A DNA stretch of 28,294 nucleotides from a virus: the IMG/VR virus record IMGVR_UViG_3300020385_000045, positions 1 to 28,294 of that record; one strand, written 5' to 3'. Numbering within the stretch: the stretch's first letter is position 1; the number at the start of each line of letters is the position of its first letter. The translations under genes were made by a program, and so were the position numbers. Positions 1-28,294 of this stretch are shown here, piece by piece. The notes below the pieces were generated by a model. The model had not been told where the DNA came from. It did no database searches and saw nothing but the letters and a program-made list of their open reading frames with translations.

Positions 1-2
1 TA

Positions 3-311
3 TCAATTAAACCTATTAATAAGATAGAGGATTACGTTCCTTCTGCTGAGTTAATAGAATCGCTTAACAAAAAAGGAGAACTAGACCATGACCATGAAGC
101 CAATCAGTTCCGTGATTTCCACGTTGCCAAAGGCACAACATTCAAAGACATCAATCGTGCCTACCGATACTGGTGCAATAACAGAATTAAGTGGAACGCA
201 GAAAGACAAGGCAGTAGCAAGACTGCTCGAGGTTGGTCAGCCCACAGTGGTAGACGAAAGTCTAGTATCTTTGGTGGAATCTATAACTCAATACAAAGTG
301 AGCGTAAATGA
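3..311 (+). CDS. Replication initiation protein, C-terminal part (O/DnaT-like), cut by window edge
   Basis: An open frame runs from the window edge to TGA at 309-311, so only about 102 C-terminal residues are present. It contains the block HEANQFRDFHVAKGTTFKDINRAYRW, split here as HEANQFRDFHVAK and GTTFKDINRAYRW. This resembles the C-terminal DNA-binding helices of phage O/DnaT-like replication proteins (an F-R-D-x-H-x-x-K-G-x-x-x-K-D-x-x-x-A pattern). After it comes a basic, Ser/Lys/Arg-rich tail. The likely role is origin or ssDNA binding and recruitment of the helicase loader. That is inferred from the motif and from the recombination genes downstream. The frame overlaps the N-terminal 74 codons of the next gene in a different phase, which is unusual. 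I am confident that it is coding, less so about the family. Confidence 0.7.
   Translation, partial: SIKPINKIEDYVPSAELIESLNKKGELDHDHEANQFRDFHVAKGTTFKDINRAYRYWCNNRIKWNAERQGSSKTARGWSAHSGRRKSSIFGGIYNSIQSERK
72..87 (+). promoter_or_regulatory. Extended RBS of the gene at 88
   Basis: AAAGGAGAACTA followed by GACC and ATG at 88. The 12 bases AAAGGAGAACTA match the extended ribosome sites at 743-755 and 1545-1558 well beyond the Shine-Dalgarno core. This supports ATG 88 as a real start even though it lies inside the upstream gene. The site is partly complementary to the loop at 2499-2521. Confidence 0.65.
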
Positions 312-726
312 AATCACTAGGTATCCTGAGAAAGGTGGCTTTGTATCTACGCTTCGTGGCTATACTATTCAAGCAGATACCATTGACCAAGTAGACCAGT
401 GCATTACTGCCGTAGCAAAAGCATCAGTACCTATGCCATACAATATGCTACGAGAACGACTAGCTATTCTAGCTACACTAGTTATCAAACCAAGTGGCGA
501 GGCAGAGGAAGACATCGACTTGCGTATGAAGTCACTAGCCAAACGCTTAGAAGAATTCCCTGCTGACATAACGTCATATGCTATTACTCAAGTAGAACGT
601 ACCCAAAAGTTTTGGCCTTCGTTCGCTGAGTTCTATACTCATATCTCTTGGCGACTCAAGAAGCGTGAGTATCTAATGCGTGACTTACTTAAGTTACGAG
701 TTGACATGACTGCAAACTTGCAGTAA
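88..726 (+). CDS. Hypothetical replication-module protein, possible helicase-loader type
   Basis: 212 residues starting at ATG 88, which has a strong RBS (AAAGGAGAAC, 72-81). Residues 1-74 overlap the preceding replication gene in another phase and are Ser/Thr-rich with no recognisable motif. From about residue 75 the protein looks conserved. The C-terminal half is helical and carries 'RLEEFPADITSYAITQVE' and 'TQKFWPSFAEFYTHISWRL'. This 'EFPADI...A...TQKFWPS.AEF' pattern is common in phage replication proteins that follow an O-like gene, and the position suggests a loader or replication accessory. No Walker motif is visible, so it is not a DnaC-type ATPase. The function is inferred from context only. 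An alternative non-ATG start near 298 (GTG) would remove the overlap but has no RBS. Confidence 0.65.
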   Translation: MTMKPISSVISTLPKAQHSKTSIVPTDTGAITELSGTQKDKAVARLLEVGQPTVVDESLVSLVESITQYKVSVNEITRYPEKGGFVSTLRGYTIQADTIDQVDQCITAVAKASVPMPYNMLRERLAILATLVIKPSGEAEEDIDLRMKSLAKRLEEFPADITSYAITQVERTQKFWPSFAEFYTHISWRLKKREYLMRDLLKLRVDMTANLQ

Positions 727-742
727 AACTAACATAACAAAT

Positions 743-755
743 AGGAGAACTAATC
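743..755 (+). promoter_or_regulatory. Extended RBS of the exonuclease gene
   Basis: AGGAGAACTAATC sits directly before ATG 756. All 13 bases are exactly complementary to 2507-2519 in the 3' hairpin loop of the same operon. The conserved ACTAATC part is not needed for ribosome binding and suggests a regulatory target. Confidence 0.75.
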
Positions 756-1556
756 ATGGAACGTAAAGGTTTTATAGGCGGATCAGATGTCGGTGCAATT
801 ATGCATGGCGACTGGATTAAATTATGGGAAGTAAAGACTGGTGCAAAAGAGCCTGACGATTTGTCTCGTGTACTGCCAGTACAACTAGGCTCATTCACAG
901 AACAGTTTAACATCGCATGGTTCGAGCAAGATTATAAGTGCGAGACTAATGGACACCAAGAGTCTGTGTTTCTAAATTACTATGGCGTTCCATGTAAGGG
1001 ACAACTAGATGGTAAGATAGTAGAGCGTAACCTAGATGGTGGCTTTGACATACTAGAGTGCAAGCACACCTACCATCACAATACATTCGAGCAATGCTTA
1101 AAACAATACATGCCTCAGATACAATTCTATCTGTGGATAGCACAAGCTAATGGTTGCTATCTATCTGTTATCTTCGGTAACGCACGATGGGAATGTCAGT
1201 ATGTATCTAAAGACTGGGATTACATCAAGGCTATACAAGTACGAGTCGTAGAGTTTTGGAAGTGCGTAACAGAGAATCGTAAACCATTCGAGGATGATCG
1301 TGCCGTTGTATCTATAGACAAGATTAAAGTAGATGGCATGGTTAGGCGTGATGCCTCAACTGACAATGAGTTTATGTCTAGGGCAATAGACTATGTATCA
1401 CAAGTAGACGATGCAAAGGTATTCGAGTCTACCAAAGCTGACCTTAAAGCAATGGTAGGTGACAATGAGAGAGAGGTATATTGTGACTCTCTTGCAATCA
1501 AGCGTGACAAGCGTGGTGCTTTACGCTTCACAGTAATTCACAACAAGGAGAACTAA
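756..1556 (+). CDS. YqaJ-family recombination exonuclease
   Basis: 266 residues. The N-terminus 'FIGGSDVGAIMHGDWIKLWEVKTG' (residues 6-29) is the classic YqaJ opening. The PD-(D/E)XK nuclease centre is visible: G-Q-L-D85-G-K, then I-L-E101-C-K103, then the helix Y-M-P-Q121-I-Q-F-Y-L-W. E49 in 'LGSFTEQF' fits the upstream acidic residue. Proteins of this family (lambda exonuclease superfamily) degrade one strand of duplex ends and hand the single strand to an annealing protein, and here that partner is the next gene. The start is set by AGGAGAACTAATC. It lies two bases from the next gene and in the same operon. The likely role is recombination-dependent replication or repair of phage DNA in the cytoplasm. 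Confidence 0.9.
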   Translation: MERKGFIGGSDVGAIMHGDWIKLWEVKTGAKEPDDLSRVLPVQLGSFTEQFNIAWFEQDYKCETNGHQESVFLNYYGVPCKGQLDGKIVERNLDGGFDILECKHTYHHNTFEQCLKQYMPQIQFYLWIAQANGCYLSVIFGNARWECQYVSKDWDYIKAIQVRVVEFWKCVTENRKPFEDDRAVVSIDKIKVDGMVRRDASTDNEFMSRAIDYVSQVDDAKVFESTKADLKAMVGDNEREVYCDSLAIKRDKRGALRFTVIHNKEN

Positions 1557-1558
1557 TC
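1545..1558 (+). promoter_or_regulatory. Extended RBS of the annealing-protein gene
   Basis: AAGGAGAACTAATC lies directly before ATG 1559 and overlaps the last codons and stop of the exonuclease gene. It is perfectly complementary over 14 bases to 2507-2520, the loop of the hairpin before the operon's terminator. Confidence 0.75.
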
Positions 1559-2065
1559 ATGACTAAAACTTCACAAACAAAAGCAGAGCAAACTAGTCCT
1601 AACAATCTGATAATGTGGAACAAAGTATCCGCATCCGATCCTGCATCACTCAAGCCAGTAGCTTTTGGTTCACGAAAGTTCACAGCCATTGACCCTCACT
1701 ACCAAATCAGGGCGATGACAGAACAGTTCGGTATCATCGGTCACGGCTGGGGTTGGAGCAACGAGATGGAGTTTGTTAACTTCAGCAATGGAGACACGGC
1801 TTGTGTTGCACACATAACAGTTTGGACTGTATGTAAGCTAAATACATTTGGGCCTTTCACTGGTTGCCGTACGTTCTTTAACTCTGCCAAGGGCAGGACT
1901 AATGAGGACGCACCTAAGATGGCAATCACTGATGGTCTAACCAAAGCAATATCGCATCTTGGTTTTAACGCAGACGTATTCTTAGGGCAGATGGATGGCA
2001 ACAAATATACTGCCGACCAAAAGAACAAGCGTCCTAACAACAACAACAACGACGGAGAATGGTAA
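1559..2065 (+). CDS. Rad52-like single-strand annealing protein (Sak type)
   Basis: 168 residues. The pattern 'IDPHYQIRAMTEQFGIIGHGWGW' (about residues 44-66, interrupted here only by reading) and 'MAITDGLTKAISHLGFNADVFLGQMDGNKY' are hallmarks of phage Rad52/22-type annealing proteins: T-E-x-F-G-x-x-G-x-G-W, then T-D-x-L-x-K-A-x-x-x-L-G-F-x-A-D-V-F-x-G. These form rings on ssDNA and anneal complementary strands, pairing with the YqaJ exonuclease encoded just upstream. The C-terminus is an Asn-rich, Lys-containing tail ending in D-G-E-W, probably disordered. The stop TAA (2063-2065) overlaps the next ATG (2065) as TAATG, which indicates translational coupling. Confidence 0.87.
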   Translation: MTKTSQTKAEQTSPNNLIMWNKVSASDPASLKPVAFGSRKFTAIDPHYQIRAMTEQFGIIGHGWGWSNEMEFVNFSNGDTACVAHITVWTVCKLNTFGPFTGCRTFFNSAKGRTNEDAPKMAITDGLTKAISHLGFNADVFLGQMDGNKYTADQKNKRPNNNNNDGEW

Positions 2066-2487
2066 TGGAAGACGATAAGCAATACGACAACACCAACACT
2101 GGTGTAGGGTTCAAACCTTTTGACGATCAGAAACTAATCTTGCAAGGCAAGTTTAACGTAGAAGGTGTCGATCAAAACTTTGCATATCATACGGCTACAT
2201 CTAAGAGTGGCGACAAACGTATTGATGTGTACATGAAAGTAGGTGCTATATTTCCTAACGACAAAGGAGATAACGAAATGCGACCCGACTATACTGGGAG
2301 CATGATGATCTCTGATGCACCAATGGATCATAAGAAAAGATTAGCCGCTTGGAAAAAAACAAACGAAGCTGGTCTTAACTACATGACCCTCGAATGTTCT
2401 GAGCCTCGTGACAGTACCCAAGCTGGTACTGTAACTACAACAAACAAGGTAGTTGACGAGGAGATAATAGATGAAGTACCTTTCTAA
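2065..2487 (+). CDS. SSB-like protein with acidic IDEVPF tail
   Basis: 140 residues from ATG 2065. An in-frame ATG at 2059 is less likely, because GGAG at 2054-2057 sits 7 bases before ATG 2065 and almost abuts 2059. The middle of the protein is polar and compatible with a small beta-rich DNA-binding fold, but I cannot recognise an OB-fold by motif. The telling feature is the C-terminus, acidic and ending in E-E-I-I-D-E-V-P-F. That matches the tail of bacterial and phage SSB proteins (D-D-D-I-P-F), which recruits partner proteins. Together with YqaJ and Rad52 neighbours this makes an ssDNA-binding protein the best reading. It is the last gene of the rightward operon and is followed by the terminator at 2528-2565. 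Confidence 0.6.
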   Translation: MEDDKQYDNTNTGVGFKPFDDQKLILQGKFNVEGVDQNFAYHTATSKSGDKRIDVYMKVGAIFPNDKGDNEMRPDYTGSMMISDAPMDHKKRLAAWKKTNEAGLNYMTLECSEPRDSTQAGTVTTTNKVVDEEIIDEVPF

Positions 2488-2492
2488 TTTAA

Positions 2493-2527
2493 GCACCCTT
2501 CTCTTGGATTAGTTCTCCTTTGGGTGC
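2493..2527 (+). ncRNA. 3'-UTR hairpin whose loop is antisense to early-gene RBSs
   Basis: GCACCC (2493-2498) pairs with GGGTGC (2522-2527) and closes a 23-base, pyrimidine-rich loop. Inside the loop GATTAGTTCTCCTT (2507-2520) is the exact reverse complement of the ribosome site at 1545-1558. It matches 13 bases of the site at 743-755, and 12 contiguous bases of the site at 72-83 pair with 2510-2521. The hairpin is followed immediately by an intrinsic terminator. A short hairpin that presents an anti-Shine-Dalgarno seed and ends in a terminator is the layout of a bacterial small RNA. On the minus strand the same bases read AAAGGAGAACTAATCC with no ATG after them, so it is not an RBS for a leftward gene. 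The RNA itself has not been shown. Confidence 0.6.
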
Positions 2528-2565
2528 AAAGCAGAGGTATCGGGAAACTGTGCCTCTGCTTTTTT
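2528..2565 (+). terminator. Intrinsic terminator of the early operon
   Basis: AAAGCAGAGG (2528-2537) pairs perfectly with CCTCTGCTTT (2553-2562), with a 15-base loop and an uninterrupted T run (2560-2565). It follows the SSB-like gene by about 40 bases and ends where the convergent endolysin gene stops (stop codon 2564-2566). It therefore separates the rightward and leftward operons. In the leftward direction the stem is followed by only three T, so it should work mainly for the plus strand. Confidence 0.88.
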
Positions 2566-3022
2566 AATGGGCAATAGGTGGTTGCCATGGCTTGTAACCA
2601 CTACCCCTATCCCAAGACAAAGACTCTTTCCGATTACCATCAGCCTTGTAACTACAATGAACCCAACCTGAGTTACCACCTTTATAAGCCTCAAGAATCA
2701 ACTGGTCATAATCTAGGTTCTCCCAAATCCAACTAGCCAACTCTTCATTATCTACAGAAGCCACCTCAAAATCCACGGCCTCACCCTTGGCGTGTTGACT
2801 GTTAATAGAACTACCAATCGCAAGACATAACTCAGCACTGCGGAATCCTGACGATGGTTGTATCGGCAAGCCGTAATGTAATCTTATTGGTTCTAAAATA
2901 TTTTCACACAACAAAGACATAGAGTATATCTGGTCAGGGTCAGGCTCGTTAGGTATATCCTTACGCTCTGCCGTTTGACTCTTTACCATCTCAGCTAAAG
3001 AAAAGTGTTTGCTTAACTGCAT
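2564..3022 (-). CDS. Endolysin, peptidase M15-type (L-Ala-D-Glu or D-Ala-D-Ala endopeptidase)
   Basis: 152 residues. Opens with 'QLSKHFSLAEMVKSQTA', the usual start of phage M15 peptidases. Zinc-site signatures are present: S-Q-H-A-K-G-E-A-V-D-F-E (S-x-H-x-x-x-x-A-x-D) and near the C-terminus G-W-V-H-C-S. There is also 'PIQPSSGFRSAELCLAIGSS', matching the S-G-[FY]-R-S block. It cleaves the peptide side chain of peptidoglycan at lysis. There is no signal peptide, so it needs the holin upstream. Its ATG overlaps the holin stop (TAATG), so the two are coupled. It is the last gene of the late operon. Confidence 0.88.
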   Translation of the reverse strand: MQLSKHFSLAEMVKSQTAERKDIPNEPDPDQIYSMSLLCENILEPIRLHYGLPIQPSSGFRSAELCLAIGSSINSQHAKGEAVDFEVASVDNEELASWIWENLDYDQLILEAYKGGNSGWVHCSYKADGNRKESLSWDRGSGYKPWQPPIAH

Positions 3023-3408
3023 TACTTCCTCCCAAAGAATTTAGTTGCCGCCCTCGTTCCGAATGACGCACTAACAATTACACCCAAGGTATACTGATAA
3101 TACTCAGGCATAGATTCTAAAGCAGTAAAGCCTTCAGATACAATAGCTCTACCCCAGTCACCACAGAACGCTAGTATCAGTGGAATCGAAAACAAAATTG
3201 TAAGCCACTCGTCTTTCCAGCTATGGGCAGACGCATCAGCCATCTTCAAATCCCAGTCAATTTCTCCAGTCGCTTTCTTCTGCATGACTGTAGCTTCAGC
3301 CACGGCACGAGCAACCTTTGCCTGACTCTTAGCCTTCGACTCTTCAACGCTTCCTTGTAGCCATGTGCTTGCAAGATTAGCTAATGGTGTTATCAATGCA
3401 CCAATCAT
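3022..3408 (-). CDS. Holin, GTA-type three-transmembrane family
   Basis: 128 residues. The N-terminus 'MIGALITPLANLASTWLQ' is followed by a charged, Ala/Lys-rich stretch and 'GEIDWDLKMADASAHSWKDEWLTILFSIPLILAF'. This is the characteristic middle of the 3TM holin family named after gene transfer agent release (PF11351). Hydrophobic segments are seen at about 70-87 and 107-122, plus a weaker N-terminal one. It would form the membrane lesion that lets the M15 endolysin reach the wall. ATGA overlap with the gene upstream and TAATG overlap with the endolysin downstream define the lysis cassette. Confidence 0.82.
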   Translation of the reverse strand: MIGALITPLANLASTWLQGSVEESKAKSQAKVARAVAEATVMQKKATGEIDWDLKMADASAHSWKDEWLTILFSIPLILAFCGDWGRAIVSEGFTALESMPEYYQYTLGVIVSASFGTRAATKFFGRK

Positions 3409-3713
3409 TTCTTACCCGCCCATGATGTCATACCCATGTAACCCACAACAATACCTCCACCAGTTAAATAAAATAAATTACTAATATCACTTAATGCCTT
3501 TACTCTATCCAAAGGAATAAAGAACATAGCTACTGTAAACACACCCATAGAAATCAATGTGTACCTAGCCATCCGCAACTGAGCTAAGTGTTTACGTAAC
3601 TCATCTTCAGTTTCTTTAATGTCTTTTGCTATCGCCATCTCTTTATCTGACACGATACCATCTCCATCTGTATCGTAATCAGCGTACATAGATTCTTCTT
3701 CAAGTGACTTCAT
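3405..3713 (-). CDS. Small membrane protein with one EF-hand loop
   Basis: 102 residues when started at the ATG that overlaps the upstream stop (ATGA, with a GAGG about 5 bases before). A longer frame reaches 3746 but has no RBS. Residues 14-25 read D-T-D-G-D-G-I-V-S-D-K-E, a canonical calcium-binding EF-hand loop with acidic residues at positions 1, 3, 5 and 12. A charged helix follows, then two hydrophobic segments (about 49-63 and 73-95). It sits between a coiled-coil membrane-anchored protein and the holin, so a role in lysis or its timing is likely, but the function is unknown. One EF-hand on the soluble side of a two-TM phage protein is unusual. Confidence 0.7.
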   Translation of the reverse strand: MKSLEEESMYADYDTDGDGIVSDKEMAIAKDIKETEDELRKHLAQLRMARYTLISMGVFTVAMFFIPLDRVKALSDISNLFYLTGGGIVVGYMGMTSWAGKK

Positions 3714-4180
3714 CGCCTCATCCCCATAAGCAGTGCAATTAAACAACCAGCTATAAACAAGAGAGCAAGAAACGCATAGCCAGTAGTCTTCATGGCATCC
3801 ATCATTTCTTCTTGTTGTCTACGCTTTTCCTTTTGTTGTTGCCTGATCTCATCTTTGTGATCTTGAATACGCTTTGCTCGTTCAGCTACAATGCTTGCCC
3901 ATGTACCATGACCAAACCTCATATCAATCATCGATGCAATCTCTCGCATCTGTTCTTGTGCTAGTTTTGCTTGTATGGTTTCTTCAGCTACAGACTTCAT
4001 AGAGAAAGCAGATTGTTGTTTCTTGTTTCTCTTCTGTTGTATCTGGCGTTCACCAGTAAACAGATTGTCAATGTCAGTAGCTAATGACGATAAGTCTTTA
4101 GCAGTTTCCAACCCGCCTTTGATTGCCTTAACTGCTTGTTGTACTAACGCTATCCCTGCAAGTGTTTCTGCTACTACCAT
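3710..4180 (-). CDS. Tail-anchored coiled-coil protein of the lysis region, unknown function
   Basis: 156 residues. The N-terminus 'MVVAETLAGIALVQQAVKAIKGGLETAKDL' is amphipathic. The middle (about 45-130) is rich in Gln, Lys, Arg and Glu and predicts a long helix or coiled coil, with 'IDMRFGHGTWASIVAERAKRIQ' the most distinctive block. The C-terminus has one clear membrane segment, YAFLALLFIAGCLIALLMG, ending in M-R-R. I associate this architecture with a recurring marine-phage gene near tail and lysis genes but know no function. The topology would suit a spanin-like or virion membrane role. No lipobox is visible. The start is weakly supported by SD and probably coupled to the 54-residue gene upstream. 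Confidence 0.7.
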   Translation of the reverse strand: MVVAETLAGIALVQQAVKAIKGGLETAKDLSSLATDIDNLFTGERQIQQKRNKKQQSAFSMKSVAEETIQAKLAQEQMREIASMIDMRFGHGTWASIVAERAKRIQDHKDEIRQQQKEKRRQQEEMMDAMKTTGYAFLALLFIAGCLIALLMGMRR

Positions 4181-4183
4181 ACA

Positions 4184-4348
4184 TTACTGGAAGATTATGC
4201 TAGTTAACATGAGTATAATTGTACCCGCAGTTCCTATCATAATGGCTTCAATCCTTTTAATTCTATTAATTGTTTCAGTCCATCGTTCAGCACACACTGC
4301 TTCATGAGTATCTATTTGTGCTTTAACAGAATTAACGGATGTCTTCAT
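4184..4348 (-). CDS. Small one-TM protein, XhlA-like
   Basis: A 54-residue gene. It begins M-K-T-S-V-N-S-V, has a charged helix with 'CAERWTETINRIKRIE', and ends in one hydrophobic segment from about residue 35 (A-I-M-I-G-T-A-G-T-I-I-L-M-L). The GGAGA of GGAGATTGATT lies 7 bases before the ATG (minus strand). The helix-then-membrane plan with W-x-E-x-x-N-R-I-x-R-I-E resembles hemolysin XhlA-type phage lysis accessories. It precedes the coiled-coil gene by three bases. The family assignment is tentative, but the gene itself is well supported by RBS, position and composition. Confidence 0.68.
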   Translation of the reverse strand: MKTSVNSVKAQIDTHEAVCAERWTETINRIKRIEAIMIGTAGTIILMLTSIIFQ

Positions 4349-4350
4349 AA

Positions 4351-4743
4351 TCAATCTCCGACCAAAGCATTTTTCTTAGTAACATAACTGGCAACAATAG
4401 TACCAATATCATCAAGTACTGCTTTACCAGCGTCAGTAGATGAAGTTCTATTAGCCTTTAGCTCATCATCAATTGAATACTTATTCCGAATCTCTCTTAC
4501 ACATTCAGCATTAAGATTCTTTGCTGATATGCTATTAGTTTTTACCCATGTCTTAGCAGTAGATGCCGTTGTAACTGCAACATCATCATTAGAAGAACTA
4601 CAAAGTTCAGCGTAACCAGTGTCTAAGAAGGCGTAACTTACACCATCATCGTCAGTGCCATACCATGCAGGAGCAACAAAGCTACTGTCCCATTGCGTAG
4701 GCTGGACAACTTCACCAGTCCATTTATAAAGTTTCTGTGCCAT
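4351..4743 (-). CDS. Hypothetical protein following the tail fibre
   Basis: 130 residues with a strong RBS (AAGGAG, 5 bases before ATG). The N-terminal third is rich in aromatic residues and Asp ('WTGEVVQPTQWDSSFVAPAWYGTDDDG'). The rest looks helical and polar. I see no signal peptide, membrane segment or enzyme motif. Directly after the propeller fibre and before the lysis genes, it could be a fibre chaperone or accessory tail protein. I do not recognise it. Confidence 0.65.
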   Translation of the reverse strand: MAQKLYKWTGEVVQPTQWDSSFVAPAWYGTDDDGVSYAFLDTGYAELCSSSNDDVAVTTASTAKTWVKTNSISAKNLNAECVREIRNKYSIDDELKANRTSSTDAGKAVLDDIGTIVASYVTKKNALVGD

Positions 4744-4752
4744 ATCTACTCC

Positions 4753-6888
4753 TTAAGGTCTTAGTTGAATCCATTGTCCTACATATGTTGCCGCTGGGTC
4801 TAGCTGACCCTGACCATTATAACCCCATGCAAACACTCGGCCATCATCTGTATACTTAACTACATTACCTTCCGAGCCATAAGCATTGCCTTGTCCATGT
4901 ATGTGAATCACTTTAGTCGGCACACTACCAGCCCAATGATTTGTAGTTACAGAACCAGTTGTATTTTCTTGTGCAATATCTAATCGAATCTTTTGAAGAT
5001 TAGCATCAACACCATTACCGCTAGAATTCTTATTGTAGTCCTGACTGTTAGAATAACCTGATACCCAAGTTCTATACTTAGAATCTTGGAAGTACATATT
5101 AACAGTTGATTGCCCTTGCATACCTCTATTTGCCCATATCCGTATAATATCTGTATTAGGAAATGGTACATCTACTTGAGATTGAGCAGTGCTTGAAGTC
5201 GTAGATGCTACTGTATGAGTAAACGATGTTGATGTTGATGGTGCAGTTGGAGAAGTTTGGTTTGTAACACTATCAATTCCACATTGACCATTAACATTGT
5301 ACCCCCAAATACTTACAGTATTATTAGGAGAGGCAGGAGTCCCACCCTTTACGGCTACAGTACAGTAATATGCGTTACCACCTACAACAAACCCACTGTA
5401 AGTAGCTGAACCGCCAATCCTTGACCAAGTACCAACTTGAGTTGTTGAGCCGACACCAGCCTGACCAACCCCATTACCGCCAATACCATACATCTCGCCA
5501 TTTGTTTTCAAATACCAAGCATGGGCGTATCGACTTGTGTAATAATAACCATCAGAGTTTACAATTTGGTAGACATTGTCTTGACCAGTATCAGTAAACG
5601 ATGAAAGCGTACCACCACTTAATCCGCCATCAACTTCATTCTGTGAACTACCAGCAAAGAACAGGTTTCCACTAGTATCTACAATGTGAGCCGAACCGAA
5701 CCTAGCTGACACCATTGCAATGTTTGACACAGAGCTAATATGTTGAGGCAAGCTTTGGTTTGTAGCATTACCATTACCAATCTGACCAAAACCATTGTAA
5801 CCCCAAGAGAACAAACGCCCACTTGTGTCAATCGCATACACAGTATTGTAAGAAGCATTACCAGTACAAGTTGACATACCTAAATGGAATCCTGCAATTT
5901 GCGTAGATATACCAGCGTGAGTAGCATCAGGGCCAAGAGTTGATATTTTACACCACATATATCTATCTGTAGTATCTCCTAAACCAAGTTGACCATAACC
6001 ATTGTAGCCACGAGCAAACAAATCACCATCTTTGGTCAAAGCAAACATGCAATGAGTAGCGTTCCAGAATCTTACAAAGTAATCTCCGTTCCTCATCCCG
6101 CCATTGTCTTGACTAAAGTTCATAATGGTAAAGCCACTATGTCCATTGCCACCAAGAATGTTATTCATAGAATAAGAGTTAACATCAGAACCCATGCCAC
6201 AAAGTTCATGCTCGTTGTTTAAAAAATATGTCATTCTATAAGAATGATATTGATTTGCTTGTTCAGCATTAGCAATCGGCCCCATTGCTGGGTTGGCATA
6301 AGCGTACTCAGGAATCCAATTGTTAGCGTAATCAGCAAGCCATGCTCTACTACCAGTAGCACCATAAGTAGTACTAGCAGAAGGACTTACATTCCATGAA
6401 ACTGGATCGCCATAATTACATTGAAGTGCAGTCCAACCTTTGTATCCTGACTGTGCGCCAAAAGCTAAATCTGAACCTTGTACTTTAAGAATCTGACCTG
6501 AGCCTCCTCGTGGCAATCGAATTTGACTGCTACCATCATGAGTCATCAAGTCGCCTTGAGTGGTAAGTACGTTCTGGCCTTCTGCCATTACGTTCCAATA
6601 TACTGAGTTTGATGTAGATGGTGTATTAGCAGACCAGTGAGTTGCTACTGACGTTGCATTGCCTGATGCCGCAGTACTGTTAATGTATCGGAATACATTA
6701 CCACCACTTGTTACCAAATCATTTAAACTATATTGTGTTGTGTTGTCATACGCTGGTGCTGATTGATCTAGTATCGAAATATAAGAGCTTCCACTTATAG
6801 ATACTGCGTCATTCTTTTCGTAGACAGTTGCCGTGGCAAACGCACCACGCCAATTAACTCTTAGTTTTCCTATATTAATTGTAGCCAA
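4753..6888 (-). CDS. Tail fibre / receptor-binding protein with RCC1-type beta-propeller
   Basis: 711 residues. The start is TTG at 6888, backed by AGGAGGT five bases upstream. The N-terminus 'MATINIGKLRVNWRGAFATATVYEKNDAVS' and the collar 'GDLMTHDGSSQIRLPRGGSGQILKV' (about 112-136) are typical of marine-phage tail proteins and probably attach it to the other fibre or baseplate. From about 285 on, RCC1-like units recur at roughly 287, 356, 406, 463, 524, 604 and 682, for example D-G-D-L-F-A-R-G-Y-N-G-Y-G-Q-L-G-L-G and S-G-R-L-F-S-W-G-Y-N-G-F-G-Q-I-G-N-G. Seven units match the seven blades of RCC1 folds. The likely role is host recognition. No enzymatic motif is seen. Confidence 0.8.
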   Translation of the reverse strand: MATINIGKLRVNWRGAFATATVYEKNDAVSISGSSYISILDQSAPAYDNTTQYSLNDLVTSGGNVFRYINSTAASGNATSVATHWSANTPSTSNSVYWNVMAEGQNVLTTQGDLMTHDGSSQIRLPRGGSGQILKVQGSDLAFGAQSGYKGWTALQCNYGDPVSWNVSPSASTTYGATGSRAWLADYANNWIPEYAYANPAMGPIANAEQANQYHSYRMTYFLNNEHELCGMGSDVNSYSMNNILGGNGHSGFTIMNFSQDNGGMRNGDYFVRFWNATHCMFALTKDGDLFARGYNGYGQLGLGDTTDRYMWCKISTLGPDATHAGISTQIAGFHLGMSTCTGNASYNTVYAIDTSGRLFSWGYNGFGQIGNGNATNQSLPQHISSVSNIAMVSARFGSAHIVDTSGNLFFAGSSQNEVDGGLSGGTLSSFTDTGQDNVYQIVNSDGYYYTSRYAHAWYLKTNGEMYGIGGNGVGQAGVGSTTQVGTWSRIGGSATYSGFVVGGNAYYCTVAVKGGTPASPNNTVSIWGYNVNGQCGIDSVTNQTSPTAPSTSTSFTHTVASTTSSTAQSQVDVPFPNTDIIRIWANRGMQGQSTVNMYFQDSKYRTWVSGYSNSQDYNKNSSGNGVDANLQKIRLDIAQENTTGSVTTNHWAGSVPTKVIHIHGQGNAYGSEGNVVKYTDDGRVFAWGYNGQGQLDPAATYVGQWIQLRP

Positions 6889-6897
6889 TTTGACCTC

Positions 6898-7812
6898 CTA
6901 TGGTGTCGTTATAAGTAAATCGCCAGTAATAGGCATTATTGAAAACACTACATTTGGTGATGAAAAAAGATAATTATCGTAGTCAGACAAATTAAATGTT
7001 GCACTAACACCTAACTCCGAATGATCCACCACTAAATGACCAGTACTTGTATCTACTCTTAACCCATAAAACACACCATTGTTTGTTGCTGAAGTTGCGT
7101 ACTCATATGCAGTTTCGCCTGCATTGACTTGTATAATTTTCCCAGCATTACCAGTAAAACTAGTAGGAAGATTAGCATTTGCTAATGCAGTTTGTGCATC
7201 AGTCTTTGCTTGTTCAGCTATTCCTGCTTGGGTTGTTGCTATTCCTGCTTGAGTTGTTGCAGTTGCAGCATCGGCTGATGCTTGAGCAACATTTGAAATA
7301 ACATTGTTAACTTGTGTAATGCTTGGCCCTGCTACTACATTACCAGTTGTAGCATCAAATGCTAACGTGTTGCCTTTACGACTTGCTAAGTCAGGTAAAG
7401 ACAAAGTTGCATCAGGGTCAGTATCGTTAAGTTTTAAAGAACGGCTAATGCCATCATTCAAATCAGCCGCAATTGCAATAAATTTATCAAGCTCTGTATT
7501 TAATGCACCAATCTGAAAAGCACCTGATTGTGGAAAGTCAGTTGTTCTTTCAAGCGTAACGCCTCTTGTAATAACTACAGTAGTACCACTAGTACCACCA
7601 ACAATAGCAGTGTTAAAAGTTACTGTACCAGTAGAGCCGTTACCACCAGAAACAGTGTAATCAGAAGTTAATTGTTTACTAACGCCATCAACAAATACAG
7701 TTAGATCAGTTGCGTTAAAAAACCCAAAGGTAACAACGAACGGACTTTGCGATACACCATTGCCTACTGTGTAACTTTCCCTAGGCGAATTGTTTGCTAT
7801 ACTAATAGTCAT
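6898..7812 (-). CDS. T7 gp17-like tail fibre (virion-attachment part)
   Basis: 304 residues, RBS AAGGTG five bases before ATG. Residues about 12-140 match the T7 tail-fibre N-terminal domain: 'YTVGNGVSQSPFVVTFGFFNATDLTVFVDG', 'TGTVTFNTAIVGGTSGTTVVITRG' and 'RTTDFPQSGAF...LNTELD', here quoted in parts. This domain binds the tail. A short Ala/Gln-rich stalk follows (about 180-215), with the imperfect repeat A-T-T-Q-A-G-I twice. Then comes 'GKIIQVNAGETAYEY', a collar like that of the larger fibre. The C-terminal 70 residues look beta-rich. At 304 residues it is short for a complete receptor-binding fibre. It probably acts as the adaptor onto which the propeller fibre docks (inference). A late motif lies 32 bases upstream of its start. 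Confidence 0.85.
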   Translation of the reverse strand: MTISIANNSPRESYTVGNGVSQSPFVVTFGFFNATDLTVFVDGVSKQLTSDYTVSGGNGSTGTVTFNTAIVGGTSGTTVVITRGVTLERTTDFPQSGAFQIGALNTELDKFIAIAADLNDGISRSLKLNDTDPDATLSLPDLASRKGNTLAFDATTGNVVAGPSITQVNNVISNVAQASADAATATTQAGIATTQAGIAEQAKTDAQTALANANLPTSFTGNAGKIIQVNAGETAYEYATSATNNGVFYGLRVDTSTGHLVVDHSELGVSATFNLSDYDNYLFSSPNVVFSIMPITGDLLITTP

Positions 7813-7844
7813 ATCGACACCTTACATTTGTAAATAAAAACACA

Positions 7845-7854
7845 CAACGCACAA
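7845..7854 (-). promoter_or_regulatory. Late motif copy A (TTGTGCGTTG) before tail fibre
   Basis: Minus strand reads TAATTGTGCGTTG, where TAA is the stop of the 1473-residue internal virion protein. It is 32 bases upstream of the tail-fibre ATG, in the only sizeable gap of this part of the operon. It shares 18 of 19 bases around the motif with copy B (24477-24486). Confidence 0.6.
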
Positions 7855-10800
7855 TTAGAACCTACCTCCGCCACCCATTGTTAATGGTTCGCTCTCAAAT
7901 TTGCCCTTACCCCAATCAGAAGTCATGTCGTTCATGAACCCTTTAACAAACCACAACCTAGCAAATGGTAAGTTTCTAATCATATGCTTACCTCCCTCGC
8001 CAGTATTACCAGTAAGAAATTGAAACACACCTTTACGCAAGAAGTCATCAGTAATACCTAATCCAGCACCACCAGCGGCAGTTACGGCATCAAATCCAGA
8101 AGTAGAAGGTGGCCCTTTCTTTTCAAACACACCAAATCCTAAGTCAGGCCCTCCTAAAGCGTCAGATATAATTAGTGACTGGTAATACATATCTGAAACA
8201 AGTGACGCAATCCCAGATTGATCGAACGCTCTTAACACTTTGTCTTCAAAATCCATATTATCCCAAGCAAACTCTGCACCCTTACCACCAAATTCTGATT
8301 TAATTTTAAGAGATAGATACCCAAGAATCATAGACGTAGCTATTGCAGTCTTTCTATTACGCACTTGGTCTGTGGCTAAACCAATTGTTATCTTGTTCAT
8401 AGCCGCAAAACTATAAGACATAAATTGGAACGGCATACCTAACAATGGAGATTCGATTCTATGATATCCACGAACTATAGAATCTTCTTCTAAGTTTAAT
8501 TTTTTAGCGACTCTCATAGGTATAAATACAACACCATCAACAATAATAGGCTTGTCTGCTGGTGTACCCATAAGAACTGTATTTAAGATTCCTGAGTTTA
8601 AGCTTGCCCTAAAGCTTTCTTTTGTAGCGTTCATAGAGCTAGGCCATTTTTCAGTATTCCCTACATACAAACCTGAGTTGGTTTTTTCTATTGTTCCATT
8701 TTCAACTAACTCAGCTATTTCTTTAGCCACCTTATCGTCAATGTTGTAACGAGCCGCATATGTAACTTCAAACTGACTTAGCTCTTTCATTTTATCAGAG
8801 CCATCTTTAGCGGCTTTATATGCATTGTGATTTTTACGAACTGCGACATCGATCAAAGTATGAACTCTTGCCATGCTATCAATTTGCTTAAACACTCTAG
8901 TTGCAGGAGCAAGTAAGTTAGCTATGTAAAAAGCATTTTTACCTTTAGCCGCATATTTATCATAGAACCCTTGTGAAAAAGGATTGTTAGCTAACTCTTC
9001 TGTCATACGCAAATGACTAGAGCCAGTAATAATATCTAGTATTTCACCAGCTAATCTGCCCTCTTCTTTATTCATTAAGATTCTTTTATCGCCACTACCT
9101 ATGTCTTGCAGTATACCTTTAAGTGTAGGTAAATCATGCTCCATTAAAATTTTTGATAAATCAGGCAATGTAGAAAATCCTGCACTACCTAAATAATTTA
9201 ATTGAGCCGCATCTCGCATAACTTTTACAGCCATCACATCCCAAGATGATGGGTCTTTACGCATAACAGAGCCAACAATCCTATCGTACATATGCTGATA
9301 GTTCATTCGCACTCTATTAGCTTCGTCCAAACTCTTACCAGCGGCAGACATTTCAATATCAATATCATCTAAAACATCATCCAAAGATGCCATGTTATGT
9401 TTCTTTGCGTACTCGTAACGAGGTGCAACCCTCATTGTGTATGCTTTCATAACTGCCATAGGATCGTTAACAATAAAATCTAATACCAGTTTGTTAGGTA
9501 TATCGATTGCTCTGTGCTTAAAATGTTTTGATTTGCCCATTCCATAGTAAACTACATCTACATCAGTAGAGTCTTTAGAAGCTATACCCATTATTGTATC
9601 TACAGTAGACGATGCTCTTTCAGCAATGTCTCTAGGGTCACGACTTAAATCTTTTTTAATCCATTTGCCATTTTCAAAAATAGTAACGCTTGGATTTTCT
9701 TCATACCATTTAACAAAGATAGCTTCTAATTGTGGTCTGTTAGCATCAATAGCTTCTCTATCCCAAAAACGAGCAAACATATTCTCTTCGTTTTTAGCCA
9801 TTATTGACGATTGAGTAGTATCACTTAGCTCGTCTAATTGAGTTTTCATTTCAGCGTTTTCACGCTCCATCCTTATCTTCTTTCTAAGGAGAGCTTTGTA
9901 GCCATAGATTCTGCTTTTAGTTTTGAAAGGATTATATCTGGGAACTTCGTATCTTTCTAAAACTTCGTATAACTTATCTAATGTAGACTGTTGTTTTTTA
10001 GTTAAACCTATTGTTTTGAATTTCATTTCTAGGTCTGCAATACTGCGTGATATACCATCAATTTTAGTAGCAAAATCACTCATGCCTTCTTTTAATTCTT
10101 TTTGGTAAACAACAAGATCAGCGTCAATATCTTTAATTATTCTTTCGTTGTTTAAAGTTTTATTAGTAAAAAATGTTTTGTTGCCAATCAAACCAGTGTC
10201 TTCGAGTCTTGCACCCCAAGTACTCCAAAACTGGTGCATTATTTCGTACGCTTCTTTATCTACGTCAGACAAACCAAGCTTGTTGCCATTTACATATTCT
10301 TTATTAATACCCTTAACCCACTCGTCAAAACCACGAGGGCCACCAGCAATGTCCAATATTTTTCTTGTGCCTTGGTTTGTTGATCTGCCAAAAATAATCA
10401 TAAGATCATCCATAGCCTTGACCCATTCACCATTACGCATAGCCGCCATCTGATATACTGAGTTACCAAATGATACGCCCAGCTTGTTAACCATGTGAGC
10501 AACGCCACTATCCATAGCAAGCTCAATCATGTACTTCTTAACTTGTACTGGGTATTTGCCTTGGACTATTGTTTTGTAAGGTGTAGCAAGAAACCTTGTG
10601 TAAAAAGCGTTATTAGTAAACCAACTTTCTACTAGCTTCATATTATCAGATGTTAGCTTCTTAGGGTCTTTGCCTGAGTTTCTAGCATCTTCAATAGTTC
10701 TTAAATTACTTTCCGTAGTTAAATCTTCTAAGTCTTTAGTTTCTTTATTAAGTTGTTTACGAACATTAACTAAACCACTCTTGCCTACATTGCCGTCCTG

Positions 10801-12276
10801 CTTAACACCTTTGTCTGCGTGCTTTCCGTATCTAATTATTTCAAAATCTTTTGGAGCAATTTTTATATCGCCATCAACTAGGATTTCACCCATTGCCTCA
10901 GGCTTTAATCTACTTTTATCAATAGCTTCTTTTTTAATCTTAAAAACAATTGCATCATCGCCACCAACTGTCTCAGGCAAACGACCACCTTTATCAGCAC
11001 GAATTGCTGGGTCTTTATGTTTTTCTGCGGTGTAGCTAATAGCAGTATCAAGGTCTTGTGTTAAAGAAACACCAATTTGTTTATCGCCTACAATATCATC
11101 AGGCGTTGCTCTTATAACTAAATTACCATCAGTATCAATAAATCTATCTAATGTAGCTTGACCATAGGTAGGAGTATCAAACTCTGGGTCTGTACCATCA
11201 CGAAATGTAGTCTTTTCATTTGTGCCGTGAAAATAGAAATCAGGGTCAAATGAACCTCTTATTTTTTTCTGAGTAAATTTATCTAATGACTTAAATGTAG
11301 CCTTACTAATCTCGCCAGTTTCATCAATTTCATCAAGTAATCTATCTTTAACTGTAGGGTCTAGGTCATTAACCATTTCATCTAGCTGAGCCTTAAGTCT
11401 TTCCAATGTTTTTGGTATTAACTTTTTACCAGCTTTAATAGTTTCTTCGCTTTCGTCCCCATATCTACGTTGCGATCTTTGAGTTCCATCGCCAATATCT
11501 AATTTTTCTAAATCATTAACAACCAAATCTTCATGTGCTTTTGCTACTTTGCGTGTAGATTTAATTGTTTTAGCCGTTGCATCTATCCTACGAGCCGCAG
11601 GAATTGATACTAAACTACCAATAAGTCCACCAGCTAAAGTAGCAAATCCAATATTCATTGCTGTTTCTTGCCATGTATTCAAAGGATCGAATGGCGCACG
11701 AGCCGTCTCTAGTCCTGCTTGTGTAACTCCTACACCAGCACCAGTGGCTAAAGCTCTCCTAGCTACAAACCCACCAGCAGTTCTTGCACCAGCAGTTACA
11801 AACCCAGCACCAGCAAAAGGTACTGCAAGTAAATTAATTGGGTCTAATACACCAGCAAGTAAGTTTGCACCAAACCCAAACTCACTCATTACTGCTCTGC
11901 GATTTCTGTTTTCGTCAATCGCTCTCTTAATATCTGCTTCTTCTTCTTCGTTTCTAGCACCAACTAAATTAGACCTAAATTCTTCATAACCCTCCATGTT
12001 TTGCAAAGGCACATAATCAACGTCTACATCATCATCACTATACTTATACCAACGATGTGCCGCTTCAATTATAGGGTCATATTGATAACCAATTTGTGCT
12101 TGCCACAAATCACCAAATGTACTTTCAGAATCTACATCAACAATATCTTTACGATAATCATCACTAGGAGGAGCAGTATTAAAAGAATCTGCATTACGAT
12201 TTAACATAGATTGTATTCTACGTTTTTCTTCTTCATCATCCTCGTAAGGATTCCATACTAAATTAAAGTCTGCCAT
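7855..12276 (-). CDS. Giant internal virion protein with hydrophobic channel-like segment and ART-like segment
   Basis: 1473 residues, gp16-like by position (last core gene before the fibres). Residues 1-130 are acidic. Residues about 132-226 are a Gly/Ala-rich hydrophobic region ('FGFGANLLAGVLDPINLLAV', 'NIGFATLAGGLIGSLVSIPA') typical of ejected core proteins that enter the envelope. Residues about 345-485 resemble an ADP-ribosyltransferase fold: F-Y-F-H350-G-T, then G-V-S-L-T-Q-D-L-D-T-A-I-S-Y415, then A-I-V-F-K-I, then G-E464-I-L-V-D-G-D-I-K-I-A. The rest (to 1473) is mostly helical with no motif I recognise. It is expected to be packaged in the capsid core and ejected with the DNA. The start overlaps the preceding stop (TAATG). 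The internal-core assignment is solid, the ART-like part tentative. Confidence 0.85.
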   Translation of the reverse strand: MADFNLVWNPYEDDEEEKRRIQSMLNRNADSFNTAPPSDDYRKDIVDVDSESTFGDLWQAQIGYQYDPIIEAAHRWYKYSDDDVDVDYVPLQNMEGYEEFRSNLVGARNEEEEADIKRAIDENRNRRAVMSEFGFGANLLAGVLDPINLLAVPFAGAGFVTAGARTAGGFVARRALATGAGVGVTQAGLETARAPFDPLNTWQETAMNIGFATLAGGLIGSLVSIPAARRIDATAKTIKSTRKVAKAHEDLVVNDLEKLDIGDGTQRSQRRYGDESEETIKAGKKLIPKTLERLKAQLDEMVNDLDPTVKDRLLDEIDETGEISKATFKSLDKFTQKKIRGSFDPDFYFHGTNEKTTFRDGTDPEFDTPTYGQATLDRFIDTDGNLVIRATPDDIVGDKQIGVSLTQDLDTAISYTAEKHKDPAIRADKGGRLPETVGGDDAIVFKIKKEAIDKSRLKPEAMGEILVDGDIKIAPKDFEIIRYGKHADKGVKQDGNVGKSGLVNVRKQLNKETKDLEDLTTESNLRTIEDARNSGKDPKKLTSDNMKLVESWFTNNAFYTRFLATPYKTIVQGKYPVQVKKYMIELAMDSGVAHMVNKLGVSFGNSVYQMAAMRNGEWVKAMDDLMIIFGRSTNQGTRKILDIAGGPRGFDEWVKGINKEYVNGNKLGLSDVDKEAYEIMHQFWSTWGARLEDTGLIGNKTFFTNKTLNNERIIKDIDADLVVYQKELKEGMSDFATKIDGISRSIADLEMKFKTIGLTKKQQSTLDKLYEVLERYEVPRYNPFKTKSRIYGYKALLRKKIRMERENAEMKTQLDELSDTTQSSIMAKNEENMFARFWDREAIDANRPQLEAIFVKWYEENPSVTIFENGKWIKKDLSRDPRDIAERASSTVDTIMGIASKDSTDVDVVYYGMGKSKHFKHRAIDIPNKLVLDFIVNDPMAVMKAYTMRVAPRYEYAKKHNMASLDDVLDDIDIEMSAAGKSLDEANRVRMNYQHMYDRIVGSVMRKDPSSWDVMAVKVMRDAAQLNYLGSAGFSTLPDLSKILMEHDLPTLKGILQDIGSGDKRILMNKEEGRLAGEILDIITGSSHLRMTEELANNPFSQGFYDKYAAKGKNAFYIANLLAPATRVFKQIDSMARVHTLIDVAVRKNHNAYKAAKDGSDKMKELSQFEVTYAARYNIDDKVAKEIAELVENGTIEKTNSGLYVGNTEKWPSSMNATKESFRASLNSGILNTVLMGTPADKPIIVDGVVFIPMRVAKKLNLEEDSIVRGYHRIESPLLGMPFQFMSYSFAAMNKITIGLATDQVRNRKTAIATSMILGYLSLKIKSEFGGKGAEFAWDNMDFEDKVLRAFDQSGIASLVSDMYYQSLIISDALGGPDLGFGVFEKKGPPSTSGFDAVTAAGGAGLGITDDFLRKGVFQFLTGNTGEGGKHMIRNLPFARLWFVKGFMNDMTSDWGKGKFESEPLTMGGGGRF

Positions 12277-15200
12277 TACCCTAATAATGCCTTTGCCATT
12301 TCTTCAGCCCTGTTAGGTGTTTGTTGATACCACAATGTACGGCTTTTCTCAGTGACACCATCTTCTTCGTAATTATAAAGCATATGCTTAGAAGCTTCTT
12401 GAAGAGCTTTTTTCTGCTCAACACTATTATAATCAAATGTGCTTGCTTTTTTTACTGCCGCTAAAAATTTAGGCCATGATTTTCTTGCTTTTGAGCTTTG
12501 TATATTTGTTAAATCAAGCTGATAAGCCATACTAACCATTGCAGTTCTTGCTTTAATTGGAAGATTACTAAACTTATTACCAGTTATATTATTCCAACCT
12601 TTGATAATTTTAGTCACTTTAACCTTAAGAACTTTTCTACCTTCTTCTTTAGTCACATTATTGATGTTTTTAATTAAAGCTCTCTCATCAGAAGTAAGTG
12701 CTGGAATGTACATACCAAAAGCAACACTAAAATTTTTACCATCTTTATATTGTCTAGGGTTAAAACCTTCTTGCGTTTCAAGTAAAGCCATAGAGTTTGC
12801 AACTAAATCTGTGTTAGTGCCAATCTCAGCAGAGTTATCTCTTGAAGGTGCAGTTTCAGATGGTGTTTCTAAAATCTTTTTGTTTTTTTCTTTTTCAAGA
12901 ATATCAACTTTTAATGAGTTAATTTTATCTCTTATTGCTTTTCCTTCTTCAGAATTAACATCAAGAAAATTAGGGTCTTGCGTTAAAGCTTGAATCTTTT
13001 TTTTGTTTAGTTCTATAAATGCATCTATTTCTTCAACCTCTTGATCAGAACTTAATGGATCACCAGAATTAATCATATCTTGATCGATTGTAAATTCCAC
13101 ATATCCATTGTCAGTTGATTCATCCATGACGTATTTCATTTCTAAAACACCACCATTATCTGCAACTGTAATTGCTCTGTATGTAATTTTGCCATCCATT
13201 GATGAATTAGGCATAGGCATTAAATAAGTCGGCTGATCTCCATAAACATCTTTAGATTGGAAAGCACCAAAAACATCTTTATTTGCTCCACCAGCCGCTA
13301 ACGAAAGTGCCGCACTTGGCTGTTGTTCTTTAATACTTTGTTTGTCTATATAATTTTCCGTTACTGCTCTAGCAAAAGTAAACCCTTCTGGCAGTTGCGT
13401 TTGCCATCGGGTAAGCGCTTGTTCTATTTTTGCGGAAGATAGACGTTTAGAAAGTGCAAATGGAGATACCATTGTTCCATTATCACCATCCCAGCTTCCA
13501 CCATCGGTAACTGGTGTAAATACAATACGGCTTGGAATCTGATAATCTTTTAACTTTTCTTTAATAGCCTCATCCATTTGATCAAGATTAGATATTTTAC
13601 CTATAGACACTTGTTCTGTTGCCCAAGGTGTAAGTTCCATTATCAGTCTTTGGTTGTTGGTAGTTAAAGCCACTGCCGCTTGTATGCTAGTAGGTTTAGG
13701 AAGAGTTTTATCTTCTTGATAAGCATTGTTTATGTTATCTAAAAATACCGTTCTAAACCCACTACGTTCTTTTTCATCATTAAACATAGTCAATTGTTTA
13801 ATTAACTCAGTAGCTTGACCATCGCCTCCACTAACCCTTGCTACAGATAAAGCGTACTCAATTCTAGCCATTGATTTCTTATCAACTTTATGGCCTCTTA
13901 ATTTATTGCCATCTAGTAAGTTAATAGTTTCTATCTGCCCTCCATTGTTTACTTCAAAAGCAGTTAATGCTTTGTAAACATTGAAAGCGTTTTCATATCT
14001 ATTTGTAATTACTTCCTTATTAGCGTCAGACATGCCACTCGTAATAATACCTAAAGTACCATCGCCAAGACCATTCAAATGGCTAACAATTGGCTCAGGT
14101 AATCTATTATGTGCCATAGCAGTATTAACTACATTTGCCCATAACGGATGAACTTTATTAGTTCCTTTATCTATGAATGGGGTCTTGGTAAACCACATAG
14201 GGTCACGCTTAGTCTTGTCAGGCTCTATATCTTTCCAGATTAAATCATTAATAATATCATCAATCTGTTGGCTCTTCACATCGTTCTTTGCATTTACATC
14301 TTCATAGCCTCGTCTAATAGCCGCATCTTTACTAGCTGATTTAGTAGCCCTTTCAAAAGAATCTTTAAGCTCAGTCATCATTGTTGATGCCGCATCACTA
14401 GTAAGCATTACTTGGTTTTTAGTAATGCCATTTATTAATGGTTTAAATTCTTTAGGCAATATTGCTAAATCAGATTTACCAACTACAAACGCATTAGCTA
14501 AATTATCAACATCTTGTTTAGTTAGCTTGCGTTTAATTTCTTTTCCTTGAGAATCTTCAAAAGTGTATTCTGTATCCACTTGGCTTAAGAGGTGACCAAA
14601 TGAACCTCTTATAATAGCGGCAACTTCTGCATCTCTTGCTTTAATAATTTGACTTCTGTCGTACGGAGATTTGTCTTTTAACGACTCATGCTCTTTTAAC
14701 ATTTTATTAAACTTAATTATTTTTTTGTCTAATAACCTATTTATTTCGTCAGAGTCATTAATAACATCAATGTTACTAGCTTCACTCATTACCTTTTTTG
14801 AATCATCTATAATCTTAAACAATTCATTAGTTTTTTCTGCCTTTAGTACTTTAAGTTCATTGCCTTCAATCTTTGAGTCTGTGTTATTAGCAGTTGTAAT
14901 AGACGAACTAGTGTCGCTTAGTGTAGGCTCAAAAATTTGATGAAAATCTTTAGCACCAGAAACTGACCTAAATTCTCTATAAGCAGTTTTAATAGAATCA
15001 AATTGTGTTTCAGTTATAATTTTTTTATCTGCGTCACTAACGTCTTGTTGATAAATTAACTGATCCACATCTCCAGCGGCAGTTATGCGTTTTAATGCAC
15101 TAATAGTTTTTTCAGTAAGACCTTTATCGTTTTGTATCGGCTGAAGAATAGAACGTAGTAAACTGTAAGTAGTAGCTTTGTAAGCTTTATCTACTGATTT

Positions 15201-16502
15201 ACCAAAATTGTCTTTGCTTACTTTTGCCTTTACGCCATCAGCAGATGGTGTGGTTTGATTCCCTAGCTTGTTAAGGCCTTCTACAATTTTCCTTAATGTA
15301 GGAACATAAGTTGGATTATCGGTAACTAAAGTATCAGTGCTTTTCTTAATTTCTGAATTAGCAGTATCGACAAGTTTTATTTCGTTTCTCTTATTGATTA
15401 GATCAGCTTCATTATTTTCTTCATTTCTAATAACGTCAGCAGTAGTTATAGTATTTTTTAAGTATGCAACTACATCGTCTCTATCAGTAAGCTTTTCCAT
15501 TCTTTTGTTTGTGTACTCAGCATATTCACGCATTGTCATTTCGGGCAACACTACTGTTTTGCCGTCTGTACCCATTACAGTTCTTTTAGGAGCAACTATA
15601 ATTGAGTCATCAAACTGCATAAGCTTTGTATCTTGCGGAGCTAAAATATAATCAAGTAACTTTTGTTTATTAGAAATGCTTGTAATTATTTTCCTATTTG
15701 CTTCTTCAATTCGCTTAACCGAATTGCTAACACCAGCACCAGTAAGCACATATCTAGTAATAGAACCTTTAACCATTGAATTGTTTAGGTAAGAAAACGC
15801 TTTAGACGCATCCTCAGGCCCTAGTACGTTTCCAGTTTTACCTTTATCAATAATTGTTTTTTGAATGTTATAAGTATTTATTATGTCTTGGTCTGATGCA
15901 TTTGCTCCATACATGTTTGTAATGGTTTGACTGGATTGTTCTGAGCTAATTAAAATATTTTCTTTTAGATGAGTTTGAGCTTTTTTAATTTGAGCAGACT
16001 GAATACTTAATTTTGTTGACGCTAAATATGTAGAACCATATCTATCGATAAGATTAGCGTAGATGCCAGTAGCATGTTGTTTCATTACCTTTATGTTTGA
16101 ATCAAATGTTGTGGCGTATTTGTTAGGGTCGTTAGGATACTGAGCTTCAACTCTTTTAGCCATAGCTTGTATTTCTGAAGCTATGCTTTGTTCGTATTGA
16201 GTGTTTACTGTATCTTGGAAAGCATCCCTTGCTATTCTGCCATAAGATGTAGGCATAGCATCAAACGCTTCAGGCTTCCCAGTTTTAGGATTTATAGATC
16301 GTAATTGATTTTCACTAAGACTTTTAGCAAATGTCTTTCCTTCACGCTCTGCGGTAATACCAGCTTCTTTAACTGCCATAGCAGTAATATTGTCAGCAAG
16401 TTTAGTTACTGAGTCTTGAACATCAACTGCACCTCTTGACGCTTTAACAACGCCAATTTGTTGATTCCTAAACTTTGTAGCTTCTCGTATTACACCAGCC
16501 AT
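12276..16502 (-). CDS. Giant internal virion protein with C-terminal GH24 (T4-lysozyme-like) domain
   Basis: 1408 residues. The first ~1200 are Lys/Asp/Asn-rich and mostly helical, as in T7 gp15/gp16-type core proteins. The last ~170 residues (from about 1235, genome 12279-12800) look like T4 lysozyme: 'LLETQEGFNPRQYKDGKNFS' holds E1245 and D1254 with the same nine-residue spacing as the T4 catalytic pair, followed by S1259 where T4 has Thr. Further on come 'KARTAMVSMAYQL' and 'SRTLWYQQTPNRAEEMAKAL', close to the T4 'SRWYNQTPNRA' block. The likely role is ejection with the genome and local cutting of peptidoglycan during DNA entry. T7 instead uses a transglycosylase at the N-terminus of gp16. 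Start MAGVIREATKF; the stop overlaps the next ATG (TAATG). Confidence 0.87.
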   Translation of the reverse strand: MAGVIREATKFRNQQIGVVKASRGAVDVQDSVTKLADNITAMAVKEAGITAEREGKTFAKSLSENQLRSINPKTGKPEAFDAMPTSYGRIARDAFQDTVNTQYEQSIASEIQAMAKRVEAQYPNDPNKYATTFDSNIKVMKQHATGIYANLIDRYGSTYLASTKLSIQSAQIKKAQTHLKENILISSEQSSQTITNMYGANASDQDIINTYNIQKTIIDKGKTGNVLGPEDASKAFSYLNNSMVKGSITRYVLTGAGVSNSVKRIEEANRKIITSISNKQKLLDYILAPQDTKLMQFDDSIIVAPKRTVMGTDGKTVVLPEMTMREYAEYTNKRMEKLTDRDDVVAYLKNTITTADVIRNEENNEADLINKRNEIKLVDTANSEIKKSTDTLVTDNPTYVPTLRKIVEGLNKLGNQTTPSADGVKAKVSKDNFGKSVDKAYKATTYSLLRSILQPIQNDKGLTEKTISALKRITAAGDVDQLIYQQDVSDADKKIITETQFDSIKTAYREFRSVSGAKDFHQIFEPTLSDTSSSITTANNTDSKIEGNELKVLKAEKTNELFKIIDDSKKVMSEASNIDVINDSDEINRLLDKKIIKFNKMLKEHESLKDKSPYDRSQIIKARDAEVAAIIRGSFGHLLSQVDTEYTFEDSQGKEIKRKLTKQDVDNLANAFVVGKSDLAILPKEFKPLINGITKNQVMLTSDAASTMMTELKDSFERATKSASKDAAIRRGYEDVNAKNDVKSQQIDDIINDLIWKDIEPDKTKRDPMWFTKTPFIDKGTNKVHPLWANVVNTAMAHNRLPEPIVSHLNGLGDGTLGIITSGMSDANKEVITNRYENAFNVYKALTAFEVNNGGQIETINLLDGNKLRGHKVDKKSMARIEYALSVARVSGGDGQATELIKQLTMFNDEKERSGFRTVFLDNINNAYQEDKTLPKPTSIQAAVALTTNNQRLIMELTPWATEQVSIGKISNLDQMDEAIKEKLKDYQIPSRIVFTPVTDGGSWDGDNGTMVSPFALSKRLSSAKIEQALTRWQTQLPEGFTFARAVTENYIDKQSIKEQQPSAALSLAAGGANKDVFGAFQSKDVYGDQPTYLMPMPNSSMDGKITYRAITVADNGGVLEMKYVMDESTDNGYVEFTIDQDMINSGDPLSSDQEVEEIDAFIELNKKKIQALTQDPNFLDVNSEEGKAIRDKINSLKVDILEKEKNKKILETPSETAPSRDNSAEIGTNTDLVANSMALLETQEGFNPRQYKDGKNFSVAFGMYIPALTSDERALIKNINNVTKEEGRKVLKVKVTKIIKGWNNITGNKFSNLPIKARTAMVSMAYQLDLTNIQSSKARKSWPKFLAAVKKASTFDYNSVEQKKALQEASKHMLYNYEEDGVTEKSRTLWYQQTPNRAEEMAKALLG

Positions 16503-16511
16503 TATTAACCC

Positions 16512-16961
16512 TTAAACACTAACTGTATTATAATTGTACAATCCAGTAATCAAACTGTTCATTGCTTCAACTTTTGATTTCTCTTTAGCCATTCTGCCAC
16601 GATGCAAGTCTTGCGCTCGTGCGTATCTTATTTGTCCTTGCTCAAGTAGTGACTGATAATTGCTACGCTTAACATCTGAAAAAGCAGTTTCTTGATTCTT
16701 TCTCATAAAAGCTTTGTAACTTTGATCACTTACATCTCTGCCAAGAAAAGCAAAATACGCTTCGTTTACTGATTGGTTTACATCTAACTCAGCAATCCGA
16801 TCATTGGCTCGTTGTTGAGCAATAATCTTTTCTTGTGCCAGTCTTAACTCTTCTTGTTGTGCGTCCATCTGATACGCAGTCTGTTCCATCCCTCCTTTTT
16901 TCAAAGAAGACATTACAGAAAGACCAGTTGAAACTGCCGTTAATGCCATCATATAACTCAT
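16512..16961 (-). CDS. Internal core protein, T7 gp14-like
   Basis: 149 residues. A short hydrophobic N-terminus (MMALTAVSTGLSVMSSL) is followed by a long Gln/Glu/Arg-rich helix ('QQEELRLAQEKIIAQQRANDRIAELD') and a Gly-containing C-terminus. Position directly after the nozzle gene and before two giant core proteins matches T7 gene 14, whose product inserts in the outer membrane and starts the ejection channel. Identification rests on order and architecture, since gp14-like proteins are poorly conserved. The ATG overlaps the nozzle stop (TAATG). Confidence 0.72.
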   Translation of the reverse strand: MSYMMALTAVSTGLSVMSSLKKGGMEQTAYQMDAQQEELRLAQEKIIAQQRANDRIAELDVNQSVNEAYFAFLGRDVSDQSYKAFMRKNQETAFSDVKRSNYQSLLEQGQIRYARAQDLHRGRMAKEKSKVEAMNSLITGLYNYNTVSV

Positions 16962-19237
16962 TAGAAAGATACCTCCGCAACTAAACCATTAATATCTAAA
17001 GACAACGGATACGCTTGTGAAATTGTAACTGTTGGGTCTTTGTCGTAACCTAAGAATCTAAACTCTTTTTTGCCAGTAAAAGGTATTCTACCTAAACTCA
17101 AGTCATCTGTAACATTTCGTATTATTAAGTTTTGATTGTTAACATTTACTGCCAATGTATTTGAAATATCGATTACAACTTTGTGAATACTTCTTGCTTG
17201 TCCAGTAAGAGGGCCACCTTGTATAGAGCCATCAATAGGCATTGTTTCAGCAACTACATTAAACTCGTATCCTATTTCTGCCGTTGTTATTTCTTGTACT
17301 GCTGACACATCTACCTTGCCATTAGCTACTGTAAATTTACCCAAGTAATCAGTGCCATTAACAACAGACACAACAGCACCGTTATCAAAGTGGTATTGGA
17401 CATCAAACACTCCTGCCGTTCCAGTATAAGACACAGAGAAATCCATATTTTTTGTAGGATCAAATTCTGTAAGTATAAATTTACTAGTGCCGTTACCCTT
17501 GTTGTACTTTGTAACAGTGTAAACAATGTTATCAATCACTTGTACAGAATGGAAAGCACCATTGTTTGTTGTAATTCTAGTCCAACCAGCACGCTTCTCT
17601 GATCTATTAGATGTAAACAGTGCAATAGTTCCATCTAAACAAACGCAAAACAAGTAACTCTCAGGTCTTGTGTTCATACCATTTAGAACTGCCATCTGTA
17701 TTGGTTGCACTATTAAGTGTGGCGACAATGTACTTACGCCTGATGAAACGTATGCGGCCTCTGAATCTGAATAAAGATACTCACGCACAACTTGATTGTT
17801 AGCTTGAACGTACACAGTCGCACCATCATAAGACTGTGGTCTTACATAACTAGAACCAAACGGAGTTTGTCTTTTAATCTGTGCATTTGTAGGTGTAATA
17901 GGTTCAGCAGTAAAAGACGGAATGTAAAATTCAGATGATGATGTAAATATCTGCAAGTCTCTGTTAGATACAATGTGACGTATTGTATTAATTTCACCAA
18001 TACTAGCAGTAAGATTTAACGAGTCTGTAGCTTCAGCATCGCCAACATCGAAGTTAAAGTACGCATTAGTAACACTTGCCCATATTCCGTCAGGTTGTCC
18101 TAGAGTGCCACCAAACCACAATCGGTTCTCATGGAAGGTAACTGCGGCTGGATAGCCTCTGATGACGCTCCAAGAGCCTTCAGACCACTCTGTTGTAGGT
18201 GCGTGTGAAGTTATCCTAGGCGCACCTCCGCCATCTATCGATGCATTTGCGTTTGCTCCTGCCGTAATAAAGTAATGATTTGCATCTATTACTTCTTGTA
18301 CAGTCCTTACACCATTAATATTTGCTGGTGTAATCGATGCAATAGTTCCTGCTCTTGAGATTGTAATTGAATCTCCAGTATTTAATCCGTGATTAATATG
18401 CGTTACCTCAAGATCGGCAGTGCCATCTACTGAACGAAACGCATCAATATCCAAGTCAACATATAACTCACGAATGATTTTACCAGTTATTTGAGTTTCA
18501 GATTGCACGCTAACAATCTGTATTTCAGAGTTTTGATATTTAAGACTAGCTCCAACATGCTTACTATCTAGGTAATTACCACCAGTCGTAGTGCCAGTTA
18601 CATCAAAATAAGAACCGCTTGTTGTACACACAACCGAGTTTCCAGTAGTAGCCGCAGGATCAAGCGTCATGTTTCCTACTTGGAATTGGTTGTATGGCTG
18701 AAACAAATCTCTACCATCACTACTTTGGTCATAAACAAAAGTGGTAACTTGAAAATCAGTAAGAGATGTCCGAGACAATATGCGTGGCATAAAGCTTTGG
18801 TGAGCAATAATCATTGTGTCACCAGTTTGTGCATATGTTAATTCGTGTAAATTACTTTTAGTAAATGGCAAAGCCGCAGGAGATTGCTCAGAATCTAAAA
18901 CAACTGAGTCTACTAAAGTCAAAGTGCCACTAGTAGGATTAATAAAGAAACAACGTATCTTTAAGTCTTCCATTGAGATGAGGTACTTTTCATCATCAGA
19001 AAATATAAAAGGTATTAATCTATGTTGTTGAATATAATTGTCTGTATCAGGAACAGTGTCGAACTCATAAAGTTTAGTCGTGCCAAATCGTTTAGCTAAA
19101 CCACCTTCATTTTTAAGAAAGAAGTTTTCTACTTGTAACCCAGCGTTTTGATAAACATTAGTATCAGTTCTTGAGATTAAATTAGGACTAACTTCGCCAA
19201 ATTGAAAGTTACTGATAGGCACTCTGATTCTTGGCAT
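16961..19237 (-). CDS. Tail tubular protein B / nozzle (T7 gp12-like)
   Basis: 758 residues. The N-terminus 'NFQFGEVSPNLISRTDTNVYQNAGLQVENFFLKNEGGLAKRFGT' (quoted as the family signature: F-x-x-G-E-x-S-P, N-x-x-x-x-x-x-G-G-x-x-x-R-x-G-T) is the standard opening of phage nozzle proteins. Other family features are 'HRLIPFIFSDDEKYLISM', 'VTFHENRLWFGGT' and 'ESYLFCVCLDGTIALFT' (propeller-like strands). It forms the distal hexameric tube below the connector through which DNA and core proteins leave. It begins at a TAATG overlap with the connector gene. Length is near that of T7 gp12 (about 790). Confidence 0.92.
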   Translation of the reverse strand: MPRIRVPISNFQFGEVSPNLISRTDTNVYQNAGLQVENFFLKNEGGLAKRFGTTKLYEFDTVPDTDNYIQQHRLIPFIFSDDEKYLISMEDLKIRCFFINPTSGTLTLVDSVVLDSEQSPAALPFTKSNLHELTYAQTGDTMIIAHQSFMPRILSRTSLTDFQVTTFVYDQSSDGRDLFQPYNQFQVGNMTLDPAATTGNSVVCTTSGSYFDVTGTTTGGNYLDSKHVGASLKYQNSEIQIVSVQSETQITGKIIRELYVDLDIDAFRSVDGTADLEVTHINHGLNTGDSITISRAGTIASITPANINGVRTVQEVIDANHYFITAGANANASIDGGGAPRITSHAPTTEWSEGSWSVIRGYPAAVTFHENRLWFGGTLGQPDGIWASVTNAYFNFDVGDAEATDSLNLTASIGEINTIRHIVSNRDLQIFTSSSEFYIPSFTAEPITPTNAQIKRQTPFGSSYVRPQSYDGATVYVQANNQVVREYLYSDSEAAYVSSGVSTLSPHLIVQPIQMAVLNGMNTRPESYLFCVCLDGTIALFTSNRSEKRAGWTRITTNNGAFHSVQVIDNIVYTVTKYNKGNGTSKFILTEFDPTKNMDFSVSYTGTAGVFDVQYHFDNGAVVSVVNGTDYLGKFTVANGKVDVSAVQEITTAEIGYEFNVVAETMPIDGSIQGGPLTGQARSIHKVVIDISNTLAVNVNNQNLIIRNVTDDLSLGRIPFTGKKEFRFLGYDKDPTVTISQAYPLSLDINGLVAEVSF

Positions 19238-19830
19238 TAGCTTGTCCTTGCTACAATAAACCTCGATGTTGTTAGTTTTGCAGTTGTGCTTTGTTGTGAG
19301 TCTAGGTTTCTAGCTTTTGACATAGCCTTATCTGCTTGTGTAGTCATCAAGGTAGCGAGTGAAGCGTCACGAGCAATAGCCGTTGCAAACACAATTGCTA
19401 TTGAATACTCAACTGCTAACGTAAAATACGAAGGCCAATTGATTTCGTTTGCTCTAAAAGAATAGTCAGCAACAAGCTGATCTGTTGTTGATTGGTTACT
19501 ATAAACCATATCGCCATAGATTTGATAATCTATAAGCTGGTCATTTACTGTAACACCATGAAGCATAATAAGATCATTAGGTAACTGAGAAGCTAACTCC
19601 CATCTACCAGTAGGTGTAGCAGACAAGGTGTTTAACACGGCTTGCTCTGTAGCAAAACGCCACCTAGAGTTTGTAAGTGCCGCCCTTGTAATATCCTCAT
19701 ACATATTAACGGCAACAATAGATTCGGTACTGCCATCGTCAAAAGACGTAATAGGATTAGCACCGACCAGTATCAACGCCCTGCTACATATATCTATGCC
19801 ACTATTTGCTGAAGTACTGGTCGTTGCCAT
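19237..19830 (-). CDS. Tail tubular protein A / head-tail adaptor (T7 gp11-like)
   Basis: 197 residues. 'ICSRALILVGANPITSFDDG', 'NMYEDITRAALTNSRWRFA' and 'LPNDLIMLHGVTVN' match the gp11 adaptor family, which forms the dodecameric ring between portal and nozzle. A second hallmark is the helical C-terminal half with 'FTLAVEYSIAIVFATAIARD'. There is no good Shine-Dalgarno directly before the ATG. A strong hairpin lies 9 bases upstream, so translation may depend on that structure or on read-through from the capsid genes. Overlaps the nozzle start by one base. Confidence 0.9.
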   Translation of the reverse strand: MATTSTSANSGIDICSRALILVGANPITSFDDGSTESIVAVNMYEDITRAALTNSRWRFATEQAVLNTLSATPTGRWELASQLPNDLIMLHGVTVNDQLIDYQIYGDMVYSNQSTTDQLVADYSFRANEINWPSYFTLAVEYSIAIVFATAIARDASLATLMTTQADKAMSKARNLDSQQSTTAKLTTSRFIVARTS

Positions 19831-19838
19831 ATAATCGT

Positions 19839-19862
19839 TTTAGGGGGAATTACCCCCCTAAA
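19839..19862 (-). terminator. Hairpin between capsid genes and tail genes (partial terminator or stabiliser)
   Basis: Minus strand: TTTAGGGGG, six-base loop, CCCCCTAAA, a perfect 9-bp stem. It has no T run after it (ACGATTAT follows), so it is not a standard intrinsic terminator. It sits just after the capsid pair and before the tail genes, the same place as the T-phi terminator after T7 gene 10. That suggests tuning of capsid against tail output. It could equally protect the 3' end of a processed capsid mRNA. Confidence 0.6.
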
Positions 19863-19865
19863 TCC

Positions 19866-20138
19866 CTAGTCTGAGTCTGTTGCAGTTACAGTCAAGCCAT
19901 CAACTACGTCAATAGCCGTTCCAGACGATGCGTTTGCATATGTCATAGTAACAACTGGAGTTCCAGCAGTGGAGGTCACGGCAACAATAACGTCATTAAG
20001 ACGCATCATGTTGAGTGCTTCACCAGTGAAGTAACCAGCAGTATTCACATCTGCAATAGTATCTTCTGTACTGTAATGCCAAAGTGTTAATCCTGACCCA
20101 CCAGCTAGGCGAGTTAAACTTGATGGTGTATAAGCCAT
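19866..20138 (-). CDS. Small capsid-associated protein (decoration or head-completion), tentative
   Basis: 90 residues with a strong RBS (AGGAGGA). 'MAYTPSSLTRLAGGSGLTLWHYSTEDTIADVNTAGYF' is a recurrent opening of small proteins found next to phage capsid genes. The rest is beta-rich and Thr/Ala/Val-rich ('VIVAVTSTAGTPVVTMTYANA'). It follows the major capsid gene by 12 bases and precedes the hairpin at 19839, so it is probably expressed at capsid level. Function as decoration protein is inferred. I know no characterised relative. Confidence 0.65.
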   Translation of the reverse strand: MAYTPSSLTRLAGGSGLTLWHYSTEDTIADVNTAGYFTGEALNMMRLNDVIVAVTSTAGTPVVTMTYANASSGTAIDVVDGLTVTATDSD

Positions 20139-20150
20139 TTCTTAATCCTC

Positions 20151-20963
20151 CTAGTTGTTGTCTAAGACTTCATAGATACCGTTGCTATCAATAACAACTG
20201 CACCCATTGACATCATAGATGTTGCAAGATGAGCTACTTTCTCAGGAATGTAGTTCAACTCGGTTGAGACATCAGCACCGACTCCAAGTCCAACAGATGA
20301 CGTATGGAAAGCAATATTCTTACCAGCCGTAATCGCACTTGTAGAGAAGATGTTAAAGCCAAGAAAGTTCTTCATAGTCATGCCACCAGCAAACGGAAGA
20401 TTCTGCTCACCTACAAAGTCTGAACTTGCAAACTCTGTAATGTTAAACAAATCAGCATAGCCTTTAGGGTGCATAGCTAGGAAACGTCCACCATCTTCTG
20501 GAATGTCAGCAGAACCCATAATCTCAAACAATGAGAGTAAGTCAGCCTTAGAAACGGCAGAACCAGTCGCACCGATCTGAGTTGCGTTTGCTCCTGCATC
20601 CATAGCAGTAATGAGGATTTCATCAGTTTTACGACCCAAAGCTGCGGCCGCACTTTTAGCTACTGCCTGACGCTCGTCAATGTTAGTCTTCAATTCGTCT
20701 AACTTGTCGATGTATTCAGCGGCATAAAAGTCACTCATGGTTGCTTCTACTGTGGTGTGTGTAAGCTCCATAGGAGTTACCATACCATTTCGTGATTTAG
20801 TAGACGCAGTTCCAGTTCCAATCTTTTGAAAGCGTACAACGCTCCCTTGTACATTACCTACAGTACGCACAGTATTCCGTAATTTACTGCCCATACGCTG
20901 ATAAGCCATATGTACTTCAGATTCAAACTGTTTAATAAAGGCGGTATCAATAGAATTTGCCAT
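20151..20963 (-). CDS. Major capsid protein (HK97 fold)
   Basis: 270 residues. 'DTAFIKQFESEVHMAYQRMGSKLRNTVRT' then 'VRFQKIGTGTAS', 'HTTVEATMSDFYAAEYIDKLDELKTNIDER' and 'AVAKSAAAALGRKTDEILI' match a family of small HK97-fold capsid proteins of podoviruses: E-loop after the N-arm, spine helix with D-E-L-K, P-domain strand 'AAEYID'. 'GGRFLAMHPKGYADLFN' and 'GFNIFSTSAI' are the A-domain part. Position after scaffold agrees. RBS AAAAGGA. A candidate late promoter motif (21103-21112) lies 140 bases upstream inside the preceding gene, which would allow extra capsid transcription. Confidence 0.9.
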   Translation of the reverse strand: MANSIDTAFIKQFESEVHMAYQRMGSKLRNTVRTVGNVQGSVVRFQKIGTGTASTKSRNGMVTPMELTHTTVEATMSDFYAAEYIDKLDELKTNIDERQAVAKSAAAALGRKTDEILITAMDAGANATQIGATGSAVSKADLLSLFEIMGSADIPEDGGRFLAMHPKGYADLFNITEFASSDFVGEQNLPFAGGMTMKNFLGFNIFSTSAITAGKNIAFHTSSVGLGVGADVSTELNYIPEKVAHLATSMMSMGAVVIDSNGIYEVLDNN

Positions 20964-21047
20964 ATCAAATAGTCCTTTTCAAAAGTTAAGTTTCAGTTAT
21001 TACGATTGTCTGCTATGCGTAAACTGTTTGATTGCCCTTTCGGTCGC

Positions 21048-21578
21048 CTAGTGTACAACAGGTCGTTTGTCCAAATAATAGACATTGTTTTTTGGATTTT
21101 TGCAACGCACAAAACGTATCATTGCTTGATTATTAACAAAGTATGTTTCTTCTTCAAACATAAAGCCACACCACGAAAGCCACATTATTGTATCGTGACT
21201 TGTAGCTGGTACTACATTTTCAATTTGTTCATACTCTCCTTGCAGTAAATCAACAACATCTTTGCAACCACGAATAAAGGTACGAAAGTGTACATTGACA
21301 CCACCAGTGCCAAGAAACCAAGCTCTTCCTGCGTATCCCATTTCATCTATTGGAACAACACCACACATTGCTATGCAATCATCATCAACTTTGAGTGAGT
21401 AGTTTCTAGCACCTTCTACTACTAACGGCTCGGTCAATGCTTCAAGAGGATGAACTCCATGTATCATACATTCGATTCTATCAGGTAAGCGTAAATGGTC
21501 AGCTATTTGTTCTGCATGATCTACAGTAGCATTAACAAGAGAAAGCCGACCAATACGTTTTAGTTCACGATCTGCCAT
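21048..21578 (-). CDS. GNAT-like protein (possibly T7 gp13/DUF2833 type)
   Basis: 176 residues. The architecture fits the acyl-CoA N-acyltransferase fold: 'ATVDHAEQIADHLRLPDRIECM' (helix 1-2), 'SLKVDDDCIAMCGVVPIDEMGYAGRAWFLGTGG' (beta strands with the G-x-V-P and W-x-L-G-T), and 'SHDTIMWLSWCGFMFEEE' (late helix/strand, 'A-x-x-x-L-x-x-x-G-F' pattern). Phage proteins of this kind, including T7 gp13/DUF2833, help virion morphogenesis rather than being proven enzymes. Here it lies between scaffold and capsid genes, overlapping the scaffold by 14 bases. The acetyl-CoA pyrophosphate loop (Q/R-x-x-G-x-G/A) is not clearly present, so catalytic activity is doubtful. Confidence 0.65.
   Translation of the reverse strand: MADRELKRIGRLSLVNATVDHAEQIADHLRLPDRIECMIHGVHPLEALTEPLVVEGARNYSLKVDDDCIAMCGVVPIDEMGYAGRAWFLGTGGVNVHFRTFIRGCKDVVDLLQGEYEQIENVVPATSHDTIMWLSWCGFMFEEETYFVNNQAMIRFVRCKNPKNNVYYLDKRPVVH
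21103..21112 (-). promoter_or_regulatory. Late motif copy D (TTGTGCGTTG) before capsid gene
   Basis: Lies inside the 3' end of the GNAT-like gene, 140 bases upstream of the capsid ATG. The 84-base gap between the two genes would be the untranslated leader. It is the least conserved of the four copies outside the core 10-mer. Confidence 0.45.
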
Positions 21579-22314
21579 ACAACTGTTTGAATCCGTTTTC
21601 TACAGATTGTACAAATGCTTTTTCACGCTTTGCAGGATTATGATACCTCTCATCTTGCATCATTGTTTGAAGAGTAGCTTCATCCAGTTTTGCAGTAGGA
21701 GTAGAGCCACTCATAGGCCGTGCTTCCTTAAGGTTATCCATAATATGCTCAAGAGCAATAATGCCATCAGCAGTCTCGCACATCCTTTCGATTGCACCCA
21801 TCGATGATTGAGGAAAGAATCTCTGTGCAAATAGGGAAACTGATTCAGTACGAGCAGTAGCATTGTCACCTAACCTCGCTAATTCGGCATCCATATCAGG
21901 GCCACTATCAGCAGGATTTTGATCCATGTATAATGCAATGCCTTCTTCAAACTCTTCTTGGCTAAAGCCGTTAGAGTAAGAATGTTCTGCCCACCAGTTT
22001 AAGAGTTTGTTGTCGCCAATCTTCTCAACGTCTAATCCATCAGGAACTTGATAGTCACCTGACGTAGCTGGTCGATTAGCATACGCTTCTTTTTCAATCT
22101 CTTCTTGGTAAGCCTTTATCGCTTCGTCTTTAGAAGAACCTAGCTTTGTCTCGAGGCTATTATATGCCGTAGCCAAATCTTCGGGGTTCTTAAACTTTTC
22201 TGGCAACCACTCAGGACGCTCAACCGAAACTTCTTGAGTCTGTATTAGACTATCCTGAGTTCCTTCTGTTGGTTCAGCACCTTCGGTTTGACCAACTTGT
22301 GCTTCTTCACTCAT
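21565..22314 (-). CDS. Capsid assembly scaffolding protein
   Basis: 249 residues, acidic and Glu/Gln/Ala-rich. The N-terminus is low-complexity ('EEAQVGQTEGAEPTEGTQDS'). 'RPEWLPEKFKNPEDLATAYNSLETKLG' is the usual phage scaffold block (W-L-P-x-K-F-x-x-x-E-D-L-A-x-x-Y-x-x-L-E-x-K-L-G). The C-terminus is helical and basic ('NPAKREKAFVQSVENGFKQLYGRS'), as expected for a capsid-binding tail. It would be an internal scaffold during procapsid assembly, lost on maturation. Located between portal and capsid genes as in T7. Confidence 0.9.
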   Translation of the reverse strand: MSEEAQVGQTEGAEPTEGTQDSLIQTQEVSVERPEWLPEKFKNPEDLATAYNSLETKLGSSKDEAIKAYQEEIEKEAYANRPATSGDYQVPDGLDVEKIGDNKLLNWWAEHSYSNGFSQEEFEEGIALYMDQNPADSGPDMDAELARLGDNATARTESVSLFAQRFFPQSSMGAIERMCETADGIIALEHIMDNLKEARPMSGSTPTAKLDEATLQTMMQDERYHNPAKREKAFVQSVENGFKQLYGRS

Positions 22315-22576
22315 TGTTTTTCACCTTATGTGCATGGTTAATACGAGATTCAATTAAACCAACTAAGTATCGTTGGCCTTCAACATGGCGTAACTCCTCG
22401 TTTGATACGTTAGAGCCATGTACTAGTTCTATAGTGATAGAACGTAGATACTTTAAGACTGCTTTACCAGTGTCCGTGTTAAATGTATGAGCAATGTTTA
22501 GGCTGATTTCGTGGTCTTCTTCTCTCTTCCGCTGAATCCCATCTAATCCAAGGTATTGTTTACTGTTGTTCTGCAT
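22307..22576 (-). CDS. Bbp19-like small phage protein, unknown function
   Basis: 89 residues. 'IAHTFNTDTGKAVLKYLRSITIE' and 'EELRHVEGQRYLVGLIESRINHA' fit a small helical family I know from podoviruses as Bbp19-like (F-x-T-x-x-G-x-x-V-L-x-x-L and E-G-Q-R-x-x-x-x-x-I). Encoded between portal and scaffold, overlapping both (17 bases with the portal, 8 with the scaffold). No established activity; a morphogenesis role is inferred from position. Confidence 0.65.
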   Translation of the reverse strand: MQNNSKQYLGLDGIQRKREEDHEISLNIAHTFNTDTGKAVLKYLRSITIELVHGSNVSNEELRHVEGQRYLVGLIESRINHAHKVKNNE

Positions 22577-24203
22577 CAGGTGGCATCATGCCTTCCATGT
22601 TTTGAGTTTGTTGTTGCATCTGTTGTTGCCCTTGCAAACCCATCTGTTGTTGTTGTTGTTGCTCTGCGTACTCTTGTGCCATCTGCACAAGTTGCTTACG
22701 CTCTGCTAAATCTCTTATCAAGTTATCAGGAACACCAAACTTCTTAGCTAAATAAGCCGCAGTCTCTTCTGAGTTAATAAGAATGTTCATGATGTCAGGG
22801 CCAAATCTAGTCTGAACCATCTCAAGAAACCGAGCAACGGACGAGATGTCTTGATTGGATTGTGCTTGAGCGAGAGGAGAAACACTACGCACTTTGACTT
22901 CTCGTCCGTTTATCGTAGGTAGCTCTATTCGACCTTGCTTCTTCAGAATATATACAACTCTTTGGAGGACTGGTTGGACAAGTTCTGCTTGCAATCTGCC
23001 AAAAGCACTACCTATTCGTCTTGATAAATCAGCCATACGCTCTGCAACTTCAGTAGCAGACGCAGGAGTTCTGTCAGGATTACCTAACATATCATTATAT
23101 AACGCTCGTTTAATGTTAAGCCTCATGTCATTTAAGACAAGACTCGCAACATCAAAGCTACCAGCCGCCGCAACTGGTTGTAATCCTTGACTATTTGGTG
23201 CTTTTGGAATTACAGTTCCAGGAACGAGATTGATTGTATCAGGGTTAATGACACCATCATCATCCATTTGATAGATGCCTGAGATAGCCATCTGTGCATT
23301 TTCTAAAATCAATTCTATTGTAAGGTTGGTGGTCTTGATTGCACTTAATGCGTTCATCAAAGGGCCTCGCCCATAGACTTCACCCGAACATTTAGACCAT
23401 CTAAAACAGACAAACGGATTTGAGCCTACGCCTTTGTAGGTTTCCATCTTAATCATTTCTTTTAGATTAGGTTCTATAGCATAGAACATAAACTGGTCTT
23501 CGTTTTTAACAGAGTAATCTCTGCAAACTACCTCAAGTATCTTTGTACGCTCTTCGGGTTGGTTCGATATCTTTCTTTGTAGCTTGTCTGAAATGGTTGC
23601 CTTAGGATACATAACAGGAATATCTGAATTACGGCAATGACGTTCCCTATAAACATGGTCAATATAGTCATCAGGGCCAGTATCAAGAACAATGTGAGGT
23701 AAAGGAACTGCCGTAAAATTAATAGGATGAATTGCGTCACCCTCTGAAACAACAAGCACACCAGTTCCCACTGCCAAGTCCATAAAAGACTCATGAACTT
23801 CTTGAGCAAAGTTAGAGTTCTGTATAATCTCGAATACATACTCGGTTACTTCATCAAGCTCGTTATTGACTGAATCACGTTCTTCTTTAGGCGTTTCGCT
23901 TCCTGCCGTAAAGTCTGCCCAGCGTGCGAAATTTGGTACAAGACCCGACTGTAAACGTGACGCAAACTCTTGAACACCAACAACTGCTGTCTCGTCAAAG
24001 ATTTTATCATCTCTACGTTGACCAACGCTCTCAGAGTAAAAACTCTCACGCATCGGGAGAGCGTATTCGTAACACTCTTCAAATAGAGGCACGAAATTTT
24101 CCCGATGTTGCTTAGCTTTTTGGTACAGACGTAAATACTTTTCAGCAATCTTTTGCTGATCGATTTGATCTGATGGGTTAACTGCATCATTGTAATCCAG
24201 CAT
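22560..24203 (-). CDS. Portal protein (T7 gp8-like head-tail connector)
   Basis: 547 residues. 'KYLRLYQKAKQHRENFVPLFEECYEYALP', 'VVGVQEFASRLQSGLVPNFARWADF', 'AVGTGVLVVSEGD', 'PFVCFRWSKCSGEVYGRGPLMNALSAIKTTN' and 'TPASATEVAERMADLSRRIGSAFGRLQAELVQP' are the conserved blocks of the T7-type portal family, in the right order. The dodecamer forms the DNA entry vertex and binds TerL and the connector. The C-terminus is a long Gln/Met-rich tail (about 508-547, with runs of six and three Gln) that looks disordered and is encoded by a CAA/CAG-repeat tract. It starts directly after the stop of the gp7.3-like gene. Confidence 0.93.
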   Translation of the reverse strand: MLDYNDAVNPSDQIDQQKIAEKYLRLYQKAKQHRENFVPLFEECYEYALPMRESFYSESVGQRRDDKIFDETAVVGVQEFASRLQSGLVPNFARWADFTAGSETPKEERDSVNNELDEVTEYVFEIIQNSNFAQEVHESFMDLAVGTGVLVVSEGDAIHPINFTAVPLPHIVLDTGPDDYIDHVYRERHCRNSDIPVMYPKATISDKLQRKISNQPEERTKILEVVCRDYSVKNEDQFMFYAIEPNLKEMIKMETYKGVGSNPFVCFRWSKCSGEVYGRGPLMNALSAIKTTNLTIELILENAQMAISGIYQMDDDGVINPDTINLVPGTVIPKAPNSQGLQPVAAAGSFDVASLVLNDMRLNIKRALYNDMLGNPDRTPASATEVAERMADLSRRIGSAFGRLQAELVQPVLQRVVYILKKQGRIELPTINGREVKVRSVSPLAQAQSNQDISSVARFLEMVQTRFGPDIMNILINSEETAAYLAKKFGVPDNLIRDLAERKQLVQMAQEYAEQQQQQQMGLQGQQQMQQQTQNMEGMMPPDAEQQ

Positions 24204-24422
24204 CTACAAATACTCGTTGTAGTAACCCATGCCACCTTTTGAGCCAGTAAGTAAAGACCTTCGGCCTCCACCACCTCTTGCACGCCTTACACCTTTTTCA
24301 AGAACCTCTGCCTTACGATCTGAACGTACAGACTGAGCGTCATCACGAGCTTCTTTTTGAGCCATAGCAATACTTGGATCAGGTGGTGGTGGTGCTTGGA
24401 CTTTAGGGGATGGTACACACAT
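24204..24422 (-). CDS. Small T7 gp7.3-like virion/tail assembly protein
   Basis: 72 residues. An ATG 12 bases upstream (24434) is not the start, because it is part of the Shine-Dalgarno itself: ATGGAGGTTAAT precedes ATG 24422 with ideal spacing. The N-terminus is Pro-rich (CVPSPKVQAPPPPDPS) and the middle charged. The C-terminus 'RRARGGGGRRSLLTGSKGGMGYY' resembles the end of T7 gp7.3 (R-A-R-A-G-G-K-K-S-L) and many phage relatives. In T7 the protein is needed for tail assembly and host adsorption. The assignment is by motif and position beside the portal gene. Confidence 0.65.
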   Translation of the reverse strand: MCVPSPKVQAPPPPDPSIAMAQKEARDDAQSVRSDRKAEVLEKGVRRARGGGGRRSLLTGSKGGMGYYNEYL

Positions 24423-24476
24423 ATTAACCTCCATAAATTATTAATCTAAATCTGTTACACACAATACAATAAAACG

Positions 24477-24486
24477 CAACGCACAA
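24477..24486 (-). promoter_or_regulatory. Late motif copy B (TTGTGCGTTG) before portal group
   Basis: Minus strand reads TTATAATTGTGCGTTG, where TAA is the TerL stop. It lies 55 bases upstream of the gp7.3-like start, in a non-coding gap. A TATAAT hexamer overlaps the stop codon, so a sigma70-like -10 box is possible, but no -35 box is visible. Confidence 0.6.
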
Positions 24487-25959
24487 TTATAACCTCGCCC
24501 ATAGCGATTTCTTCTTTCTTTGTGCTGGTTGCCTTGCAAATACATCAAAATCTTTCCTGCCATTAAAGGCACTTATAGGTTTTTGTCCACGCATAAGTTG
24601 TCTGCCCTCACCAGCACCTAACATTAAGTACTGAAGTGCATCATGTATGTGTGAGTACATATTCTTATCGGGTTTATCATCGAATCTTTCGCCCGATACA
24701 TTCAAGCGTCTATAAGAATAGCCACTTTCAAACCCTTTGATTAAAGTTTCGCATCTTCTGTCTACAAGAAAAGCTGGTTTACCCTCTACCATCTTGTTAA
24801 GTGTGCTTGAAACTGACTCTAAACGTAGGTCAACAGAGTTACTGGGAGCAGGAGTTGCCCTTAACCCAGCACCACGCATGATTTGGAATGGTGTTGACTC
24901 ATCTGTTTGCGCTCGGAAGTCACCAGCAGGGTCGCCATAAATATTAACATCTAAGTGAGCAAACTTTGTGGCTATCTCTTGGCGTAATAACTCAGCAAAC
25001 CTAACAATACCCATGTCAATTGCTACAATTTCAGACTGTATTAGCCATCTACCCCTAACCTTTTGCCCAAAAACTGCGGCTGGTGTAAGGCCAAAGTCGA
25101 TTCCAATGTATAAAGGCACGCCATCTGCAATAGGTATTGGCTCTTTTGATATGTGTGTGTCGCTTACAAACATTGGATATACTGGTTTACCTTCTTGAAT
25201 TGAGCCTAATCGGTTCATTACATAGACATCAATCCAGCTTTTAGTCTTACCCCTTATAAGGTTCGTGTAATAAGTAGGTAACATATTAGATATGTTCTCT
25301 GCTTTTACATTTATATCATAATCATCAATGTTTCCATCAGTAAGTTTCTTTTCTATCATCCCTGCTGGTTGTGTATAGAACGACCAATTGTCAGGCTTAA
25401 CTAACATTCGTGCTTGTTCCACGCCTATGTGGTCAGGAATAGGAACTTCTCCAGACATGATAGGCCACCAATGATCTTCTTCGGGAGCATTAGTATCTGC
25501 TATAACCCCTGACCAACTTGGGCCTCCTTCTCGCATTGAAGGGAATCTGCCAACACGCATTGTACAAGCGTCAATAATACTCTTAGGTATTTCTCTAGCT
25601 TCGTTAATCCATATGCCAGTAAGTTCGAGTGATAGTAGCTTTTTGACATCCTCAGGTCTGTCCAAAGCCAAAAAAAGAACCTCAAGTTCGAGGTCAGCTT
25701 GCTTAATCCAATGAGTGTAGGGAACGCTCCACATAAATTTCCCCCATTCCTCTTCGGGAAACCAGTCAAGCCAAGTCTTAATAGTGGTTGTTCGTAATTG
25801 TGGATTAGTATTTCTAATAATCGCCCAGCGAGAACGTCTTACACCCTTGTCATTAGGCTTTTGTTGTAACGCTCTGCGGAATATTTCAACGCAACAAGCG
25901 ACAGACTTACCACTTCCTACTGGGCCTCGTAAGCCACGAAAGAAGTTGTCGTTCTTCAT
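24487..25959 (-). CDS. Terminase large subunit (TerL); true start probably upstream of this ATG
   Basis: 490 residues from ATG 25959. ATPase: Walker A G-P-V-G-S-G-K18-S, Walker B with catalytic Glu in L-T-G-I-W-I-N-E120, coupling motif 'GVIADTNAP' (151-159). Nuclease (RNase H-like): G-I-D288-F-G, 'NIYGD343PAGD' and H-I-H-D440-A-L-Q-Y-L. It packages DNA into the procapsid and cuts it. The reading frame continues without a stop upstream of the ATG for 42 codons. The closest 18 codons give K-I-I-T-N-F-K-Y-K-P-D-G-E-V-V-K-S-F, which looks like the conserved TerL N-terminus. No ATG, GTG or TTG exists there, and ATG 25959 has no properly spaced RBS (GGAG is 17 bases away). See findings. Confidence 0.93.
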   Translation of the reverse strand: MKNDNFFRGLRGPVGSGKSVACCVEIFRRALQQKPNDKGVRRSRWAIIRNTNPQLRTTTIKTWLDWFPEEEWGKFMWSVPYTHWIKQADLELEVLFLALDRPEDVKKLLSLELTGIWINEAREIPKSIIDACTMRVGRFPSMREGGPSWSGVIADTNAPEEDHWWPIMSGEVPIPDHIGVEQARMLVKPDNWSFYTQPAGMIEKKLTDGNIDDYDINVKAENISNMLPTYYTNLIRGKTKSWIDVYVMNRLGSIQEGKPVYPMFVSDTHISKEPIPIADGVPLYIGIDFGLTPAAVFGQKVRGRWLIQSEIVAIDMGIVRFAELLRQEIATKFAHLDVNIYGDPAGDFRAQTDESTPFQIMRGAGLRATPAPSNSVDLRLESVSSTLNKMVEGKPAFLVDRRCETLIKGFESGYSYRRLNVSGERFDDKPDKNMYSHIHDALQYLMLGAGEGRQLMRGQKPISAFNGRKDFDVFARQPAQRKKKSLWARL

Positions 25960-26006
25960 AAAGCTTTTGACTACTTCTCCGTCAGGTTTGTACTTAAAGT
26001 TTGTGA

Positions 26007-26213
26007 TTATCTTGCTTTCTTGGACTTTTTCTTGGTAGCTGGTGCGGAACTGACTGGTATCTGAGGCGGAACTGTAGAAACAACTTCCTTAACCTCGACC
26101 TTATGCAGTCTCTTCGACTCAGATGTGTACGTTTTTCCACTGAGTATACGTCCGTCAGGCATACTAACAACATCGCCCACATATTTTTTACCTTCGTTAT
26201 CTACATATTCCAT
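26007..26213 (-). CDS. Small basic protein before TerL, unknown function
   Basis: 68 residues with GGGAGAG about 8 bases upstream. The N-terminal half 'EYVDNEGKKYVGDVVSMPDGRILSG' looks like a small beta-strand unit. The C-terminus is Pro/Ser then a Lys cluster (KKKSKKAR). Similar short proteins with a Lys-rich tail precede TerL in marine podoviruses, but no function is known. Its stop TAA (26009-26007) overlaps an ATA in the TerL frame, and its Lys codons form AAGAAAAAG, a possible slippery run. Confidence 0.6.
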   Translation of the reverse strand: MEYVDNEGKKYVGDVVSMPDGRILSGKTYTSESKRLHKVEVKEVVSTVPPQIPVSSAPATKKKSKKAR

Positions 26214-26215
26214 TG

Positions 26216-26443
26216 TTAAGCTCTCCCGCTATCGTATGTAATTAGACTCTTAGGTCTTTTCTTATTTCCAGCAACATTACTAACTAATTCTGTGTACTTT
26301 TTACCAGCACGTGCCGCCTTTTTAGCCTCACGCTCACGTTTCTTAGCAAGCTTCATAGCTTGAATCTGCAAGTCTCGTGTTAGTTTAGCCAAGTCTTTAG
26401 CAATATTCTTGTTCTTATAAGAGATTTCCATCTTTAAGGTCAT
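26216..26443 (-). CDS. Small basic helical protein, unknown function
   Basis: 75 residues. Largely one highly charged helix ('KDLAKLTRDLQIQAMKLAKKREREAKKAARAGKKYTEL'). The start ATG 26443 follows AGAAGGGA and is one base from the stop of the 42-residue gene. An internal ATG (residue 5) is possible. A DNA- or virion-associated role is plausible from its charge, but nothing is recognised. Confidence 0.55.
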   Translation of the reverse strand: MTLKMEISYKNKNIAKDLAKLTRDLQIQAMKLAKKREREAKKAARAGKKYTELVSNVAGNKKRPKSLITYDSGRA

Positions 26444-26444
26444 G

Positions 26445-26573
26445 TTACTTCCCTTTCTTCTTAGGAAAGCCTCGTTTCATGTTGGCATAGGCTCTCGCAG
26501 TTACAGTAGATTTAGCTTTAGAACGAGATGTCCCAGCCTTTTTTCGTTTATTAATATTCCTATAAAGAGACAT
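26445..26573 (-). CDS. 42-residue basic protein of the 'LYxNI' type
   Basis: ATG 26573, RBS AAAGGA, stop 26445-26447. Begins M-S-L-Y-R-N-I-N-K-R-K-K-A-G-T-S and ends G-F-P-K-K-K-G-K. Very short basic proteins opening with 'LY.NI..KR..' recur near the terminase in T7-like environmental phages, which makes this a real gene despite its size. Its role is unknown. It fits tightly between its neighbours (2 bases and 1 base apart). Confidence 0.6.
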   Translation of the reverse strand: MSLYRNINKRKKAGTSRSKAKSTVTARAYANMKRGFPKKKGK

Positions 26574-26575
26574 AC

Positions 26576-26875
26576 TTATCCTTTCTTATTTTTATTACGC
26601 TTAGAAATAGCACGAGCCTTTGCTCTAGCGTCTGCACTACTTGATGCACCCCATGCCCTCAGTGATAATAATTTTCTTGTAGGTTTGCCCTTAGAATCTC
26701 TATCAGGGCCTTTGTTTCCTGCCATTCGAGCTAGAAACGATGCTCTCCTCGGGTTGTCGCCCGACTTTACTGGAGCTTTTAATGTACCTTTTTTGTAGGA
26801 TTTTCGCCCTTTGGCGTTGAGACCACCTTTGGGGTTCTTGCCCTCTTTTCTTGTCCATGCTGGTGTCTTACTCAT
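26576..26875 (-). CDS. Conserved small basic phage protein (DUF6321-like)
   Basis: 99 residues. 'TPAWTRKEGKNPKGGLNAKG', then 'YKKGTLKAPVKSGDNPRRASFLARMAGNKGP', then 'DSKGKPTRKLLSLRAWG' (parts of one continuous conserved region) is a very recognisable protein seen widely in marine podoviruses, siphoviruses and myoviruses, usually close to terminase or portal. I recall it as a domain of unknown function (DUF6321); the number is from memory. High Lys/Arg/Gly content suggests nucleic-acid or capsid contact. Its ATG overlaps the preceding stop (ATGA). Confidence 0.75.
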   Translation of the reverse strand: MSKTPAWTRKEGKNPKGGLNAKGRKSYKKGTLKAPVKSGDNPRRASFLARMAGNKGPDRDSKGKPTRKLLSLRAWGASSSADARAKARAISKRNKNKKG

Positions 26876-27174
26876 GCGAAACCATGACCAGCATCGGAGT
26901 TGTGTCCACCAGTAACACCACCCATGCCATTATCTTCAACACCTATACCACCAGTACCAGAAGAGTTGTCATCATCAGAGCCATCTCCACCACCATCATC
27001 TGCCATTAACTGTCTCCTAGCTAATAAACGAGCCTTAGTCCTTAAAGCATTACGTCTTTTATTCTCATCAGAGAGTTCGTACTTAGAAACAATAATCTCA
27101 TTTGAGGTGTCTTGTAACCATCTTTGTTTTGGTTGTGGTGCTATGTAAGAGCCACCGCCTCCTCCAGTACACAT
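26872..27174 (-). CDS. Hypothetical protein with Gly/Asp-rich tail
   Basis: 100 residues, strong RBS (GGAGAGGT, 7 bases). The N-terminus 'MCTGGGGGSYIAPQP' resembles the small Cys-Gly/Pro virion proteins typical of this region (compare the gp7.3-like protein near the portal). The middle is a basic helix ('ENKRRNALRTKARLLARRQL'), followed by a low-complexity Gly/Asp/Asn-rich tail. Function unknown. Confidence 0.6.
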   Translation of the reverse strand: MCTGGGGGSYIAPQPKQRWLQDTSNEIIVSKYELSDENKRRNALRTKARLLARRQLMADDGGGDGSDDDNSSGTGGIGVEDNGMGGVTGGHNSDAGHGFA

Positions 27175-27294
27175 TAGACGTACCTCTCCATTAAAATAAT
27201 ATATATCCCCTTTAACGTACTTTTTTTAACTATAGCCATTATGTTAGTCCCGTTACGTTGCCATACACTTTTTTTCCAACCCCACCCCTAGCTC
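27175..27294 (-). other. Intergenic gap between TerS and the small genes
   Basis: 120 bases without a gene. On the minus strand it holds an A run (27271-27265), CTATAG at 27230-27235 followed by an A run, and an AT-rich stretch (GATATATATTATTTT) about 25 bases before the next RBS. That stretch could hold a -10 box. No clear -35 box, terminator or copy of the late motif is present. Confidence 0.4.
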
Positions 27295-27666
27295 CTAACT
27301 CAGGTCTATGGATACCGTAATTTCCCCTGCGTGCAAGTGAGCGACCTTGTCTGGTGCCTTAAAGCCTGCCCGATCCAGTATGTCCTTACTCGCCTCGAGT
27401 TGGACATACTCACTTCGGGCAGACCTACTAAGGCTAACCAGCCTACTGCAAGCTGACGTAGCATGGACTCCAAGGGAGTCTGCTACTGCTTGCATCATGT
27501 ACTGTTGTACATGAGGTCGCTTCAAAGCACGACTGGCACTCACTCTTCCCGATTCGCCTTTGGCATACCCCGCCATCTGCGAAGCATCCTTGATGCTCCC
27601 GCCAGATGCTACGAGGGTATCAACCAAAGCGATCTCTCGGGAAGTCAATTTACCTGCTAAATCCAT
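27295..27666 (-). CDS. Terminase small subunit (TerS)
   Basis: 123 residues. Helix-turn-helix region 'LTSREIALVDTLVASGGSIKDASQMAGYAKGESGRVSASRALKRPHVQQYM' (L-T-x-x-E...G-x-S-x-x-x-A-x-x-A-G-Y...A-L-x-R-P-x-V) is the TerS signature. 'LVSLSRSARSEYVQLEASKDILDRAGF' is the oligomerisation helix with the usual I-L-D-R-A-G-F. It recognises the packaging site and loads TerL. RBS AAAGG lies 7 bases before ATG 27666. The TCTAATGGC...GCCATTAGA hairpin containing two G7 tracts (minus strand) lies directly upstream, and the packaging site may be there. Confidence 0.87.
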   Translation of the reverse strand: MDLAGKLTSREIALVDTLVASGGSIKDASQMAGYAKGESGRVSASRALKRPHVQQYMMQAVADSLGVHATSACSRLVSLSRSARSEYVQLEASKDILDRAGFKAPDKVAHLHAGEITVSIDLS

Positions 27667-27736
27667 ACCTAAACCTTTCTAATGGCAATCAACAATCACC
27701 CCCCCTTGTTCCCCCCCATTCTTAGAGCCATTAGAA

Positions 27737-27855
27737 AACTTGTCAACGCACAAATGATAATGACATCCCTAAGAAGGGATGACTTTATTATTATTGTGCT
27801 AGACCAGAGAAAGGGCAGGATAACTGCCCATCTCTGTGTCTTCCGTTGACTAGTT
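27737..27855. repeat. Three-way junction 1 of the structured element
   Basis: Closing stem AACT-T-GTCAAC / GTTGAC-T-AGTT (T-T mismatch 27741/27851). Arm 1 (27748-27799) starts at the next base: GCACAA/TTGTGC, bulged A, seven more pairs, then CATCCCT/AGGGATG with loop AAGA. Arm 2 (27802-27840): GAC/GTC, CAGAGA/TCTCTG, GGGCAG/CTGCCC with loop GATAA. The arms touch the stem with almost no spacer. Late motif C lies across the stem and arm 1 (27744-27753). Confidence 0.75.
27744..27753 (-). promoter_or_regulatory. Late motif copy C (TTGTGCGTTG) before TerS
   Basis: Lies 77 bases upstream of the TerS ATG (minus strand), inside junction 1 of the structured element. It would give the terminase operon its own late start. 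Minus strand context is TATCATTTGTGCGTTGACAAG. Confidence 0.55.
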
Positions 27856-27888
27856 AGGTTTATAGGTAATGGATATAGTAACCAAGGA

Positions 27889-27947
27889 ACGATAGGCATC
27901 AGCAAGGACAAAGCAAATGGCTTTGGCTTGCTAGGAGGCCATATCGT
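27889..27947. repeat. Two-part hairpin of the structured element
   Basis: Outer ACGATAGGC / GCC-A-TATCGT (one bulged A), inner AGCAAG/CTTGCT and CAAAGC/GCTTTG with a five-base loop (27915-27919). Small asymmetric internal loops between blocks are typical of RNA helices. Confidence 0.75.
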
Positions 27948-27958
27948 GCCAGTCACAA

Positions 27959-28033
27959 ACTCACACTCGATTGTCTCATGGAATGAACTAGCTCTGCTAG
28001 TATTCCATTGAGAGAAGAATCGCATGTGTGAGT
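27959..28033. repeat. Long 75-base hairpin of the structured element
   Basis: Five stacked helices: ACTCACAC/GTGTGAGT, CGATT/AATCG, TCTC/GAGA, ATGGAAT/ATTCCAT and ACTAGC/GCTAGT, closed by a TCT loop (27993-27995). The blocks are separated by bulges of 1-4 bases. About 30 pairs, all Watson-Crick. Confidence 0.82.
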
Positions 28034-28047
28034 GCAGTACCCTCGTA

Positions 28048-28120
28048 ACATTCTGCCGTGGCACAAGCCTAATCAAGCCCTTATGTTATGACATAAGGTA
28101 GCTTGACTTAACGGCATTGT
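28048..28120. repeat. Three-way junction 2 of the structured element
   Basis: Closing stem TGCCGT (28054-28059) / ACGGCA (28111-28116), with ACA/TGT outside it. Arm 1 is GGC-ACAA-GCC (28060-28069). Arm 2 is TAATCAAGC / GCTTGA-C-TTA, continuing as CCTTATGT/ACATAAGG with loop TATG (28087-28090). No unpaired base separates the three helices. Confidence 0.82.
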
Positions 28121-28217
28121 CAGAGGCAACCAACCCTAGCGTCACTCCCTTAGACACTTGAACTCTTCTCCTCCTGACTAAAAAAAGAAGCCTGTCTAAA
28201 GGGAGTGTTGCCAACTG
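28121..28217. repeat. Terminal long hairpin of the structured element
   Basis: CAG/CTG, GGCAAC (28125-28130) / GTTGCC (28207-28212), then ACTCCCTTAGACA (28144-28156) with TGTCTAAAGGGAGT (28193-28206, one bulged A). Inside the 36-base end a small CTTCT/AGAAG stem with an A7 run. An unpaired 13-base insert (28131-28143) lies on the left side only. Confidence 0.78.
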
Positions 28218-28294
28218 TCGCTCCGCTGATGGAGACTCGTACTTCTCGAATTTTCTTTTGCGGTTTGTCATTCTCCATCTTGGTTAAATACTAG
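28218..28294. other. Right edge, nothing assignable
   Basis: A small CTCC/GGAG hairpin (28221-28234) may still belong to the structured element. On the minus strand a 42-codon frame (28278-28150) and a 61-codon frame (28271-28086) start here, both without a good RBS and both running into the hairpins. Neither can be supported as a gene. Confidence 0.4.

Follow-up and report, generated by a model that had tools for sequence, protein, structure and literature searches.

Does the large internal virion protein encoded in the window (the whole 28,294-base virus record analysed here) carry an ADP-ribosyltransferase (ART) domain that could act on the host as the phage genome enters? Injected phage ARTs are on record for T4 Alt, for polyvalent proteins and for the virion RNA polymerases of N4-like phages, and those of the polyvalent proteins have been published as predicted injected effectors (PMC5512222, PMC9503650). 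Among podoviruses and siphoviruses, a survey puts the share with an ART at only 3% (PMC9503650).

The segment in question is enclosed by a 1473-aa ORF (12276..7855, minus strand), for which the PHROGs search gave a match to phrog_342, 'internal virion protein with endolysin domain' (E 2e-44). In a single-sequence hmmsearch the family HMM matched T7 gp16 in four collinear blocks (E 6e-7), whereas hhalign of the family against the single T7 gp16 sequence gave no match. The structural cassette of the window has the T7-type order of terminase, portal, scaffold, capsid, tail tube A and B, followed by gp14-, gp15- and gp16-like genes (Table 1). Given its homology, its collinearity and its place after the gp15-type gene in this cassette, the ORF product is an ejection (internal virion) protein similar to T7 gp16, and the virus is a marine podovirus of T7 type, which bears out the initial annotation of a T7-type internal virion protein. 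By homology, the protein is presumed to be present in the virion and to be expelled into the host. In T7 gp16 a transglycosylase domain occupies the N-terminus and an ART is absent. The murein hydrolase of T7 is found on gp16, whereas in the window a lysozyme-like domain is found on the gp15-position protein, with a Phage_lysozyme match slightly below the gathering score. The closest annotated phage relative of the 1473-aa protein is from Pelagibacter phage EXVC031P Hodr (27% identity). No ART domain could be recognised in the gp16-like protein of that phage (OQ414635.1), whose record bears the name EXVC031P Hodr but locus tags reading EXVC032PBaldr.

Table 1. Coordinates of the predicted features in the window and the evidence for each.
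Feature	Coordinates	Strand	Evidence
Predicted gp16-like internal virion (ejection) protein, 1473 aa, carrying the predicted ART domain	7855..12276	-	phrog_342, family HMM, cassette
gp15-position large protein, 1408 aa, lysozyme-like C-terminus	12276..16502	-	Phage_lysozyme E 2.8e-4, residues 1244-1345
gp14-position small internal virion protein, weak match	16512..16961	-	phrog_418 internal virion protein E 0.007
Tail protein, tail tube B position	16961..19237	-	phrog_376 E 1e-109
Tail tubular protein A	19237..19830	-	PF17212 E 1.9e-6; phrog_394 E 1.2e-35
Major capsid protein	20151..20963	-	PF19821 E 1.2e-63
Portal / head-tail connector	22560..24203	-	PF12236 E 3.8e-98
Terminase large subunit	24487..25959	-	phrog_2 E 3.2e-20
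Predicted ART-fold domain, residues 335-497	10786..11274	-	AF2 model m2542dc71395f; mean pLDDT 70.3, pTM 0.70; VIA-align
H350, predicted catalytic His, strand 1, YHGT-type motif	11227..11229	-	invariant in A6; model strand E13-19
Y415 (AISYT), predicted Tyr after the helix following strand 2	11032..11034	-	invariant in A6; follows model helix H75-80
E464 (GEILV), predicted catalytic Glu, late-strand start	10885..10887	-	invariant in A6; first residue of model strand E130-134
E460, second invariant Glu (E-x-x-x-E464)	10897..10899	-	invariant in A6

Positions 11244..10822 of the minus strand correspond exactly to residues 345-485 of the ORF, and the strings FYFHGT, GVSLTQD..AISY, AIVFKI and GEILVDGDIKIAP, from which an ART had been proposed, are all present there. 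In the alignment A6, which has 12 sequences with 28-94% identity to the window, 18 of the 163 window positions are invariant and these include H350, Y415 and E464. The chance that three positions named beforehand are all invariant is about 1/900 (18x17x16 / 163x162x161), although the reader who named them was possibly drawn to residue types prone to conservation. Among the invariant columns are H350-G-T, G402-V-S, Y415-T, R432, E460, E464 and E479. Purifying selection on the segment was seen in all close pairs compared, with dN/dS values of 0.01-0.28 (window/L002 0.28; L004/L005 0.04; L116/L119 0.03; L118/L139 0.10; L019/L018 0.01).

The three dimensional structure of the segment has been predicted with AlphaFold2 from a 12-sequence alignment (scores in Table 1). 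In the segment numbering of the model, to which 334 is added to obtain the residue numbers of the protein, H350 is placed within strand 1 (13-19), Y415 directly after a helix (75-80) which itself comes after the strand 67-72, and E464 at the opening of a late strand (130-134). Foldseek ranked Tpt1 first against the PDB (probability 0.87) with a weak E-value of 0.11; against the viral library the E-value was also weak (0.002), the top three matches had probability 1.00 and were all unnamed, and a 'PolyVal ADP-Ribosyltransferase' stood at rank 30. VIA-align was run on the Foldseek candidates with solved structures and 50 entries were listed. The best of these were Tpt1/KptA structures with Z of 8.5 to 7.1 (top match: Z 8.5, rmsd 2.4, 90 residues aligned), followed by DarT (6.1), TreTu (5.4), Arr (5.2) and heat-labile enterotoxin A (LT-A, 5.2); PARPs, the diphtheria toxin catalytic domain, RES and CC0527 (2o0q/2o0p) are also in the list. 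CC0527 is a DUF952 protein, presumably of the same Pfam clan, and when it is counted as an ART-superfamily member none of the 50 solved structures listed has a clearly non-ART fold. Since a Z of 8.5 alone is near the level which unrelated folds can reach, the argument for the fold rests on the uniformity of the match list. From the model, residues ~335-497 very probably form an ART-superfamily fold. The segment unites a predicted split beta-sheet ART fold with conserved His, Tyr and Glu in the elements expected for the H-Y-E group. The model, its matches and the placement of these three residues hence support the H-Y-E type of ART fold read from the sequence at the outset, and the structural comparison proposed with that reading has turned out in its favour.

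In sequence searches the segment gave chance matches only against Pfam, NCBIfam, PHROGs and PDB sequences, and no curated ART family was matched. PF18760 (ART-PolyVal) had no match at E 10 among the 12 family members and none in three ART-bearing contigs, while the record of Roseovarius Plymouth podovirus 1 was matched; PF01885 (KptA/Tpt1) was absent from the matches at E 10 among the same 12 members. With a very small ART-PolyVal profile of three sequences, hhalign aligned the YHGT motif alone. In A6 the third catalytic-type residue is an invariant Glu and not the Asp of ART-PolyVal (H-Y-D), and an invariant His stands on strand 1 where the Alt type (R-S-E) has Arg. Because no curated family is matched and the Glu sets the domain apart from the H-Y-D type, it has been placed in the ART superfamily and not in ART-PolyVal, Alt or KptA. 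Cellular relatives were not found in the genome-contig scans with two ART alignments. A tblastn match in Gordonia phage Lilbeanie was rejected as a chance one, since the gene annotated there is encoded by the other strand.

The missing ART matches in Pfam, NCBIfam and PHROGs would also suit an unrelated alpha/beta insertion in which the motifs match by coincidence, as would the earlier AlphaFold2 model from five close homologues, which was poor (pLDDT 51), matched no fold and was replaced by the 12-sequence model. Such an accidental resemblance is very improbable, as the deeper model gives ART-superfamily matches throughout the 50 listed and the His, Tyr and Glu residues occupy the expected structural elements. 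The fold may on the other hand be genuine and catalytically dead, or purely structural, acting as a module for folding or for interactions within the ejectosome. The domain does sit within a structural protein, its presence is optional among the relatives and diverged ART folds are sometimes inactive. However, the three catalytic-type residues and the second Glu are unchanged even at 28% identity, in a domain that is otherwise largely variable; this is the pattern expected of an active site, and we consider a dead or structural domain unlikely.

The fate of the NAD+ is a further point, as it may be used with no modification of a host protein, by an NADase, a DarT-like nucleic-acid ADP-ribosyltransferase or a KptA-like RNA 2'-phosphotransferase. 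The top structural matches, Tpt1/KptA and then DarT, act on RNA and DNA, which speaks for this possibility. The KptA-like form of it is weakened by the alignment of the model (residues 335-497), in which Tpt1 takes part with its C-terminal lobe only (chain residues ~91-183), and by the unmatched PF01885. Tpt1/KptA is the closest solved fold among those listed as far as the ART lobe is concerned, but its other lobe, the N-terminal RNA-binding lobe of KptA, is unaligned, and KptA is not known to have a Glu at the position equivalent to the late-strand E464. Taken together, use of NAD+ on something other than a host protein is a rather doubtful reading, though one to be kept in mind. The best explanation, and a fairly likely one, is a mono-ADP-ribosyltransferase of H-Y-E type that would be injected and act as the genome enters, its activity, target and delivery being inferred; the domain is probably an active enzyme that would be delivered into the host.

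The distribution of the domain among relatives has been explored by IMG/VR scans, the first of which gave six matching loci; two more extended the set to the wider family of gp16-like proteins, with about 150 loci. The segment is recognisable in 15 IMG/VR contigs besides the window. In a 61-protein alignment, the stretch of window residues 222-560 comprises 339 residues in the window, and in proteins without the domain it has 142-146 residues (L033, L123 and L162) or is down to 49-59 in others. ART carriers are found at three places in the core tree, namely the window with L104, L003 and L004; L101; and L165 with L116, L118 and L139. As read from the 61-protein alignment, the ART lies before a conserved coil motif in the L165 group and after it in the window. 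Between the window and L165, identity is 51% for the ART and 47% for the core; between the window and L101 it is 28% for the ART and 57% for the core. Exchange or separate acquisition of the ART fits, because the ART and core identities disagree. The ART domain is an optional module at a variable site of gp16-like proteins. In L103 and L105, HExxH segments (FFHELYHGK and LFHELNHSS) replace the ART in the variable stretch, and in L162 such a segment (LLHEFQHGT) occupies a second site, around residue 774. By their motifs these segments are putatively metallopeptidase-like; a Pfam peptidase match was absent from L020 and L021, the other copies of L103 and L105. Polyvalent proteins also feature zincin-like peptidases. 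About 300 extra N-terminal residues were observed on the gp16-like proteins of L048, L049, L053, L091 and L159; L049 and L090 had no significant Pfam match.

The flanking HMM blocks align window residues 109-280 with T7 gp16 298-454 and 635-705 with 576-655, and the ART insertion thus maps between gp16 residues ~455 and 575. This point falls inside gp16-C of T7 (411-1118), which a review assigns to the host cytoplasm after ejection, and the same review of T7 ejection describes functional domains swapped between ejection proteins (PMC8954989). The ejection protein would be packed in the head core and expelled before the DNA, the ART domain unfolding for passage and then refolding at the cytoplasmic side of the inner membrane. 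NAD+ is located in the cytoplasm, where the refolded domain may bind it. A host macromolecule would then be mono-ADP-ribosylated before the expression of any phage gene, with the transcription machinery, a defence component or a nucleic acid as possible targets. Carried by the ejection protein that goes in first, an enzyme would be at work ahead of phage transcription, and its site of action would be the hub which T7 work has placed in the cytoplasm, adjoining the incoming DNA.

T4 Alt resembles the predicted domain as a virion-carried ART delivered with the DNA; it is a free-standing myovirus head protein with an R-S-E active site (PMC5512222), whereas the window domain is of H-Y-E type and is inserted inside a podovirus gp16-type ejection protein. 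The ART-PolyVal of the Roseovarius Plymouth podovirus 1 vRNAP (CBX87992.1) is likewise an ART with a YHGT motif in a large podovirus-ejected protein. It belongs, however, to an N4-like virion RNA polymerase, has a Pfam ART-PolyVal match and falls in the H-Y-D clade (PMC5512222), in contrast to the invariant Glu, the unmatched PF18760 and the T7 gp16-like carrier of the window segment. A similar fold is present in a solved podovirus ejection protein, as residues 1421-1606 of cyanophage A-4L ORF27 (Anabaena phage; pre-ejectosome, PDB 9k3a chain B) align with the model at Z 4.1, as entry 50 of the 50 in the VIA-align list. Its YHGT motif starts at residue 1425, and a sequence search with the family profile missed this chain. 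The ART-like region of ORF27 is C-terminal, whereas that of the window protein is internal. ORF27 (L185, 20116-25269, minus strand) is annotated only as 'tail protein', though its structure has been solved as chain 9k3a_B of the pre-ejectosome.

An ART in a T7 gp16-type internal virion protein, swapped in or out, was not found among the open-access papers that were searched. The initial annotation had seen in such a protein a different route to modify the host at entry; the route is only partly new, because other proteins injected by podoviruses have already been described with ARTs (PMC5512222). A wider proposal, which we offer tentatively, is that the cytoplasmic hub of T7 gp16-type proteins in marine podoviruses has a cargo bay for exchangeable enzyme domains, among them an ART, a metallopeptidase and perhaps others. 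The channel that translocates the DNA would then itself modify the host where the phage enters, and the ART would be a new H-Y-E family distinct from ART-PolyVal. Such an optional, exchangeable site offers a simple means of searching abundant marine phages for further entry effectors, and H350, Y415, E460 and E464 provide a defined residue set for testing.

The window has also shown the presence of a 711-aa protein with RCC1 repeats (E 2.7e-21) at 4753-6888 on the minus strand. A beta-propeller is unusual beside virion genes, and this one is perhaps a tail fibre or receptor-binding protein.

Follow-up and report, generated by a model that had tools for sequence, protein, structure and literature searches.

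A putative giant rod RNA of marine phages that would join the antisense of an early gene to a mirror copy of the same gene

Background

GOLLD and ROOL are large ornate RNAs of phages, rich in branched domains and pseudoknots, that assemble into multimeric cages and are often encoded close to tRNA islands (PMC12286853). The element described here, located at one end of a viral DNA of 28,294 nt (hereafter the window, meaning the whole stretch analyzed), resembles them in that it would be a large, structured, phage-encoded noncoding RNA of unknown function. It differs from them in that a single rod is predicted, one arm of which is antisense to a gene. In addition, tRNA genes are often close to GOLLD and ROOL, whereas the window has none; a tRNA search of the window was empty, in agreement with an earlier note on this DNA.

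The cabRNA of staphylococcal phages, about 400 nt in length, comes from inside terS/terL, was found by its binding to a cyclase, and activates the cyclase CdnE (PMC10686824). It is likewise a structured phage RNA of the terminase region with double-stranded parts, but it is derived from the terS/terL coding sequence, whereas the present element lies upstream of TerS and is predicted to form a long covarying rod. Obelisks are rod-like circular RNA replicons of about 1 kb with an ORF along one arm (PMC11922315). The present element resembles both obelisks and hepatitis delta virus as a near-complete predicted rod of about 1 kb, with a small protein from one arm or its complement. Hepatitis delta virus is a circular rod-like RNA replicon whose protein, like that of the present element, is specified by the strand complementary to the rod. 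Both, however, are circular RNA replicons, some with ribozymes, whereas the present element is encoded in a dsDNA phage genome, and an Rfam scan of six full rods revealed no self-cleaving ribozyme family.

Cis-antisense RNAs and structured RNAs from duplicated genes show further likenesses, namely the antisense of a gene in the former and a noncoding gene copy in the latter. To our knowledge, no described RNA joins the antisense of a gene to a mirror copy of it in one molecule, with covariation over the length of the gene. GOLLD, ROOL, obelisks, and cabRNA share one aspect each with the putative element, and none of them joins a gene antisense to a covarying mirror copy. A literature search for long inverted repeats or hairpin RNAs of pelagiphages found none.

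Results and Discussion

The early/late junction of the phage

The virus of the window is a podovirus that encodes T7-like structural proteins, namely a head-tail adaptor, a major head protein, a tail protein, and an internal virion protein, as well as a RecE-like exonuclease. The closest named phage by TerL was Pelagibacter phage EXVC031P Hodr (64% identity). The late genes are on the minus strand, from TerS on through TerL, and the early genes are on the plus strand. The folded region studied here lies immediately upstream of TerS and reaches near the contig end. The features at the TerS side are as follows.

27295-27666, minus strand: TerS, the terminase small subunit gene (PHROG 2538, E 7e-10), directly downstream of the right arm of the predicted rod
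27677-27736, minus strand: local inverted repeat TTCTAATGGC...GCCATTAGAA enclosing the -10 box and the G-runs, read from the sequence
27699-27717, minus strand: paired G-runs, G7-AACAA-G7, at or just past the expected transcription start
27718-27746, minus strand: predicted late-operon promoter facing TerS (TTGACA 27741-27746, 17 nt, AAGAAT 27718-27723), from sequence match

The TTGACA box just upstream of TerS is kept in nearly all relatives, and the late promoter of the related locus L166 had 10 of 12 consensus matches. The whole arrangement (TTGACA, 17 nt, the -10 box, a G-run, a spacer, and a second G-run) was found in 64 of 90 distinct upstream regions, and the two G-runs were of equal length in 61 of these 64 (7/7 in 47, 6/6 in 12, and 8/8 in 2). 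The matched G-runs beside TerS are possibly a terminase site or a quadruplex. The inverted repeat around the -10 box and the G-runs has a compensated version, CTATTTGC...GCAAATAG, in L002.

TerS relatives were also observed in marine MAG contigs (L209-L213) labelled Rhodobiaceae, Euryarchaeota, and Gammaproteobacteria. As these are probably phage contigs that were merely binned with those taxa, the labels give no host identity.

Folding of the region upstream of TerS

The earlier note had proposed that positions 27678-28234 fold almost entirely into consecutive hairpins and two compact three-way junctions, as a candidate RNA of about 550 nt. The strong folding is real, as both strands exceeded dinucleotide shuffles: the predicted energy was -201 kcal/mol (z -7.7) for the plus strand and -219 kcal/mol (z -9.6) for the minus (TerS-sense) strand. 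G-U pairs were abnormally scarce (7.6% in the minus and 3.6% in the plus strand, whereas shuffles had about 13%). Strong folding of the 600 nt upstream of TerS was seen in most of 80 distinct upstream regions, including that of the window, with a mean z of -8.3 for the TerS-sense strand and -7.3 for the other strand.

The Rfam searches that the earlier note had proposed found no family. There was no match at gathering thresholds in the window or 20 relatives, including the GOLLD, ROOL, OLE, and HEARO covariance models; loose thresholds gave nothing in the window and relatives, weak matches included, and the phi29-type pRNA family was not matched in the window. The folded region had no DNA similarity to named phages, and blastn across the family aligned mainly the TerS-proximal end, with most of the region failing to align. 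RNAalifold on subgroups of the upstream regions was uninformative, because G-U pairs are permitted by its model and the groups consisted of sequences either too similar or too divergent.

A missing left arm

A scan for the G-run motif identified L166, which is 94% identical to the window over 2.7 kb and extends beyond the window edge; it was the only further relative of the window found with a copy-specific pattern. Comparison with L166 revealed that the contig of the window breaks off close to the loop of a larger predicted hairpin, so that this loop and the left arm are outside the window. The pairing partner of the arm in the window was therefore taken from L166. L166 carries an intact early gene of 161 aa that faces away from TerS (ORF at L166 410-895, minus strand), and the folded region is an inverted copy of this first early gene, including its 5' UTR and terminator, disrupted by indels and stops. 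The local alignment of the gene with the copy in L166 scored 478, and the maximum in 200 shuffles was 42. The corresponding features of the window end are as follows.

27738-28283, minus strand: right (3') arm, a mirror copy of the first early gene, inverted and with a broken reading frame, mapped from L166
27813-27829, minus strand: counterpart, within the right arm, of the early gene terminator hairpin (GGGCAGTTATCCTGCCC), aligned with the L166 gene terminator and terminator-like in a terminator scan
28284-28294, minus strand: last contig bases, just inside the loop side of the predicted rod; L166 runs on through the loop into the gene

When the left arm was included, L166 was predicted to fold as a rod of 465 bp with a longest helix of 28 bp. 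Of the 561 L166 bases equivalent to 27678-28234, the expected number pairing with the left arm was 382, and only 60 were expected in local pairs. Thus, by its predicted pairing, 27678-28234 is part of the 3' arm of a larger hairpin, and it pairs with the antisense strand of the first early gene. The helices listed in the earlier note, hairpins as well as stems resembling junctions, can indeed be drawn, but in L166 most of their bases pair with the distant left arm instead; what had been taken for a compact molecule with two three-way junctions is one arm of a predicted rod of about 1.3 kb, and this arm can alternatively fold into the local hairpins. When a segment of a fragment folds strongly, it may be half of a larger thing.

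It could still be argued that the arm acts as a stand-alone structured RNA of about 550 nt, made up of local hairpins and three-way junctions, with transcription starting in the loop and running towards TerS. A TTGACA box is present in the L166 loop, and the right arm alone folded strongly in the window/L166 and in L063 (z -5.7 to -11.5 in most strand folds). In five of the seven lineages tested (L139, L012, L002, L015, and L044), however, the arm alone was structured barely or modestly beyond shuffles (z -0.2 to -3.3). Moreover, the whole L166 rod, at -738 kcal/mol, was predicted to be far more stable than the two arms folded apart (-508 kcal/mol), and the covariation described below is with the distant gene. 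We consider a stand-alone RNA very unlikely.

A near-identical perfect hairpin (CACCCCTTCTTAGGGGTG / CATCCCTTCTTAGGGATG) occurs twice in L166, at 1067-1084 in the loop and at 1667-1684 at the end of the right arm.

Mirror copies in other lineages

At least eight divergent lineages carry mirror copies of about 500 nt of the first early gene. The same arrangement as in L166 was found in L002, L012, L015, L044, L063, and L139, and a scan with the gene family added L172, L177/L179, L180/L181, and L182-L186 to the copy-bearing loci. An inverted repeat of more than 60 nt was significant in 39 of 73 distinct upstream regions. In the checked loci of 8-14 kb, the sole inverted repeat at E < 1e-6, where any was found, was of the gene/copy type.

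Seven loci were compared all against all. Each gene was 76-85% identical to its own copy over 480-560 nt, and the early genes were mutually related; the copies had no match to the copies or genes of other lineages, with the exception of the close pair L015/L044. Most other relatives in the wider family have shorter rods of about 90-240 bp, in which G-U was usually commoner on the TerS-sense strand than on the opposite strand (about 10% vs 2-4% in most). Hodr, a cultured phage and the nearest named isolate, has no full copy.

Covariation of the gene and its copy

We then scored own pairing, that is, Watson-Crick or G-U pairing on the TerS-sense strand at the columns where the genes of two lineages differ. 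In all pairs with more than 20 gene differences (nine divergent pairs and two informative close pairs), 72-84% of such columns were paired between a gene and its own copy, compared with 27-43% when the copies were swapped. Concerted sites outnumbered cross sites by 109:0 in L172/L139, 135:1 in L166/L002, 25:1 in L015/L044, and 14:0 in L180/L181. In the close pair L177/L179, with 18 gene differences, own and swapped pairing were equal (0.47 each), and the pairs among L182-L186 had too few gene differences for covariation to be judged. Compensatory changes were thus found for the long-range pairing between gene and copy, rather than for the local helices drawn in the earlier note.

In L015/L044, 94 shared fixed differences between gene and copy were retained, and the copy tracked the gene at 25 sites; therefore, the copy appears to be old and to follow its gene rather than to be freshly made. 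By these comparisons, the gene and its mirror copy appear to have evolved in step across marine phages.

Two mechanisms of copying with mutation were rejected. Adenine-directed retro-mutagenesis was ruled out by the substitution spectrum, and a diversity-generating retroelement with template and variable repeats does not fit, as all four bases were changed, not template adenines alone, and the copy is inverted.

Strand asymmetry

The differences between gene and copy that give G-U pairs were strongly biased to the TerS-sense strand, with counts for this and the other strand of 61:0 in L172, 48:5 in L177, 55:5 in L139/L171, and 42:7 in L180; the bias was weaker in L166 (28:11) and L186 (12:4). 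In a strand-neutral fold that forbids G-U, single GT and AC mismatches of the longest rods numbered 27:0, 24:1, 20:0, 17:1, and 15:1, those of L166 8:2, and those of coding controls 84:55. A direction-free comparison of close pairs, made to exclude simple mutation bias, counted exchanges of a Watson-Crick pair with G-U and with A-C; the ratio was 39:12 in copies and 17:6 in genes. For the L139 rod, the predicted energy was -683 kcal/mol when the TerS-sense strand was folded and -460 kcal/mol for the opposite strand. The G-U share of pairs was 9-12% in the L012, L063, and L139 rods and 5-7% in others. The mismatch bias of the longest rods points to an RNA of the TerS-sense strand. Correction of a quasi-palindrome as the sole cause of the hairpin was rejected: it accounts for the low G-U of the window, but not for the strand-specific G-U bias and the covariation elsewhere.

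A DNA structure was also considered. A cruciform in dsDNA is disfavoured because no strand asymmetry would be expected from it, yet the bias is extreme in the longest rods. A single-stranded hairpin of the TerS-sense strand, formed while the genome is replicated or concatemers are processed and serving as an origin or as an intermediate of packaging, would escape this objection, and folded ssDNA had also been raised in the earlier note: G-T is also tolerated in DNA, so strand bias alone cannot separate RNA from ssDNA. The early/late junction beside TerS suits a packaging or replication site, to which the paired G-runs could belong as part of a terminase site, and a search to the left of the gene for a promoter of the full-length TerS-sense RNA found none above shuffles. 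Nevertheless, the G-U share in the L012, L063, and L139 rods is of the order usual for RNA, and the copy covers exactly the transcription unit of the gene. We therefore judge the ssDNA hairpin to be unlikely.

Anatomy of the predicted rod

The predicted rods are about 1.1-1.4 kb in length, and their arms pair over roughly 400-500 bp with a mismatch or bulge about every 5 bp. In the 12 loci measured, uninterrupted pairing had a mean of 3.4-6.2 bp and a longest stretch of 14-31 bp. The left arm spans the entire transcription unit of the gene to its own terminator, and the right arm stops at the TerS promoter. In most of the 12 loci the bulges had a polarity, the right arm having its extra bases mainly in the half nearer the loop and the left arm in the distal half; the L139 and L172 rods had few bulges. 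No convincing periodicity of mismatches along the rod was found. The style of mismatch varied: among the loci noted for it (L012/L174, L172, L177, and L179 vs L166 and L002), G-A/A-G prevailed in the L012 and L177 types and pyrimidine-pyrimidine in L166/L002.

Each of the eight lineages whose gene is of the KLxVVNHH type had one or two UUUUAG bulges per copy, at a constant position relative to the gene, and the motif (TTTTAG in DNA) was absent from the gene arms. The copies of the divergent L015/L044 gene type were without these bulges. The window has a double version, corresponding to CUUUUAGUA...UUUUAG in the copies whose gene is of the KLxVVNHH type.

28178-28201, minus strand: two bulges, CUUUAG at 28196-28201 and UUUUAG at 28178-28183, corresponding to the motif in KLxVVNHH-type copies

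These features bear on whether the palindrome is a functionless scar, such as would remain if the early gene were repeatedly duplicated in inverted orientation, the arms exchanged sequence by gene conversion, and decay were strand-biased. Each copy resembles its own gene only, the palindrome is located at a quasi-palindromic junction, some copies have no local structure, and concerted sites could also arise by gene conversion. On the other hand, independent lineages keep the UUUUAG bulges at the same gene position, the bulge polarity is kept in most lineages, and the direction-free changes favour G-U over A-C by 56:18 overall. Conversion of the whole tract would also have erased the 94 fixed differences that L015/L044 retain beside the 25 followed sites. 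A scar is thus a quite improbable explanation.

A putative rod RNA and its possible role

The copy, the potential for long-range pairing, the covariation with the gene, and the strand-specific G-U signal can all be read from the sequences themselves. From these we conclude that the minus (TerS-sense) strand of the locus probably encodes a giant rod-like noncoding RNA with a length of about 1.1-1.4 kb. Its 5' arm would be antisense to the first early gene, whose product is a small protein predicted as a long helical hairpin, and its 3' arm would be a noncoding mirror copy of the whole transcription unit of that gene. Against this, the G-U bias in the window/L166 is weaker than in most loci, and the copy there also folds well locally. 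The earlier suggestion of a large unrecorded structured phage RNA beside TerS stands in this modified form, with the covariation and the strand-specific G-U signal in its favour and no Rfam match.

The early gene product belongs to no Pfam or PHROG family. The helical hairpin was predicted with moderate confidence (mean pLDDT 79, pTM 0.64), and a fold search found no significant match in the PDB or viral models. We can only speculate about a link to Rop and other helical RNA-binding proteins. The chances seem somewhat better than even that these loci represent a new class of phage RNA, in which antisense and mirror copy form one molecule with co-evolving arms, possibly bound by the protein of the complementary strand.

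As to function, the likeliest candidate in our view, although at clearly less than even odds, is an early-to-late switch element at the early/late junction that would lock the early-gene antisense in cis. TerS-sense transcription through both arms, as well as its effect, is inferred. Transcription across the early gene would produce an antisense RNA, and the mirror arm, coming next, would capture it in cis, so that it would not anneal to the early mRNA in trans; the interruptions of the rod would leave no long perfect duplex for RNase III. The missing promoter for the full-length RNA is the main weakness of this switch model. A role as a scaffold or decoy, or a role of the DNA in packaging, is also possible.

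If the rod RNA is real, abundant marine podoviruses carry a giant duplex RNA from the strand opposite a protein gene, and a single stretch of DNA is under constraint twice, for its protein product and, at every base, for its pairing in one arm of an RNA rod; overlapping information would here be taken to an extreme. The rod would be a DNA-encoded counterpart to the rod-like replicons (viroids, hepatitis delta virus, and obelisks), and would offer a concrete test of how a phage keeps a long duplex RNA despite RNase III and RNA-sensing defences.

The strand bias was reversed in a subgroup that lacks the G-run motif (L006, L007, L042, L043, L046, L050, L051, and L168, the last being Hodr). In the G-U-free fold, GT and AC mismatches summed to about 16:36 over these members, which are not independent of one another; the bias is as if a structured RNA were made leftward.
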